Shown here: positions 1 through 64,000 of the stretch, in pieces
Position numbering within the stretch: position 1 is the first letter of the stretch
How the letters are laid out: every line of letters begins with the position of its first letter
DNA from: Roseithermus sacchariphilus
GTDB taxonomy: Bacteria; Bacteroidota; Rhodothermia; Rhodothermales; MEBIC09517
Assembly (NCBI GenBank): GCA_003285105.1
Contig: CP030158.1
Span: 1,287,447 to 1,351,446 of the forward strand
Direction: 5' to 3'
DNA: 64,000 nucleotides
The notes under the pieces: model-generated
Seen by the model: the letters and a program-made list of their open reading frames with translations, nothing else
Database searches by the model: none
Told to the model about the DNA's origin: nothing
Program-made: the position numbers and the translations under genes

Positions 1-1
1 T

Positions 2-742
2 GAACCCGACCTGGCCGATCGCCTGGCCGAGCAGGCCCGGTCGCGTGGGATCATGCTGCATCTGGAGACGAGCGTGACGGCCATCGAGCCGGGGCGGGAG
101 GGGTTCGTGGCCTGTGCCGAGACGCGTTCCGGCAAGACGCTACGGGTGGAGGCCGACGTGATCGTGCATGGCGCCGGGCGTGTGCCGAACGTGTCCCGGC
201 TCCACCTCGACGCCGCCGGGGTGGCCTACACGGAGCGGGGGGTGTCCGTCAACGCGTATCTCCAGAGTGTGAGCGCGCCCCACGTCTATGCCGCCGGAGA
301 TTGTGCCGACACCCCGGGGCTGCCGCTCACCCCGGTCGGAGGGCGGGAATCCCGGGTGGCTGCCGAAAACCTCCTTCACGGCAATCGGCAGACGGTGGAC
401 TACACCGGTACGCCGACGGTGGCCTTCACCGACCCGCCGCTGGCCTCCGTCGGCCTGACCGAGGCCGAGTCGCGCAGGGCCGGGCTGGAGATCGAGGTGA
501 AAGCCGGGGACATGAGCGGATGGTTCGCCCACCGGCGTTTGCGTGAGGAGGCCGCGGCCTACAAAGTGCTGATCGAGCGTGACACCGATCGGATCGTCGG
601 CGCACATCTGCTGGGAACCGGGGCGGAGGATGTCATCAACCTCTTCGGGCTCGCCATGCGCCAGGGCCTGAAGGCCGAGGCCCTCCGGCAGATGATCTAC
701 GCCTACCCGACGGCCGGATCGAACATCCCCTATCTGCTCTGA
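2..742 (+). CDS. FAD-dependent pyridine nucleotide-disulfide oxidoreductase, C-terminal part (5' end outside window)
   Basis: The reading frame is open from base 2, so the gene begins upstream and only the C-terminal ~246 residues are seen. The end of the NAD domain is recognisable (GAGRVPN), followed by the FAD-binding motif AAGDCAD and the C-terminal dimerisation domain, as in glutathione reductase, mercuric reductase and dihydrolipoamide dehydrogenase. The usual C-terminal His-Pro-Thr-x-x-Glu active-site motif of disulfide-reducing members reads YPTAGS here, so the catalytic His/Glu pair is missing. The redox-active CxxxxC would lie before the window. The substrate therefore cannot be assigned; a quinone- or NAD(P)H-oxidising role is possible. 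It is convergent with the next gene and the two stops overlap by 13 bp. Confidence 0.85.
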   Translation, partial: EPDLADRLAEQARSRGIMLHLETSVTAIEPGREGFVACAETRSGKTLRVEADVIVHGAGRVPNVSRLHLDAAGVAYTERGVSVNAYLQSVSAPHVYAAGDCADTPGLPLTPVGGRESRVAAENLLHGNRQTVDYTGTPTVAFTDPPLASVGLTEAESRRAGLEIEVKAGDMSGWFAHRRLREEAAAYKVLIERDTDRIVGAHLLGTGAEDVINLFGLAMRQGLKAEALRQMIYAYPTAGSNIPYLL

Positions 743-1992
743 AGCGGGTCGGAGGGGCGTGGCCGGGTGGCAGGGGCCGGAAGGGCGAACTGCGCCACCC
801 CGTAGGCTCCGGACGTCCGCCAGTCGGGTTCGGCGCCGGCATCCATGCGGGCGATCGTCGCGGCATCGAGGCCGACGAGCGTGTCGCTCTTGAGCGTCCG
901 CAGCAGCAAGAGCGGCGCGGGGAACCCCCGCACGGCCTCGGCCAGCGGGACGCCGGGCGGCCAGAGGGCGTCGTTCGAGGCGCGGCGGTAGTTGGCATCG
1001 CCCTTGGACACGACCAGCCGGGCGTGGCGGAAGGGCTCGTGCAAGCGCGGCGGCAGCTCCCACAACCGCCCCGCGGTGTTCCAGAAGAAATCCGGCACGA
1101 TGCGGAGCCGCCCGGCGTCGAGGTACCCGCGCAGCCGTGCGGCCAGCGCCGCCGCTTCGCCGCCTCGCCGCGTCATGGCGTCCAGCAGCGTGTGGATGTC
1201 GGCGACGAGGACGTCGCTCACGAGCACCGGCAGCATCTTGACGTGCAGCGTGACGGTGCGGGCGAGGCCGGCGCCCAGCAGCAGGTCGACCAGGGCATAG
1301 TCGAGGGCCTGTTCGGTGCCCGCGTTGTCCATGAGGATGTGGACGGCACCGGGCTCCGTGCCGAGGAGGTGGCTGACGGCCTGCGAGAGGTCGTTGGCCA
1401 GCAGGTGCTCGTCTCCCGCCTCGGTGCCCAGCGCCGCCGTCTGGGTCAGGCTCAGGTCGATGCGGTTCCCCCAGAGGGTGGCCAGCAGCCGTCCGGTCAG
1501 GCGCGCCTCGATCGGGGCCTCGTCCCCGGTGCGTGCCAGCGTCGAGCCCAGCACCTCCCAGAGCGCCTCCGAGGTCACCTCCTCCTGTTTGACCGGGGCA
1601 AAGGGATCCCGGAGCGTGGATTCGTAGCGCACGGCGTCGACCATGAGGCGGTAGACCAGGAACTCGCAGAACAGCCACTCGGAGCCGAGCCAGGTTTCTC
1701 CTTCGAAGGCCCGGAACCGCGCGGCCCACAGGTCGTGGTCGGGCGCCGGCGCGGCGAAGAGCCGCAGGGGTGCATTCGTCACGACCTCGTCGTGGAGGCG
1801 GCGGAGGGCATCCTGCACGGAAGGCGGGTAGTCGGGGTTGCGGGCAAGGGTATCCCGGATGATGCCGGGCACGCGCACGGCCATCGAGTGGTGGGCGAAG
1901 GCGTTGCTGCCGTCGGTGCGGAGGGCCGGGGGGCGCTGCCCCGCCGGTGGGGCTGCGTCGGCGCTTTCCGCCGTGGATTCGGGGATGGTCAT
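730..1992 (-). CDS. DUF89 / ARMT1-like damage-control phosphatase family protein
   Basis: A 420-residue soluble protein. It carries the DUF89 signatures: LWGNRIDLS near the middle, MDNAGTE (the metal-binding Asp-Asn region) and SKGDANYRR towards the C-terminus. Characterised members of this family are metal-dependent phosphatases acting on phosphorylated metabolites or damaged sugar phosphates, and the human relative ARMT1 is one of them. The substrate here is unknown. The length fits the ARMT1-like subgroup. The gene stands alone, reads leftward, and diverges from the arabinan locus across a 345-bp gap. The start is the first ATG of the frame, and the N-terminal ~25 residues are low-complexity. 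Confidence 0.85.
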   Translation of the reverse strand: MTIPESTAESADAAPPAGQRPPALRTDGSNAFAHHSMAVRVPGIIRDTLARNPDYPPSVQDALRRLHDEVVTNAPLRLFAAPAPDHDLWAARFRAFEGETWLGSEWLFCEFLVYRLMVDAVRYESTLRDPFAPVKQEEVTSEALWEVLGSTLARTGDEAPIEARLTGRLLATLWGNRIDLSLTQTAALGTEAGDEHLLANDLSQAVSHLLGTEPGAVHILMDNAGTEQALDYALVDLLLGAGLARTVTLHVKMLPVLVSDVLVADIHTLLDAMTRRGGEAAALAARLRGYLDAGRLRIVPDFFWNTAGRLWELPPRLHEPFRHARLVVSKGDANYRRASNDALWPPGVPLAEAVRGFPAPLLLLRTLKSDTLVGLDAATIARMDAGAEPDWRTSGAYGVAQFALPAPATRPRPSDPLQSR

Positions 1993-2198
1993 GGATCAGG
2001 GGGGAGGGAGGAGCGGACGGCGAAGGGGCTGAGACGGCTCCCGGCGGGGCGCCGTTCCGGGGGGCAGACCGGGACGCGCCGTGGCCTCAGCGCAGGAGGG
2101 CCCCCTTTTCGCTTCTGCCGCTGCAGGAGGCCCGAGCGGATCCGCCCCTGATCCATCAAACAAGCCCGGGTCAGAGTCATGCGGGTTGAATGAGGTTT

Positions 2199-2212
2199 CG
2201 AAACGTTTAAAT
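2199..2212 (+). promoter_or_regulatory. putative LacI-family operator upstream of GH51 arabinofuranosidase
   Basis: The sequence CGAAACGTTTAAAT contains the 8-bp palindrome AAACGTTT with the central CG typical of LacI-family operators. A 13-bp stretch differs at one base from a site in front of the isomerase operon at 9687. The LacI-type gene at 8526 lies between the two controlled units, which makes it the obvious candidate binder (inference). Confidence 0.6.
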
Positions 2213-2217
2213 TTATT

Positions 2218-2234
2218 TTTGTGTGTTTCACAAA
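2218..2234. promoter_or_regulatory. inverted repeat overlapping the GH51 promoter (possible Crp-like site)
   Basis: TTTGTG and CACAAA form a perfect 6-bp inverted repeat with a 5-bp spacer, covering the -33 element and part of the spacer. The geometry loosely recalls Crp/Fnr-type operators, but no such regulator is in the window. Confidence 0.35.
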
Positions 2235-2248
2235 CATCGTTATATTTG
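2218..2248 (+). promoter_or_regulatory. Bacteroidota-type promoter of the arabinan hydrolase group
   Basis: A -33 element TTTG (2218-2221) is followed by exactly 19 bp and a -7 element TATATTTG (2241-2248). This matches the Bacteroidota consensus TTTG-N19-TAnnTTTG. The start codon lies 90 bp downstream. Confidence 0.65.
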
Positions 2249-2337
2249 CGGCGTGATCGCGGTTCCGCCGTGCATGAACCGTTTCTTGCCGGCTCCACCG
2301 GCGGCCGTCACCCTCTTCCATCCAGACCTCCTCTGCC

Positions 2338-3891
2338 ATGTTGTTTCGTACCGCCTGCCTGCTCCTGCTCGCGGCGGCCCTGCTCGGGGGGGCCGCTCCG
2401 ACGTCGGCCCCGGCCCAGCCGGCCCCGCAGTCCCTCGTGATCAACGCCGACCAGGGGGAGATTACCATCAGCCGCCACATCTACGGCCACTTCGCCGAGC
2501 ACCTGGGCCGGGGCATCTATGACGGCCTCTGGATCAAGGATGAATCCGGGCATTATCGCATCCGCGAGGACATCGTCGAGGCGCTGCGCCGCATTCAGAT
2601 CCCCAACCTCCGCTGGCCCGGCGGCTGTTTCGCCGACTACTACCACTGGCGCGACGGTATCGGGCCCGTCGAGGACCGGCCTGCCATCGTCAACACCCTC
2701 TGGGGCGGCGTCACCGAGGATAACAGCATCGGCACCCACGAGTTCATGGAACTCGTCGAGGCGCTGGATACCGAGGCCATCGTCGTGGGCAACGTCGGCA
2801 GCGGCACAGTCGAAGAGATGGCCAGGTGGTGGGAGTACATCAACTTCCCGGGCGTCAGCCCGATGGCGGACCTGCGGCGTGAGAACGGGCGAGAGGAGCC
2901 GTGGAACGTCCGCTTCTGGGGCGTCGGCAACGAGAGCTGGGGCTGCGGCGGCAACATGACGCCGGAGTACTATGCGGACCTCTACAAGCGCTTCGCCACG
3001 TTTCTCCATGCCTATGGCGACACCCGGCCCTTCCGCATCGCCGCCGGGGCGGCGGGCGACGACTACCGCTGGACGGAGGTGCTGATGCGCGAGGCGGGGC
3101 ACATGATGGAGGGGATCGATCTGCATCACTACACGATCACGGGCACGTGGGCCCGGAAGGGCAGCGCGACGGACTTCACCGAGGCCGAGTGGTTCGAACT
3201 CATGCAGAAAGCGCTCTGGGTGGATGAGCTTCTCGAGCGGCATTCGGCCATCATGGACCGCTACGACCCGGAGAAGCGCGTGGCCCTCATCGTCGGGGAG
3301 TGGGGCACGTGGCACGAGCAGGAGCCCGGCAGCACGCCTGGCTTCCTTTATCAGCAGAACACCCTCCGTGACGCCCTTGTCGCCGCCATCCACCTGAACA
3401 TCTTCAACAACCGGGCCGACCGCGTGCGCATGGCGAACATCGCGCAGACGGTGAACGTCCTCCAGGCGATGATCCTCACCCGGGGCGATCAGATGATCCT
3501 GACGCCCACCTACCACGTCTTCGACTTCTACACCGTCCATCACGATGCCACGCTGCTGCCCATCTCGCTCGATGCCGGCACCTACACCTACGAGGGCGAG
3601 AGCATCCCGGCGGTGACGGCCTCGGCTTCCCGCAACGACCAGGGCACCATCCACCTGACCCTTTCCAACCTCGACCCGAACCAGCCTCGCACCATCGACA
3701 CCGAGATCCGCGGCGCTGCGCCGTCGCGCGTCAGCGGGCGCATCCTCACCGCCGACTCCATCACCGCACACAACACGTTCGAGACCCCCGACGCCGTGGC
3801 CCCGGCTCCATTCGAGGGCGCACGGCTTCAGGGAAACCGGCTCACGATCACGCTCCCGCCCCGTTCCCTCGTAGTGCTGGCGCTCGAATAA
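2338..3891 (+). CDS. exported alpha-L-arabinofuranosidase, GH51
   Basis: A 517-residue enzyme that removes terminal alpha-L-arabinofuranosyl units from arabinan or arabinoxylan. Residues 1-27 are a signal peptide (hydrophobic core [10 protein letters not shown], cleavage near APAQ). The GH51 (beta/alpha)8 barrel shows the acid/base Glu199 in [11 protein letters not shown] and the nucleophile Glu321 in VGEWGTWHE, followed by the C-terminal beta-sandwich. The length is normal for GH51. It is the first gene of a rightward group with two esterases and a GH43 enzyme. The ATG directly precedes the signal peptide, and no strong Shine-Dalgarno is visible. The promoter and LacI-type operator upstream suggest induction by arabinose or arabinan breakdown products. 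Confidence 0.93.
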
Positions 3892-3921
3892 TGCATGCGT
3901 CCCCGTTCCTATAGGATTTAG

Positions 3922-4842
<921 letters not shown>

Positions 4843-5039
4843 TCCCGTCCAGGCGTCTCGAATCGAAAGGAAGTGAGAACGCCCACAACGCTGCGTACCG
4901 GCGGACGCGCCACACCGGGCGACGTCCTTGCTCGCAGACGCGGCGTTCGCAGTCGGCGTAGCGCCGCTGAACCCGGCCGCCATACGGCCTCCTCAACGTG
5001 AGTGCATATCACCTTAACGCTGACCTGTCTGACACAGCC

Positions 5040-6005
5040 ATGGACCGGATCAAAACGACCAAACTGGCCTCCTTGCTCGTCTTCGCTGCGTCCGTTTTCG
5101 CTGCACCGGCGCTGGCGCAGGATGGGACGATCTATCCGCTCGAAAACCCCGCTGAGCCGAACGCCATTCCGCTTGGCACCGGCGGTGTCGAGGGCCAGAC
5201 TGCGCCCGAAACCTGGTTCCGGCAGTGGGGTGACCCGATGGCGCGGAACATCTCCACGGCAACCCTCACCCCTTTTCTACCCGAGCCGGACAAGGCGAAT
5301 GGCGCGGCCGTTATCGTGGCGCCCGGCGGCGGTTTCCGGTGGCTGTCGATGGGCAACGAGGGCTGGGAAGTCGCGGAGGCGCTCACGGAGCAGGGTATCG
5401 CCGCCTTCGTGCTCAAGTACCGTCTGCATCCGACCCCGGAGTCGCTCGACGACTTCAGGGACTCGATGAGGCGTACCTTCGCCGCCGCAGGCGACACGAC
5501 CGCCGCGCCGCGTAGCGAGGCTCCGCCGAGCCAGACGCCGCCGAGCCGTCCGCGCTGGGACCTCTCCAACCAGCTCGAGGATGCCGAGGCCGCCTATGCC
5601 TTGATCGTCGAGCGAGCCGATGAATGGGGGGTCGATACCAGCCGGGTGGGCATGATCGGCTTCTCGGCCGGTGCCGGGCTCACGATGCATGCCACGCTCA
5701 ACTCCGAAACCATGGATCTGGCCTTCATCGGCCTGATCTATGGCGGCATGGACCCGGTCGAGGTGCCTGAGGACGCTCCACCGATGTTCAACGTCATCGC
5801 CGCTGACGATTTTCTCTTCCGTGGTCAATTCGGCGTGATCGAGTCGTGGTTCGAAGCGGGCCGGCCGGTCGAGTTCCATCTCTACCAGAACGGCGGCCAC
5901 GGTTTCGGTCTCGGGAATCCGGGCCGCACCAGCAACCGCTGGTTCGATGCCTTCATACACTGGCTGGATGTGAACGGCTTCCTCACCGCCGAGCCGGGAG
6001 AGTGA
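5040..6005 (+). CDS. exported alpha/beta-hydrolase, acetyl-xylan-esterase-like
   Basis: 321 residues from the ATG that directly precedes a good signal peptide (MDRIKTTK, core LASLLVFAA, cleavage after APALAQ). An in-frame ATG 42 bp earlier would place the signal peptide internally and was not chosen. Motifs are APGGGFRWLS (oxyanion region), GFSAGAG (Ser209), AADD (Asp256 or Asp257) and GGHGFG (His287). This is the pattern of carbohydrate acetyl esterases often annotated as endo-1,4-beta-xylanase or alpha/beta-hydrolase in polysaccharide loci. A Pro/Ser-rich insert sits around residues 155-172. Its role is probably deacetylation of hemicellulose or pectin (inference from family and context). 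Confidence 0.8.
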   Translation: MDRIKTTKLASLLVFAASVFAAPALAQDGTIYPLENPAEPNAIPLGTGGVEGQTAPETWFRQWGDPMARNISTATLTPFLPEPDKANGAAVIVAPGGGFRWLSMGNEGWEVAEALTEQGIAAFVLKYRLHPTPESLDDFRDSMRRTFAAAGDTTAAPRSEAPPSQTPPSRPRWDLSNQLEDAEAAYALIVERADEWGVDTSRVGMIGFSAGAGLTMHATLNSETMDLAFIGLIYGGMDPVEVPEDAPPMFNVIAADDFLFRGQFGVIESWFEAGRPVEFHLYQNGGHGFGLGNPGRTSNRWFDAFIHWLDVNGFLTAEPGE

Positions 6006-6214
6006 TCGTGATGGTCACCCCAGTGCCGCTCCCTCCCATTCTGCCCGAGCCGGTATTCGGGTGACTTTTCCCCCTGTTTTATCTGGCGATTTCGACAGGC
6101 CCTTCACCCTTCACGACTCAGCCCCCACTGTCTCGCACAGCCAGACTCGTTCGAGGCGTTTTCAGCTCGTCCGGCTCCGATGCTTCGACGGCCGGCGCGA
6201 CGCTCCGTGTTACG

Positions 6215-7768
6215 ATGCGACGAACCTCTCTGCTGCTGCTCGTCTCGGCCTTGCTCTTCGGCCTCACGCCGGACGATACCGCGAGCGCCCAGGTACGGAG
6301 CGCCGTCAACCCCATCATCTGGGCCGACGTCCCGGACCCTTCGGTGATCCGCGTGGACAGCGTCTACTACATGACGAGCACGACGATGCACATGAGCCCG
6401 GGTGTACCCATCATGAAATCGACTAACCTCGTCGACTGGGAGATGGCCGGCTATGCCTACGAGGTAATGGCGAACGCCGACGCGCTGAACATGCGGAACG
6501 GGCAAAACGCGTACGGCCGGGGTTCGTGGGCCAGCAGCATCCGGTACCACGAGGGCATGTTCTACATCGCCACGTTCTCGTACACGACCGGCGAGACGTA
6601 CGTCTTTACGACCGAGGACATCGAGAAGGGCCCATGGCACAAGGAATCGCTCGGCGGGCTTTACCACGACCCGTCGCTGTTCTTCGACGACGACGGATGC
6701 GTCTACCTCATCTATGGGGTCGGCGACATCCGGATCATTGAGCTGACGCCGGATGCCCGGGCCGTTAAGCGGGGCGGCATCAGCAGGGTCCTGATCCCGA
6801 ACACAGGCGGCATTGCGGGGGATCGGTTTTACGTGCCGGGCGAGGGGTCCCACCTCTACAAGGTCGACGGAAGGTACTACCTGTTCCTCATCGTGTGGCC
6901 CGCCGGCGGGATGCGGACGCAACTCGTCTACCGGGCCGACAGCCTCGACGGACCGTGGGAGGGCCGGATTGTACTGCAGGACGAAGGGATTGCGCAGGGC
7001 GGTATCGTCGAGACGCCGGAGGGTGACTGGTATGCCCTCCTGTTTGGCGACCGCGGCGCGGTCGGGCGGATCCCTTACCTCGTTCCCGTGGCCTGGGAGG
7101 ACGGGTGGCCGGTCTTCGGCGTCGAGGGGGAGGTCCCGGACACGCTCGACATTCCTACCGACGGGACCGGCGTCAGCGGCATCGTTGCCTCCGACGAGTT
7201 CGACGGAGACGACCTCGGGCTCGCCTGGCAGTGGAATCACAATCCCGTGGGCCGCCTCTGGTCGCTTTCCGAGCGGCCCGGTTACCTCCGGCTCACGACC
7301 GGCCGGACCGACCCGAGCTTTGTCGATACACGAAACACCCTGACGCAGCGGACCTTCGGCCCTGAGAGTGCGGTGAGCACGGCCCTCGACGTGGGCGGCA
7401 TGAACGACGGCGACGTCGCCGGTCTCGGGCTGCTGGCCGAGGACTACGGGTTCGTCGGGGTGAAGAAGGAAGATGGGACGACATCCATCGTCATGGTAAC
7501 CGCCGACGGGGGCGAGGCCGAGCGCGTCCCGCTCGAAGAGGACGTGGTGTACCTGCGGGCGGAGGCGGACTTCCGAAACCAGACGGACCGTGCCACCTTC
7601 TCTTACAGCCTTGACGGCGTCAGGTGGATCCCGGTCGGTGATACACTCCGGATGCGGTACACGCTGGACCACTTCATGGGCTACCGGTTCGCTCTGTTCA
7701 CCTACGCGACCGCGACGCCGGGCGGATGGGTCGACTTCGACTATTTTCGTTTTAGGAGGGTTGAATAG
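6215..7768 (+). CDS. exported GH43 beta-xylosidase / alpha-L-arabinofuranosidase
   Basis: 517 residues with a signal peptide (cleavage near ASAQ, residue 26). The N-terminal five-bladed beta-propeller carries the GH43 triad: Asp41 (VPDPSVI, base), Asp152 (YHDPSLF, pKa modulator) and Glu210 (VPGEGSH, acid). Residues ~325-517 form a C-terminal beta-sandwich of the kind found in GH43 xylosidase/arabinofuranosidase subfamilies. It is the fourth gene of the hydrolase group and would release xylose or arabinose from oligosaccharides. A 209-bp gap separates it from the preceding esterase, so it may have its own start of transcription. Confidence 0.88.
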   Translation: MRRTSLLLLVSALLFGLTPDDTASAQVRSAVNPIIWADVPDPSVIRVDSVYYMTSTTMHMSPGVPIMKSTNLVDWEMAGYAYEVMANADALNMRNGQNAYGRGSWASSIRYHEGMFYIATFSYTTGETYVFTTEDIEKGPWHKESLGGLYHDPSLFFDDDGCVYLIYGVGDIRIIELTPDARAVKRGGISRVLIPNTGGIAGDRFYVPGEGSHLYKVDGRYYLFLIVWPAGGMRTQLVYRADSLDGPWEGRIVLQDEGIAQGGIVETPEGDWYALLFGDRGAVGRIPYLVPVAWEDGWPVFGVEGEVPDTLDIPTDGTGVSGIVASDEFDGDDLGLAWQWNHNPVGRLWSLSERPGYLRLTTGRTDPSFVDTRNTLTQRTFGPESAVSTALDVGGMNDGDVAGLGLLAEDYGFVGVKKEDGTTSIVMVTADGGEAERVPLEEDVVYLRAEADFRNQTDRATFSYSLDGVRWIPVGDTLRMRYTLDHFMGYRFALFTYATATPGGWVDFDYFRFRRVE

Positions 7769-7822
7769 CTCGATTGTGGCGTTTCAGAAATAATTGAAAT
7801 AAGCGACGCGACTTCGGCTCAC

Positions 7823-8218
7823 TTGACAAAAAATGCTTCGTCTCTCCTGCCTGCACATGCCCGTTCCGCGTCATTCACCACATGGAGCTTGAGCATGATG
7901 AGAACCAAGCTGCAAGCCGACGTGTCGTACCTGGACATTTCAATGCTTTACACCGAGGACGGCGTCGTCATCATCAACGTGCTGAACCGTCACCCTGACG
8001 AAGCCATCACAACGGATCTCGTGTCCCAGGAAGGCGTCTTTTGCGGCCGTTTCGAAGTGTATGAAGTGCCCGTTCCGGGTGTGAAGGCGCAGATCGGCTT
8101 TGGGCAGGAGTTGGTGAAAACGAAACAGAAGCCGGACGTCTCGGCCAGCGGAACCCGGTTTACCTACACCTTTCCTCCGCATTCCTTCACCATGCTGAAA
8201 GGCCGCATCCGGCGGTAG
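7823..8218 (+). pseudogene. orphan C-terminal fragment of a GH51 alpha-L-arabinofuranosidase
   Basis: The frame (TTG start 7823, in-frame ATGs at 7895 and 7898) encodes at most 131 residues. From about residue 30 it matches only the C-terminal beta-sandwich of GH51 enzymes: NVLNRHPDEAITTDL, YEVPVPGVKAQIGFG and the closing FPPHSFTMLKG. The catalytic barrel is absent, and no in-frame barrel sequence precedes it because GH43 ends 55 bp upstream. Its tail differs from that of the intact GH51 gene at 2338, so it derives from a different GH51 lineage. Base composition is less GC-rich than neighbours, consistent with a transferred and then truncated gene. It could still be translated as a free domain, but this is doubtful. 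Confidence 0.75.
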
Positions 8219-8525
8219 GGCCAGCGTCCGGCCCGATCCCGTCCGGCCCGGCGTAGCCGGCTCCACCGGCGGCCGTCACCCTCTTCCATCCAGGCCTCCT
8301 CTGCCATGTTGCGTACCGCCTGCCTGCTCCTGCTCGGGGCGGCCCTGTTCGGGGGGGCGCTCCGACGTCGGCCCCGGCGGCGCAGAGAACCGGCCCCGGC
8401 GGCGCGGAGTATCGAAGACCGGGCGGAGACGCTCCCCGAAGCGAGCATCCGGGCCGGCTCGCCCTTCGTGCCGGGACGGTTCCCTGCCTGCCGTTGCACA
8501 TTGCGCTCAGATCGAAGACAACCTC
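8219..8525. other. 307-bp gap before the LacI regulator
   Basis: Apart from the leader duplicate at 8256-8400, I see only GC-rich DNA. A promoter for the regulator is not obvious, and no copy of the GAARCGTTTAAAT operator is present. Confidence 0.5.
8256..8400 (+). repeat. decayed duplicate of the GH51 leader and signal-peptide start
   Basis: About 145 bp closely match 2288-2430, covering the GH51 5' leader, its ATG (here 8306) and the signal-peptide codons. The duplicate keeps [17 protein letters not shown] and then loses one base in the G-run (gggggggcgctcc against ggggggccgctcc), which shifts the frame. No GH51 barrel follows. It is a promoter-proximal relic of a second copy, not a gene. 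Confidence 0.85.
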
Positions 8526-9605
8526 GTGAGCAAGGTCACCATCCATGACGTAGCCGTCCGTGCGGGCGTGTCCATCGGCACCGTCTCGGCCGTCATCAAC
8601 CACAAAAGCACGGTGAGCAAAGGGACGCGCCAGAAGGTGCTGAAGGCCATCCGCGAGCTGAACTACCGCCCGAGTGCCGCCGCCCGCCGTCGCCTGCAAC
8701 CGGCCGAGGAGAAAAGCATCGGGCTGGTCATCAAGGAGGTCCACAACCCCTATTTCGCCGACATCATCATCGGCGTCCAGCAGACGGCCGCGGAAAAGGG
8801 GTACCACGTGCTCGTGGTCAGCTCCGAGCGCATCTACAAGCAGGAACAGGAACTCGTGGACCTGCTCGTGGCCAAGGACGTGGAGGGCGTCATCATCAAC
8901 CCGCTCTTCGACGAGCAGGCCGACCTCTCGCACCTCTTCGACATCAAGCGCCGCAACATCCCGCTCGTCCTCATCGAGAACGTGCGGGGCATTCAGGCCA
9001 GCATGGTGGACGTGGACAACGTGGACGCCGAGAAGGCCGCCGTGGAATACCTGATCGACCACGGCCACAAGCACATCGTGCATTTTGCCGGGCCGAAGTA
9101 CTCCATGCACAGCGACGAGCGGATCGAGGGGGTACGCAAGGCCTTCAGCGCCCACCGCCTCGTCATTGACGACGAGGACATCGTGCACGTGGGCGCCCGC
9201 CTGGAGGACGGCTACCGGGCCGGGCTGGCGTTCTTCCGCGACCGCGGGGAGGCCCGCCCGACGGCCGTGACCTGCTACAACGACCTGGTGGCCCTCGGGC
9301 TCATCCGGGCGCTGCGCGAGCTGGGCCTGCGCGTGCCGGAGGACGTCTCCGTGATCGGCTACGACGACATCGACATGGCCAGCTACGCCTCGGTGCCGCT
9401 GACCACCGTGCACGTGCCCAAGAAAACCATGGGGGCGCAGGCCGCCGAGATCCTGATCCGGCACATCGAGGCCCTCGATGCCGGCACCATCGAGAAGATC
9501 TGCCTGCCGGCCCGGCTGGTGGTCCGCGCTTCCACCCGCTCCCTGCATCCCGACGACGCCGGGGCCGTGCTCGGGGCGGGGCCGCCGTCCTCGGCCGCGT
9601 CCTGA
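8526..9605 (+). CDS. LacI-family transcriptional regulator of the arabinose/arabinan locus
   Basis: 359 residues from a GTG start, which places the helix-turn-helix at the very N-terminus (VTIHDVAVRAGVSIGTVSAVIN, with hinge NYRPSAAARR), as in all LacI proteins. Residues ~60-340 form the periplasmic-binding-protein-like effector domain (IGLVIKEVHNPYFADI, DGYRAGL, VIGYDDIDMASY). It is placed between the hydrolase group and the isomerase-kinase-epimerase operon. Two near-identical LacI-type sites lie in front of those units. The effector is probably L-arabinose or an arabinan oligosaccharide (inference). Bacteroidota more often use other regulator types for arabinose, so this is a local solution. 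The last ~20 residues are low-complexity. Confidence 0.88.
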   Translation: MSKVTIHDVAVRAGVSIGTVSAVINHKSTVSKGTRQKVLKAIRELNYRPSAAARRRLQPAEEKSIGLVIKEVHNPYFADIIIGVQQTAAEKGYHVLVVSSERIYKQEQELVDLLVAKDVEGVIINPLFDEQADLSHLFDIKRRNIPLVLIENVRGIQASMVDVDNVDAEKAAVEYLIDHGHKHIVHFAGPKYSMHSDERIEGVRKAFSAHRLVIDDEDIVHVGARLEDGYRAGLAFFRDRGEARPTAVTCYNDLVALGLIRALRELGLRVPEDVSVIGYDDIDMASYASVPLTTVHVPKKTMGAQAAEILIRHIEALDAGTIEKICLPARLVVRASTRSLHPDDAGAVLGAGPPSSAAS

Positions 9606-9685
9606 CGCGGGCCGCAAGGCCGGCCAGGACGCTCCGCCGCACCGAACCCGAATGATGGCTCCTGCATCGGCCGCTGCTTTTTCTC

Positions 9686-9721
9686 TGAAGCGTTTAAATA
9701 TTTTCAATCTTTCCGTATCCT
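9686..9721 (+). promoter_or_regulatory. putative LacI-type operator and promoter of the arabinose operon
   Basis: TGAAGCGTTTAAAT (9686-9699) shares 12 of 13 bases with the site at 2200-2212. A -35-like TTTAAA within it, 16-17 bp, and TATCCT (9716-9721) could be the promoter, which would place the operator directly over the -35 region. The start codon of the isomerase is 59 bp further on. Confidence 0.5.
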
Positions 9722-9780
9722 GACGGCGGCCGTCCGGCCTTCTGCCTACCCTTCTGTCCACCCTGACGAACCGATCGCTC

Positions 9781-11274
<1,494 letters not shown>

Positions 11275-11331
11275 CCCCGGGCGGTCCGGTGGGCCGCCGT
11301 CGTTTCGTTTCCACGCTGAGCCCCTGAACGC

Positions 11332-13014
11332 ATGGCACACAACACGTACGCAATCGGTCTGGACTTCGGCACCAACTCCGTGCGCGCGCTGGTGGTGGAG
11401 GTGCAGACGGGCCGGGAAGTCGGCACCAGCGTCTTCCCGTATCCTTCCGGGCAGGCGGGCATTCTGCTGGACGACCGGGACCCCGACCTGGCCCGGCAGC
11501 ATCCGGCGGATTACCTCCAGGGCCTCGAAACCAGCATCCGCGAGGCCCTGGCCGATGCCGCCCGCCACGAGGGCTTCGCCCCCGAGCGGGTCGTCGGCCT
11601 CGGCATCGACACGACCGGATCGACGCCGATCCCGGTCGACGCCGAGGGGCAGCCGCTGGCGTTCGATCCACGCTTTCGGGACAACCTCAACGCGTACGTG
11701 TGGCTCTGGAAGGATCACACGAGCCACGCCGAGGCGGCCGAGATCACCGCGCACGCCCGGGCCACGCGGCCGGCCTATCTGGCCAAGTGCGGCGGCACCT
11801 ACAGCTCCGAGTGGTTCTGGTCGAAGCTCCTGCACTGTGCCCGCATCGACCCGGAGGTCTTCGACGCCGCCTACACCTGGGTCGAGCATGCGGACTGGAT
11901 GCCGGCCGTGCTGACCGGCACGGAGCATCCCCACCGCCTCAAGCGCGGCATCTGCGCCGCCGGCCACAAGGCCCTCTATCACCCTTCCTGGGGCGGCTAT
12001 CCGGACGCCGAGTTTCTCCGGGGCCTGGACGAGCGGCTGGTTCGCGTGCGGGCCACGCTGCCGGAGACGACCTACAACACGGCGCAGGCCGTGGGCACCC
12101 TCACCCCCGCCTGGGCCGAGCGCCTGGGCCTGCCGGCCGGCCTGCCCGTGGCCGCCGGCGCGTTCGACGCGCACCTCGGGGCCGTCGGCTCCGGCATCGC
12201 CCCCGGCACGCTCGTCAAGATCATCGGCACCTCCACCTGCGACCTCATGGTGGCGCCGCTCGATCAGGACCTGGCCGACATCCCCGGCCTCTGCGGCATC
12301 GTGCCCGAGTCCGTCTTGCCGGGGCAGTACGGCCTGGAGGCCGGCCAGTCCGCCGTGGGAGACATCTTCGACTGGTTCGTCCGCACCATCCGTCCGGCGG
12401 GCATGGACCACGACGCCCTGACGGCTGCCGCCGAGCGCCTGCGTCCCGGCGAGAGCGGCTTGCTGGCGCTGGACTGGCACAACGGCAACCGCACCGTGCT
12501 GGTGGACCAGCGCCTGACGGGCCTCGTGCTCGGCCTGACGCTGCACACCACCCCGGCCGAACTCTACCGCGCCTTCGTGGAGGCCACCGCCTTCGGCGCA
12601 CGCGTCATCATGGAGCGCTACGAGGCCTACGGCGTGCCGGTGGAGCGCATCGTCAACTGCGGCGGCATCTCGGCCAAGAACCGCATGGTGATGCAGATCT
12701 ACGCCGACGTGATGGGCCGCCCGCTGATGATCTCGCGAAGCACGCAGACCTGTGCGCTCGGGGCGGCGATGAGCGGGGCCGTGGTGGCGGGCGCCGGAGC
12801 CGGCGGCCACGCCAGCTTCGCCGAGGCCATCGAGGCCATGACCGGCGTGCAGGAAACCGTCTTCGAGCCCATCCCCGCCCACCAGCGCGTCTACGACCGC
12901 CTCTTTGCCCTCTACCGCCGTCTGCACGATGCCTTCGGCGTCGAGGGCGTCTCGGACGACCTGTACGACGTCATGAAAACCCTTCTGACCATCCGCGACG
13001 AAGCGCGCCGCTGA
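11332..13014 (+). CDS. araB: ribulokinase
   Basis: 560 residues, FGGY-family carbohydrate kinase, phosphorylating L-ribulose to L-ribulose-5-phosphate. The N-terminal ATPase motif IGLDFGTNSVRA, the substrate region GIDTTGSTPIPVD, the central KIIGTSTCDLM and C-terminal NCGGISAKNRMVMQIYADV fit bacterial AraB. The length is typical for AraB (about 560), longer than xylulokinase or glycerol kinase. It follows the isomerase by 57 bp, and its stop lies one base before the epimerase start, which indicates translational coupling. Confidence 0.93.
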   Translation: MAHNTYAIGLDFGTNSVRALVVEVQTGREVGTSVFPYPSGQAGILLDDRDPDLARQHPADYLQGLETSIREALADAARHEGFAPERVVGLGIDTTGSTPIPVDAEGQPLAFDPRFRDNLNAYVWLWKDHTSHAEAAEITAHARATRPAYLAKCGGTYSSEWFWSKLLHCARIDPEVFDAAYTWVEHADWMPAVLTGTEHPHRLKRGICAAGHKALYHPSWGGYPDAEFLRGLDERLVRVRATLPETTYNTAQAVGTLTPAWAERLGLPAGLPVAAGAFDAHLGAVGSGIAPGTLVKIIGTSTCDLMVAPLDQDLADIPGLCGIVPESVLPGQYGLEAGQSAVGDIFDWFVRTIRPAGMDHDALTAAAERLRPGESGLLALDWHNGNRTVLVDQRLTGLVLGLTLHTTPAELYRAFVEATAFGARVIMERYEAYGVPVERIVNCGGISAKNRMVMQIYADVMGRPLMISRSTQTCALGAAMSGAVVAGAGAGGHASFAEAIEAMTGVQETVFEPIPAHQRVYDRLFALYRRLHDAFGVEGVSDDLYDVMKTLLTIRDEARR

Positions 13015-13015
13015 C

Positions 13016-13720
13016 ATGACCCACGAAGCCCTCAAACGTGCCGTCTGGCAGGCCAACCTGGACATCGTCCGCGCCGGGCTCGTCGAACTGACCTGGGGCA
13101 ATGCCAGCGGCGTGGACCGTGCCGCCGGCGTCATGGTCATCAAGCCCAGCGGCGTCCCCTACGATCGCCTCCGCCCCGAGGCCATGGTCGTGCTGGACCT
13201 GGCCACCGGCGAGCCGATCGAAGGGGACCTGCGGCCGTCGTCGGACGCGCCCACCCACCGCGTCCTCTACCAGCAGTTCGACGGCATAGGCGGGGTGGTG
13301 CACACCCACTCCAGCCACGCCGTGAGCTGGGCCCAGGCCGAGCGCGACTTGCCCTGCCTGGGAACCACCCACGCCGATCATTTCCACGGCCCCATCCCCG
13401 TCACCCGCCGCCTGCATCCCGAGGAGATCCGCGAGGCCTACGAACACCACACCGGCACCGTGATCGTGGAGCGCTTCCGCCGCGACGGGCTGGACCCCAC
13501 CCACATCCCTGGTGTGCTCGTGGCCGGGCACGGGCCGTTCGCCTGGGGGCCCGACCCCGCCGCCGCCGTCGAAAACGCCATCGTGCTGGAATCGGTGGCT
13601 CGAATGGCGCTGCATACGTACCTTCTCAACCCGTCCGTCCGGCCCATCGACGGCGCGCTCCTCGACAAGCACTTCCTGCGCAAGCACGGCCCCGGGGCCT
13701 ACTACGGTCAGGTGTCCTAG
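13016..13720 (+). CDS. araD: L-ribulose-5-phosphate 4-epimerase
   Basis: 234 residues, class II aldolase/epimerase fold. It converts L-ribulose-5-phosphate to D-xylulose-5-phosphate, the last step before the pentose phosphate pathway (an rpe gene is present at 55.9 kb). Zinc ligands His96 and His98 (VVHTHSSHA) and His172 (VAGHGPF) fall at positions equivalent to E. coli AraD His95, His97 and His171. TWGNASG and HADHFHG are further AraD signatures. It begins one base after the araB stop. Confidence 0.94.
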   Translation: MTHEALKRAVWQANLDIVRAGLVELTWGNASGVDRAAGVMVIKPSGVPYDRLRPEAMVVLDLATGEPIEGDLRPSSDAPTHRVLYQQFDGIGGVVHTHSSHAVSWAQAERDLPCLGTTHADHFHGPIPVTRRLHPEEIREAYEHHTGTVIVERFRRDGLDPTHIPGVLVAGHGPFAWGPDPAAAVENAIVLESVARMALHTYLLNPSVRPIDGALLDKHFLRKHGPGAYYGQVS

Positions 13721-13791
13721 TGCCCCCGCGGAGCCGCCGTCTGCCGCCGCCGGCTCGTGCCCCTTTCACCCCCAGCCCCTGCAGAGCGTAC

Positions 13792-15546
13792 ATGACCACC
13801 CTCGCCCCTCTCGACTGGATCATCATCGCCGGGTATTTCCTCCTGATCCTTGGCCTGGCCTGGTGGGTGATCCGCCAGCGAACGGACACCCCCACCGACT
13901 ACTTTCTGGCCGGGCGCCATCTCGGATGGTTCATCGTGGGGGCTTCGATCTTCGCCTCCAACATCGGCTCGGAGCACCTCGTCGGCCTGGCCGGCTCCGG
14001 GGCCACCGACGGCGTTGCGATGGCCCACTACGAGCTCCACGCGTGGTGCCTGCTGGTGCTGGGCTGGGTGATGGTGCCCTTCTACATGCGCGCGAAGGTG
14101 TTCACCATGCCGGAGTTCCTGGAGCGCCGCTTCTCGCCCGCGGCGCGGACGCTGCTGTCGCTCATCTCGCTGGTGGCCTATGTGCTGACCAAGATCGCCG
14201 TGGGCATCTTTGCCGGCGGCATCGTCTTCAGCGTGTTGATGCCGGACCTGAACCTCTTCGGGCTCAACAGCTTCTGGATCGGCTCGGTGCTCGTCATCGT
14301 GTTCACCGGGATCTACACCATCCTGGGCGGCCTGCGTGCGGTGGCCTACACGGAAGCGCTTCAGACGATCATCCTGGTGCTCGGCTCGTTCATGGTGCTG
14401 ATCTATGGGCTGAAGGCCATCGGCGGATGGGACCAGCTCTATGCCATTGCCGGCTCCGAGATGTTCAACCTCTGGAAGCCGCTCGTCCCGGAAGGGTTTA
14501 CGGCCACCTGGGCGCCCGTCCGCACCGACGACGTGATGGCGTGGTACTTCAACGACCAGTACCCGTGGGTCGGCATGCTCTTCTGCGCCCCGATCGTGGG
14601 CCTGTGGTACTGGACGACGGACCAGTACATCGTGCAGCGTGTGCTGGGCGCGCCGAACGAGACGGAGGCGCGGCGCGGCAGCATCGCGGCGGCCCTGCTG
14701 AAGCTCCTCCCGGTCTTCATCTTCATCATCCCCGGCATCATTGCCTTCGCGCTGGCCAAGACGGGCCAGGTGCAGGCCCTGCAGGAGGCGATGATGGATG
14801 AAAACGGTGAGATCATCCGCGAGAACGCCCAGGCGGCCTTCCCGCTGCTGGTGGCCCACGTCCTGCCCGTCGGCGTGCGGGGCATCGTGGTGGCGGGCCT
14901 GCTGGCGGCGCTGATGAGCTCGCTGGCCGGCGTCTTCAATGCCTCCTCCACGCTCTTCACGATGGACTTCTACAGCCGTCTGCGGCCCAACACGAGCGAG
15001 CAGCACCTGGTCTGGATGGGCCGCGTGGCTACGACCGTCATGGTCGTCATCGGGCTGGCGTGGATTCCGGTGATCCAGGGCGGACGAGGGCTGTACGACT
15101 ACCTGCAGGGGGTGCAGGCCTATCTGGCCCCCCCCATCTTCGTGGTCTTCTTCCTCGGGGTGTTCAACAAACGCCTCAACAAGCACGGCTGCCTCTGGGC
15201 GCTGGGTGTCGGCTTCGCCCTGGGCCTCTTCCGCCTGGTCGTCGATACGCCCGTGGCCCTCATCGAAGGCTTCTCCTACACCGAAGGCTCCTTCTTCTGG
15301 ATCATCAACAACATCTTCTTCCAGTATTACAGCCTCGCCATCTTCCTGGTCTGCGTGGCCGTCATGATCGGCGTCAGCTACATGACCGAACCGCCCGCCT
15401 ACGAGAAGATCCGCGGCCTCACCTACGGCACGCTCACCGAGCAGGACCGGGCCGAGAGCCGGGCGAGCTGGACGTGGGTGGACGTGGCCCTCTCCGCGCT
15501 GGTGCTCGCGCTCATCCTGGCGGCCTACCTCTACTTCACCGGCTGA
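13792..15546 (+). CDS. sodium/solute symporter (SSS family), probable arabinose importer
   Basis: 584 residues with about 13-14 hydrophobic segments spread over the whole length, typical of SGLT-like Na+/sugar symporters. The first segment starts at residue ~10 (WIIIAGYFLLILGLAWWV), followed by the family motif FLAGRHLGWF and GSEHLVGLAGSGATDG. The ATG at 13792 was chosen because an upstream in-frame GTG overlapping the araD stop would add a Pro/Arg-rich tail. It lies in the inner membrane. Its position right after araD makes L-arabinose the likely substrate (inference). Confidence 0.88.
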   Translation: MTTLAPLDWIIIAGYFLLILGLAWWVIRQRTDTPTDYFLAGRHLGWFIVGASIFASNIGSEHLVGLAGSGATDGVAMAHYELHAWCLLVLGWVMVPFYMRAKVFTMPEFLERRFSPAARTLLSLISLVAYVLTKIAVGIFAGGIVFSVLMPDLNLFGLNSFWIGSVLVIVFTGIYTILGGLRAVAYTEALQTIILVLGSFMVLIYGLKAIGGWDQLYAIAGSEMFNLWKPLVPEGFTATWAPVRTDDVMAWYFNDQYPWVGMLFCAPIVGLWYWTTDQYIVQRVLGAPNETEARRGSIAAALLKLLPVFIFIIPGIIAFALAKTGQVQALQEAMMDENGEIIRENAQAAFPLLVAHVLPVGVRGIVVAGLLAALMSSLAGVFNASSTLFTMDFYSRLRPNTSEQHLVWMGRVATTVMVVIGLAWIPVIQGGRGLYDYLQGVQAYLAPPIFVVFFLGVFNKRLNKHGCLWALGVGFALGLFRLVVDTPVALIEGFSYTEGSFFWIINNIFFQYYSLAIFLVCVAVMIGVSYMTEPPAYEKIRGLTYGTLTEQDRAESRASWTWVDVALSALVLALILAAYLYFTG

Positions 15547-15563
15547 GCGACGTCCTCTGCCCG

Positions 15564-16901
15564 ATGCATTCCGGTCTGTTCACCCGCCTGCTGCCGATCC
15601 TGGGGCTGCTCGCCCTGCTGCTGACGGCCTGCTCCGACCCCGTCGGGGCAGAGGGGGACGACGGAGGGGGGTGCACGCTGTCGCCGCTGCCCTACCACGA
15701 TGCCCCGACGCTGCGCGGGGACGTCCGGGACGTGCACGATCCGGCGATCATCCGGCAGGGGAGCGCCTACTACCTCTTCTCCACGGGCCACGGCATCCCC
15801 ATCCGCCGCTCCTCCAACCTGATCGACTGGACGCTGGTGGGGCGGGTCTTCGAGCAGACGGACGTGCCGGGCTGGGCCGAGACGATGATCCCGGGGGTGG
15901 AATTCCCCTGGGCGCCGGACGTCTCCTTCTTCAACGGTCGCTTCCATCTGTACTATTCCATCTCGACGTTCGGCAGCCAGCGCTCGGCCATCGGGCTGGC
16001 CACGAACCCGACGCTGGACCGTACCCGCCCGGACTACCGGTGGACGGATCATGGCGCGGTTCTGGAGTCGCGCCCGGGGCTGGATGACTTCAATGCCATC
16101 GATCCGAACGTGGCGTTCGATGCGTCCGGGCAGCCCTGGCTGGCGTGGGGCTCCTTCTGGGGCGGCATCCGCCTGCGCCGTATCGACCCGGCGACGGGCT
16201 TCCTCGCGCCGCAGGACGAGACGGTGCATGCCATCGCTGCGCGTCCGCAGGCCTCGGCCATCGAGGCCCCCTTCATCGTGCGGCGTGGCGATGCCTTCTA
16301 CCAGTTCGTCGCCTTCGACTCCTGCTGCCAGGGTGCCAACAGCACGTACCGGGTGATGGTGGGACGTGCCGAGCACATCACGGGGCCGTACCTGGACCGC
16401 TCGGGCCGGGCGATGATGGAGGGCGGGGGCACGCCGGTGCTGGAGGGCTATGGACGCATCCGGGGGCCCGGTCATCCCGCTATCCTCTCGGAAAACGGGC
16501 ACTTCTATCTGGTGCATCATTTCTACGATGCCGAGGACGGCGGCGTCCCGAAGCTTCAGATCCGCCCCTTGCTCTGGGACGCCGAGGGCTGGCCGCTGGC
16601 CGGTGAACCGTACGCCGGCGGGGCCTTCCCGGTCGCCGAAACCCCGCCCGACGTGGTCGGCACCTGGGGGCATGCCGTCGGCGCGCTGCCGCCCTTCCAG
16701 ATCACCCTCACCGCCGACGGGCGCATCGAACGGTGCAACGGCGGCGGCACCTGGTCGCTGGACGGCCAGACGCTTACCCTGCGCTGGACCGATGCGGACG
16801 GCGCTGCGGCCTCCACGGAGGTGGTGATGGTCTCTCCGGAAGGTACGTGGTACGTCGGCCGGGCGGACGACGGCACGCTGATCCGTGGGGCCCGGCCCTG
16901 A
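15564..16901 (+). CDS. lipoprotein GH43 endo-1,5-alpha-L-arabinanase-like
   Basis: 445 residues. A lipoprotein signal peptide ends at the lipobox LLTAC (Cys23), so the enzyme is membrane-anchored, possibly on the cell surface. The GH43 propeller triad is Asp59 (DVHDPAI), Asp180 (NAIDPNVAF) and Glu234 (SAIEAPF), and GSFWGG is typical of arabinanases. From ~residue 355 follows the small C-terminal beta-barrel domain seen in extracellular endo-arabinanases (GTWGHAVG to the end). The frame extends far upstream inside the symporter, but the start at 15564 gives the lipoprotein signal and lies 17 bp after the symporter stop. It would cut arabinan backbones to feed the intracellular pathway. Confidence 0.9.
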   Translation: MHSGLFTRLLPILGLLALLLTACSDPVGAEGDDGGGCTLSPLPYHDAPTLRGDVRDVHDPAIIRQGSAYYLFSTGHGIPIRRSSNLIDWTLVGRVFEQTDVPGWAETMIPGVEFPWAPDVSFFNGRFHLYYSISTFGSQRSAIGLATNPTLDRTRPDYRWTDHGAVLESRPGLDDFNAIDPNVAFDASGQPWLAWGSFWGGIRLRRIDPATGFLAPQDETVHAIAARPQASAIEAPFIVRRGDAFYQFVAFDSCCQGANSTYRVMVGRAEHITGPYLDRSGRAMMEGGGTPVLEGYGRIRGPGHPAILSENGHFYLVHHFYDAEDGGVPKLQIRPLLWDAEGWPLAGEPYAGGAFPVAETPPDVVGTWGHAVGALPPFQITLTADGRIERCNGGGTWSLDGQTLTLRWTDADGAAASTEVVMVSPEGTWYVGRADDGTLIRGARP

Positions 16902-16968
16902 GCGACAGGCCCCGTCCTGCAGGGCGGGGAGGATGTCAACTGATCTCCCATAGGCCCATAGGGTTGCC

Positions 16969-17982
16969 ATGGTCCCGCGTGTTTTTGCAGGCGCTCTGCT
17001 GGTAGCGGTGGTGCTACCCGGGATGGCTGCACAGGCCCAGTCCCCGTCCATCCGCGTCCATGACCCCGTCCTGATCCGAGCGGACAGCACCTACTACCTC
17101 TTCGCCACGGGGCGCGGCATCGCCGTGTGGTCTTCCCCGGACCTGCTCACCTGGGAGCGGCAGCCGCCCGTGTTCGCCGAGCCGCCCGTGTGGGCCCGCG
17201 ACGTGGTGCCCGACTTTTCGAATCACATCTGGGCGCCGGACATCGCCTACCACAACGGGACCTACTACCTCTACTTTTCCGTCTCGGCCTTCGGTCGCAA
17301 TACTTCGGCCATCGGTGTGGCCACGAACACCACCCTCGACCCGAACGACCCCGACTTTCGATGGGTGGACCGGGGCATCGTCGTCCGCTCCGTGCCGGGG
17401 CGAGATCTGTGGAATGCCATCGACCCCAACCTGGCGTTCGACGACGAGGGCACACCCTGGCTGGCCTTCGGCTCCTTCTGGGGCGGCCTCAAACTGGTCC
17501 GGATGGCCGATCCGCCGATCCGGGTTGCGACCCCGGAGGTCTGGCATACCATCGCGGCGCGGCATCGCTACTGGAAGCTCGACGAGCGCGACGCCGGGGA
17601 CGCGACGAGCAGCGCCGTCGAAGCGCCCTTCATCTTCAAAAAGGGCGATTTCTACTACCTCTTTGCCTCGTGGGACTTCTGCTGCCGGGGTATGAACAGC
17701 ACCTACAAGGTGGTCGTGGGCCGGTCCCGCCACATCACGGGGCCGTATGTGGACAAAGAGGGGGAGAAGATGGTGCATGGAGGCGGCTCGGTCGTCGTCC
17801 GGGGCTTCGAGCAGAGCCCCCGCTGGGTCGCCGGAGGGCATAACGGCGTCTACACCTTCGACGGTATCGACTACCTGGTGCTGCATGCCTATGATGCGAC
17901 CGACGAGGGCCGCTCCAGGCTGGTCATTCGACCCATCGAATGGGACGATGAGGGCTGGCCGACGGTCACGCTCCCGGACTGA
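16969..17982 (+). CDS. secreted GH43 endo-1,5-alpha-L-arabinanase-like
   Basis: 337 residues with a cleavable signal peptide (cleavage near AAQAQ, residue 24). Single GH43 propeller: Asp32 (VHDPVLI), Asp152 (NAIDPNLAF), Glu218 (AVEAPFIF), with GSFWGGLKL. It is a paralogue of the preceding lipoprotein (shared WAPDV/I..., AIGVATN, DFCCRG / DSCCQG blocks) but lacks the C-terminal extra domain. It lies 67 bp downstream and probably ends the arabinose operon. Together they suggest one anchored and one soluble arabinanase. Confidence 0.9.
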   Translation: MVPRVFAGALLVAVVLPGMAAQAQSPSIRVHDPVLIRADSTYYLFATGRGIAVWSSPDLLTWERQPPVFAEPPVWARDVVPDFSNHIWAPDIAYHNGTYYLYFSVSAFGRNTSAIGVATNTTLDPNDPDFRWVDRGIVVRSVPGRDLWNAIDPNLAFDDEGTPWLAFGSFWGGLKLVRMADPPIRVATPEVWHTIAARHRYWKLDERDAGDATSSAVEAPFIFKKGDFYYLFASWDFCCRGMNSTYKVVVGRSRHITGPYVDKEGEKMVHGGGSVVVRGFEQSPRWVAGGHNGVYTFDGIDYLVLHAYDATDEGRSRLVIRPIEWDDEGWPTVTLPD

Positions 17983-18068
17983 GCCCCGGCGTAGGACCAT
18001 CCCGCTGCGGGGGCGGCCGTGCGTCGTCCGAGGCGCGGGATGACCGGGGGCACGCGCCCGGATGGGGC

Positions 18069-18749
18069 TCAAAGCTCCTTGATGCGGATGTCGCGGAAGG
18101 CGATGCGGTGGCCGTGGCCGAGGAAGCCGATGGCGCCCCGCTCGTTGAACAGCCCCGGATGCGCGCGGCCGTCCACCGTGCGGCCGTCCGGGGCGACCTC
18201 CGTCAGGTCGACGTCGACGATGACGTGGCCGTTGAGGATGACGGTGATGCGGGTGCCTTCGGCGCGGATCTCCTGCTCGTTCCATGCCCCCACGGGCTTC
18301 TGGTGGCCCCGCTCGGCGGCGGCGACGCCGTAGATCGAGCCGTGGTACTGCCAGGGCTTCAGGTCGGCATACTCGGGCGCGCTGTCGTCCAGGATCTGGA
18401 TCTCCATGCCGTGGTAGGCAGCGTCCTTTCCGCGCTCGGCGCGGATGCCGACGCCGTTGTTGCCGCCGGGCTCCAGCTTGAAGGCAAAGCGCAGGACGAA
18501 GTCGCTGAAGTCGCGGTCGACGTACAGATTGCCACCTCCGTCTTTCAGGCAGATCAACTGGCCGTCCTCGACGGCATACCCGTCGGTGTCGCCTGTCCAG
18601 CCGGTGAGGTCGGTGCCGTTGAAGAGCGGGACGAAGCCGTCTTCGTCCGCTGCTGCGGCGACGCGCGGGGCGGGCTCGGGGGGCGGCGGTGCATCGGGCC
18701 GGCAGGCGGCCAGGAACAGCAGCGGCAGGACGGCGGCGTAGCGGGGCAT
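18069..18749 (-). CDS. DUF1080 family lipoprotein (3-keto-disaccharide hydrolase-like domain)
   Basis: 226 residues with a lipoprotein signal (LLFLAAC, Cys16), a Pro/Ala linker and one DUF1080 domain (FVPLFNGTDLTGW, NNGVGIRAERG, MEIQILDD, GSIYG, WNEQEIRAEGTRITVILNG). The family is laminarin-like in fold, and some members act on 3-keto-glycosides. Here only an extracytoplasmic carbohydrate role can be inferred. It is convergent with the GH43 gene and ends the arabinan region. Confidence 0.85.
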   Translation of the reverse strand: MPRYAAVLPLLFLAACRPDAPPPPEPAPRVAAAADEDGFVPLFNGTDLTGWTGDTDGYAVEDGQLICLKDGGGNLYVDRDFSDFVLRFAFKLEPGGNNGVGIRAERGKDAAYHGMEIQILDDSAPEYADLKPWQYHGSIYGVAAAERGHQKPVGAWNEQEIRAEGTRITVILNGHVIVDVDLTEVAPDGRTVDGRAHPGLFNERGAIGFLGHGHRIAFRDIRIKEL

Positions 18750-18862
18750 GGCAGGATGGGGTGGGGAAGGGGCAGAGGGCTCCGGGATCGAGAGCAGTAT
18801 ACGGCGGCCGTGTCAGGATGGGTAGCCCGGAGCGCGACACACCGGGCTGAATCGGCCCTTTA

Positions 18863-18878
18863 AACTTGTAACCAAGTT
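18863..18878. promoter_or_regulatory. perfect 6-4-6 inverted repeat upstream of dps
   Basis: AACTTG-TAAC-CAAGTT lies in the AT-rich leader 124 bp before the dps start. It may be an operator. It does not match the Fur or PerR consensus that I know. Confidence 0.4.
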
Positions 18879-19001
18879 ATTCATTTCCAAACATTAAGGC
18901 GTTTCATTCGTGTCAGATACCGAGGCAGCAAGGGGCTGGCCGGCCCGATGCCTGCCTTCGGTTTCACGGTATCCGACGAACCAATCCTTCGCCATATTCC
19001 C

Positions 19002-19535
19002 ATGAGCACGCAGAACGGACACGTCATCGAGAAGAACCCCATCGGGTTGTCTCAGGACTGCATGGAGCGGCTGGTGCCGGAGCTGGACCGCCACCTGGCT
19101 TCGCTCTTCGTCCTGTTCCATCAATACCAGAAGCATCACTGGCTCGTGAAAGGGCCGCAGTTCCGGGACCTGCATCTCTATCTGGAAGACGCCTACAACG
19201 AGGTTCACGCGCAGGCCGATGAGATCGCCGAGCGCATGACGGTGCTCGGGGGTCTGCCGACCAGCAGCCCCTCGGAGCAGGTGAAGCGGGCCTACATCGA
19301 GCACGAGCCGGAAGGCGAGCTCACCGTCCGCGAGATGCTGCAGAACGACCTGCGGGCGGAGCAGGAGCTGGCCCGGCGGTTCCGCGCCAGCATCCGCCTG
19401 GCCGCCGAGGTCGAGGACTACGGCACGGAGCAGATGCTCAAGCGGATGCTGTTCGCCATCGAGGAGCGAGCCCATCACCTGGATCACTACCTGGAGCGCA
19501 ACACCCTGGACCCGGAGGGCCGCCCGGCCGTCTGA
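19002..19535 (+). CDS. dps: Dps-type DNA-binding ferritin
   Basis: 177 residues. The ferroxidase motif spans residues ~40-80: HQYQKHHWLVKG, FRDLHLYLEDAY, then the D-x-x-x-E of ADEIAER. This is the Dps arrangement with ligands at the dimer interface. Dps dodecamers oxidise and store iron and protect DNA during oxidative stress or starvation. The ATG at 19002 was preferred over an in-frame ATG 54 bp upstream, because the extension is unrelated to Dps. It is followed by a CsbD-like gene, which gives a stress pair. Confidence 0.92.
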   Translation: MSTQNGHVIEKNPIGLSQDCMERLVPELDRHLASLFVLFHQYQKHHWLVKGPQFRDLHLYLEDAYNEVHAQADEIAERMTVLGGLPTSSPSEQVKRAYIEHEPEGELTVREMLQNDLRAEQELARRFRASIRLAAEVEDYGTEQMLKRMLFAIEERAHHLDHYLERNTLDPEGRPAV

Positions 19536-19599
19536 GCCCCGGCCCACCGCTCCCGCTGATCCGAACGCACCGCACACCACACACCTCATCATCCACACC

Positions 19600-19827
19600 A
19601 TGAAAGACGCCATCCAGGAACAGATCGACGCCAAATGGACGCAGTTCAAAGGCCGCCTCAAGGAGGCGTACGGGGCGCTCACGGACAGCGACCTCGACCG
19701 CTTCGAGGGGCGCCGCGATCAGCTCGTGGGCTACCTCAGCGAGACGACGGGCGAGGTACGCGAGCAGATCGAAGAGAAGATCAACGCGTGGCTGGACGGC
19801 ACGGGCTACACCTTCGAGAAGAAGTAG
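19600..19827 (+). CDS. CsbD family stress-response protein
   Basis: 75 residues, highly charged and helical, with the CsbD core (AKWTQFKGRLKEAYGALTDSDLDRFEGRRDQLVGYLSE). Members are general stress proteins of unknown biochemical role. It lies 64 bp after dps, with an intrinsic-type terminator 27 bp downstream, so the two genes probably share a transcript. Confidence 0.9.
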   Translation: MKDAIQEQIDAKWTQFKGRLKEAYGALTDSDLDRFEGRRDQLVGYLSETTGEVREQIEEKINAWLDGTGYTFEKK

Positions 19828-19854
19828 TCCTCCGTACCCGTTCGGTATGACGGC

Positions 19855-19889
19855 AAAGGGCTCCTCGCCAGAGTGGCGGGGAGCCCTTT
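19855..19889 (+). terminator. hairpin terminator after dps-csbD
   Basis: A 15-bp stem with one mismatch (AAAGGGCTCCTCGCC against GGCGGGGAGCCCTTT) and a 5-nt loop, ending in TTT. It separates the rightward pair from the leftward receiver gene. Confidence 0.8.
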
Positions 19890-19961
19890 GTGCGTACGGG
19901 GTGTCGCGGATCGTAGCCGGGCGCCGCGGGCCTGGACCAGCAGGGGCGTCTGTGCTGAGGA

Positions 19962-20516
19962 TCAGGCCGGCGGAACGGGGGAGGCCAGCACGCGCCGGAC
20001 CGCCGCGCGGAGTTCGTGGGCGCGGAAGGGTTTGTACAGGCACTCCGCCAGGCCGGACGCAAGCAGCATCGCCCGCTCCCGGTGCCAGCCGGTGGACGTC
20101 AGCCCGATCACCGCCGGAGTACGACCCGGATGCCGCAGCGCGTCGAGCACGCCCGCCCCGCGAAGCGGGCCCGGCAGCTCCATCGAGGCAATGACGAGGG
20201 CGACGGGTTCCTGGTGGAGGCAGGCCAGCGCCTCGGCCAGGGTAGAGGCCAGGCGGACGTCGTGGGAGGGCTCCAGCAGGATCTGTAGCAGCCGCTGTGT
20301 GGCCGGATCGGGGTCCAGGACCAGCACGGTGGCTCGCTCGCGCTCGGGCGGGTGCGGGATGGCCGGCCGGCGAACCGGTACCGGCGGAGGCCGGAGCATG
20401 GACGGCGTCAGAGGAACGGGCGGGGTCGGGGTCACCGGAGGGGCGAGACGGTTGACGAGGTGCCGGAGAACCCGGCAGAGAGACGACCGCGAGAGTGCGC
20501 CCAGTCTACCCCACAT
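19962..20516 (-). CDS. receiver-like protein without phosphoacceptor Asp
   Basis: 184 residues from the ATG at 20516. A Pro-rich N-terminal ~60 residues precede a response-regulator receiver fold (VLVLDPDP, LVIASMELPG, VIGLTSTG, YKPFRAHELRAAVRRVL). The acidic pair (Asp68, Asp70), Thr140 and Lys162 are present, but the phosphorylated Asp is Ser111, four residues before the conserved Pro. It is therefore probably an atypical or phosphorylation-independent receiver. There is no output domain and no kinase neighbour. A TTGACA sits just upstream of the start on this strand, but no -10 is clear. Upstream starts of the frame are unsupported. Confidence 0.7.
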   Translation of the reverse strand: MWGRLGALSRSSLCRVLRHLVNRLAPPVTPTPPVPLTPSMLRPPPVPVRRPAIPHPPERERATVLVLDPDPATQRLLQILLEPSHDVRLASTLAEALACLHQEPVALVIASMELPGPLRGAGVLDALRHPGRTPAVIGLTSTGWHRERAMLLASGLAECLYKPFRAHELRAAVRRVLASPVPPA

Positions 20517-20608
20517 CCGGGCGGCTGTCAACGCCTTTTGATCCACAAAAAACCCACATCCGACGGCAAGATATCCACATCCGTTCGCCGCGGGCGGGCC
20601 GTGGGCCG

Positions 20609-21376
20609 TCAGAGCGCCGCCAGCACGCCGCCGTCCACGTACAGCACCTGCCCGTTGACGAAGCTGGAGGCCGCCGAGGCCAGGAACACGGCCGCTCCGA
20701 TGAGTTCCTCCGGCCGCCCCCAGCGCCGGGCCGGTGTGCGGGCGCAGATCCACGCGTTGAAGTCCGGGTCCTCGACGAGCGGCCGCGTCATCTCGGTGGC
20801 GAAGTAGCCGGGGCCGATGCCGTTGACCTGGATGTTATGCGGGCCCCATTCCACCGCCATGGCCCGGGTCAGCATCTTGAGGCCGCCCTTGGCCGCGGCG
20901 TAGTTGCCCGTCGTGGGTCGCCCGACCTCGCTCATGAGCGAGCAGATGTTGATGACCTTGCCGTGCTGCCGCTCGATCATGCCCGGCACGACGGCACGGG
21001 CCACGAGGAAGGCGCTCGAAAGGTTCGTGTCGAGCACGGCCTGCCAGTCGGCCCGCGACATCTCGGTCAGGGGCGCGCGGCGCTGGATGCCGGCGTTGTT
21101 GACGAGGATGTCGATGGGGCCGTGCTCGGCTTCGATGGCGGCGATGCCCGCGGCCACGCCGGCCTCGTCCGTCACGTCGAAGGCCCGCCAGGCCACCGCC
21201 AGGCCCTCGGCGGACAGCTCGGCGGCGGTGCGTTCCAGCCGGTCGGTGTGGCGGCCGTTGAGCACGACGGCGGCGCCGGCCCGGGCCAGCCCGCGCGCCA
21301 GCACGCGCCCGAGGCCCTGGCTGGATCCGGTGACGAGCACACGACGCCCGGTGAGGTCGAACAGATCGGTGGACAT
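20609..21376 (-). CDS. short-chain dehydrogenase, gluconate 5-dehydrogenase-like
   Basis: 255 residues, Rossmann fold: TGSSQGLG (16-23) for NAD(P), NNAG at 93-96, and catalytic Ser146, Tyr159 and Lys163 (YAAAKGG). NNAGIQRR and the final FVNGQVLYVDGG match the gluconate 5-dehydrogenase / 2-keto-3-deoxygluconate dehydrogenase subgroup. It is cytoplasmic and probably acts in sugar-acid oxidation. It lies downstream of the VanX-like gene on the same strand only if transcription crosses the tandem repeat that fills the gap between them. Confidence 0.88.
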   Translation of the reverse strand: MSTDLFDLTGRRVLVTGSSQGLGRVLARGLARAGAAVVLNGRHTDRLERTAAELSAEGLAVAWRAFDVTDEAGVAAGIAAIEAEHGPIDILVNNAGIQRRAPLTEMSRADWQAVLDTNLSSAFLVARAVVPGMIERQHGKVINICSLMSEVGRPTTGNYAAAKGGLKMLTRAMAVEWGPHNIQVNGIGPGYFATEMTRPLVEDPDFNAWICARTPARRWGRPEELIGAAVFLASAASSFVNGQVLYVDGGVLAAL

Positions 21377-21378
21377 GG

Positions 21379-21486
21379 GGCTACTGGCTACTGGCTATTG
21401 GCTACTGGCTATTGGCTACTGGCTATTAGCTTCTGGCTGAAAGCTGATGGCTGAAAGCTGACGGCTGACCGCTGACGGCTGAAAGC
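21379..21486. repeat. short tandem repeats filling the gap between two leftward genes
   Basis: About 108 bp of degenerate 7-10 bp units, first (C)TGGCTA type, then GCTGACGGCTGA type. They occupy nearly the whole space between the ddpX-like stop and the SDR start. The second type is the reverse complement of the repeat at 40738-40921. Confidence 0.85.
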
Positions 21487-21489
21487 CCG

Positions 21490-22239
21490 TCACTCCGTGA
21501 CTGGAAAGTCGAAGTAGCGGTCCGGGTAGGGTTCGTTACGCAGCGTGAAGTGCCACCATTCCTTGTGGTAGTTGCGGAAGCCGTGGCGTTCCATGAGGGT
21601 TTTCAGCAGCAGCCGGTTGGCGCGCTGTGCGGGGGAGACGGCCTCGCTCATCGTGTGCGAGCGCTCGCTGAAGCAGTCGTAGGCCGTGCCCATGTCGAGC
21701 CCCTCGTCGGGGCGCTGCGCCGGGTCGGGATGGTCGCAGGGGGCGGGGGGCAGGGCGTCCGGCGGAGCGGAGGCGTGGCCGAGGGGGGCGATGGTCAGGT
21801 CCACGGTGCTGCCCCGGCTGTGGCCGGAGCGGGAGGCGATGTAGCCCTCGGCAAAGAGGCGGCGCTTCGGGATCTCCGGGTAGAAGAACGGCTTCATCGC
21901 CTGGTCGAGGCCCTGGTAGGACCATCGCACGAAGTGGTCGACGGCGCGTTGCGGGCGGTAAGCGTCGAACACCTTCAGCGTCAGCCCCCGCGGCCGCAGC
22001 TCGGCCTGAACCCGCGCCAGCGCTTCGGCCGCCGGCCGCGTCAGCCAGATCACCGGCGCCTCGTACCCGTCGATGCGGGTGCCGACGAAGTTGAAGTCGC
22101 CGTAGTAGCGGACCTCTTCCAGGATGCTCGGGTCGACGTCGCGGAGGCGGACGAAGTCGTCGGGGCGGTCGTCGTCGGCAGGCCGCCGGACGGCCGCGAC
22201 GCCGAGCAGCGCGAGCAGGCACAGGACGAGGAGGCGCAT
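21490..22239 (-). CDS. ddpX: D-alanyl-D-alanine dipeptidase (VanX/DdpX family), exported
   Basis: 249 residues from the ATG that gives a signal peptide (MRLLVLCLLALLGVAA). Zinc-peptidase ligands are His140 and Asp147 (SGHSRGSTVD), catalytic Glu227 and His230 (EWWHF), the same spacing as VanX (His116, Asp123, Glu181, His184). It cleaves D-Ala-D-Ala, in peptidoglycan recycling rather than vancomycin resistance since no vanHA genes are nearby. An upstream in-frame ATG would add an Arg/Pro-rich stretch and overlap the next gene. It lies 77 bp after the cardiolipin-synthase-like gene. Confidence 0.9.
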   Translation of the reverse strand: MRLLVLCLLALLGVAAVRRPADDDRPDDFVRLRDVDPSILEEVRYYGDFNFVGTRIDGYEAPVIWLTRPAAEALARVQAELRPRGLTLKVFDAYRPQRAVDHFVRWSYQGLDQAMKPFFYPEIPKRRLFAEGYIASRSGHSRGSTVDLTIAPLGHASAPPDALPPAPCDHPDPAQRPDEGLDMGTAYDCFSERSHTMSEAVSPAQRANRLLLKTLMERHGFRNYHKEWWHFTLRNEPYPDRYFDFPVTE

Positions 22240-22316
22240 GGGGCGTGTGGGCGAAGGGGGATGAGGACGGCGCCGACCCGGAGCCGCTGGCGGCCGGCGA
22301 CGGGCGGCTGGAGGCA

Positions 22317-23471
22317 TCAGATGCGGGATAGCTGGAAGAGGCTCCATTGCGCGGCTCGGGCGGCCAGGGTACGGCGTTGCCAGGCGGAGCGCGTGATTTC
22401 CTCGGCGTGCTGGAGGCGCTCGAAGAAGGTCCGGTTGAGCCGCGCGGTAAAAACCGGGTCCAGGGCGATGACGCCGACCTCCAGGTTGTGTTTCTCGCCG
22501 TAGCGATCCACGTTGTACGAGCCGGCGATGCCGACCGTGTCATCCAGCGTGAGGTGTTTGGCGTGGAGGATGGGGTGGCGGTGTTCGAAGATGCGGACCC
22601 CGGCGCGCAGGAGGCGCCCGTAGAGGTGGCGTCCGGCCGTGCGGGCGGCGGGCACGTCGGAGTGGCCGGCGGTGAGGACGCGCACGTCCGCCCCGCGTCG
22701 GGCGAGTTCGCAGAGGGTGTCCATGAACCAGCGAGGGGGGATGAAGTAGGGCGTCATCACGTAGCACGAGCGCCGGGTGTGCTGCAGCAGCCGGTGGATG
22801 GCCCGCTTCAGGTCGAGTTCCTGCTGGCGGGCGTTCAGCCCGAGGACGGCCACCGGGACGCCATCCGGGAAGGGCCGCGGGGGCGGGGGCAGGGCGAGCG
22901 AGGTGCCGGTGGCGTCGTAGAACGAGTCGGAGAAGACGTGGGCGAGGTCGCGCACGCAGGGGCCTTCGAGGCGGACGGTTTCGTCGAAAAACCGCGCCGG
23001 GCCGGCGCCGCCGTAGTCCACGCTGATGTTGCGTCCGCCGCAGAAGCCCACGTCGTCGGCGATGAGGATCTTGCGGTGGTCGCGGTGGAGGATGCCGGCC
23101 ACCTTGCGTCCGAGCTTCTGCCAGGGCAGCACCGGGTTGAAGGTCGCCACGCGCCCGCCGGCCTCCAGGATGGGCGCGGCGTGCCGGCGCCCGAGGCGCG
23201 GCGAGCCCCACCGGTCGAACAGCAGGACCACGTCGCACCCCCGCCGGGCGGCCTCGGCCAGCGCCGCGATGGCGGGGCGCCCCACCTCATCGGGTTCGAC
23301 GATGTACGACTCCAGCCACACCCGCGTGCGGGCCTGCCGGATGGCCTCGTAAGCCAGGCGGAAGGCCTCGTTGCCGTCCGTGATGAGCGTGAGCCGGTTC
23401 CCCGCCGACGTGCCGCCGACCACGGGCGGCCCCGAGGGCGTGTACAGAGCCGGAAGCAGGTCGGCGGACAT
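22317..23471 (-). CDS. phospholipase D-type (cardiolipin synthase-like) protein
   Basis: 384 residues from MSADLLPAL. Two HKD motifs are present: HRKILIADDVGFCGGRNI in the first half and HAKHLTLDDTVGIAGSYNVD in the second. This is the hallmark of bacterial cardiolipin synthases and other phosphatidyltransferases. The N-terminal membrane anchors of classical Cls are missing, so it resembles the shorter ClsB type. A -10-like TATCTTGG lies 33 bp upstream on this strand (23504-23511). Confidence 0.87.
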   Translation of the reverse strand: MSADLLPALYTPSGPPVVGGTSAGNRLTLITDGNEAFRLAYEAIRQARTRVWLESYIVEPDEVGRPAIAALAEAARRGCDVVLLFDRWGSPRLGRRHAAPILEAGGRVATFNPVLPWQKLGRKVAGILHRDHRKILIADDVGFCGGRNISVDYGGAGPARFFDETVRLEGPCVRDLAHVFSDSFYDATGTSLALPPPPRPFPDGVPVAVLGLNARQQELDLKRAIHRLLQHTRRSCYVMTPYFIPPRWFMDTLCELARRGADVRVLTAGHSDVPAARTAGRHLYGRLLRAGVRIFEHRHPILHAKHLTLDDTVGIAGSYNVDRYGEKHNLEVGVIALDPVFTARLNRTFFERLQHAEEITRSAWQRRTLAARAAQWSLFQLSRI

Positions 23472-23529
23472 GGCGGTCGGGCGGGTGGGCAACCAGGGCG
23501 CCGCCAAGATAGCAGGGCGGGGCGAAGGT

Positions 23530-23628
23530 TTCTGGCTTTTGGCTTCTGGCTGCGGGCTGCTGGCTGCTGGCTACTGGCTACTGGCTACTGGCTGCTGGCT
23601 GCGGGCTTCTGGCTGCGGGCTGCTGGCA
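23530..23628. repeat. CTGGCTnn tandem repeat
   Basis: About 100 bp of degenerate units CTGGCTACTGG / CTGGCTGCGGG, the same family as 21379-21486. Confidence 0.85.
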
Positions 23629-23643
23629 TCGTGCCGGAACGAG

Positions 23644-23783
23644 CCCTTCCCCCTGGCCGCAGGCCGCACAGGGGGAAGTCCCCGCAGGGGGAAGGGGGTC
23701 AACCGCGTCGCTGTGCCGCTATCGCCGGGGGGCTACCCCTCCGTCGCTGCGCGACACCACCCCTTCGCAAGGGGAGGATCTGG
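23644..23783. repeat. 140-bp intergenic repeat, copy 1
   Basis: Contains two hairpin-forming parts: CTTCCCCCT with AGGGGGAAG, and ACCCCTTCGCAAGGGG. It is directly repeated at 23808, with partial inverted copies at 40922 and 58713. Confidence 0.85.
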
Positions 23784-23807
23784 ATGGCGCCCTCGGATCG
23801 GGCCACG

Positions 23808-23947
23808 CCCTTCCCCCTGGCCGCAGGTCGCACAGGGGGAAGTCCCCGCAGGGGGAAGGGGGTCAACCGCCTCGCTGTGCCTCCATCGCCCGAGGTCTAC
23901 CCCTCCGGCCCTGCGGGCCACCTCCCCTTCGCAAGGGGAGGATCTGG
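23808..23947. repeat. 140-bp intergenic repeat, copy 2
   Basis: A direct repeat of 23644-23783 with the same length and end points (starts CCCTTCCCCCTGG, ends GAGGATCTGG). The hairpin CTCCCCTTCGCAAGGGGAG is perfect here. Confidence 0.85.
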
Positions 23948-24091
23948 TTGGTTGCAGGGGATTCAGACGGCTTCGAGCTACGGGCTTCTCGCGCTTCACG
24001 AGCAGCCCACCGCCCGCAGCCCCGACTTGCTTCTGCCCGGCGAAGCGCGTTCTTTAACGAACCCGTTCCCTTCACCCGTTATTCACAGGCC

Positions 24092-25018
24092 ATGATCCAC
24101 CGCCTTCTTGCCGGGCTCGTGGTGCTGCTCGGCATCGCCGGCGCCCGGGCGCAGGACGTCAGCCTCCCCCCCGATCAGATGCGCTTCCTCACCGCCGAGT
24201 GGGACGGCGAGCGCTTCCCGGACGGCCGGCCGCGGGTGCCGGACGACCTCCTGGAGCGCATGCGTAACGTCTCCATCGAAGCTGCCTGGGGCGTGCTGCG
24301 CGGGGAGGGCTATCACAACCAGTTTGCCGGCGGCTGGCAGATGATCCACGACGACGTGCCCGTCATCGGCCGGGCGCTGACGGCGCAGTACATGCCGCTC
24401 CGCCCCGAACTCAACCAGCGCATCCTGGATTACGGCCACGCCCACGGCCGCGTCGGCCCTTCTAACTCGTGGCCCATCGACGCCCTGCAGCCGGGCGACG
24501 TCTACGTCGCCGACGCCTTCGGGAAGGTCCGCGACGGCACGCTCATCGGCGACAACCTGGGCAACGCCATCTTCGCCCGGAGCGGCAACGGCGTCGTCTT
24601 CGACGCCGGCCTGCGCGACCTCGGCGGGCTCGAGGAGATCGAGGGCTTCAATGCCTTCGTGCGCGGCTGGGACCCGTCGTACCTCCAGCAGGTCATGCTC
24701 ACCGGCATCAACGTGCCCATCCGCATCGGCGAGGCCACGGTGCTGCCCGGCGACGTGGTGCTGGCCCGCCGCGAAGGGGTCCTCTTCATCCCGGCCCATC
24801 TGGTCCGCAAGGTCGTCGAAACCGCCGAGATCGTCCTGCTGCGCGACCTCTTCGGCCATCAGCGGTTGCGGGAAGGCGTCTACACCCCCGGCCAGATCGA
24901 CACCCGCTGGACCGAAGCCATCGAGGCCGACTTTGCCCGCTGGCTTCAGGAGAACAAGCTGAGCCTCCCCGTCCCGCCCGAGCGCGTCGAGGAGCTGCTC
25001 CGCACGCGCACCTGGTAG
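24092..25018 (+). CDS. exported RraA / HMG-aldolase family protein
   Basis: 308 residues with a clear signal peptide (MIHRLLAGLVVLLGIAGARA, cleavage before Gln21). The RraA-like fold occupies residues ~50-240: GDNLG at 153-157 and DAGLRD with Asp171, Arg175 and Asp176, the residues used by 4-hydroxy-4-methyl-2-oxoglutarate/oxaloacetate aldolases. The Arg-Asp pair is kept, so lyase or decarboxylase activity is possible. Export is unusual for this normally cytoplasmic family. It is followed 110 bp later by a Tat-exported enolase-superfamily enzyme. The ATG at 24092 begins the signal peptide. Confidence 0.8.
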   Translation: MIHRLLAGLVVLLGIAGARAQDVSLPPDQMRFLTAEWDGERFPDGRPRVPDDLLERMRNVSIEAAWGVLRGEGYHNQFAGGWQMIHDDVPVIGRALTAQYMPLRPELNQRILDYGHAHGRVGPSNSWPIDALQPGDVYVADAFGKVRDGTLIGDNLGNAIFARSGNGVVFDAGLRDLGGLEEIEGFNAFVRGWDPSYLQQVMLTGINVPIRIGEATVLPGDVVLARREGVLFIPAHLVRKVVETAEIVLLRDLFGHQRLREGVYTPGQIDTRWTEAIEADFARWLQENKLSLPVPPERVEELLRTRTW

Positions 25019-25032
25019 GAGGGCCGTAGGGG

Positions 25033-25086
25033 GAAGGGCGGGCGGGAAACCGGGTCCATGCCCCGCCCTTCGCCCGTCGTCCCTCG
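25033..25086. repeat. 54-bp repeat, copy 1
   Basis: Matches 26555-26608 at 50 of 54 bases. It lies in the gap between the RraA-like and enolase-superfamily genes. Confidence 0.85.
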
Positions 25087-25128
25087 GCCTTCTCGCCCCG
25101 CCTCCTCACGCCCAACCCGCACCCCGCC

Positions 25129-26499
25129 ATGCCCGACAGCCGCCGTGACTTCCTGAAGACCGCTGCCCTCGGAGGCCTCAGCCTCGCTGCCCTGGTCGAC
25201 GCGCCCATCGAGACGCAGATCGAGGCGGCGACGCAGCGGGTGCCGCGCTACTCGGCGCCCTCCGACCTGAAAATCACCGACATGCGCATCGCGCAGGTGG
25301 GCAACGTGCCGATCGTGCGCCTCTACACGAACCAGGACCTCGTCGGCCACGGCGACGTGCGCGACGGGGCGGACAAGCGCTATGCCCTCTTCCTGAAGGC
25401 GCGCCTCCTGGGAGAGAACCCGTGCAACGTCGAGCGGCTGTTCAAGAAGATCCGGCAGTTCGGCTGGCACGGGCGGCAGGGCGGCGGCGTCTCGGGTGTG
25501 GAGATGGCGCTGTGGGACCTCGTCGGCAAGGCCTACGGCGTGCCCGTCTACCAGCTCCTCGGCGGCAAGTACCGCGACCGCGTCCGCTGCTATGCGGACA
25601 CGCCCATGGCCCGCGACCCGCAGGAGTTCGCCCGCCGCATGAAGGCGCGGCAGGACCAGGGCTACACGTTCCTGAAGATGGACTTCGGCATCGAGCTGAT
25701 CGAACACATCGAGGGGGCGCTGGTCAACGCCGACGCCTGGGGCACGCCGCTCCGGCAGTGGGACCGCACGCCGCTCAGCTACGGCATGACGGAGCACCCC
25801 TTCACCCGCATCCAGATCACCGACAAGGGCCTCGACGCGCTGATGGCGTACGTGGCCGCCGTGCGTGAGGCCATCGGCTACGAGGTGCCGCTCGCCTCCG
25901 ACCACTACGGCCACTTCGACGTCAACACGGCCATCCGCCTCGGCCGCGCCGTGGAGCCCTACCAGCTCGCCTGGCTCGAAGACCTCGTCCCGTGGACCTA
26001 CACCGAGATGTGGCGCGAGATCACCGAGGCCCTCACGACCCCGACGATCACGGGCGAGGATACCTATCTGCTGAAGTACTTCAAACCCCTCATCGACGCC
26101 CGCGCCGTGGACCTCGTCCACCCGGACCCGAACACGGCCGGCGGCATCCTGGAGACGAAACGCATCGGGGATTATGCGGAGGAGCACGGGGTGGCGATGG
26201 CGCTGCACCACGCCGCCTCGCCCGTGTCGTTCCTCGGCAGCGTCCACAGCGCCGCCGCCACGCAGAACTTCGTCGCCCTGGAGCATCACTCGGTGGACAA
26301 CCCCTGGTGGGAGGACCTCGTCACCGGCATCGAGAAGCCGCTCGTGGTGGACGGCTACGTGAAGGTGCCGGAGACGCCGGGCCTCGGCGTGGAGCTCAAC
26401 GAGGAGGTCGTCCGCGAGCATCTGGCTGAGGGCGAGGCCTTCTTTGCGCCGACCCCGGAATGGAACGAACTGCGCTCATGGGATCGGCTATGGAGCTAG
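25129..26499 (+). CDS. Tat-exported mandelate racemase / muconate lactonizing enzyme (enolase superfamily)
   Basis: 456 residues. The N-terminus MPDSRRDFLKTAALGGLSLAAL is a twin-arginine signal. The capping domain and barrel show metal ligands Asp258 (ASDHYGHF), Glu284 (WLEDLVPW) and Glu310 (TGEDTY), with HHAASPVSFLG near the C-terminus. Family members are sugar-acid dehydratases or racemases, and this one may dehydrate an aldonic or uronic acid (inference). Export through Tat would place the enzyme folded, with its Mg2+, in the periplasm. It lies between an exported RraA-like protein and a lipoprotein epimerase. Confidence 0.85.
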   Translation: MPDSRRDFLKTAALGGLSLAALVDAPIETQIEAATQRVPRYSAPSDLKITDMRIAQVGNVPIVRLYTNQDLVGHGDVRDGADKRYALFLKARLLGENPCNVERLFKKIRQFGWHGRQGGGVSGVEMALWDLVGKAYGVPVYQLLGGKYRDRVRCYADTPMARDPQEFARRMKARQDQGYTFLKMDFGIELIEHIEGALVNADAWGTPLRQWDRTPLSYGMTEHPFTRIQITDKGLDALMAYVAAVREAIGYEVPLASDHYGHFDVNTAIRLGRAVEPYQLAWLEDLVPWTYTEMWREITEALTTPTITGEDTYLLKYFKPLIDARAVDLVHPDPNTAGGILETKRIGDYAEEHGVAMALHHAASPVSFLGSVHSAAATQNFVALEHHSVDNPWWEDLVTGIEKPLVVDGYVKVPETPGLGVELNEEVVREHLAEGEAFFAPTPEWNELRSWDRLWS

Positions 26500-26554
26500 G
26501 TTGGATGGGACGGGTGGGAAGCGTGAGGCAGGAACAGGACGACGGGGGAAGGAC

Positions 26555-26608
26555 GAAGGGCGGACGGGAAACCGGGTCCATGCCCCGCCCTGCGCCCTGC
26601 GTCCCTCG
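26555..26608. repeat. 54-bp repeat, copy 2, containing the start codon of the next gene
   Basis: The ATG at 26580 of the epimerase-like lipoprotein and its first ten codons lie within this copy. Confidence 0.85.
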
Positions 26609-27986
26609 AACGTGGCCCCTCTCCCTGCTTCTCACGCTATTCCTCGCGGCCTGCACCCCGGAGGCGGAGCCCGGCGGCGTCACGCCCGAAACGCTGGCGG
26701 CTTCGCTGCGGACGCATCAGGTGGACGCGTGGTACCCGCGGGTGATCGACCCGGAGCACGGCGGGTATCTCAGCCGCTTCACCTACGACTGGCAGCCCGA
26801 GGGGCCGCAGGACAAGATGATGGTGACGCAGGCCCGGCACGTCTGGTCGCTCTCCCGGCTGGCTGCGTTCTACCCGGCCGAGGCGGACACCTTCCGGGCG
26901 ATGGCCGCGCACGGCGTCGCGTTCCTGCGGGACGTGCTGTGGGATGCCGAGCACGGCGGGTTCCGGCACCTGGTCACCCGCGAGGGCACGCCCATCACCG
27001 ACGGCGGCAACCGCTTCAAGCTCGCCTACGATCAGGCCTTCGGCCTCTACGGCCTGGCCGCCTACGTGGCCGTCTCGGGGGATACGGCCGCGCTCGCGCT
27101 GGCGCAGGAGGCCTTCCGCTGGCTGGAGGCCCACAGCCACGACCCGGAGCACGGCGGCTACTTCCAGTTCATGGAGCCCGACGGCACCCCGCTGCCCGAC
27201 GGTACCGCCGCCACCCCGCCGAAGGACCAGAACTCGTCGATTCACCTGCTCGAAGCCTTCACCGCGCTGTACGCCGTCTGGCCCGACCCGCTGGTGCGCG
27301 AGCGGCTCCGGGAGATGCGCGACCTGGTGCGCGACGTCCTCCCGGACGAGCGCGGCTTCCTCCGGCTCTTCTTTCGGCGGGACTGGTCGCCCGTATCGTT
27401 CCGGGACTCGACGGCGGCCGTGCGGGAGGCCAACTACCGGCTCGACCACGTCTCGTTCGGGCATGACGTGGAGACCGCGTTTCTGCTGCTGGAGGCGTCG
27501 GCGGCGCTGGGCGAGCCGGACGACCCGGCCACGCGGGCCGTCGCGGAGCGCTTCGTCGAGCACGCCCTGGCACACGGCTGGGACGCCGAGCACGGCGGCT
27601 TCTACGATGCGGGCTATTACCTGCCAGGGACGGACTCCGTCACCATCATCAGCGACACGAAGCAATGGTGGGCCCAGGCCGAGGCGCTGCACACGCTGCT
27701 GCTGATGGCCCACGAGGTTCCGGCGCAGGCGGCCCGGTATCGGGAGTACTTCGAGGCGCAATGGAGGCACATAGACCGCTATCTGATCGACCACGAGCAC
27801 GGCGGCTGGTACCCCTACGCGCTGGATACCTCGCCGGCTTCGCGGCGTGCCCTCAAGGCGCAGATCTGGAAAGGCAATTACCACACCGCCCGCGCGCTCA
27901 TGGGCTGCCTCCGTCTGCTCGGAACCGAAGCCGCCCGGTCCGCCGTCTCAGCCGCCCCGGCCCGGCCTCCGGCGGCCGGCGGCTGA
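26580..27986 (+). CDS. lipoprotein N-acylglucosamine 2-epimerase / cellobiose 2-epimerase-like
   Basis: 468 residues with a lipobox FLAAC (Cys25). The (alpha/alpha)6 barrel of the AGE family has the expected motifs: PEHGGYLSRFTYDWQP, RFKLAYDQAFGLYGLAAY, SFGHDVETAFLLLEA, KQWWAQAEAL and the final WKGNYHTARALMGCLRLL. AGE/CE enzymes epimerise the C2 position of free sugars. This arrangement is closest to cellobiose-2-epimerase-like or mannose-isomerase-like proteins. Anchoring outside the cytoplasm is unusual. The start codon lies in a repeat, and no other ATG precedes the hydrophobic core except one 120 bp upstream that overlaps the previous gene. Confidence 0.83.
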   Translation: MPRPAPCVPRTWPLSLLLTLFLAACTPEAEPGGVTPETLAASLRTHQVDAWYPRVIDPEHGGYLSRFTYDWQPEGPQDKMMVTQARHVWSLSRLAAFYPAEADTFRAMAAHGVAFLRDVLWDAEHGGFRHLVTREGTPITDGGNRFKLAYDQAFGLYGLAAYVAVSGDTAALALAQEAFRWLEAHSHDPEHGGYFQFMEPDGTPLPDGTAATPPKDQNSSIHLLEAFTALYAVWPDPLVRERLREMRDLVRDVLPDERGFLRLFFRRDWSPVSFRDSTAAVREANYRLDHVSFGHDVETAFLLLEASAALGEPDDPATRAVAERFVEHALAHGWDAEHGGFYDAGYYLPGTDSVTIISDTKQWWAQAEALHTLLLMAHEVPAQAARYREYFEAQWRHIDRYLIDHEHGGWYPYALDTSPASRRALKAQIWKGNYHTARALMGCLRLLGTEAARSAVSAAPARPPAAGG

Positions 27987-28036
27987 CGCCGGAGGCCCGG
28001 ACGCGCGGTGCGACGTCGTCCATAGCCCATCGAACC

Positions 28037-28696
28037 ATGCCCGACCCCCTGACCCCGGAAGAGATTCGCGTGCTCGGTGCGCTCGTCGAGAAAGAGCTCA
28101 GCACGCCCGATTACTACCCGATGACGGTGAACGCGCTGGTGCAGGCGTGCAACCAGAAGACCAACCGCGAGCCGGTGGTGCAGTACGACGAGGCGGTGGT
28201 GCAGGCGGCGCTGGAGGCGTTGCAGCGCCGGCGCCTCGCCGGCACGGCCAGCGGGGCCTCGATGCGGGCCCTCAAGTACCGCCATACCCTCGCCGAAGCG
28301 CTCGGCCTCGGCGTGCCGGAGCGGGCCGTCCTGGCCGTGCTCATGCTGCGCGGGCCGCAGACCGTCGGCGAGATCCGCGGGCGGACCGGCCGGATGGCCG
28401 CCTTCGACACGCTGGAGGCCGTCGAGGCCGTCCTGGCCGATCTGGTCGGCCGGGAGGAGCCGCTGGTGATGGAACTGGAGCGCCGGCCGGGGCAGAAGGA
28501 AGCCCGGTTCATGCACCGGCTCGGCGGGCCGCCCGAGGCGGCCGAGCCTGTCCCCTCCGCGCCGACCCGGCCCGAGGCCGGCTCCGAGGCCGATGCGGAG
28601 CGGCTGCAGGCGCTGGAAGACGAGGTGCAGGCGCTGCGGCGTGAACTGGACGACCTGCGCGCGGCCTTCGACGCCTTCCGCACGCAGTTCGAGTAG
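28037..28696 (+). CDS. YceH-like DUF480 protein
   Basis: 219 residues with two winged-helix repeats (LTPEEIRVLGALVEKELSTPDYYPMTVNALV, NREPVVQYDE, VLAVLMLRGPQTVGEIRGRTGRM), characteristic of the DUF480/YceH family. The C-terminal ~45 residues (ALEDEVQALRRELDDLRAAFDAF) are a coiled coil. The family's function is not established, and DNA binding is suggested by fold. Start ATG at 28037. Confidence 0.88.
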   Translation: MPDPLTPEEIRVLGALVEKELSTPDYYPMTVNALVQACNQKTNREPVVQYDEAVVQAALEALQRRRLAGTASGASMRALKYRHTLAEALGLGVPERAVLAVLMLRGPQTVGEIRGRTGRMAAFDTLEAVEAVLADLVGREEPLVMELERRPGQKEARFMHRLGGPPEAAEPVPSAPTRPEAGSEADAERLQALEDEVQALRRELDDLRAAFDAFRTQFE

Positions 28697-28830
28697 CGCG
28701 CCGCCCGGGGCCGATGGGGCCGGCGGGCCGCCGCCGGTAACACATCGGTCATACGCCGTGCCGGACCGCCTGCCGCTCTGCGGCGTATACAGCCCGTCCT
28801 CGTTCGTTTCACCCATCGTTTTGACTCCGC

Positions 28831-29778
28831 ATGATCCAGCGACGCACCGTCGGCATCGTCGGCACCGGGCACGTGGGGGTGGCCGCCGCCTACGCCCTCT
28901 TTCTCCAGCGCATCGCCAGCGACCTGGTGCTGGTCGACCTCGACGAGCGGCGGGCCGAGGGGGAAGCGATGGACCTGATGCACGGGCAGGCGCTGGCCGG
29001 CCGCGTGACGGTGCGGGCCGGGAGCTATGCCGACCTGGCCGCCGCCCAGGTCATCGTCATCAGCGCCGGCGCCAGCCAGCAGTCGCCCGATGAGACGCGG
29101 CTGCAACTGCTCCGGCGCAACGCCGCCATCTTCCGCAGCATCGTCGCCGAGCTGGACCGCCACGCGCCCGAGGCCATCCTCGTCGTCGCCACGAACCCGG
29201 TCGACGTGCTGACGTACGTGACGCAGGCGCTGAGCCGCCGCCCGGACGCCCGCGTGATCGGCACCGGCACGCTGCTGGACACCTCCCGCTTCCGGGCGCT
29301 GCTGGGCCGCCATTACCACGTCGACCCGCGCTCGGTGCATGCCTACATCCTGGGCGAGCACGGGGATTCGGAGGTGCCCATCTGGAGCAGCGCCGGCATC
29401 GGCGGGACGCCCATCCTGGACGCGGAAGTGCTGGGCCGGCCCTTCGACCGGGCGGCGATGCAGGCGCTCTTCGAGCAGGCCCGTGACGCGGCCTATGAGA
29501 TCATCGGCCGCAAGGGCTATACGAACACCGCCATCGGCGTCGTCATCGCCCGGATCGTGCGGGCCATCCTGGACGACGAGAAGAGCGTGCTGCCGGTGAG
29601 CGTGCGCCTCAACGGTGAGTACGGCATCGAGGACGTATGCCTGAGCATTCCGTGTGTGGTGGGCATCGAGGGGGTGGAGGCCCGGGTGCCGCCGCCCGTG
29701 TCGGAGGACGAACGGGCGGGCCTGCGGGCGTCGGCGGACGTGCTCCGGCGCAGCATGGACGGGCTGGATCTGGGATGA
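28831..29778 (+). CDS. ldh: L-lactate dehydrogenase
   Basis: 315 residues, NAD-dependent. GxGxxG motif GTGHVG, Gln in the substrate loop (AGASQQSPDETR, Arg90), TNPVDVLTY, GTGTLLDTSRFR and catalytic His177 in GEHGDSEVPIWS. The Gln at the specificity position points to lactate/pyruvate rather than malate (malate dehydrogenases have Arg). It is monocistronic in appearance and begins 134 bp after the YceH-like gene. Confidence 0.9.
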   Translation: MIQRRTVGIVGTGHVGVAAAYALFLQRIASDLVLVDLDERRAEGEAMDLMHGQALAGRVTVRAGSYADLAAAQVIVISAGASQQSPDETRLQLLRRNAAIFRSIVAELDRHAPEAILVVATNPVDVLTYVTQALSRRPDARVIGTGTLLDTSRFRALLGRHYHVDPRSVHAYILGEHGDSEVPIWSSAGIGGTPILDAEVLGRPFDRAAMQALFEQARDAAYEIIGRKGYTNTAIGVVIARIVRAILDDEKSVLPVSVRLNGEYGIEDVCLSIPCVVGIEGVEARVPPPVSEDERAGLRASADVLRRSMDGLDLG

Positions 29779-29830
29779 GCCCGGGCCGGGCCGATCAGGC
29801 GTAGGCGGAGAGAGGCGTCCCCGGGTGTCG

Positions 29831-30202
29831 CTACGCCGAACGCAGCGGGAGCAATCGTGCGCGCGCCCGGGCCGCGTCGATGGTGATGAGTACCCCCCGG
29901 TCCAGGTGATCTCGAAACTGGCGCAGGGCGGCCACGACCGTGGGACCCAGGCAGGAGGGCAGCACATCCTGGGCACGTACCTGAATGACGCTGGGAGCAG
30001 CGGCTTCCGTGACGGCCAACAACGCTCCGAAGTCGAGATCGTGCGTGAAGATGACGTGGTTGTGCGCGGCCGCCCACTGGAGGATTACGTGGTCTGAGGC
30101 GCCGGGATCTCCAATGGTTGACCAGTGCACCGCATCATGACCCGCATCTTGCAGAACCCCTACCCATTGTGGGGAGAGGTTCATGTCGATGACGATGTTC
30201 AT
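29831..30202 (-). CDS. DUF5615 PIN-like toxin candidate
   Basis: 123 residues with the PIN-like pattern of DUF5615: IVIDMNLSP (first Asp), SDHVILQWAA and FTHDLDFGALLA (later acidic pair). The family is paired with DUF433 proteins in presumed type II toxin-antitoxin modules. Its start overlaps the DUF433 stop by 4 bp (ATGA). RNase activity is inferred from the PIN fold. Confidence 0.85.
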   Translation of the reverse strand: MNIVIDMNLSPQWVGVLQDAGHDAVHWSTIGDPGASDHVILQWAAAHNHVIFTHDLDFGALLAVTEAAAPSVIQVRAQDVLPSCLGPTVVAALRQFRDHLDRGVLITIDAARARARLLPLRSA

Positions 30203-30432
30203 TCCGTCGGGTGAAGCGGCACTTCGATTTCTTCGGCTCGCCAGGCGGCGTAGGCAAGCGCCTCCCGCACGTCGTCTTCTTCCAGATAGGGGTAGGCGGC
30301 CAGGATCTCGTCGATGCTATGACCGGCGGCAACCAGGCCGACCACGGTGCCGACGGTCACGCGCATGCCTCGAATGCAGGGTTTCCCCCCCATCACGTGA
30401 GGGTCACGGGTGATACGAGTCAGAGGCTTCAT
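30199..30432 (-). CDS. DUF433 antitoxin-type protein
   Basis: 77 residues. The DUF433 signature runs ITRDPHVMGGKPCIRGMRVTV...GHSIDEILAAYPYLEEDDVREALAYA, a small helix-turn-helix-like domain. It is upstream of the PIN-like partner, as usual for antitoxins, and presumably neutralises it and autoregulates the pair. Confidence 0.87.
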   Translation of the reverse strand: MKPLTRITRDPHVMGGKPCIRGMRVTVGTVVGLVAAGHSIDEILAAYPYLEEDDVREALAYAAWRAEEIEVPLHPTE

Positions 30433-30513
30433 CGATGGCTCCAGTCAGGACGGGGTCGTCGGGAAACGCGCGACTCCGCCTTTTTGATGCACGCGGGGCG
30501 CAAACCGGGCCGA

Positions 30514-32181
30514 TCAGGCGGGAAGGAGGCGGGTCAGCAGGTCGAAGAGTTGATCCCGGGTGAAGGGCTTGCCGAGGTAGGCGTCGAAGCCCGCCGCAAG
30601 CAGCCGCTCCCGGTCGCCCGGCAGGGCATAGGCCGTCATGGCGACGAGGCGGGGGCGGCCCGGTCGCTCCCGCAGCGCCCGGCACAGGTCGATACCCGTC
30701 TGCGCCTGGGACGGCCCGAGGTGGATGTCGATGAGCGCGAGGGCGAACGGATGTGCCTGCACGGCCTGCAGCGCTTCGTCCACCGTGGACACCATGCACA
30801 GATCATAGTTTTCCTGTAGCAGGTGACGCAGCAGCGCGAGCGTGTCGGGGTTGTCTTCGACGATGAGCAGGTGGGGCCGGGCGGTGGGCGCTGCCTCTGC
30901 GCCGGCACACGGGCCCTGCCGGGGTAGCGTCACCGTGAAGACGCTGCCCTGCCCCTTGACGCTGGCCGCCTCGATGGTGCCGCCCATCAGCTCGGTGAGG
31001 CGGCGGGTGATGTAGAGCCCCAGCCCGCTTCCCTCGTGCGACCGCGCCACGCCGGTCGATTCCTGGCGGAACGCGCTGAACAGATGGGGCAGGAACGACG
31101 GGTCGATGCCGCGCCCTGTGTCGCGCACGCGCAGCACGACGGCCTCGGCCGTGGTCTCGACCTCCACCGACACATCGCCCCGCTCGGTGAACTTGATGGC
31201 GTTGGAGACGAGGTTGACGAGGATGCGGTGCAGGCAGGCGGCGTCGAGGTGTGCCTCCAGGTGGTCGTGGGCCGAAGACATCGTCAGCGAGAGGCCCTTT
31301 TCGAGGGCGGTCGGCTCCAGCATCAGATGCACGTCCCGGACGACCTCGACCACATCCAGCGGCTCGCAGTGCAGCACCAGCGTGTCCGACTCCAGCTGCG
31401 CCAGGTTCAGCACCGAGTTGAGCGTGTCCATCAGCCGCTTCCCGCTCTTGCCGATCAGGTGGGCGAACTCGCGGTACTCCTCGGGCAGCTCCGAGGCCAG
31501 CACCTCGGCAAAGCCGATGATGGCCGTCAGCGGCGTGCGGATCTCGTGGCTCATGTTCGCCAGGAAGGTGGATTTCAGCCGGGCCATTTCCTCGGCCCGG
31601 TCGCGGGCGGCCCGCAATTCCGCCTCCACCTGGCGGCGCTCGGTCACGTCGCGCGCGGCGGTCACGATCTGGACGAGCCGGCCGGTGCCGTCGAGCACGG
31701 GTTTGGCGTAGACCTCGAACCAGCGGTACGAGCCGGCGGCCGTCCTCAGCCGCAGCAGCACGCCGGCCGCTGACCGCCCGGCAGCCACCGCGCCGAGGAT
31801 CTCGGCCTGCCAGCGCGGGCGGTCCTCGGGGTGCAGGAGGGCATCGGGAGGCTGCTGCAGGAGGTCGGCGGGGGCATAGCCGAGCAGGGCCCGGACCGAG
31901 GGGCCGACGTACCCGAAGCGGCCGTCCGGATGGTGGAGGCAGACCAGGTCCTGGAGGTTTTCGGCGAGCAGCTGGAAGGTGGCTTCGCCCTGGGCCGGGA
32001 GGGGGGCCGGCGACGGGGCCGGTGTGCGGCGCGCCTGCTGGAGCCGGCGTTCGTACCGGGCCACCTCGGCGCGCAGGGCCCGCACCTCGGCCAGCAACGC
32101 TTCCCGGGAGGGCAGCCGGTCCCCGGGCGCCTCCTCGCCCCGCCGCCCGCTTTCCGGATTCGAATCGGTGGAATCGACCAT
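30514..32181 (-). CDS. PAS-domain hybrid sensor histidine kinase / response regulator
   Basis: 555 residues, no membrane segment. Order: short N-terminal coiled coil (27-52), PAS (~67-180, PDGRFGYVGPSVRALLGY), HisKA with phospho-His212 (NMSHEIRTPL), HATPase (N box NLVSNAIKF, G1 RDTGRGID, G2 EGSGLGLYI), and C-terminal receiver with Asp485 (LIDIHLGPS) and Lys in LGKPF. It is a cytoplasmic sensor that can phosphorylate itself across domains. The signal is unknown. No separate output regulator lies next to it. Confidence 0.92.
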   Translation of the reverse strand: MVDSTDSNPESGRRGEEAPGDRLPSREALLAEVRALRAEVARYERRLQQARRTPAPSPAPLPAQGEATFQLLAENLQDLVCLHHPDGRFGYVGPSVRALLGYAPADLLQQPPDALLHPEDRPRWQAEILGAVAAGRSAAGVLLRLRTAAGSYRWFEVYAKPVLDGTGRLVQIVTAARDVTERRQVEAELRAARDRAEEMARLKSTFLANMSHEIRTPLTAIIGFAEVLASELPEEYREFAHLIGKSGKRLMDTLNSVLNLAQLESDTLVLHCEPLDVVEVVRDVHLMLEPTALEKGLSLTMSSAHDHLEAHLDAACLHRILVNLVSNAIKFTERGDVSVEVETTAEAVVLRVRDTGRGIDPSFLPHLFSAFRQESTGVARSHEGSGLGLYITRRLTELMGGTIEAASVKGQGSVFTVTLPRQGPCAGAEAAPTARPHLLIVEDNPDTLALLRHLLQENYDLCMVSTVDEALQAVQAHPFALALIDIHLGPSQAQTGIDLCRALRERPGRPRLVAMTAYALPGDRERLLAAGFDAYLGKPFTRDQLFDLLTRLLPA

Positions 32182-32512
32182 GAACGATGAGGGTTGCTGG
32201 AGGCCGGCGACGTACGGGTTGAGCTGTTAGGATCGGCCAATCGAGGGCCGAACTAAACCGGACGGCCGGAACGGGGCCGGGGCGGGCCCCGCGCCGGCCT
32301 CCGCCGGCTGCAAACGGGGAGAGACGTAACGCGACCGGGTAGAAACGAACCCCGTCCGGCGCCGGCCCCGCGCCGGGCGTCGCCCCCGCGGCGTCCGGCC
32401 CGCCGTCCCGGTTCTGGTACCGGCTTTGCGAAGCATCGGGGCACCTCGTCCGGGTCTCGCTGCGGCGAGACGGTTCCCGGAGCGGCATCATCCCTCGGCA
32501 AGCACCGGAGTC
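32182..32512. other. 331-bp divergent gap, nothing recognised
   Basis: Very GC-rich sequence between the divergent kinase and membrane-protein genes, with many CCGG-type short palindromes. I find no clear promoter, RNA or gene. Confidence 0.5.
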
Positions 32513-33013
32513 ATGGACGCAACCCTGCTGGCATCCAAGTCGATCACCCTGTTCATCGGGTGGGTGTTTGCGCCGGCCGTGATGCTCGCCAGCGTCGCGC
32601 TGAGCCGGGTCACGGCCGAGCGGTTGTTGAACCGGGAGGACCGCGTCGCCGCCCGTGCCGGCTGGTGGGCGGGCCTGCTGCTCTTCGGGCTCTACGTGCT
32701 CTACCAGGAGCCGGGCTTCGCCATGCCGCGGCTCTTCGTGAGCCCCCGGCTGGAGCTGAGCCTGCTCGGCCTGGGGGCCGGCCTGGTGGCGGGATTCCTC
32801 CTCCTGCGTAGCCTGACCGGGCTGATGGAGACGAAGGCGTTTCCGTTCTTGCTGCTGGCGCTCGCCTTTGGCGGGCCGGCGGCGTGGTACCACTACGTCT
32901 TCGTCCGGACGCACAACGCGCTGCTGCTCTCGGCGTGCCTGGGCATCGTCCTCGGGCTGCTGGTGCACGTGGCCCTGTATCCGCACTCCCGCCGCACGCT
33001 GCTGCTGACCTGA
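32513..33013 (+). CDS. small integral membrane protein of unknown function
   Basis: 166 residues with about five hydrophobic segments (residues ~10-30, 50-62, 78-98, 105-122, 130-150). I do not recognise the family. No signal peptide or catalytic motif is visible. The ATG at 32513 places the first membrane segment close to the N-terminus. Neighbours (hybrid kinase, PBP) are on the opposite strand and give no clue. Confidence 0.65.
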   Translation: MDATLLASKSITLFIGWVFAPAVMLASVALSRVTAERLLNREDRVAARAGWWAGLLLFGLYVLYQEPGFAMPRLFVSPRLELSLLGLGAGLVAGFLLLRSLTGLMETKAFPFLLLALAFGGPAAWYHYVFVRTHNALLLSACLGIVLGLLVHVALYPHSRRTLLLT

Positions 33014-33138
33014 GCGCGCCCTCGTTCCGAGAAAGCACTCCGGCGCCCCAGCTTCCCACCACGAGGCCGGGGCGTTCTGTTCGGGGGAAAGACGGCGCGG
33101 CGCACGGGCTCAGGGATGGCGCGGCCCCGGCGCAGGGC

Positions 33139-35883
33139 TCACCGGTTCGGCGCCAGGTCGCGCTCCAGGGTGCGGAGCAGCCGCTCGATCTCGCGGCGCT
33201 GTGCCGGGTCGAGGTCCCGGGCGACCTGGTCGAGCACGTCGCGGAGGGAGGTGTGCTCATCGAGGTCGATGGAGCGGTCGAGGCGGCGTCGGGCGTTCGG
33301 TGAGGCCTGCGTCTGCTGCCGGCGCAGCACGTCCTCGGCGTCCCGGGCGAAGCGCTGGAGCCGCTCGCGGTAGCGCGCGGCCGCCTGCGGGTCGTGTCGT
33401 TCGATCACCTCGTCGAGCACGCCCAGCACCTGCCCGACGCCGCGGAGCACACGCTCGGCCTCGGCGGGCAGGGGGGAGGCCTCCACCGGCCGGACCGGCT
33501 CGGCGGGCTCCGGGGTCTGCGTCCAGCGCCGGGGCGGCTCGGTGTCCTCCGCCGGCTCCGCCGACTCCGGCGGCGCGGGCGATTCGGCGGGCGGCGCATC
33601 GGTCTGGAGCGAGGCCCGGAGGCCGTCCAGCGTTTCGCGGAGCCACCGGCCGGCCCGTGCCAGCAGCGGCGTGCGGGGTTCGAGCGCCGGCGCCGGGGCC
33701 AGCGTCGGCCGCGGGTCCAGGCGCCCCTGGCGCAGGGCATGGCGGTAGACGTCGCCCACGACGTAGAGGGCATTGTGCGCACCCTGGCCCCAGTAATCCG
33801 ACCGAAAGGTGACGCGGGGGTCGTTGAACCCGACCCAGGCGCCCGCGACCAGGTGCGGGTGGATCATCAGGAACCAGCCGTCGGCGTTGTCCTGGGTCGT
33901 GCCCGTCTTCCCGGCCACGTCGGCCCGGACGCCGAACACCGTGCGGATCCGCCGGCCGGTGCCCTGGTCGATCACCCCGCGCATCATGTCCAGGAGGGCA
34001 TGAGCGATGGGCTCGTCCAGCACGCGTTCCGGCTCCGGGGCGAAGGTCGCCAGCACGTTCCCTTCGGCATCTTCGATGCGGGTGATGACCACCGGCGCGC
34101 GGTAGACCCCGCCGCTGCCGATGGTGGCATAGGCAGAGGCCATCTCCAGGAGCGTCACCGGGCTCGTGCCCAGGGCGATGGAGGGCACCGGCTCCAGCGG
34201 GCTCTGCCGGATGCCCATGCGACGGGCCAGGCGGACGGTGGGCCGGGCGCCGACGTCGGCGATGAGCCGGGCCGCGATGGTGTTGGTGGAGCGGGCCAGC
34301 GCCTCGCGCAGCGTCAGCGCCTCGCCAGAGACGGTGCCGCCGGCGTTGACGGGCCGCCACACCTGCTCGCGACCGACGCGGATCTCGACGGCCTCGTCGC
34401 GCAGCCGGTCGTCCGGGCGGTACCCCCGTTCCAGCGCCGCGGCGTAGACGAACGGCTTGAAGGTCGAACCCGGCTGACGGCGGGCCTGGGCGACGTGGTC
34501 GTACTGGTCGCGGTCGTACTCGCGGCTGCCGACCCAGGCACGGACGTGGCCGGTGCGGGGGTCGAGCGCCACGAAGCCGGCTTCGAGCCGGGTCTTGACG
34601 GTGCGCAGGCTGTCCATGAACGCCCGGTCGGCACGGAGGGCCTGCAGCGCCGCTGCCGGGTCGAGCCCGGTGGCCAGGGCATTCCGGTAGCGCGGCGTCG
34701 CCCGGATGAAGCGGTCCACCACGTCGGTCCGGGTGGCCCAGAAGTGCGCAAAGGGCCGGACCCGCCGGCGGACGGCGGGGTAGTCGTGTGGGCTGGCCGA
34801 CCGGATCGGGTTGTCGCGTCCGCTCCACTCGACGTCCGCGACGGCCTGGAGCGCGTCGCCCTGGCGGCGGACGGCGGCCTCGGCCAGGCGCTGCAACGCG
34901 GGGTCGAGCGTGGTGTGGACCACGAGGCCGTCCGTGTAGAGGTTGTAGCCGGCGTCTTCCGCCCAGGCTTCGAGCTGCCGGCGGACGTAGGCGGTGAAGT
35001 GCGGGGCCTGGCTGCGCGGGGCCGGCTGCCGCGCGAAGCGGGTTCGCACCGGCGTGTCTTTCACCGCGTCGTAGGTGGCGGCATCGAGCATGCCCCGTTT
35101 GACCATCTGCTGCAACACCACGTTGCGGCGTGCACGGGCGCGGTCCGGGTGGCGGAGCGGGTTGTAGGTGCTCGTCGCCTTCAGCATCCCGACGAGCGTA
35201 GCACTCTCGGCCAGTGTCAGCGCGGCCGCCGGCTTGCTGAAGTAGGTCTGTGCCGCCCGCTCGATGCCGTACGCATTATAGAGGAAGGGCACCGTGTTGA
35301 GGTACGTCTCCAGGATCTCCGCCTTCGTGTACGTCGCCTCGATCTTGAAGGCCGTCACGATCTCCTTCAGCTTGCGGTTGATCGACGAGGCCCGGCCGAT
35401 GCGGCGCGGGTAGAGGTTGCGCGCCAGCTGCATCGTGAGCGTCGAGCCCCCCTGCCGGTCGCCCAGCAGCGTGTGGACCGCCGACGCCGCCAGGCGGATC
35501 GGGTCGACGCCGTGGTGGGTGTAGAAGCGATGGTCCTCGGTGGCGATGAGGGCTGCTACGACCTCCGGCGCCACCTCGTCCAGCGTCACCCACTCCCGGT
35601 TGAGGTGCTGGATGCGGGTCAGTTCCGTGCCGTCGGCGGCGAGGATGCGCGTCGGGTGCTGCACCTTCATCTGCCGGAGGGTGCCGAAACCCGGCGTGAA
35701 GGGCACCAGCACCAGCAGCCATGCGGCGAGCAGCAGCGTGCCGGTGCCGGCCAGCGCCAGGCTCGCCACGAGCAGCCGCCGGAGCAGCGGGACGTCTCCA
35801 CGGACCAGCCATCGTCCGAACCGCTGCAGGCGGCGAGGTGGGGGCGAGGGGTCCGAGGCAGGACCGGGTGCGCGTCGAAGCAT
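33139..35883 (-). CDS. class A penicillin-binding protein (PBP1A-like), bifunctional
   Basis: 914 residues. One N-terminal membrane segment (38-62). GT51 transglycosylase: catalytic Glu116 in ATEDHRFYTHHG, QGGSTLTMQLARNLY, and RKLKEIVTAFKIE. Transpeptidase: Ser473 (PGSTFKPF), SxN Ser532 (STNT), KTG Lys659 (KTGTT). It polymerises and cross-links peptidoglycan outside the inner membrane. After the transpeptidase (~residue 735) comes a Pro/Glu-rich linker and a charged helical, probably coiled-coil tail of about 130 residues (LRGVGQVLGVLDEVIERHD...LERDLAPNR) that is not part of the standard enzyme. Confidence 0.93.
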   Translation of the reverse strand: MLRRAPGPASDPSPPPRRLQRFGRWLVRGDVPLLRRLLVASLALAGTGTLLLAAWLLVLVPFTPGFGTLRQMKVQHPTRILAADGTELTRIQHLNREWVTLDEVAPEVVAALIATEDHRFYTHHGVDPIRLAASAVHTLLGDRQGGSTLTMQLARNLYPRRIGRASSINRKLKEIVTAFKIEATYTKAEILETYLNTVPFLYNAYGIERAAQTYFSKPAAALTLAESATLVGMLKATSTYNPLRHPDRARARRNVVLQQMVKRGMLDAATYDAVKDTPVRTRFARQPAPRSQAPHFTAYVRRQLEAWAEDAGYNLYTDGLVVHTTLDPALQRLAEAAVRRQGDALQAVADVEWSGRDNPIRSASPHDYPAVRRRVRPFAHFWATRTDVVDRFIRATPRYRNALATGLDPAAALQALRADRAFMDSLRTVKTRLEAGFVALDPRTGHVRAWVGSREYDRDQYDHVAQARRQPGSTFKPFVYAAALERGYRPDDRLRDEAVEIRVGREQVWRPVNAGGTVSGEALTLREALARSTNTIAARLIADVGARPTVRLARRMGIRQSPLEPVPSIALGTSPVTLLEMASAYATIGSGGVYRAPVVITRIEDAEGNVLATFAPEPERVLDEPIAHALLDMMRGVIDQGTGRRIRTVFGVRADVAGKTGTTQDNADGWFLMIHPHLVAGAWVGFNDPRVTFRSDYWGQGAHNALYVVGDVYRHALRQGRLDPRPTLAPAPALEPRTPLLARAGRWLRETLDGLRASLQTDAPPAESPAPPESAEPAEDTEPPRRWTQTPEPAEPVRPVEASPLPAEAERVLRGVGQVLGVLDEVIERHDPQAAARYRERLQRFARDAEDVLRRQQTQASPNARRRLDRSIDLDEHTSLRDVLDQVARDLDPAQRREIERLLRTLERDLAPNR

Positions 35884-36025
35884 GGGGCCGTGACCGGGAA
35901 GGCGATCGGGGACCTACCGTGTTCCATCGTCGCTGCCATCGGCCCGGAAGCCATCGGCCCGGAAGCCATCGGAGACAGCGACAGGGACCCTACGCACCCG
36001 TCCTGGCCGAGGTTACACGAGCTGC

Positions 36026-36052
36026 GACGCCCCGGCAGAAAGCCGGGGCGTC
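36026..36052 (-). terminator. hairpin downstream of the CAU tRNA
   Basis: A perfect 11-bp stem (GACGCCCCGGC / GCCGGGGCGTC) with an AGAAA loop, 10 bp beyond the tRNA 3' end. No T-run follows on the minus strand. Confidence 0.55.
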
Positions 36053-36062
36053 CGCCGTCGGG

Positions 36063-36135
36063 TGGGCCCAGTAGGATTTGAACCTACGACCAATGGATTA
36101 TGAGTCCACTGCTCTAACCGCTGAGCTATGGGCCC
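36063..36135 (-). tRNA. tRNA with CAU anticodon, probably tRNA-Ile2
   Basis: 73 nt fold into a full cloverleaf: acceptor 5' GGGCCCA with 3' TGGGCCC and discriminator A, D-arm beginning AGCTCAGCGGTTAGAGC, anticodon loop CTCATAA, T-arm GTAGG TTCAAAT CCTAC. The encoded 3' end is ACCC, so CCA is added post-transcriptionally. The anticodon arm (GGACTCATAATCC) and TTGGTCG variable loop resemble the lysidine-modified isoleucine tRNA more than elongator or initiator Met, but methionine cannot be excluded. Confidence 0.9.
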
Positions 36136-36174
36136 GGGGCTGCCGGCCGGAGCCCGGGGCTGCCGGCCGGGCTC

Positions 36175-36182
36175 CAAAGATA
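36175..36182 (-). promoter_or_regulatory. -7 element of the tRNA promoter
   Basis: On the minus strand this reads TATCTTTG, an exact TAnnTTTG match, 40 bp before the tRNA 5' end. No TTTG is seen at the -33 position. Confidence 0.5.
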
Positions 36183-36377
36183 CGAACGAAGCGGGCGGGT
36201 TGGAACCCCTCGGCGGGCACCGACCGGGGCGGCCGCGCCGCCGGGATGCCGGAGGGGCGGAAGCAGAGCGTGATGGAGGTTGTGTTAAATTGTATGTCAT
36301 GATGCTTGAATGACTAAATTAATTATGCGAGATTGGATGACCTTGTTATTTGTATCAAGCAAACGGGTTTTTCGTTC

Positions 36378-36857
36378 ATGGATCGTATCGACGAGATCGA
36401 CGCGCAGATCCTCACGTTGCTTCAGGCGAGCGGCCGGATCAAGCGCAATCGCGTGGCCCGGCACGTGGGGTTGTCGTTGCCCTCTGTCAGCGGGCGGATG
36501 CGCAAGCTGCACGAGCGGGGGGTCTTGCTGGGCTACGAGGCCGTCGTACATCCCGGCCGGCTTCGGTACGACATCACCGCCTTCATCCGCGTGCGGGTGG
36601 AGTCGTCCGATCGGTATGGCGCCTTCACCGCGTATGCGAAGACACTGCCGGAGGTGCTGGAGGTGCATGCCATCACCGGCGAGGGCAGCCATCTCCTCAA
36701 GGTGCGCACCCACAACACGGCTGCGCTGGAACGCCTGCTGGCGCAGATTCAGGGTTGGCCGGGCGTGCTGGGCACGACGACCAGCGTCGTGCTGAGCACC
36801 TTCAAGGAAACCCGGGCCGTTCCGGTCAAGCCCATGGTGCTGTGCGATCCAGGATGA
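36378..36857 (+). CDS. Lrp/AsnC family regulator 1
   Basis: 159 residues: N-terminal winged helix ([47 protein letters not shown]), then the RAM effector domain (LEVHAITGEGSHLLKVRTHNTAALERLLAQI). Start at the ATG directly before the helix-turn-helix. It is a paralogue of the next gene. The last ~60 coding bases are nearly identical in both. It probably senses an amino acid and regulates nitrogen or amino-acid genes, as glutamine synthetase follows. Confidence 0.9.
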   Translation: MDRIDEIDAQILTLLQASGRIKRNRVARHVGLSLPSVSGRMRKLHERGVLLGYEAVVHPGRLRYDITAFIRVRVESSDRYGAFTAYAKTLPEVLEVHAITGEGSHLLKVRTHNTAALERLLAQIQGWPGVLGTTTSVVLSTFKETRAVPVKPMVLCDPG

Positions 36858-36896
36858 GTGGATGCCCTTTGCTTATCCGGGTAAGGTCCGCAATCG

Positions 36897-36962
36897 CTTA
36901 AAAAATCTGAATTTGAATGATCGCGGCGTGGTGAAAATACGCCTGGATGTAAATTTTTTAAG
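36897..36962. promoter_or_regulatory. pair of inverted AT-rich boxes upstream of Lrp regulator 2
   Basis: CTTAAAAAAT (36897-36906) and its perfect reverse complement ATTTTTTAAG (36953-36962) lie 46 bp apart in the only AT-rich part of the region, 84 bp before the second regulator. Such spacing suits Lrp-type octamers that wrap DNA, which suggests autoregulation. A possible promoter (TTG 36969-36971, TAAATTCG 36994-37001) follows. Confidence 0.5.
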
Positions 36963-37046
36963 TGAGACTTGGCAAAATCGGGTGGAATCGTTGTAAATTC
37001 GGGGTACCGCATACTGATTTCTAAGATTAATTAAGGGTCAACCTCG

Positions 37047-37541
37047 ATGAGTCATCGGATTGACGAGATCGATGCCCAGATTCTGACGCTGTTGCAACAG
37101 AACGGGCGCATGAAGCGCAACCGGATTGCCGAGCACGTGGGGCTGTCCGTGCCGTCCGTCAGCGAGCGGATGCGCAAGCTGGAGGAGCGGGGGGTGCTGC
37201 TCAGCTACCACGCCGTGGTGGATCCCAAGCGGTTGCATCTGGACATCACCGCCTTCATCCGGGTGACGGTCGACGGCTCCGAGCTGCATCCGGAGTTCGT
37301 CGAGCGAGCCACGGCCTTGCCGGAGATCCAGGAGATCCATTCGATCACCGGCGAGGGGACCCACATGCTCAAGGTGCGCACCCGGAACACGACCACGCTG
37401 GAGCAGCTCCTGGCGCAGATCCAGGGCTGGCCGGGCGTGCACGGCACGACGACCAGCGTCGTGCTGAGCACCTTCAAGGAAACCCGGGCCGTTCCGGTCA
37501 AGCCGACGGAGATTTACCAGTATGAGGAGGAGCTCGTCTGA
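37047..37541 (+). CDS. Lrp/AsnC family regulator 2
   Basis: 164 residues, same architecture as the preceding regulator ([56 protein letters not shown], then [35 protein letters not shown]). It lies upstream of glutamine synthetase III on the same strand with a 142-bp gap. This makes regulation of glnA-type nitrogen assimilation by one or both Lrp proteins likely (inference). Confidence 0.9.
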
Positions 37542-37582
37542 GGATGAGGGGCCTTCCGGTGCCGGGCCGGTGTGCGCCGGGT

Positions 37583-37634
37583 GCCGTAGCGGGCTGCCGC
37601 ATCGGGCTGCCGTAGCGGGCTGCCGCATCGGGCT
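37583..37634. repeat. four tandem 13-bp units upstream of glutamine synthetase
   Basis: GCCGTAGCGGGCT and GCCGCATCGGGCT alternate twice (4 x 13 bp), ending 49 bp before the start codon, within the probable mRNA leader. Confidence 0.9.
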
Positions 37635-37683
37635 GCTTCCTCCCATCATTCCCGTACCTCTAACCACGTTTCCCGCATCCATC

Positions 37684-39876
37684 ATGAGTCAGACGTCGCA
37701 GGAATACCACCTGCTTGCCGCCACCAAGTACACGCCCCGGGCCAACGGCCAGAAACCCGCGCCCGAGCCGATGGACATCGAGCGCATCTTCGGTGAGAAC
37801 ACCTTCGGGATGGCGGAGATGAAGAGCCGCCTGCCCAAGAACGTGTTCAAGAGCCTGCTGGCGACCATCGAGAAGGGCGAACCGCTCCAGACCGAACTGG
37901 CCGACACGATTGCCCTGGCCATGAAGGAGTGGGCCATCGAGAAGGGGGCCTCGCACTTCACGCACTGGTTCCAGCCGCTCACCGGGCACACCGCCGAGAA
38001 GCACGATAGCTTCATCACGCCCAACCAGGGCGGCGGGGCCATTGCCGAGTTCAGCGGCAAGGACCTCATCCAGGGCGAGCCCGACGCGTCCAGCTTCCCC
38101 AGTGGCGGCCTGCGCCCGACCTTCGAGGCGCGCGGCTACACCGCCTGGGACCCCACCTCGCCCGCCTTCATCATCGAAAACGAGAAGGGCTCCTACCTCG
38201 CCATCCCCACGGCCTTCGCCTCGTGGACCGGCGAGGCGCTGGATACGAAGATCCCGCTGCTGCGCTCGATGGAGGCCCTCAACAAGCAGGCCCTCCGCGT
38301 CCTCCGGCTCTTCGACGTCAAGGACGTCGGGCGCGTCTACACCACCGTGGGCAACGAGCAGGAGTATTTCCTCATCGACGAGGAATTCTACTACCGCCGT
38401 CCCGACCTCGACACGTGCGGCCGCACGCTGATCGGCGCCAAGCCCCCGAAAGGCCAGGAGCTGGACGACCATTACTTCGGCTCCATCCCGGACCGTGTGC
38501 TGGCCTGCATGCTGGAGGTCGAGCGGGAGCTCTACCGCCTGGGCGTGCCGGTCAAGACGCGCCACAACGAGGTGGCACCGGGGCAGTATGAGATCGCCCC
38601 GATCTACGAGAACGCCAACCTCGCCGCGGACCATCAGCAGCTCGTGATGATGATGCTCAAGCGCATGGCGCGGCGCTATGGGCTCGTCTGCCTGCTGCAC
38701 GAGAAGCCGTTTGCCGGCGTCAACGGCTCCGGCAAGCACAACAACTGGTCGATGGCGACGGACACGGGGCACAACCTGCTCGAGCCGGGCGACACCCCGC
38801 ACGATAACATCCAGTTCCTGTTCTTCTGTGCGGCCGTCATCCGTGCCGTGTACCGGCACCAGGATCTCCTCCGCATCTCGGTGGCCACGGCCGGCAACGA
38901 CCACCGGCTCGGCGCCAACGAGGCCCCGCCGGCCATCATGAGCGTCTTCCTGGGCGAGCAGCTCGAGCACGTCTTCGAACAGCTGAAGAGCGGCCCCGCC
39001 ACCGAGAGCAAACAGGGCGGGCTGCTCGGCCTGGGTGTCAAGACGCTGCCCCACCTGCCGCGCCACGCTGGCGACCGCAACCGGACCTCGCCCTTCGCCT
39101 TCACCGGCAACAAGTTCGAGTTCCGCGCCGTCGGGTCGGCGCAGTCCGTCGCGCTGCCGAACACGGTGCTGAACCTCATCGTGGCCGAGGCGCTGGACGA
39201 CATGGCGACGATGTTGGAGCAGAAGCTCGCGGGCAAACGCAAGACGAAGGCGACCTTCGAGGCGGCCGTGGCCGAGGTGCTGGCCGAGGTCTCCCGCGAA
39301 GCCAGCCCGATCGTCTTCAACGGCGACGGCTACTCGGAAGCCTGGCACCAGGAAGCCGAGAAGCGCGGCCTGCTGAACCTGCGCTCGACCGTCGACGCTC
39401 TGCCGTTGCTGATCACCGAGAAGAACGTGAAGCTCTTCGAGAAGTACGGCGTGCTCAGCGAGCGGGAGCTGCACAGCCGCCACGAGGTCATGCTGGAGCA
39501 GTACTTCACGGCCATCAACATCGAGGCGGAGACGCTGGAGATGATGGCCCGCACGATGGTGCTGCCCGCCGCCGTGCGCTACCTGCGCGAGCTGCTGGAG
39601 GTCCTCGACGAGGCCGGCGAGATCGCGGTGGACGGGGTGAAGAAGACGGCCGAGGAGGTGGCGCACTGGACGAACGAGCTGCGCAAGGCCATCGACCACC
39701 TCATCGAGCAGAATAAACACGCCGAGGACTCGCTGGAGGCCAACGTCGAGCACATGCATGCGCACGTCATCCCGGCGATGGAGGCGGTGCGCTATGCCGC
39801 CGACAAGCTGGAGCGCTGCGTGCCCTCCAACCTCTGGCCGCTGCCCACCTACCGGGAGATGCTGTTCGTGAAGTGA
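37684..39876 (+). CDS. glnN: glutamine synthetase type III
   Basis: 730 residues, the length of GSIII (types I and II are 350-470). It makes glutamine from glutamate, ammonia and ATP. Motifs: [18 protein letters not shown] near the N-terminus, [31 protein letters not shown], the catalytic [13 protein letters not shown], and [23 protein letters not shown]. The C-terminal ~150 residues are helical. GSIII is common in Bacteroidota and Cyanobacteria. Two Lrp/AsnC regulators precede it, and a strong hairpin follows. Confidence 0.95.
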
Positions 39877-39907
39877 GCCTCCCGCTTCCGGCTGCGGTCC
39901 TCCCGCA

Positions 39908-39945
39908 CAGACGGCCCACCCCGCTTCGGCAGGGTGGGCCGTCTG
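39908..39945 (+). terminator. hairpin terminator after glutamine synthetase
   Basis: A perfect 14-bp stem (CAGACGGCCCACCC / GGGTGGGCCGTCTG) with a 10-nt loop, 31 bp after the stop. There is no T-run. Confidence 0.7.
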
Positions 39946-40126
39946 GCATAGGAGGGAACGGCACCCGCCGAATCCGGTGAACCCGGCGCCGGCGAAAACC
40001 CGGAGGGCGGCCGTGGCGTACAGGACCCGCGCCGGCTGCCGCCGCGATGCTCGTTTAGCACCGATGGGGGGCCGGTTGCTATCTTGCCGCACGCCCGTCC
40101 CTCGCCCCCTCGCCGTTGCTGCCCGT

Positions 40127-40735
40127 ATGCCTGCGTCGTCCTCCTCCGCCCCCTCTGCCTCCAGCGAGCAGGACCAGCTGCTCGTCGAGCAGGCCCTGGC
40201 CGGCCGGGAAGGGGCCTACACCGAACTGGTCGCCAAATACCAGAACGCCCTCTACCACCACATCTATCGCATGGTGCGCCGCAAGCAGGAGGTGGACGAC
40301 CTCGTGCAGGAAAGCTTCATCAAGGCCTTTTCGGCGCTCGACTCCTATTCCTCGCAGTACGCCTTCTCGACGTGGCTCTACAAGATTGCCACGAACCACA
40401 CCATCGATTACCTGCGCAAGAAGAAACTCCAGACCTTCTCCATCGACAAGCCGATGCAGACGAAGGATGGCGAGCTGGAGTACGAACTGCCGGATACCAC
40501 CTACCGCCCGGACCGGCACCTCCTGGAGGATCAGCGGCGCACGCTGCTCCAGGAGGCCATCGATGCGCTGCCGCCCAAGTACCACCGCGTGATCGTGATG
40601 CGCCACCAGCAGGAGCGCTCCTATCAGGAGATCGCCGACGAGCTGGGCTTGCCGCTGGGTACCGTCAAGGCGCATATCTTCCGCGCCCGCGAACTGCTCA
40701 ACAAATACCTGCGCGACAAGCGCGGGTCTTTCTAG
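40127..40735 (+). CDS. RNA polymerase sigma factor, ECF (sigma-24/RpoE-like)
   Basis: 202 residues: a short Ser-rich N-terminus, sigma region 2 (YHHIYRMVRRKQEVDDLVQESFIKAFSALDSY...FSTWLYKIATNHTIDYLRKKK) and sigma region 4 (ALPPKYHRVIVMRHQQERSYQEIADELGLPLGTVKAHIFRARELL). No anti-sigma gene follows; the next 355 bp are repeats. The start was chosen where family similarity begins, and upstream in-frame codons are Arg/Ala-rich. A -10-like TATCTTGC lies at 40080-40087. Confidence 0.9.
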   Translation: MPASSSSAPSASSEQDQLLVEQALAGREGAYTELVAKYQNALYHHIYRMVRRKQEVDDLVQESFIKAFSALDSYSSQYAFSTWLYKIATNHTIDYLRKKKLQTFSIDKPMQTKDGELEYELPDTTYRPDRHLLEDQRRTLLQEAIDALPPKYHRVIVMRHQQERSYQEIADELGLPLGTVKAHIFRARELLNKYLRDKRGSF

Positions 40736-40737
40736 CG

Positions 40738-40921
40738 GTCAGCCGTCAGCCGTCAGCTGTCAGCGAGCAGCCGTCAGCGAGCAGCCGTCAGCGAGCAGCC
40801 GTCAGCGAGCAGCCGTCAGCGAGCAGCCGTCAGCCAGCAGCCGTCAGCCAGCAGCCGTCAGCGAGCAGCCGTCAGCCAGCAGCCGTCAGCCAGCAGCCGT
40901 CAGCCAGCAGCGAGCAGCCTT
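40738..40921. repeat. 14-bp tandem repeat CAGCCGTCAGC(G/C)AG
   Basis: About 180 bp of near-perfect units starting three bases after the sigma factor stop. Adjacent units contact directly with no unique spacers, so it is not a CRISPR array. The reverse complement appears at 21440-21486. Confidence 0.92.
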
Positions 40922-40985
40922 CAGGTCGCGGAGCGACGGAGGGGTAGGTGCCTGGCGATGGCGGCGTCGCGGCGGGATTGACCTC
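40922..40985 (-). repeat. partial inverted copy of the 140-bp intergenic repeat
   Basis: GAGCGACGGAGGGGTAG and the following bases match the reverse complement of the middle of 23644-23783. Confidence 0.65.
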
Positions 40986-41090
40986 TGTTTCTAGGATTGA
41001 CGAATTCCGGGGGGCGGGGGTCGAATGTAGCGGGGCGGGGTCGTAGTTTTCCCCGGATGTGGTTTTCCCCCTTCGACAGCGACATGCTCG

Positions 41091-42386
41091 ATGATCGACC
41101 GATATACCCGGCCCGAGATGGCCGACCTCTGGAGTGAACGGCAGCAGTTTCAATCCTGGCTCGACGTGGAGCTGGCGGCCTGCGCCGCCTGGGCGGAGCT
41201 GGGCGTCATCCCCCGGGAAGACGTCGACCGCCTCTACGAGCGCGCTACGTTCGACGTGGACCGCATCCATGAGATCGAGCAGACGACCCGGCACGACGTG
41301 GTGGCCTTCACGCGGGCCGTCAGCGAGTCCCTGGGGCCGGAGAAGAAGTGGGTACACTACGGGTTGACCTCTTCGGACGTCGTCGACACGGCCCTGTCCT
41401 ACCGCCTCAAGCAAGCCAACGCGCTGTTGCTCGAGGCCATCGACCGGTTGCTGGACGTGCTGGCGCGGCGCGCCCGCGAGCACAAGACGACGCTCATGAT
41501 GGGCCGCACGCACGGCGTCCATGCCGAGCCGACCACCTTCGGCTTAAAGCTGGCGCTCTACTATGCCGAGATGCAGCGCAACCGCGCCCGGTTCGTGGCC
41601 GCGGCCGAGGAGGTGCGCGTAGGCAAGCTGTCCGGGGCCGTCGGCACGTTCGCACACATCCCGCCGGAGGTGGAACGCCTGACCTGCGAGAAGCTGGGCC
41701 TGCGCCCCGCGCCGATCTCGACGCAGGTGCTCCAGCGCGACCGGCACGCCCACTACCTGGCCACGCTGGCCCTCATCGGGGCGACGCTGGAGAAGATGGC
41801 CGTCGAGGTGCGAGGCCTGCAGAAGAGCGAGGTGCGGGAAGTGGAAGAGGCCTTCGGCAAGGGCCAGAAGGGGTCCTCGGCGATGCCGCACAAGCGCAAT
41901 CCCATCGGCTCGGAGAACGTCACCGGGTGTGCCCGCCTGCTGCGCGGCTACATGCTCAGCGCCTACGAGAACGTGGCGCTCTGGCACGAGCGGGACATCT
42001 CGCATTCGTCCGTCGAGCGCGTCGTCCTGCCCGATGCCACCACGATCCTGCATTACGCCCTGCATCGCTTTGCCGGCATCCTCGAGACGCTCGTGGTCTA
42101 CCCCGAGCACATGCGCCGCAACATGGAGCGCACCTTCGGCCTCTACAACAGCCAGCGGCTCCTGCTCAAACTCATCGACAAGGGCCTGAGCCGGGAGGCC
42201 GCCTACGACCTGGTGCAGCCCCGGGCGATGCAGGCCTGGGAGGAGCAGCGCTCCTTCCGGGACATCGTGCGGGAGGCGCCCGAGATCACCGCCCACCTCT
42301 CTGCCGACGAGATCGACGAGGCCTTCGATCCGTCGTACCACCTGCGCCACGTCGATCTCCTCTTCGCCCGGGTAGGCCTGGACTGA
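41091..42386 (+). CDS. purB: adenylosuccinate lyase
   Basis: 431 residues, fumarase/aspartase superfamily. It splits adenylosuccinate to AMP and fumarate, and SAICAR to AICAR, in purine synthesis. Signatures: [12 protein letters not shown] start, [25 protein letters not shown] and the family motif [16 protein letters not shown]. Normal length for the bacterial short type. ATG at 41091. No other purine genes are adjacent. Confidence 0.95.
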
Positions 42387-42590
42387 GGGAGGCGGGCTGC
42401 GCACGCGTCGTCCGGACGATGCATGTCCGCGACGGGATGGGCTGGCGAGAACGGAAACAATTCGTATTTTTCGCCCCCACCCACCCCCGGTGCCGGATGG
42501 CGTCCATCCGGTCCGTAGTTGCTTCGCAGGATTTGGAAGCGCTTCTGGGACGCGTGTCCCGACCACCAGCGTGACTCCGAACATCGACCT

Positions 42591-42595
42591 GGAGG
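42591..42595 (+). promoter_or_regulatory. strong Shine-Dalgarno of the TonB-dependent receptor
   Basis: GGAGG lies 6 bp before the ATG at 42602. It stands out because most genes here lack one, and it fixes the start. A possible -7 TATTTTTC lies at 42465-42472. Confidence 0.75.
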
Positions 42596-42601
42596 ATTCC
42601 C

Positions 42602-45481
42602 ATGAAATCGTTGCTATGTTTGAGCCTGCTGGCCATTCTGCTCGGCGGGATGATGACGCCCGCCGCGCGGGCCCAGCAGGGCGCCACCCTCACCGGTACA
42701 GTCACCGAGGCCGAGACGGGCCAGACGCTGCCCGGGGCGTCCGTGCTGCTGGTCGGCACCACACAGGGCACGGCGACCGATGCCGACGGCCGCTACCGCC
42801 TGACCGGCATCGCGCCCGGCACCTACACCGTGCAGGTCAGCTTCACCGGCTTCCAGACGGCGCTGATTCCCCTCACCCTGGCCGCCGGCGAGACGCGCCA
42901 GCTCGACGTCGCGCTGGAGGCGGCCGTCTCGGAGCTCGGCAACATCACCGTCGAGACGGCCTCGCGCCGCGCCGAGAAGCTGGTCAATGCCCCCGCGTCC
43001 ATCTCGGTGCTGAGCGCGCGTGAGATCGCATCGGACGCCGCCACCTCGACCGTCGCCGCGCTGCGCAACACGACGGGCGTGGACATGGCCCAGACCGGCG
43101 TCGACCGGCGGGAGGTCGTGCTGCGCGGGTTCAACAACGCCTTCTCCGGCGCGACGTACGCGCTCGTGGACTACCGGCAGGCCGCCGCGCCGGCGCTGGC
43201 GGTGAACCTGTGGAGCATCATGCCCAACGCGCCCATCGACGTGGACCGCGTCGAGATCGTGCGCGGTCCCGGCTCGGCGCTCTACGGCGCCGGCGTGGAC
43301 GCCGGGGTAGTGCATTTCATCACGAAGGACCCGTTCACCAACCCCGGCACCACCATCGCCCTGACCGGCGGTGAGCGCTCGACCTTCGGCGGGCAGTTCC
43401 GCCACGCCGGCAGCGCGGGCAACGTGGGCTACAAGATCGTGGGCTCCTACCTCCAGGCCCACGAGTGGGAGCTCGACCCGAACGACCCCGTCGATGCCGC
43501 CCAGCTGGACGATGACCTGATCGCGCGGAACTACGACTACCAGAAGTATCAGGTCAATGCCGAGCTGCAATACCGCTTCAACCCGACGACGCGCCTCATC
43601 CTCAACGGCGGCACGTCGGGCCTGACCACGCCCACGCTCTCCGGCATCGGCACGCTCCAGGCCGACGGCTACGGCTACTCCTTCGGCCAGATCCGGCTGC
43701 AGGCCGGCGGGCTCTTCGCGCAGGTCTACGCCAACTTCAACGACGCCGGAGACTCCTTCGTCTACGGCCAGGACCGCAACCGCGACGGGCAGCCGGACCC
43801 GGTCGTGGACAAGGGCCAGCTCTACAACGCGCAGATCCAGTACAGCCTGCCCCTGCTCGGGGGGCGGCAGCAGTTCGTCTTCGGGGCGGATTACGAAGCC
43901 ATCATCCCGCGCACCGAGGGCACGATCAACGGCCGCAACGAAGACGACGATACGATCACCGAGACCGGCGTCTACGCACAGTCCAGCACCGAGCTCACGG
44001 ACCAGCTCGACCTGACGCTGGCGCTCCGGGGGGACTACAACAACATCGTCGAGGACATCCAGATCTCGCCGCGTGTGGCGCTCGTCTTCGAACCCGTGCT
44101 GAATCACACCCTGCGGGCGACGTTCAACCGGGCCTTCTCCTCCCCCAGTTCGAACTCCAACTTCCTCGACATCATCGCCCGCTCGCCGGACGCCCAGCTG
44201 CCGTTCCCGATCCGGGCGCGTGGCTCGGCCAACGGCTTCACCTTCCAGCGCCGGGCCGAGTGGGGCCAGGTCTTCGGCTCCGACCTCGTGGCCTCCAGCC
44301 TGAGCGGCTGCTTCCCGACCCCGACGCCGGCCTGCGGCGCCGAGGTGCCCGTCGGGCTCACGCTCGACCCCATCTACGCCTCGCTCTACGGCCAGGTGAG
44401 CGCCCTGCCGATCACGTTCAACCCGGCGGACGACGTCACCTCCCTGACCGAGATCCTCGTCGGCAGCGGGCTGGTGCCGGCCCCGACGACGGCCGAGCAG
44501 GTGGCCCAGCTCGAAGCCGGCGTGCGCGCCATCGTGGACCTGCTGAGCCCGAGCAATACGACGGTGGCGGGCGTCTCGCAGGGGCGGCTCGCCAAGCTGA
44601 ACACGTCGACGGGCACCTTCGAGCCGGTGTCCGACGCCGTCGACGTGCAGCCGCTGAAGCAGACGACCAGCTCCACGTTCGAGGTCGGCTACAAGGGCAT
44701 CATCAACAACCGCGTCTTCCTGTCGGTGGACGGCTACTACGTCCGCAAGGAGAACTTCGTCGGCCCGCTGCTGATGGAGACGCCGGTGGTGCTCGTGCCC
44801 GAGCTGGCGGCCGACTTCCGGGCGGCGCTGGAGGCGGGGATCCAGGGCAACGTGGCGCTGGCGGCGGCGCTGGGGCAGTTCGGCGTCTCGCCGGCGCAGC
44901 TGGCCGGGCTGCTGGCCGGCTTCGCCGCGGATGCGCTGCCGGGCGCGACGACGCCCGTGGCCATCGTGCAGCCGCGGGAGAACAACGCCGGCCCCGGCAA
45001 CGTGCCCGAGCTGATGCTGGCCTACCGCAACTTCGGCCAGGTGGACTACTACGGCATCGACGTCGCCGCCGAGGTCATGGCGACCGACGAGATCAGCGTC
45101 TTCGGCAACCTCTCGTGGGTCAGCGACGATTTCTTCGACGCCGAGGAGCTGGACGAGGAGAACGAAGATCTGGCGCTGGCGCTCAACGCGCCGTCGCTCA
45201 AGGTGAAGGGCGGCGTCGGCTACGCGAAGCCCGGCGGCTTCAGCGCCAGCCTGGCAGGGCGGTACGTCGAAGGCTTCCCGGTCCGGTCCGGCCCCTACGT
45301 GGGGATGGTCGACAGCTACTTCCTGCTCGATCTGGGCCTGGGGTATGACTTCACGCGCTCCGTGCCCGGGCTGCGGCTGGACGTGACGATCCAGAACGTG
45401 CTCGACAACATGCACCGCGAGTTCGTCGGTGCGCCGAAGATCGGCCGCATGGGCATGGCGCGGCTGTCCTATTCGTTCTGA
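42602..45481 (+). CDS. TonB-dependent outer-membrane receptor with carboxypeptidase-regulatory domain
   Basis: 959 residues. Signal peptide ending at ARAQ (residue 24), a CarboxypepD-regulatory-like beta-sandwich (~27-110, GATLTGTVTEAETGQTLPGASVLLVGTTQGT), the plug domain (SISVLSAREI...RGFNNAF...VEIVRGPGSALYGAGVDAGVVHFITKDP), then a 22-strand barrel ending in the aromatic terminal Phe (ARLSYSF). It imports an unknown ligand across the outer membrane with TonB energy. No SusD-like lipoprotein follows, so it is not a SusCD pair. A barrel loop around residues 560-760 is long and rich in Ala/Pro. Confidence 0.92.
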   Translation: MKSLLCLSLLAILLGGMMTPAARAQQGATLTGTVTEAETGQTLPGASVLLVGTTQGTATDADGRYRLTGIAPGTYTVQVSFTGFQTALIPLTLAAGETRQLDVALEAAVSELGNITVETASRRAEKLVNAPASISVLSAREIASDAATSTVAALRNTTGVDMAQTGVDRREVVLRGFNNAFSGATYALVDYRQAAAPALAVNLWSIMPNAPIDVDRVEIVRGPGSALYGAGVDAGVVHFITKDPFTNPGTTIALTGGERSTFGGQFRHAGSAGNVGYKIVGSYLQAHEWELDPNDPVDAAQLDDDLIARNYDYQKYQVNAELQYRFNPTTRLILNGGTSGLTTPTLSGIGTLQADGYGYSFGQIRLQAGGLFAQVYANFNDAGDSFVYGQDRNRDGQPDPVVDKGQLYNAQIQYSLPLLGGRQQFVFGADYEAIIPRTEGTINGRNEDDDTITETGVYAQSSTELTDQLDLTLALRGDYNNIVEDIQISPRVALVFEPVLNHTLRATFNRAFSSPSSNSNFLDIIARSPDAQLPFPIRARGSANGFTFQRRAEWGQVFGSDLVASSLSGCFPTPTPACGAEVPVGLTLDPIYASLYGQVSALPITFNPADDVTSLTEILVGSGLVPAPTTAEQVAQLEAGVRAIVDLLSPSNTTVAGVSQGRLAKLNTSTGTFEPVSDAVDVQPLKQTTSSTFEVGYKGIINNRVFLSVDGYYVRKENFVGPLLMETPVVLVPELAADFRAALEAGIQGNVALAAALGQFGVSPAQLAGLLAGFAADALPGATTPVAIVQPRENNAGPGNVPELMLAYRNFGQVDYYGIDVAAEVMATDEISVFGNLSWVSDDFFDAEELDEENEDLALALNAPSLKVKGGVGYAKPGGFSASLAGRYVEGFPVRSGPYVGMVDSYFLLDLGLGYDFTRSVPGLRLDVTIQNVLDNMHREFVGAPKIGRMGMARLSYSF

Positions 45482-45544
45482 GCATCGGCGTCGTTTTCCC
45501 GGGGATCGTCCTCGTCGAGGGGCGTCCCCGAGCGCGATCCCGCC

Positions 45545-45578
45545 CGAGCGCCCCGGTCGACTCCGGCCGGGGCGCTCG
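45545..45578 (+). terminator. hairpin terminator after the TonB-dependent receptor
   Basis: 12-bp perfect stem CGAGCGCCCCGG / CCGGGGCGCTCG with a 10-nt loop, 63 bp after the stop. Confidence 0.7.
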
Positions 45579-45727
45579 GCGTTGGAGCGCCCGCGCGCCT
45601 TGAAGCAATTTTAACGTGTGTGACGCTGCGGAATTCGGTACTTTGCCCCGTCCTGGCATGGTGATGGCTTCGCCGTGGCCGTGCTGCCTCCTCCCGCGCC
45701 CGCGTCGATAAACGTGGATTCTGCCCC

Positions 45728-46099
45728 ATGCTGACCGATTTCGTCCCGCTGTTTCTGATGATGGCGCTGGCCCTGGGGCTGGCCCTGTCGCTGCTGAAGC
45801 TGCACCAGCTGCTCGGCCCGAAGCGGCCCAACCTCATCAAGACCGCCGCCTACGAGAGCGGGATGGACCCGATCGGTACCGCCCGCGAGCGCTACTCCGT
45901 CAAGTTTTACCTCGTCGCCATGATCTTCATCGTGTTCGACGTGGAGGTGGTGTTCCTCTACCCGTGGGCGGTGAGCTTCCGCGACTTCCTGGCGGCCGAT
46001 GCCGGCCTCGGCGTCATGATGGTGGTGTCGTTCTTCATCCTCGTGCTCGGCATCGGGCTGCTCTACGACATCAAGAAGGGCGGGCTGGAGTTCGAGTGA
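45728..46099 (+). CDS. nuoA: NADH-quinone oxidoreductase subunit A
   Basis: 123 residues, three membrane segments, with the subunit A signature KTAAYESGMDPIGTARERYSVKFYLVAMIFIVFDVEVVFLYPWA. It is a membrane subunit of complex I near the quinone channel. First gene of the nuo cluster. A possible TACTTTG promoter motif lies at 45639-45645. The stop is followed by a 158-bp gap with a hairpin before nuoB. Confidence 0.95.
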   Translation: MLTDFVPLFLMMALALGLALSLLKLHQLLGPKRPNLIKTAAYESGMDPIGTARERYSVKFYLVAMIFIVFDVEVVFLYPWAVSFRDFLAADAGLGVMMVVSFFILVLGIGLLYDIKKGGLEFE

Positions 46100-46200
46100 G
46101 CCGCCGTGGAGGGCCGGTTCGCCAAGTTTCACGATCTTCTGAAAATACGACCGGGCCGGCGGCCCCGGCGAAACCGGGTCTGGCCTGTCTCATTTAAGAC

Positions 46201-46224
46201 GCAGCCTGCCGGTGGGCAGGCTGC
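46201..46224 (+). terminator. hairpin between nuoA and nuoB (attenuator or processing site)
   Basis: Perfect 10-bp stem GCAGCCTGCC / GGCAGGCTGC with GGTG loop, followed six bases later by TTTT. It sits within the operon, so partial termination or RNA processing between nuoA and nuoB is possible. Confidence 0.5.
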
Positions 46225-46257
46225 CGACCGTTTTACCGTGACTTAGTGCGGAGCGCT

Positions 46258-46773
46258 ATGGACCTCCAGGAAGGATTCCTCACCACCACCGTCGACGCCG
46301 TCGTCAACTGGGCGCGGTCGAACTCGCTCATGCCGATGCCGATGGGGCTGGCGTGCTGCGCCATCGAGATGATGGCCTTCGCCGGGCCGAAGTACGACGT
46401 GGCCCGCTTCGGGAGCGAGGCCATGCGCTTCTCCCCGCGTCAGGCGGACCTGATGATCGTGGCCGGCTGGTGTTCGTACAAGATGGCCCACGCCATCCGC
46501 CGAGTGTGGGATCAGATGCCGGACCCGAAGTGGTGCATCGCCATGGGTGCCTGTGCCTCCACCGGCGGCATGCACCGCTGCTACGGCGTCGTCCAGGGGA
46601 TCGACAACTTCCTGCCCGTGGACGTCTACATCCCCGGCTGCCCGCCGCGCCCCGAGGCGGTGCTGCACGCGCTGATGGACATCCAGGAGAAGATCCGCAA
46701 CGAGTACACGATCACGCAGGACGCCGTGGTGGGCGAGGAAGAGCCGGCCCGCACGCCCGTCCTGACCCCCTGA
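46258..46773 (+). CDS. nuoB: NADH-quinone oxidoreductase subunit B
   Basis: 171 residues, peripheral arm. It carries the N2 iron-sulfur cluster: tandem Cys33-Cys34 ([10 protein letters not shown]), Cys99 (MGACAS) and Cys128 (PGCPPRPE). The ATG at 46258 was preferred to a GTG four codons upstream. N2 passes electrons to quinone. Confidence 0.95.
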
Positions 46774-46841
46774 TCCGTCTCCCGGCGGGGGGCGGCGCGC
46801 CCGCCCGCTCGCCGGCCGCTGCCAACCGATGACGCCCCCCG

Positions 46842-47558
46842 ATGCTGCGTGACCACGAAAAAAACACGGCGCCCCTGACCGTCGATGCGCCCGGCCCGGA
46901 GACGCTGAAGTTCCACTTCACGCCCGTCGATCCGCCGAAGGCCGATGCGGCCAACCCCCACGCCAAAGCCTCCACGAACGTCCCGGAGGTGGTCGAGGCG
47001 CTGAAGGCGCACCTGGGCGAGGCGGTGCAGCACGTCGAGGTCTATGCCGGCGAATACACGGTGTTCATCGCCCGCGAGCGGATCGTCGACGCCTGCCGCT
47101 TCCTGCGCACCGAGCAGGGCTTCACCTACTTTGCCGACGCCGGCGGCATCGACCGCTTCACCGAGGAGGAGCGCTTCGAGGTTTTCTACAACCTCGTCAA
47201 CATCCAGGACCGCAAGCGCATCCGCCTGAAGGTGCGCGTGGACGAGGACGACCCGACGGTGCCGTCGGTGACGGGCGTCTACCGCGCCGCCAACTGGAAC
47301 GAGCGCGAGGTCTACGACATGCTCGGCATCCGCTTCGAGGGGCACCCGGACCTGCGCCGGATGTACATGCCGGAGGACTTCGAGTACCACCCGCAGCGCA
47401 AGGAATTCCCGCTGCTGGGCATCCCCGGCTCGCTGCCGCTGCCGCCGCGGGTGCCGGAGGGGGAGCTGACGCTCGACCCCTTCGCCGCGGCCCATCAGGG
47501 GCCGACGCCCCGGAGCTACCAGGAGCCGCGCTCGCCGCTGGCTCAGGACGAAGACTGA
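46842..47558 (+). CDS. nuoC: NADH-quinone oxidoreductase subunit C
   Basis: 238 residues, 30-kDa subunit, separate from NuoD (not fused as in E. coli). Signature ERFEVFYNLVNIQDRKRIRLKVRV...VTGVYRAANWNEREVYDMLGIRFEGHPDLRRMYMPEDFEYHPQRKEFPL. The first ~45 residues are variable and charged. It ends 36 bp before nuoD. Confidence 0.94.
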   Translation: MLRDHEKNTAPLTVDAPGPETLKFHFTPVDPPKADAANPHAKASTNVPEVVEALKAHLGEAVQHVEVYAGEYTVFIARERIVDACRFLRTEQGFTYFADAGGIDRFTEEERFEVFYNLVNIQDRKRIRLKVRVDEDDPTVPSVTGVYRAANWNEREVYDMLGIRFEGHPDLRRMYMPEDFEYHPQRKEFPLLGIPGSLPLPPRVPEGELTLDPFAAAHQGPTPRSYQEPRSPLAQDED

Positions 47559-47594
47559 CGCGCCGCCCCGGAGATCTCCATCGACCGTTTCGCT

Positions 47595-48929
47595 ATGAGC
47601 ACGCCCGGCACTTCCTACGCGATCCCCGGCACCGAAGCCGGCAACGTCTTCCGCTTCTGGCCGCGCCACAACGAGGCGCTCTACAAACGCCTCGAAAGCA
47701 AGCACGCCTGGCTGGAAGCCCGGCACCACGGCGACGGCGGCCCGGCCGAGGCGGACCCGCTGGAGCACGAGATGGTGCTGAACATCGGCCCCCAGCACCC
47801 GGCCACGCACGGCGTGCTCCGCGTCGTCGTCAAGCTCGACGGAGAGATGATCGAGCGGGCCGTGCTGGACATCGGCTATTTGCACCGCGGCATCGAGAAG
47901 CTGGCCGAGCACAAGACGTACCAGGAGTTCATGCCCTACACGGACCGCATGGACTACCTCTCGCCCTATTCGAACAACGTGGCCTGGTGCCTGGCCGTGG
48001 AGAAGCTGGTCGGCATCGAGGTGCCCGAGCGGGCGCAGTGGATCCGCATGATCATGTGCGAACTGGCCCGCATCTCCTCGCACCTGCTCTGGATGGGCGT
48101 GGGGCTGATGGACGCCGGCGCGGTGTCCGTCTTCCTCTGGGCCTTCCAGATGCGCGAGGAGATCTACAGCATCTTCGACGAGGTCGCCGGGGCCCGCTTC
48201 ACCGTCTCCCACAGCCGCATCGGGGGGCTCGCCACGGACATCACCCCGGAAGGCCTGCGCCGCATCCGCAAGTTCGTCGACGAATTCCCGGAGGTGCACG
48301 CGGGCTGGGTGAAGCTGCTCAACCGCAACCGCATCTGGATCGACCGCAACGTGGGCGTCGGGCTGCTCACGGCCGAGGAAGCCGTGGAGCTGGGCATGAC
48401 CGGCCCGAACCTGCGCGGCAGCGGCGTGGCGCACGACATCCGGCGCTTCGAACCCTACCTGAAGTACGAAGACGTCGACTTCAACATCCCCATCCGCACC
48501 GAGGGCGACAGCCTGGCCCGCTACTTCGTCCGGATGGAGGAGATGATGGAGAGCATCAAGATCATCCGGCAATGCCTCGACCGCCTGCCCGAGGGCCCCA
48601 TCCGCGCGGACAACGCCAAGTGGGCCTACCCCTCCAAAGAAGAGGTCTATTACTCGATGGAGGGGATGATCCACGACTTCATGTACACGGACACCGGCGT
48701 CTGCCCGCCGCGGGGCGCCCATGCCTACCATGCCATCGAAAGCCCGAAGGGGGAGCTGGGCTTCTACCTGACCTCCGACGGCACGGGGAACCCGTGGCGC
48801 GTGCGCATCAACGCCCCGAGCTTCACCAACCTCCAGGGCCTCGAATACATGCTCGAAGGCGCCCTCATCGCCGACATGGTCATCCTTATCGGCACCGTCG
48901 ACCCCGTGATGGGCGAGTCGGACAAATAG
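47595..48929 (+). CDS. nuoD: NADH-quinone oxidoreductase subunit D
   Basis: 444 residues, 49-kDa subunit forming the quinone site with NuoB. Motifs: NIGPQHPATHGVLRVVVKLDGE, YLHRGIEKLAEHKTY, ARISSHLLWMG, RIGGLATDITPEGL, and the C-terminal APSFTNLQGLEYMLEG...IGTVDPVMGESDK. ATG at 47595. Confidence 0.95.
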   Translation: MSTPGTSYAIPGTEAGNVFRFWPRHNEALYKRLESKHAWLEARHHGDGGPAEADPLEHEMVLNIGPQHPATHGVLRVVVKLDGEMIERAVLDIGYLHRGIEKLAEHKTYQEFMPYTDRMDYLSPYSNNVAWCLAVEKLVGIEVPERAQWIRMIMCELARISSHLLWMGVGLMDAGAVSVFLWAFQMREEIYSIFDEVAGARFTVSHSRIGGLATDITPEGLRRIRKFVDEFPEVHAGWVKLLNRNRIWIDRNVGVGLLTAEEAVELGMTGPNLRGSGVAHDIRRFEPYLKYEDVDFNIPIRTEGDSLARYFVRMEEMMESIKIIRQCLDRLPEGPIRADNAKWAYPSKEEVYYSMEGMIHDFMYTDTGVCPPRGAHAYHAIESPKGELGFYLTSDGTGNPWRVRINAPSFTNLQGLEYMLEGALIADMVILIGTVDPVMGESDK

Positions 48930-49016
48930 ACCCCGTACGAATGACGACGGCCGGAGGGCGAACCGCGATGCGTGTTCGCGTCTGCCCTCCGACCTGCTTG
49001 CTTCGACCTTGATCCC

Positions 49017-49688
49017 ATGGCTGACATCACCAAGGAAATCTCGCCGCTGCCCGATCGGACGCCGGAGCCGGTGTTTTCGAAGGACGAACTCGTCTTCACC
49101 GACGAGGAAAAGGCGCGGCTGGCTCGCTACAAAGCGCAGTACCCCACCCCCGAGGGGGCGGTGATGCGCGGGCTGTGGCTGGCGCAGGAGAAGTTCGGCT
49201 TCCTGCCGCCGGAGGTGATCCGGCTCGTGGCCGATGAACTCGGCATCGCCTACGCCCAGGCCTACGGGGTGGCGACCTTCTACACGCAGTACTACAAGAA
49301 GAAGATGGGCCGATACGTGCTCGACGTGTGCACGTGCTTCTCCTGCCAGCTCTGCGGGGGCTACGACATGCTGCACTACCTGGAAGAAAAGCTGGGCATC
49401 CACAAGGGCGAGACGACCGAGGACGGGCTCTTCACCATCCAGGAGGTGGAATGCCTCGGGGCCTGCGGCTCCGCACCGATGCTGCAGGTGACCAACGGCC
49501 CGTACGTCCACAACCTGACGACGGAGAAGCTCGACGCCCTCATCGACAGCCTGCGCGAGGGCCGGATGCCGCCGTTCGTCTCGGTGACGCTGCCGCAGGA
49601 CGAGCAGGAGCTCGACGGCAACCGCCGCTCGGATGCCGAAGCGACGGAGGCGTACGTCACGCCGCCGGTGTCGGAAACCGTCAAGTGA
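49017..49688 (+). CDS. nuoE: NADH-quinone oxidoreductase subunit E
   Basis: 223 residues, thioredoxin-like [2Fe-2S] subunit. The N1a ligands are Cys105, Cys110, Cys146 and Cys150, with the same spacing as E. coli NuoE (92, 97, 133, 137). The C-terminal ~50 residues are an extra acidic tail. Start at ATG 49017 (MADITKEIS). An in-frame ATG 45 bp upstream adds an unlikely leader. Confidence 0.94.
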   Translation: MADITKEISPLPDRTPEPVFSKDELVFTDEEKARLARYKAQYPTPEGAVMRGLWLAQEKFGFLPPEVIRLVADELGIAYAQAYGVATFYTQYYKKKMGRYVLDVCTCFSCQLCGGYDMLHYLEEKLGIHKGETTEDGLFTIQEVECLGACGSAPMLQVTNGPYVHNLTTEKLDALIDSLREGRMPPFVSVTLPQDEQELDGNRRSDAEATEAYVTPPVSETVK

Positions 49689-49707
49689 ACCGCTTCCCGG
49701 CTGCCGT

Positions 49708-50367
49708 ATGAACCAGGAGCGCCCCCTCATGGAGCTATCGCTGACGGCCGAGCGCCGGGCTGAGCAGCCGTCTGCCATCACGCTGCCGGAGAAGACCCTC
49801 GGCCGGCGTACGGATACGCCGCCGAAGCCGCGCCCCGCCGCCCTGACCCGCCGCGAGCGCCGCGTCAAGAACATCCTGCTCAAGGAGTTGGAGCGGATGA
49901 ACGGCCGGCAGTTCGGGGGCGGGCTGACCTACGCCGAGAAGCAGCACCTGGAGAAGACGCTGAACCCGGCGTTCATCGACAGAGAGCTGGCCAGGATGCG
50001 CCGCCAGCTCGGCTGGCTGCCCGGGCTGGTGTGGGTCGGCGGGCTCGTCATGGCGAGCCTGTTTGGGCTGGTCCTGTGGGACGAGATGGCCAGCGGCACC
50101 CTGAGCTGGGGCGATCTGTTCTTCATCCTGCCCGTGGCCTCCGGGCTGCTGTCGCCCGCCATCCAGGCGCGTTCGATTCGGCGTAAGATCTGGATTTATG
50201 AGGCGCTGCGTGAACTGAGTGACGCCGACGAAATGGATGTGACGCTGGGGCAGGTGGCCGCCGAGGCCGACGCCCTGATCGCGCGCATCGTCGACCGTGA
50301 ACTGGCCGTCGACGCCCGCATGCCCGCGCGGCCGACCCGGCAGCGAGAAGGAGAAGGAAGACGATGA
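49708..50367 (+). CDS. two-helix membrane protein of unknown function inserted in the nuo operon
   Basis: 219 residues. A basic, Arg-rich N-terminal third (TRRERRVKNILLKELERMNGRQFGGGLTYAEKQHLEKTL) precedes two hydrophobic segments (~105-128 and ~138-155) and a charged C-terminus. I do not recognise a family. It starts 19 bp after nuoE and overlaps the next gene by 4 bp (ATGA), so it is co-transcribed with complex I. It is not a known Nuo subunit. Confidence 0.7.
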   Translation: MNQERPLMELSLTAERRAEQPSAITLPEKTLGRRTDTPPKPRPAALTRRERRVKNILLKELERMNGRQFGGGLTYAEKQHLEKTLNPAFIDRELARMRRQLGWLPGLVWVGGLVMASLFGLVLWDEMASGTLSWGDLFFILPVASGLLSPAIQARSIRRKIWIYEALRELSDADEMDVTLGQVAAEADALIARIVDRELAVDARMPARPTRQREGEGRR

Positions 50368-50960
50368 CGACGGCGACGGAATATCGACGGGAGGCCGCAC
50401 CACGCGACGTCTCGCCCGTCCGCCCCCACCGGTGGACGCGGGCGGCCTACGACCGCATGATCGAGGCCGGGGTGTTCCGTCCGGAGGACCGCGTCCAGTT
50501 GATCGACGGAGAGATCGTCGCCATGCGTCCGCAGGGAAGCCAACACGCCACCACGATTCGCCTCGTCGAGGAGGCCTTGCGGGCCGCCTTCGGGGACGGG
50601 TATGACGTCCGCCCTCAGCTGCCGCTGGCGCTGGGCGACTTCAGCGAGCCGGGGCCGGATGTGGCCGTGGTACAGGGGACCCCGCGGGATTACGTGGACG
50701 CCCATCCCTCGGAAGCCCTCCTCGTCGTCGAGGTCGCGGACGCTACGCTACGCCTGGACCGCACCGAGAAGCTCCGCCTGTACGCCCTCCACGGCATGCC
50801 CGAGTACTGGATCGTCAACCTGATCGACCGCGTGCTGGAAGTCCACCGCGAGCCGATCGGGGAGGCATACCGGCTCAAGACCTCCCACGCCGCCGGCGAG
50901 GCCGTGGCCCCGGCGGCCCGGCCCGGGGCGTCGATCCCCGTCGCCGACCTGTTGCCCTGA
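50364..50960 (+). CDS. Uma2 family (DUF820) endonuclease-like protein
   Basis: 198 residues with the PD-(D/E)xK-like DUF820 core: VQLIDGEIVAM, EPGPDVAVV (Asp), LLVVEVADATLRLDRTEKLRLYALHGMPEYWIVNLIDRVLEV (E-x-A...K). The family is abundant in Cyanobacteria, Chloroflexi and some Bacteroidota and of uncertain role. Here it is translationally coupled to the upstream membrane protein and ends 30 bp before nuoF, an odd position for a nuclease-like gene. Confidence 0.88.
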   Translation: MTTATEYRREAAPRDVSPVRPHRWTRAAYDRMIEAGVFRPEDRVQLIDGEIVAMRPQGSQHATTIRLVEEALRAAFGDGYDVRPQLPLALGDFSEPGPDVAVVQGTPRDYVDAHPSEALLVVEVADATLRLDRTEKLRLYALHGMPEYWIVNLIDRVLEVHREPIGEAYRLKTSHAAGEAVAPAARPGASIPVADLLP

Positions 50961-50990
50961 CCTGAACGAGCTCTAGCGAATACGCCCTCC

Positions 50991-52334
50991 ATGGAAGCCA
51001 ACAACGGACAGACGAAAGCCGGCGACTGGCGCACCTACCAGCGTGTGCTGCTGCCGCCGGTCAAGGACCTGCACCGGCTCGACGTCTACGAGCAGCACGG
51101 CGGTTACACGGCCCTGCGCACGGTGCTCACCGACGCCAGGTGGGAGCCGAAGGCCGTCACCGAGGAGGTCAAGGCCAGCGGCCTGCGCGGCCGCGGTGGG
51201 GCCGGCTTCTCGACGGGGCTGAAGTGGAGCTTCATGCCGCCCGTGGACGATCGGCCCCGCTACCTCTGCTGCAACGGCGACGAGAGCGAGCCCGGCACGT
51301 TCAAGGATCGCCAGCTCATGGAGTACAACCCGCACCTCGTCTTCGAGGGCATCCTGATCGCGTGCTACGCCATGTCGATCAACACGTGCTACCTCTACGT
51401 GCGCGGGGAGTACGCCGACTGGATCTCGCACATGGAGCGGGAGCTGGAGAAGCTCTACGCGAAAGGCTACGTGGGCGAGAACATCATGGGCACCGGCTTC
51501 TCCACGGACATCGTCATCCACAAAGGCGCCGGCGCGTACATCTGCGGCGAGGAGTCGAGCCTGATGGAAAGCCTGGAAGGGAAGCGCGCCTACCCGCGCA
51601 TCAAGCCGCCCTTCCCGGCGCAGAAAGGCCTCTGGGGCTATCCCACGACGATCAACAACGTCGAGACGCTCGCGTGCGTCCCGCTCATCATCAACAACGG
51701 CGCGGCGTGGTATGCCGGCATCGGCGCCGAGCGCCACCCCGGCCCGGTGCTCTACGGCATCTCCGGCCACGTCAACAAGCCGGGCGTCTACGAGTACCCG
51801 ACCGGGATGCTCATCACCGACCTCATCTATGAGGTCTGCGGCGGGATCCGCGGCGGCAAGAAGCTCAAGGCCGTCGTCCCCGGCGGGTCTTCCACGCCGG
51901 TGCTGCGCGCCGACCAGATCGAGGGCGTGACGATGGATGCGGAGTCGCTCCGCGAGGCCGGCTCGATGATGGGCACCGCGGGGATGCTGGTGATGGACGA
52001 GGACACCGACATGGTGTCCTTCCTGCGCCGCGTCACGCACTTCTACCACCACGAGAGCTGCGGCCAGTGCACCCCCTGCCGCGAGGGCACCGGCTGGCTC
52101 GAAAACCTCGTCACCCGCATCGACGAGGGCGAAGGCCACCTGCGTGACCTCGACCTGCTGCTGGACCTCTGCACGCAGATGGAGGGCCGCACCGTCTGCG
52201 CCCTGGCCGACGCCGCCGCCTGGCCCGTGCGCCACACCATCCAGCGCTTCCGCGAGGAGTTCGAGGCCCGGTGCAAGCCCAGCGTCTTCCCCACCGGCGA
52301 CGGCGCTCCGGCCGAAGCCGTCCCGGCCTCCTGA
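50991..52334 (+). CDS. nuoF: NADH-quinone oxidoreductase subunit F
   Basis: 447 residues, NADH- and FMN-binding subunit with cluster N3. Motifs: GLRGRGGAGFSTGLKWSFMP, CNGDESEPGTFKDR (NADH/FMN), GAGAYICGEESSLMESLEG, and the [4Fe-4S] ligands in ESCGQCTPCREGT plus a later Cys. Entry point of electrons from NADH. Confidence 0.96.
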   Translation: MEANNGQTKAGDWRTYQRVLLPPVKDLHRLDVYEQHGGYTALRTVLTDARWEPKAVTEEVKASGLRGRGGAGFSTGLKWSFMPPVDDRPRYLCCNGDESEPGTFKDRQLMEYNPHLVFEGILIACYAMSINTCYLYVRGEYADWISHMERELEKLYAKGYVGENIMGTGFSTDIVIHKGAGAYICGEESSLMESLEGKRAYPRIKPPFPAQKGLWGYPTTINNVETLACVPLIINNGAAWYAGIGAERHPGPVLYGISGHVNKPGVYEYPTGMLITDLIYEVCGGIRGGKKLKAVVPGGSSTPVLRADQIEGVTMDAESLREAGSMMGTAGMLVMDEDTDMVSFLRRVTHFYHHESCGQCTPCREGTGWLENLVTRIDEGEGHLRDLDLLLDLCTQMEGRTVCALADAAAWPVRHTIQRFREEFEARCKPSVFPTGDGAPAEAVPAS

Positions 52335-52359
52335 TCCACCCTCAGACGCCCTCCCGCCG

Positions 52360-52860
52360 ATGCGTGCCACGCTGCTGTTCCTGATCCTGGCCCTGCCGCT
52401 GCTGCCGGCCTGCCAGCCCGACCCCGCCGACCCTGCCCCGGCGGCCTCGACCGATGCGCCTTACGACGTCTTCGGCGCCGCCATCACCCCCGACGACGCC
52501 GTGCCCGTCCAGGCCGTCGCCGCCGCCCCGGCCGACTATGCCGGGCGGACCGTCAAGCTGGAGGGGACCGTGACGGCCGTCTGCCAGATGAGCGGATGCT
52601 GGCTCACCCTCGATGCCGGCGACGGCACCGGCGTGCGCATCGTCATGCCTCGCCAGGACGGCGACTACGTCTTCACCGTGCCGAAAGACATCGCCGGGCG
52701 CACCGTGGTGGTGCAGGGTACGCTCGAAGAGACGACGCTCGACGCCGCCACGCAGGCACACCTCGCCCGCGATGCCGGCGCCGAGGCCGACGAGGCCGAC
52801 TTCGAGGCGACGCCCGAACTGCAGATCACCGCCGACGCCGTCCTCGTCCAACGCACCTAA
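52360..52860 (+). CDS. DUF4920 lipoprotein within the nuo operon
   Basis: 166 residues. Lipoprotein signal with lipobox LLPAC (Cys18), then an OB-like DUF4920 domain: DVFGAAITPDDAVPVQAV, LEGTVTAVCQMSGCWLTLDAGDGTGVRIVM, GRTVVVQGTLEE. The conserved VCQMSGCW with two Cys may bind a metal or form a disulfide. The function is unknown. It lies between nuoF (25 bp) and nuoG (58 bp) on the same strand, so it is probably co-transcribed, but it would act outside the cytoplasm. Confidence 0.85.
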   Translation: MRATLLFLILALPLLPACQPDPADPAPAASTDAPYDVFGAAITPDDAVPVQAVAAAPADYAGRTVKLEGTVTAVCQMSGCWLTLDAGDGTGVRIVMPRQDGDYVFTVPKDIAGRTVVVQGTLEETTLDAATQAHLARDAGAEADEADFEATPELQITADAVLVQRT

Positions 52861-52918
52861 GGCCCCGGGCCGGCCCCGGCACCGGCCCCGATCCTCCCCC
52901 CGACAACCTTCCCCTGCC

Positions 52919-54649
52919 ATGCCTCAGGTTACCATCGACGGTCAGGTTTACGACTTTGAAGGCGGGAGCAAGCTCCTGCAATTCTGCCTGGACCACGGCC
53001 TCGAACTGCCTCACTTCTGCTACCACCCGGCGCTGTCCATCCCGGCCAACTGCCGGCAGTGCCTCGTGGAGGTCGGCATGCCGGTGAAGGACCGGCAGAC
53101 CGGCGAGCTGAAACGCAACGAAGACGGCTCGCCCGTCATCCAGTTCTTCCCCAAGCTCCAGACGAGCTGCTCCGTGGATCTGGCCGACGGCATGGTGGTC
53201 AAGACCCACCGGACGAGCGACCTGGTGGCCCGCGCCCAGGAGGACAACCTGGAGTTCCTGCTGATCAACCACCCGCTGGACTGCCCGATCTGCGATCAGG
53301 CCGGGCATTGCCCGTTGCAGATCCAGGCCTACAAGTACGGGCCGGAGGGCTCCCGCTTCGAGTTTCGCAAGGTGCACAAGCCCAAGCGTGTCCGCCTCGG
53401 CCCCCGCGTCATGCTCGACGCCGAGCGCTGCATCAACTGCACGCGCTGCACCCGCTTCACCGACGAGGTCTCGAAGAGCCATCAGCTCACCATCATCAGC
53501 CGGGGCGTCAAGAACTACCCCATGACGCCGCCCAACACGGAGTTCGACGAGCCCTACTCGATGAACGTCGTCGACATCTGCCCGGTCGGGGCGCTGACCG
53601 CCGTCGATGCCCGCTTCAAGGCGCGGATCTGGGAGATGAGCTCGACGCCCTCGATCACCACCGCCAACGCCAAGGGCTCGAACTGCTTCTACTGGGTGCG
53701 GGACAACCTGGTGATGAAGGTGACCCCGCGCACCAACATGGCCGTCAACGAGTTCTGGTTGCCCGACGAGGACCGCCTGGACTACCACCGCTTCAACGAC
53801 GACCGCCCCGAAGGCCCGCAGGTCCGCACCGACGCCGGGCTGGTCCCGGTGAGCTGGGAGCAGGCCTACGACCGCGCCGCCGCGTTGCTGCAGGGCGTCG
53901 ATCCCGCCCGCGTGCTGTTCCTCGGCTCGGCCTACGCCACCGTGGAGGACAACTACCTGCTCGCGCAGCTGGCGCAGGCCCTCGGGGCCGAGGCGCCGCG
54001 CTACATCCCGCACGTCGAGCCCGGCCACGGCGACGGCTGGCTCCGCACGGACGACCGCACCCCCAACGCGCAGGGCTGCGAGCGCCTCGGCATCCTCCCG
54101 GTCGACGAGGCCCTGGTGCAGGCCCGCCTGGCCGACGGCGAGATCGCGGCCGTCTACGTGCTGGAGGACGACCCCGTCGCCGCCGGGCTGTTCACCGCCG
54201 CCCAGCTCGCCGACATCCCCGTCGTCCTGCACCACTACAACACGACCAACCAGACGCTGGCGGCCGCGGACGTCGCCCTGCCGGCGGCCACCGTGGTCGA
54301 GACCATCGGGACCTACGTCAACTGCGACGGGCGGGCACAGCGGGTACGGCCGGCCAAGGCCATCCGCGGCGTCAACCGCACGCTGATGATGGAGATGGGC
54401 AAGACCCGCGCCGACCAGCACGGCACCCCGTTCGACCGGTGGTACAACGAGGCGCATCAGGTCGACTGCAAGCCGGGCTGGGAGAGCCTGCCGGGCGTCG
54501 CCGAGCGCCTTGGCCACGCGTTCCGCTTCAAAGGCCCGAAACAGATCATGCAGCAGGTGGCCGAGCGCGTTCCCGCCTTCGCCGGGGCCACGTACGAAGC
54601 CATGGGGCTGACCGGCGTGCAACTCGCCGACATCGGGGAAACCGTGTGA
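52919..54649 (+). CDS. nuoG: NADH-quinone oxidoreductase subunit G
   Basis: 576 residues, iron-sulfur subunit. N-terminal [2Fe-2S] (HFCYHPALSIPANCRQCLVEV with a later Cys), the His-Cys3 [4Fe-4S] motif HPLDCPICDQAGHC, then the second [4Fe-4S] CINCTRC...DICPVGAL. A reduced molybdopterin-oxidoreductase-like domain fills the rest, shorter than in E. coli NuoG (about 900 residues). The start was chosen at MPQVTIDGQ where the ferredoxin fold begins. Confidence 0.95.
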   Translation: MPQVTIDGQVYDFEGGSKLLQFCLDHGLELPHFCYHPALSIPANCRQCLVEVGMPVKDRQTGELKRNEDGSPVIQFFPKLQTSCSVDLADGMVVKTHRTSDLVARAQEDNLEFLLINHPLDCPICDQAGHCPLQIQAYKYGPEGSRFEFRKVHKPKRVRLGPRVMLDAERCINCTRCTRFTDEVSKSHQLTIISRGVKNYPMTPPNTEFDEPYSMNVVDICPVGALTAVDARFKARIWEMSSTPSITTANAKGSNCFYWVRDNLVMKVTPRTNMAVNEFWLPDEDRLDYHRFNDDRPEGPQVRTDAGLVPVSWEQAYDRAAALLQGVDPARVLFLGSAYATVEDNYLLAQLAQALGAEAPRYIPHVEPGHGDGWLRTDDRTPNAQGCERLGILPVDEALVQARLADGEIAAVYVLEDDPVAAGLFTAAQLADIPVVLHHYNTTNQTLAAADVALPAATVVETIGTYVNCDGRAQRVRPAKAIRGVNRTLMMEMGKTRADQHGTPFDRWYNEAHQVDCKPGWESLPGVAERLGHAFRFKGPKQIMQQVAERVPAFAGATYEAMGLTGVQLADIGETV

Positions 54650-54716
54650 CGACCCGGTCCGCTCGCCTCCCGCGCCCTTCACCCTACCCTCGACACTCGA
54701 CCCTCGACCTTCCGCC

Positions 54717-55754
54717 ATGGATCTCCCCCTCTGGGCTACCGGGCTGATCGGTTTTCTGATCATCAACGCGATGCTCGTCTCGGCCTCCGTGCTCGTCTAT
54801 GCCGAGCGCAAGGTCTCCGGCTACATCCAGAACCGCCCCGGTCCCAACCGCGTCGGCCCCTTCGGCTTCCTGCAGCCCTTTGCGGACGTGGTGAAGCTGA
54901 TCATGAAGGAGGACATCGCGCCGCGCGCCGCGAGCCCGTTCATTCACTCGCTGGCCCCGGTGCTCATGGTCATCATCGCCATGACGGTGCCGGCCGTGAT
55001 CCCGTTCGCCCGCGGCTTCGTCATCGCCGACCTGGACGTGAGCGTGCTGGTGGTGCTGGCGCTGACCTCGGTGAGCGTCTACGGCGTGACGCTGGCCGGC
55101 TGGAGCTCCAACTCGAAGTACTCGCTGCTCGGGGGGCTGCGCTCCTCGGCGCAGATGATCTCCTACGAACTCTCGATGGGCCTGGCCGTCGTCTCCGTCG
55201 TGCTCATCGCCGGCTCGCTGAGCCTGGTGGACATCGTCGAGGATCAGGCCAGCGGCTGGGCCATCCTGGGCTGGAACGTCATCCGCAACCCGGTTGGGGC
55301 GATGCTGTTCATCATCACCGCCTTCGCCGAGACGAACCGCGCGCCGTTCGACCTGCCCGAGGCCGAGCAGGAGCTCGTCGGCGGCTACCACACGGAGTAC
55401 AGCGGCATGAAGTTCGGGATGTTCTTCCTGGCCGAGTACGTCAACTTCTTCATCGCCTCGTTCATCATCGTGACGCTGTTCTTCGGCGGCTACCTGATCC
55501 CGTTCGAGCCGCTGTTCGCCCACGTGTTCTACGACAACGGCCTGGGCTGGCTGCTGGGCGTGCTGCAGTTCTTCGCGCTGCTGGCCAAGACGGCGTTCTT
55601 CGCGTTCCTGTTCATCTGGGTCCGGTGGACGCTGCCGCGCTTCAAGTACAACCAGCTCATGACCATCGGCTGGAAGTACCTGCTGCCCATCGGCATCGTG
55701 AACGCGCTGGTGATCGCCCTGGGCGTGGCCGTCTTCGAAGCCCTCGGGCTGTGA
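54717..55754 (+). CDS. nuoH: NADH-quinone oxidoreductase subunit H
   Basis: 345 residues, about eight membrane segments. It connects the peripheral and membrane arms and forms the quinone entry. Motifs: YAERKVSGYIQNRPGPNRVGPFGFLQPFADVVKL, YELSMGLAVV, and ETNRAPFDLPEAEQELVGGYHTEYSGMKF. Last nuo gene here; a terminator follows. Confidence 0.96.
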   Translation: MDLPLWATGLIGFLIINAMLVSASVLVYAERKVSGYIQNRPGPNRVGPFGFLQPFADVVKLIMKEDIAPRAASPFIHSLAPVLMVIIAMTVPAVIPFARGFVIADLDVSVLVVLALTSVSVYGVTLAGWSSNSKYSLLGGLRSSAQMISYELSMGLAVVSVVLIAGSLSLVDIVEDQASGWAILGWNVIRNPVGAMLFIITAFAETNRAPFDLPEAEQELVGGYHTEYSGMKFGMFFLAEYVNFFIASFIIVTLFFGGYLIPFEPLFAHVFYDNGLGWLLGVLQFFALLAKTAFFAFLFIWVRWTLPRFKYNQLMTIGWKYLLPIGIVNALVIALGVAVFEALGL

Positions 55755-55814
55755 CCCCCCGGCCGCCGGTGCGGTTGGTAGGCCGCCGGTGCGGTCGGTG
55801 CCGGGTGTGAAAAG

Positions 55815-55853
55815 ACGAAGGGCCTCCTGAACCTCAGGGGGCTTCTTCGTTTT
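55815..55853 (+). terminator. rho-independent terminator ending the nuo operon
   Basis: A ~16-bp stem with one bulge (ACGAAGGGCCTCCTGA against TCAGGGGGCTTCTTCGT), ACC loop and a TTTT tail, 60 bp after nuoH. Confidence 0.8.
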
Positions 55854-55925
55854 ATGTAGGGCCGGCGCCTTCTTCATCGCCCCGATGCCGCTCCTCGACG
55901 TCCTTCTGCCCGACGATCCGTTCCC

Positions 55926-56597
55926 ATGATCCTCGCCCCCTCCATTCTCGCCGCCGACATCGCCCGCCTGGAGGCGCACGCCCGCGCCGCCGTCGACGCC
56001 GGCACGAAGTGGCTCCACATCGACGTGATGGACGGCCACTTCGTGCCGGTCATCACCTTCGGTCCGCACGTCGTCGAAGCCCTGCAGCCGCTGCGGGCCG
56101 AAGGCGTCGTGCTGGACGTCCACCTGATGGTGGAGCAGCCGGAACGCCACCTGGAGGCCTTCGCCCGGGCAGGCGCCAGCATCGCGACGGTCCACGTCGA
56201 GGCGTGCCCGCACCTGCACCGCACGGTCGAGTTGATCAAGGACCTGGGGATGCAGGCAGGGGTGACGCTCAACCCGGCCACGCCGCTGGTGATGCTGGAG
56301 GAGATCCTGCCGGACGTCGACCTGGTGCTGATCATGTCGGTCAACCCGGGTGCCGGCGGGCAGGCCTTCATCCCGCAGAGCACGAGCAAGATCCGCCGGG
56401 CACGGCGGATGCTGAATGCCATCGGCTCGCACGCCTACCTGGAGGTCGATGGCGGCATCAAGCCGGACAACGTGGCGGAGGTCGTCGCCGCGGGCGCGAA
56501 CGTCATCGTGGCCGGCAGTGCCGTCTTCGACGAGCGCGAGCGGAGCGTGGCCGAGAACATCGAGGCGTTCCGGCAGGCGCTGTACCTGCAGGCCTGA
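55926..56597 (+). CDS. rpe: ribulose-phosphate 3-epimerase
   Basis: 223 residues, TIM barrel. It interconverts D-ribulose-5-P and D-xylulose-5-P and so links araD product to the pentose phosphate pathway. Motifs: LAPSILAADIARLE, HIDVMDGHFVPVITFG, VHLMVEQPE, MSVNPGAGGQAFI, LEVDGGIKPDN. ATG at 55926 directly before the first strand. Confidence 0.95.
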   Translation: MILAPSILAADIARLEAHARAAVDAGTKWLHIDVMDGHFVPVITFGPHVVEALQPLRAEGVVLDVHLMVEQPERHLEAFARAGASIATVHVEACPHLHRTVELIKDLGMQAGVTLNPATPLVMLEEILPDVDLVLIMSVNPGAGGQAFIPQSTSKIRRARRMLNAIGSHAYLEVDGGIKPDNVAEVVAAGANVIVAGSAVFDERERSVAENIEAFRQALYLQA

Positions 56598-56737
56598 GCC
56601 CCGCCGCGAACCCGCGCCGCCGGCGGGAGCGTGGGCGCCGGGTGTGGCGTATCTTCGGCACGCTCCCGGCGCACCCGTACCACGGCCGTCCCCTCATCCC
56701 ACGCATCTCTCGAATCCTACACCGACGCCCGCATCGC

Positions 56738-57322
56738 ATGACGGAGGTTCCACCCCGCATCATCGTCCTGACCGCCCCGAGCGCTGCCGGGAAGACGACC
56801 ATCGCCCGCCGGGTGCTGGAGGCGTTCCCCGGCATGGCCTTTTCCGTGTCCGTCACCACCCGCCCGCCGCGGCCCGGCGAGCAGGACGGGCGGGATTACC
56901 ACTTCGTCTCGCGGGAGGCGTTCGAGCGGATGCGGGCCGCCGGCGAGTTGCTGGAGTACGAGGAGGTCTATCCCGGGCTGTTCTACGGGACGCCGCGCTC
57001 GGCCGTCGAAGCCGCCGCCCGGACGCATCCGGTGCTGCTGGACATCGACGTGAAGGGGGCGCTCAACGTGAAGCAGCTCTTCGGGGATCGGGCGCTCGCG
57101 CTGTTCATCGCCCCGCCGAGCCTCGACACGCTGGAAGAGCGCCTGCGCCGCCGCGGGACCGAGACGGAGGCGTCGCTGCGGGCGCGGCTGGACCGGGCTC
57201 GGGAGGAGATGGCCTACCGGGATCGGTTCGATGCCGTCATCGTGAACGACGACCTGGAACGCGCCGTCGCCGAGGCCATCGAGCAGGTCGGTGCGTTCCT
57301 GCATTCGACGGCGTCGTCCTGA
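56738..57322 (+). CDS. gmk: guanylate kinase
   Basis: 194 residues, phosphorylates GMP to GDP. The P-loop reads APSAAGKTT (13-21; usual GPSGxGKST), followed by VSVTTRPPRPGEQDGRDYHFVSREAFERM, LEYEEVYPGLFYGTP and LDIDVKGALNVK. Normal length. A TATCTTCGG -10-like motif lies at 56650, upstream of the start. Often grouped with coaBC and rpoZ; coaBC follows 16 bp later. Confidence 0.93.
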   Translation: MTEVPPRIIVLTAPSAAGKTTIARRVLEAFPGMAFSVSVTTRPPRPGEQDGRDYHFVSREAFERMRAAGELLEYEEVYPGLFYGTPRSAVEAAARTHPVLLDIDVKGALNVKQLFGDRALALFIAPPSLDTLEERLRRRGTETEASLRARLDRAREEMAYRDRFDAVIVNDDLERAVAEAIEQVGAFLHSTASS

Positions 57323-57338
57323 CATCGCCCCGACCGAT

Positions 57339-58589
57339 ATGGCTGCTTCCGTCCCTGCCCGCCCGCTCGAAGGCCGCCGGCTGCTGCTCGGCGTCACCGG
57401 CGGCATCGCCGCGTACAAGGCGGCCCTGCTGGTGCGGCTGTTCAAGAAGGCCGGCGCCGAGGTGCAGGTGCTCATGACGCCCGACGCCACGCGCTTTATC
57501 ACCCCGCTGACGCTGGGCACCCTCTCCGAACGCGAGGTGCTCATCGAGATCTTTCCCGAGAACGCGGACGGGTCGTGGACGAAGCACGTGGAGCTGGGCC
57601 TGTGGGCGGACCTGTTCGTCGTCGCCCCGGCCACGGCGCAGACGGTGGCCAAGCTGGCCCACGGCTTCTGTGACACGATGCTCACGGCCACGGCGCTGGC
57701 GGCCCGGTGCCCGCTGCTCATCTGCCCGGCGATGGACCACGACATGTACCTTCACCCGGCCACGCGGGCCAACCTGGAGCGGCTGCGCTCCTACGGCTAC
57801 GAGGTGATGGAGGCGGCCCACGGCGAACTCGCCAGCGGGCTCGTGGGTGAGGGGCGCCTGCCCGAGCCGGAGGCCATCTTCGACCGGGTGGTGGCGATGC
57901 TCGCCGGAGAGACGAAGACCGCCGCCGGTCCGCTGGGGGGCCGCCACGTGCTCATCACCGCCGGCCCCACGCGCGAGGCCCTCGACCCCGTGCGGTACCT
58001 GACCAACCACTCCACCGGCACGATGGGCTTCGCGCTGGCGGAGGCTGCCGCCCGGCGCGGCGCCCGCGTCACGCTCGTGGCCGGCCCCACCGCGCTCCCC
58101 ACCCCGCCCGGCGTCACCCGCGTCGACGTGGTGACGGCCGAGGAGATGCACGCCGCCGTGCAGGCCCACCGGGACGCCGACCTCGTCATCGGGGCCGCCG
58201 CCGTCTCCGACTTCGCGCCGGAGGCCGTCTCGCCCTCGAAGATCAAGAAAACCGGGGATGAGATGGTGCTGCGCCTGCGTCCCACGCCCGACATCCTGGC
58301 CGCCCTCGGCCGCGAGAAGCGCCCCGGGCAGGTGCTCGTCGGCTTCGCCCTGGAGACCGACGACGGCCCGGCCAACGCCCGGCGCAAGCTCGAAGCGAAG
58401 AACCTCGACTGGATCGTGCTGAACGACCCGAAGGAGCCCGGCGCGGGCTTCGGCCCCGGCACGAACCGCGTCACCCTCCTCGCCCGCGACGGCACCGTCG
58501 AGGACCTGCCGCGGATGCCCAAACGTGCCGTCGCCGAGGCCATCCTGGACCGCGTGGCGACGGCGTTTTCCCCTTCCACCGCCGGCTGA
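57339..58589 (+). CDS. coaBC: bifunctional phosphopantothenoylcysteine decarboxylase / phosphopantothenate-cysteine ligase
   Basis: 416 residues, two steps of coenzyme A synthesis. N-terminal CoaC flavoprotein (LLLGVTGGIAAYKAALLVRLFKKAGAEVQVLMT, VVAPATAQTVAKLAHG, CPAMDHDMY with catalytic Cys). C-terminal CoaB (VLITAGPTREALDPVRYLTNHSTGTMGFALAEAAARRGARVTLV, KIKK). Start at ATG 57339. It is co-oriented and close to gmk. Confidence 0.94.
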   Translation: MAASVPARPLEGRRLLLGVTGGIAAYKAALLVRLFKKAGAEVQVLMTPDATRFITPLTLGTLSEREVLIEIFPENADGSWTKHVELGLWADLFVVAPATAQTVAKLAHGFCDTMLTATALAARCPLLICPAMDHDMYLHPATRANLERLRSYGYEVMEAAHGELASGLVGEGRLPEPEAIFDRVVAMLAGETKTAAGPLGGRHVLITAGPTREALDPVRYLTNHSTGTMGFALAEAAARRGARVTLVAGPTALPTPPGVTRVDVVTAEEMHAAVQAHRDADLVIGAAAVSDFAPEAVSPSKIKKTGDEMVLRLRPTPDILAALGREKRPGQVLVGFALETDDGPANARRKLEAKNLDWIVLNDPKEPGAGFGPGTNRVTLLARDGTVEDLPRMPKRAVAEAILDRVATAFSPSTAG

Positions 58590-58712
58590 TTCCAACTCCT
58601 GGGAGTCATGGCACTCTTATCGTAACTGATGTTACGCAGTAAGCGGCGAAGCCGCCATGTTTCTCTCCTTGCGCTTCGTGACAGGCCCCCTACCAGGGAG
58701 ACGGCGACCCCC

Positions 58713-58777
58713 ATCCCCCCTTCGGGGTACTTCCCCCTGTGCGGCCGCCGGGTGCGGCCAGGGGGAAGGGCTTGTAT
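58713..58777 (-). repeat. partial inverted copy of the 140-bp intergenic repeat
   Basis: CTTCCCCCTGTGCGGCC...GGCCAGGGGGAAGGGCT matches the reverse complement of the first half of 23644-23783. Confidence 0.75.
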
Positions 58778-58807
58778 TGGCACGACGCGGTCTGAAAAGT
58801 CCCTCCC

Positions 58808-59218
58808 CATGCGAAGGTTGACAGGGGTAGGTTTTCATATTCATATAGCGTTGGTCCATGCTGTTGAAGGCGTCGTTGTGCAGCGCAATGTAGCCGCACC
58901 CTTTATGGGTGCGTCCCCTACTCCACCGGAGAGCCCGGGCTAACGGGACGCGCAACGCGTCCAGATCCGCGGCTACACGTGGACCGTTCGCGAAGGGCAG
59001 CCATGCCCTCCATAACCATAACCTCCGCTGTAGACCACGTTCAGGAAAAAGACATCGTCAGTTCCTGCGGAAGCCTCCGGTTTCCGCGAAGGCGGGACGC
59101 CCGTCCGTAGGCTCAGTTTTCTAGATCCCCGATCGAGTTGGGGATGACAACGCGATCGGTTTCTATGGGTCTCAAAAGCCACTTTCTGTGAATACCTACC
59201 CCTGTCAACATGCGAAGG
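58808..59218. repeat. 10-bp target-site duplication flanking the element
   Basis: CATGCGAAGG occurs at 58808-58817 and again at 59209-59218, immediately outside the inverted repeats. Confidence 0.75.
58818..59208. mobile_element. 391-bp MITE-like element with perfect terminal inverted repeats
   Basis: The ends TTGACAGGGGTAGGT (58818-58832) and ACCTACCCCTGTCAA (59194-59208) are perfect 15-bp inverted repeats, extending to 20 of 22 bases when followed inwards. A 10-bp direct duplication flanks them. Removing the element and one duplicate restores the hairpin part of the 140-bp intergenic repeat family, which is strong evidence for insertion. The interior is a mosaic of short inverted repeats (CCGATCGAGTTGGGG region, GCACCCTTTATGGGTGC) without a transposase frame, so movement would need an enzyme from elsewhere. 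Confidence 0.75.
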
Positions 59219-59406
59219 GTAGGTGTCGCGAAGCGACGGAGGGGTCGTCCTGCCGCCGCACAGGTCTCCACTGCGTAATTCCTGTTATCGTAAAGATCTC
59301 GCAAAGGGAAGGCTCCGAGAAACAATACGAGGGGGAGAGCAATAGACGGGGGTTAGAAAACGTCGCGCGTGTCGATCACTCCGATACGCTCCTCCCCTTT
59401 GCGCCC

Positions 59407-59871
59407 ATGTCGTTCAACCTTCGACAGATCAGGAAGCGAAGCGCCCCCGTCGTGTGGCTGCTCACCAGCCTGTTTCTGCTCTTCCCGGTGGGCCAGCACG
59501 CGCTGGCGGGCGTCGTGCTCTGTTTCGAGGGAAACGGCCAGGTGGAAATCGAAACCGCCCGCCTCGACGATTGCGGTTCAGGCTTCTGGTCAATGGTAAC
59601 AGAAGTTCACGAGGAGCACGCGGCCTTGCAGACAGGCACACCCCCTGAAAAATTCTGTATGGATTGCGTGGATGTGCCGCTCTTCGTGAGTTTCTCCGAC
59701 GCGCAGGCGTTCTTCCCGGTCAAGGCAGCGGCCGTTCCTGCGGTTGTGCTGCCGGTGACCGCCCTGCTGCCCGCCCCGCCCCGTCCGTCGGTGGCGATGT
59801 GGCCGGCGCATCCCGCTTCTCACGACCCCTCTTCGCTCTTCTCTCTCAGCACCGTCGTGCTGTTGATCTGA
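59407..59871 (+). CDS. small exported protein leading the metal-efflux operon, function unknown
   Basis: 154 residues. Signal peptide with a long basic lead (RQIRKRSAPVVWLLTSLFLLFPVGQHALAG). Mature part has Cys residues at VVLCFEG, LDDCGSG and FCMDCVDVP (CxxC) and several His, followed by a Pro/Ala-rich hydrophobic C-terminus. I do not recognise a named family. Its position before a TolC-type, adaptor and RND gene recalls small periplasmic proteins such as CzcI, which lead some czc operons (inference). Confidence 0.65.
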   Translation: MSFNLRQIRKRSAPVVWLLTSLFLLFPVGQHALAGVVLCFEGNGQVEIETARLDDCGSGFWSMVTEVHEEHAALQTGTPPEKFCMDCVDVPLFVSFSDAQAFFPVKAAAVPAVVLPVTALLPAPPRPSVAMWPAHPASHDPSSLFSLSTVVLLI

Positions 59872-60025
59872 TCCACTCCGGATCGTTCCGGGCGCGTGTG
59901 TCTTTCGCGTCCGCTTCTTCCTGATGGGATGGCCCGGGCCGTGGTGTATCCGTGCGCCACGGCCGCACCCGCCTGCTCGTGGGGCTTGCCGTCCCGGCTT
60001 TTCCATCACGACCCGGAGTGACGTT

Positions 60026-61393
60026 ATGAAACTGCTCTACCTGGCGCCGGCCGCGCTGGGGCTATTGGCGGTGCTTTCCGGCTGCGCGACGACGTACGAC
60101 GCAGCCTGGCCGCCGCCCCGACCGCTCGGCGATGCCGTTTCCGCATACCACCCCCCCCGATCCCCGGCAAGCGCCGACTCCCTTGTCGCGCGCGATCCTT
60201 CCCCGGAAGGCGTCCTCACGTTGCGTGAAGCGCTCGCGCTGGCCCTTCTACACAACCCCGACCTCCGCGCCTTCGGATGGGAGGTGCGCGCCCGTGAGGC
60301 CCGCACGCTGCAGGCCGGGCTGCCACCGAACCCCGAGGTCGAGACCGACCTGGAGAACTTCGCCGGGGGCGGTCCCGTGAGCGGCACCGATGCCGCCGAG
60401 CTCACGGTGGGATTGAGCCAACTCATCGAACTCGGAGGAGACCGGCGCAGACGTCGGGACGTGGCGGCCCTCGAACGCGACCTCGCCGGCTGGGACTACG
60501 AGACCGTCCGCCTCGACGTGCTCACCGAGACGGCGCAGGCCTTCACGGACCTGCTCGCGGCGCAACAGCGGATGTTGCTGGCCGACAGCCTGTCCCGGCA
60601 GGCAGAGCTATTCTACGAGAGCGTGGCCGCGCGTGTGGAGGCCGGCAAGGTGTCGGCGCTCGAAGAACGGCGGGCACAGGTCGTTCGCTCGACGGCGGCC
60701 ATACAGCGCGAACGCGCCGCGCGCGAGCTGGCGGCGGCCCGCGTGCGCCTCTCCGCCACCTGGGGCCGGACCGATCCCACCTTCGAGCGCGCCGTCGGCG
60801 ACCTCTCGGTCGTCGTGCCGCCGCCCCCGATGGCAACCCTCGAAGCCTTCGTCGAGCGCAACCCCGACGTGGCCCGGTGGAGCGCCGAGATGGCGCTTCG
60901 CCGCGCCGACGTGGCGCTCGAAAAGGCGCGTCGCATCCCCAACCCGAGCCTTCTCCTGGGCGTCCGGCGCCTCCGCGACCTCGGCGAGACGGCCCTGACC
61001 ACCGGCGTCTCGATTCCCCTCTCCATCTTCGACCGCAACCAGGGGGCCATCCGCGAGGCCGAGTACCGGCTCCGGCAGGGGGAAGAACTGCGCCGCTCCG
61101 AAGCGACGCGCGCGCGGCGCATGCTTGCCGAAGCCTACGCGTTGCTGGCCGCCGCCTACGACGAGGTCCACACGCTGCGGGAAGCGGTGTTGCCCGCCGC
61201 GCGGGAGAACTTCGCCGCCACGCAGGAAGGCTACCGCGAAGGCAAGTTCGACCTCCTCACGGTGCTCGATGCCCAGCGCATCCTCTTCGAAACCACGAAC
61301 CGGTACGTCGACGCGCTGGCCGCCTACCACGCGGCCCGCGCCGAGGTCGAGCGCCTCATCGGCACGCCCCTCTCCGACGTCTCAAACCAGTAA
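60026..61393 (+). CDS. czcC: outer-membrane efflux lipoprotein, TolC/CzcC family
   Basis: 455 residues with lipobox LSGC (Cys19). Two OEP repeats: TLREALALALLHNPDLRAFGWEVRAREARTLQAGLPPNPEVE, and a second half ending LLTVLDAQRILFETTNRYVDALAAYHAARAEVERLIG. Long helices form the periplasmic tunnel. GGAG 9 bp before the ATG supports the start. It forms the outer-membrane channel of a CzcCBA-type pump. Confidence 0.9.
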   Translation: MKLLYLAPAALGLLAVLSGCATTYDAAWPPPRPLGDAVSAYHPPRSPASADSLVARDPSPEGVLTLREALALALLHNPDLRAFGWEVRAREARTLQAGLPPNPEVETDLENFAGGGPVSGTDAAELTVGLSQLIELGGDRRRRRDVAALERDLAGWDYETVRLDVLTETAQAFTDLLAAQQRMLLADSLSRQAELFYESVAARVEAGKVSALEERRAQVVRSTAAIQRERAARELAAARVRLSATWGRTDPTFERAVGDLSVVVPPPPMATLEAFVERNPDVARWSAEMALRRADVALEKARRIPNPSLLLGVRRLRDLGETALTTGVSIPLSIFDRNQGAIREAEYRLRQGEELRRSEATRARRMLAEAYALLAAAYDEVHTLREAVLPAARENFAATQEGYREGKFDLLTVLDAQRILFETTNRYVDALAAYHAARAEVERLIGTPLSDVSNQ

Positions 61394-61399
61394 ATACCC

Positions 61400-62602
61400 A
61401 TGAATACGTACGATAGAATGACGCGGGCTATTGTGCGGCCCCTCCTGGCCTTCCTGATCCTGAGCGTCGTCGCGCTGACCGGCTGCGGCGGCGACGAACC
61501 GCCGCCCGCCGACACGCACGAAGAAGCCGGAGGCGACCACGACGAGACGCCGGTCGTGCGGATGTCGCCCGAAGCGCTGGCGGAGTTCGACATCGAGGTG
61601 GCGACGGCGGGCCCCGGCGCGCTCCACCTCATGCTCACGTTCCCCGGCGAGGTGAAGGTCAATCAGGACCATTTCGCCCACATCGTGCCGCGTGTCTCCG
61701 GCGTGGTGCATTCGGTGGACAAATCCGTCGGCGACCGGGTGCGAGCCGGCGACGTGCTGGCCGACATCGACAGCCGCGAGCTGGCGGATCTGAAGGCGAT
61801 GTATCTGGCGAACCTCGAACGCATGGCCATCGCCGCGTCGAATTACCGGCGAGAGGAGACGCTCTACGGCAAAAAGATCTCCTCGGAACAGGAGTACCTC
61901 GAAGCCCGGCAGGCCCTCGCCGAGGCGCGCATCGCGTTGCGTTCGGTGCGGCAGAAGCTCCTCGCGCTCGGGTTCTCGGAGGCGTACGTCGATGCCTTGC
62001 CCGAGCAACCGGAACACGCGCTGGTGCACTACGAACTCACGGCGCCGATCTCCGGCGTGGTCGTCGAGAAGCACGTGAGCCAGGGCGAGGCGCTCAATGC
62101 CGACACCGACGCCTTCGCCATCGCGGACCTGCGCACGGTGTGGGTGGATCTGAACGTGTTCCAGAAGGACCTCGACTTCGTCCGGGAAGGGCAGCAGGTG
62201 GCCCTCGTCACCACCGGCGGGCAGCTGCGCGGGGAGGGCGTCATCTCGTACGTCCGGCCCATCGTGGGGGAGGAGACGCGGACGGCCATCGCCCGCATCG
62301 TGCTGCCGAACCCCGACGGGCGGTGGCGGCCCGGCCTGTTCGTCAACGGGACGATCACCGTCGACGCCGTGGAGGTCCCGATGCTGGTGCCGAAGTCCGC
62401 CGTCATCACGATGGGCGGCGAGACCGTCATCTTCGTCGAGACGCCGGAGGGCTTCGTCGCGCGGCCGGTCACCCTCGGGCGCGAGAACGAGACGCACGTG
62501 GAAATCACCTCGGGACTGGAGCCGGGTGAGCGGTACGTCGCGCGCGGCGGCTTTGCGCTCAAGGCCGAACTCGAGAAAGATCAGCTGGGCGACGAACATT
62601 AA
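61400..62602 (+). CDS. czcB: RND efflux periplasmic adaptor lipoprotein, CzcB-like
   Basis: 400 residues, lipobox LTGC (Cys29), then a short His/Asp/Glu-rich stretch (DTHEEAGGDHDE) that could bind metal. Membrane-fusion protein domains follow: barrel-sandwich halves (VPRVSGVVHSVDKSVGDRVRAGDVLADIDSREL and ELTAPISGVVVEKHVSQGEAL), an alpha-hairpin between them, and a beta-barrel (VWVDLNVFQKDLDFVREGQ). It starts 6 bp after czcC, so it is tightly coupled. Confidence 0.9.
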   Translation: MNTYDRMTRAIVRPLLAFLILSVVALTGCGGDEPPPADTHEEAGGDHDETPVVRMSPEALAEFDIEVATAGPGALHLMLTFPGEVKVNQDHFAHIVPRVSGVVHSVDKSVGDRVRAGDVLADIDSRELADLKAMYLANLERMAIAASNYRREETLYGKKISSEQEYLEARQALAEARIALRSVRQKLLALGFSEAYVDALPEQPEHALVHYELTAPISGVVVEKHVSQGEALNADTDAFAIADLRTVWVDLNVFQKDLDFVREGQQVALVTTGGQLRGEGVISYVRPIVGEETRTAIARIVLPNPDGRWRPGLFVNGTITVDAVEVPMLVPKSAVITMGGETVIFVETPEGFVARPVTLGRENETHVEITSGLEPGERYVARGGFALKAELEKDQLGDEH

Positions 62603-62619
62603 GCGAGGAGCACAGGATC

Positions 62620-64000
62620 ATGAACAAACTCATAGAACAATCCCTGCGGAGCCCGTTGCTCGTGCTCGTGCTGGCGGTGCTGGTGATGGCCGGGGGCTGG
62701 CTCAGTTACCGGCAATTGCCCGTCGATGCGTTCCCGGACGTGTCGCCCTCGCTCGTGCAGGTCTTTACCGTTACCAGCGGGCTTGCGCCCGAGGAGATCG
62801 AGCAGTACGTCACCTACCCCATCGAGACGGCCATGAACGGCCTGCCGAACCTGGAGCGGATCCGGTCGGTGTCCAACTTCGGGCTCTCGGTGGTCAACAT
62901 CTATTTCAAAGACGGGACGGACCTTTATTTCGCCCGGCAGCTCGTGGGCGAGCGCCTGCAGGAAGCGCGCGACCAGATCCCCGAGGGCTTCGGCGAGCCC
63001 GAGATGGGGCCGATCTCCACCGGCATGGGGCTCGTGCTCTTCTATTACCTCGACGACACCACCGGGCAGTACAGCCTCGAAGAACTCCGCACGATGCAGG
63101 ACTGGATCGTCAAGTACAACCTCCAGACCGTGCCGGGGGTGACGGAGGTGCTCGGCATCGGCGGCTACGAGAAGCAGTTTCAGGTGCAGGTCGATCCGGC
63201 GGCGCTCCTGCAGTACGATGTGACCATCCAGGAGCTGCTGGAAGTCATCGCGGCGAACAACCTGAACGTCGGCGCGCAGTTCATCGAGCAGAACAGCGAG
63301 GAGTTCATCGTGCGCTCGGTGGGCCTGGCGACGGGGCGCTCGGACCTCGAAAACATCGTCGTCAAAACGGTGGACGGCACGCCCGTCTTCGTCCGGGATC
63401 TGGCCGAGGTGACCATCGGCGGGGCCATCCGGCGCGGCGTACAGACCATGGACGGCCTCGGCGAGATCGTGGCCGGGATGGTGATCAAGCTCTTCGGCAC
63501 CAACGCCTCGACGGTCATCGGGCGGGTGGAGGAGAAGGTGCGGGAGATCAACGACATCCTGCCCGAAGGGGTGCGGATCGTGCCGTATTACGAGCAAAAG
63601 ACGCTCGTCGCGTCCGCCGTGGCCACAGTCACGGATGCGCTGTTGCAGGGGATCGTGCTGGTGGTGCTGGTGCTGTTCGTCTTTCTCGGCAGCTTCCGCC
63701 CGAGTGTGGTGGTGGCGCTGGCGATCCCGTTCTCGGTGCTCTTCGCCATGATCTGGATGAAGCAGTTCGGCATCTCGGCCAACCTGATGTCGCTCGGCGG
63801 GCTGGCCATCGCCATCGGCATGATGGTGGACGGGGCCATCGTGATGGTCGAGAACGTGGACCGGATGCTGCGGGAGGCGGATCCGGATGAGCCGCGCGTC
63901 CATGTGGTGGCGCGGGCGTGCCGGGAGGTGGCACGGCCCGTCGCCTTCGCCATCCTGATCATCGTGGTCGTCTTTCTGCCGCTGTTCACGTTGCAGGGCG
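62620..64000 (+). CDS. czcA: heavy-metal RND efflux permease, CzcA-like (3' end outside window)
   Basis: The frame is open from ATG 62620 to the window end, giving the first ~460 residues of a ~1040-residue pump. N-terminal membrane segment (LLVLVLAVLVMAGGWLSYRQL), DAFPDVSP, periplasmic porter domains (VTVTSGLAPEEIEQYVTYPIE-like region, ...VPGVTEVLGIGGYEKQFQVQVDP), then TM segments with the HME-RND hallmark GMMVDGAIVMVEN in TM4. It exports divalent or monovalent heavy metals by proton antiport. It begins 17 bp after czcB with GCGAGGAG as a possible ribosome-binding site. Confidence 0.92.
   Translation, partial: MNKLIEQSLRSPLLVLVLAVLVMAGGWLSYRQLPVDAFPDVSPSLVQVFTVTSGLAPEEIEQYVTYPIETAMNGLPNLERIRSVSNFGLSVVNIYFKDGTDLYFARQLVGERLQEARDQIPEGFGEPEMGPISTGMGLVLFYYLDDTTGQYSLEELRTMQDWIVKYNLQTVPGVTEVLGIGGYEKQFQVQVDPAALLQYDVTIQELLEVIAANNLNVGAQFIEQNSEEFIVRSVGLATGRSDLENIVVKTVDGTPVFVRDLAEVTIGGAIRRGVQTMDGLGEIVAGMVIKLFGTNASTVIGRVEEKVREINDILPEGVRIVPYYEQKTLVASAVATVTDALLQGIVLVVLVLFVFLGSFRPSVVVALAIPFSVLFAMIWMKQFGISANLMSLGGLAIAIGMMVDGAIVMVENVDRMLREADPDEPRVHVVARACREVARPVAFAILIIVVVFLPLFTLQG

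Follow-up and report, generated by a model that had tools for sequence, protein, structure and literature searches.

The window, by which we mean the whole 64-kb stretch of DNA that was analyzed, carries a 391-bp non-autonomous transposon (MITE) that sits in the loop of a palindrome belonging to another MITE-like element. The explanation that best accounts for the whole, to which we give a probability of about 85%, is that this MITE was mobilized by an IS4-family insertion sequence (IS), was formed by fusion of two shorter elements, A and B, prefers palindromes, and landed in a palindrome loop carried by the other, older element. It would have been moved in trans, and by cut-and-paste, by the transposase of an IS4-family IS with the same ends; this transposase would favor palindromes that are symmetric and C-rich/G-rich (CCC-N9 or 10-GG), and it would duplicate the loop region.

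Ends, target duplication, and coding content

The element (form AB) occupies positions 58818 to 59208 on the forward strand and is bounded by terminal inverted repeats at 58818 to 58832 (TTGACAGGGGTAGGT, forward strand) and 59194 to 59208 (reverse strand). These match at 15 of 15 positions, and at 20 of 22 when extended to 22 bp; the outer 22 bp of the right end, read inwards, are TTGACAGGGGTAGGTATTCACA. The 10-bp target duplication CATGCGAAGG lies on both sides (58808 to 58817 and 59209 to 59218). The sequence-only reading had described this element with the same size, ends, and duplication, and all of these were confirmed. It had also called the element non-autonomous; indeed, the longest open reading frame wholly inside it is at most 71 amino acids, it holds no transposase gene, and its 22-bp end recurs next to a separate transposase remnant. 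The element therefore combines the features of a MITE: small size, terminal inverted repeats, a target duplication, and the lack of a transposase gene. Because the duplication starts with C and ends with G, this copy could formally also be read as 393 bp long, flanked by 8-bp duplications; the extra base pair is ruled out by two other copies (L002 and L052).

We scanned the window for 11-bp perfect inverted pairs abutted by an 8- to 12-bp direct repeat. This element was the sole place found in the 64 kb, and the same scan returned none in 40 Markov-simulated windows of that length.

Copies in two genomes

Several copies at different loci were found in the element's own genome (where the window lies in a single 4.81-Mb contig) and in one other genome, designated G010, which comes from a different family within the order. 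The own genome has six copies including that in the window: two further copies of 198 bp each that keep both ends (L002 and L003) and three that are truncated (L004, L005, and L006). Among 99 relatives searched, clear copies occur in G010 only, which has five, several of them partial (L052, L057, and, found via their ends, L199, L201, and L203). Across 245 genomes of the class, the same ends are convincing only in these two genomes; elsewhere in the class there are four scattered hits with two mismatches, no more than in a reversed-pattern control. A looser pattern scanned against the genome collection returned matches unrelated to the element and was set aside.

Target duplications of the intact copies are 9 to 10 bp long. 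That of L002 is CCTTCGCAA, at the same repeat position as the window copy, while L003 has CCCCCGAACG inside a CCCCCGAACGGGGG palindrome and L052 has GGGTACCGG inside CTTCCCGGGTACCGGGGAAG.

The window form as a fusion of elements A and B

In alignments, the left 212 bp of the window form (58818 to 59029, forward strand) match element B, which is 222 bp long in G010 (L203), and the right 179 bp (59030 to 59208, forward strand) match element A, represented by the 198-bp copies L002 and L003. Judged by these alignments, form AB is a fusion of the two; it would have arisen from shorter MITEs with the same ends, the order of fusion being presumed. Element B contains inverted GTAG...CTAC palindromes that resemble REPINs (58890 to 58976, forward strand, in the window), and the number of palindrome units differs among copies (window, L199, L201, and L203). 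An IS200/RAYT source for these palindromes was considered and rejected, as neither the own genome nor G010 encodes a Y1_Tnp protein.

A remnant of the likely parent insertion sequence

The element probably borrowed the transposase of an IS4-type IS, as indicated by a locus in G010 (L191) and its relatives. Here TTGACAGGGGTAGGTATTCACA, a perfect match to the 22 bp at the outer edge of the window element's right end, is followed by a truncated transposase gene, so that the ends of the MITE are shared with an element of autonomous type, albeit as a truncated remnant whose other end is missing. This remnant lies at the same repeat position as the window element. The fragment of 151 amino acids is 43% identical to a full-length Nostoc transposase; it covers the N-terminal part with the first D but does not reach the second D, the E, or the YREK region. 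Its matches are transposases of Nostoc, Methylomagnum, and Stanieria plasmids (L206 to L209 and L211).

These nearest full-length relatives are of the IS4 family. All three that were scanned (L206, L208, and L209) passed Pfam DDE_Tnp_1, and the IS4 motif Y-(2)-R-(3)-E-(6)-K was seen by eye in L206 and L208; a match to NF033591 among the relatives fell below its cutoff. All five have ends similar to those of the window element (CTTACAAGGGTAGGT and CTTTCAAGGGTAGGG) and 11-bp duplications. Target duplications in the IS4 family are about 10 bp (PMC2266710), and the 9 to 10 bp of the element and 11 bp of the relatives likewise approximate one helix turn. Subgroup IS4Sa has ends starting with CA and 8- to 10-bp duplications (Table 1 of PMC2266710); the element's ends begin with TTGACA, unlike IS4Sa, and we therefore assign no subgroup.

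The sequence-only reading had proposed looking for a full-length IS with the same ends. The truncated remnant was found, but no intact parent, in searches that covered the own genome along with 294 relatives and 394 genomes of the phylum. Transposase relatives were absent from the own genome and, in the 394 sampled phylum genomes, from all but G010 and one weak match (G117); viral contigs held no close relatives.

The host unit and its empty counterparts

The insertion splits a palindromic repeat with about 44 matches in the own genome, leaving a left half at 58801 to 58817 (CCCTCCCCATGCGAAGG, forward strand) and a right half at 59219 to 59244 (GTAGGTGTCGCGAAGCGACGGAGGGG, forward strand). This repeat in turn sits in a MITE-like, interspersed host unit (58625 to 59285, forward strand) of about 260 bp without the insert. 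Because the unit has its own inverted ends (ACTGATGTTACGCAGT and ACTGCGTAATTCCTGT) and its own target duplication (TATCGTA, at 58618 to 58624 and 59286 to 59292), the case is one of a MITE inside a MITE-like element.

In G010, the host unit occurs about a dozen times in uninterrupted or nearly full-length form, the copies being 77 to 90% identical and several of them flanked by duplications of about 5 bp (AACTG, TCATA, and TATGT). The uninterrupted units span the insertion site and are the empty-site counterparts that the sequence-only reading had suggested seeking, as sister copies rather than the orthologous locus. The genomes do not show the outcome that it had named as refuting, in which no other copy or parent IS exists and related genomes have no empty-site counterpart. 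One point of it needs correcting: the hairpin obtained by virtual excision from the window's own copy is imperfect (CCTCCCC...GGGTAGG) and has an unremarkable folding energy, whereas sister copies have it intact (CCTCCCC-ATGCGAA-GGGGAGG). Separately, the window's unit is the only near-full-length one that we found in the own genome. This distribution, with many copies in G010 and one near full length here, suggests transfer between lineages.

One repeat position, two transposases

The window copy and L057, as well as L002, the L004-L006 group, and L191, share one position in the repeat, which makes five insertions or more, with both orientations represented; L201 adjoins it too, as does the left end of L203. 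At this position the window copy and L057 are oppositely oriented and have different neighboring genes, and hence are independent insertions. L003 and L052 lie in palindromes unrelated to the repeat. This repeated use of one site, together with the other palindromes, upholds the earlier claim that the target was the hairpin loop of another repeat family; together with the same-ended copies, the remnant bearing the same 22-bp end, and the empty host units, it upholds the claim of transposition. In occupying a fixed position in repeated extragenic palindromes, the element also behaves like the REP-targeting IS elements of type 1 (PMC1525189).

Unexpectedly, G010 also contains an unrelated, intact Tn5-like IS of 1,518 bp (L250:744-2261 and L251:569-2086) with ends CTTACCTTTACCCACA. 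Its 474-amino-acid transposase matches NF033590 at 437 bits and is similar to the solved Tn5 transposase. Four of eight copies of this IS lie in the very loop used by the window element, with 9-bp duplications; one of the four is a 252-bp internally deleted derivative (L252:598-849). Other copies, in G010, G002, and G057, lie in other CCC...GGG palindromes. Like Tn5/IS50, this IS (also L258 and L270) has an IS4-type transposase and a duplication of about 9 bp; its ends differ from TTGACAGGGGTAGGT of the window element, which rules it out as the parent. Within one repeat, two IS4-type transposases with unrelated ends have repeatedly picked the same few bases.

Target choice: symmetric sequence or hairpin

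The preference for symmetric C-rich/G-rich palindromic sites is real. Folding energy did not discriminate target structure in this GC-rich DNA, and we instead counted complementary positions around the duplication center against a GC-matched background drawn from the window and the fetched G010 stretches only. The repeat was represented by the intact sister L057 in place of the window's own copy, one arm of which has decayed; for one Tn5-like site (L265), the duplication was set to 9 bp although 12 bp match. Symmetry exceeded background at the element's targets (P = 0.0015, three independent sites, of which L003 is not significant alone) and at those of the Tn5-like IS (P = 2 × 10−9, eight sites). 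The five distant relatives of the parent showed no palindromic preference in their five sites (P = 0.56). The earlier suggestion of structure-guided insertion thus holds insofar as symmetric palindromes are preferred, while the data do not separate a hairpin from a symmetric sequence.

We lean, by a modest degree, toward a transposase that reads the symmetric sequence CCC-N9/10-GG in the ordinary double helix, as a two-fold symmetric transpososome could do without any hairpin. The left flank is C-rich at every resolved site and the right flank is G-rich at most, and some of the Tn5-like insertions lie in sites that are not or only weakly symmetric and yet have C-rich left flanks (L262 and L267). 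For Tn5, too, targets are often palindromes in which GC pairs mark the ends of the duplication (PMC1525189), and the title of a study cited in PMC2266710 describes target choice of IS231A in terms of a consensus sequence and DNA bending. What fits less well is that the element's three unrelated palindromes (CATGCGAAGG, CCCCCGAACG, and GGGTACCGG) resemble one another in symmetry more than in the sequence inside the duplication. A transposase that recognizes an extruded hairpin or cruciform, such as might form where terminators or repeats are transiently single-stranded, would agree with the duplications, which in both the repeat and the unrelated palindromes span the loop plus the beginning of one arm; we consider it unlikely, as the element's sites do not stand out in folding energy from a GC-matched background and the symmetric sequence accounts for the same data. 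Improbable as well is the broader proposal that GC-rich extragenic palindromes in this order are a common landing pad, where two or more transposases of IS4 type, their ends unrelated, would independently recognize the extruded hairpin, by structure and not sequence, and so channel elements into the same loop as nested stacks that spare genes.

Palindrome-targeting IS elements and nested small elements are already known, and the present case is a further, well-supported one. The closest parallel is ISRm22 of Sinorhizobium meliloti, of the IS4 family and subgroup IS4Sa, which inserts into REP palindromes (PMC1525189 and PMC2266710); every one of its copies sits at the axis of such a repeated extragenic palindrome. 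ISRm22 is a full IS, and its duplication is reported to be 6 bp, whereas the window element is non-autonomous, has 9- to 10-bp duplications and other ends, and uses another repeat family. BOX, RUP, and SPRITE of pneumococcus insert into one another, and QMITE2 can carry IS1111 in its GTAG palindrome (reviewed in PMC10969869); these are likewise mobile elements within small elements and palindromes, with other families, hosts, and transposases. The most interesting aspect here is that two transposases converge on one loop. With IS4-type transposases of unrelated ends using the same bases, and the element present in both orientations, this is a well-resolved natural experiment on target choice, and it becomes directly testable whether sequence symmetry or a hairpin is recognized, a question of long standing. 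The case also illustrates that nesting allows clusters of intergenic repeats to expand while genes stay intact.

Truncated copies and a diverged family

It is very improbable that the copies as a whole are not independent and reflect a repeat-plus-element composite copied around the genome by recombination: although L004, L005, and L006 share a truncation junction, the window copy and L057 are oppositely oriented at one site, L002 is of the short form, and L003 and L052, each with a duplication of its own, lie in palindromes unrelated to the repeat, so that spread by recombination alone is rejected for the intact copies. For the three truncated copies, such spread after truncation is what the data do look like. 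They have one junction (GACTGAC abutting AGC(G/A)ACGG) at three loci and one orientation in common, and for this reason look like a single event.

Four further loci in the own genome (L010, L011, L069, and L071) belong to a diverged family with ends like CTCACAGGAGTAGGTATTCACAG; one of these copies (L011) adjoins the same repeat family that hosts the window element.
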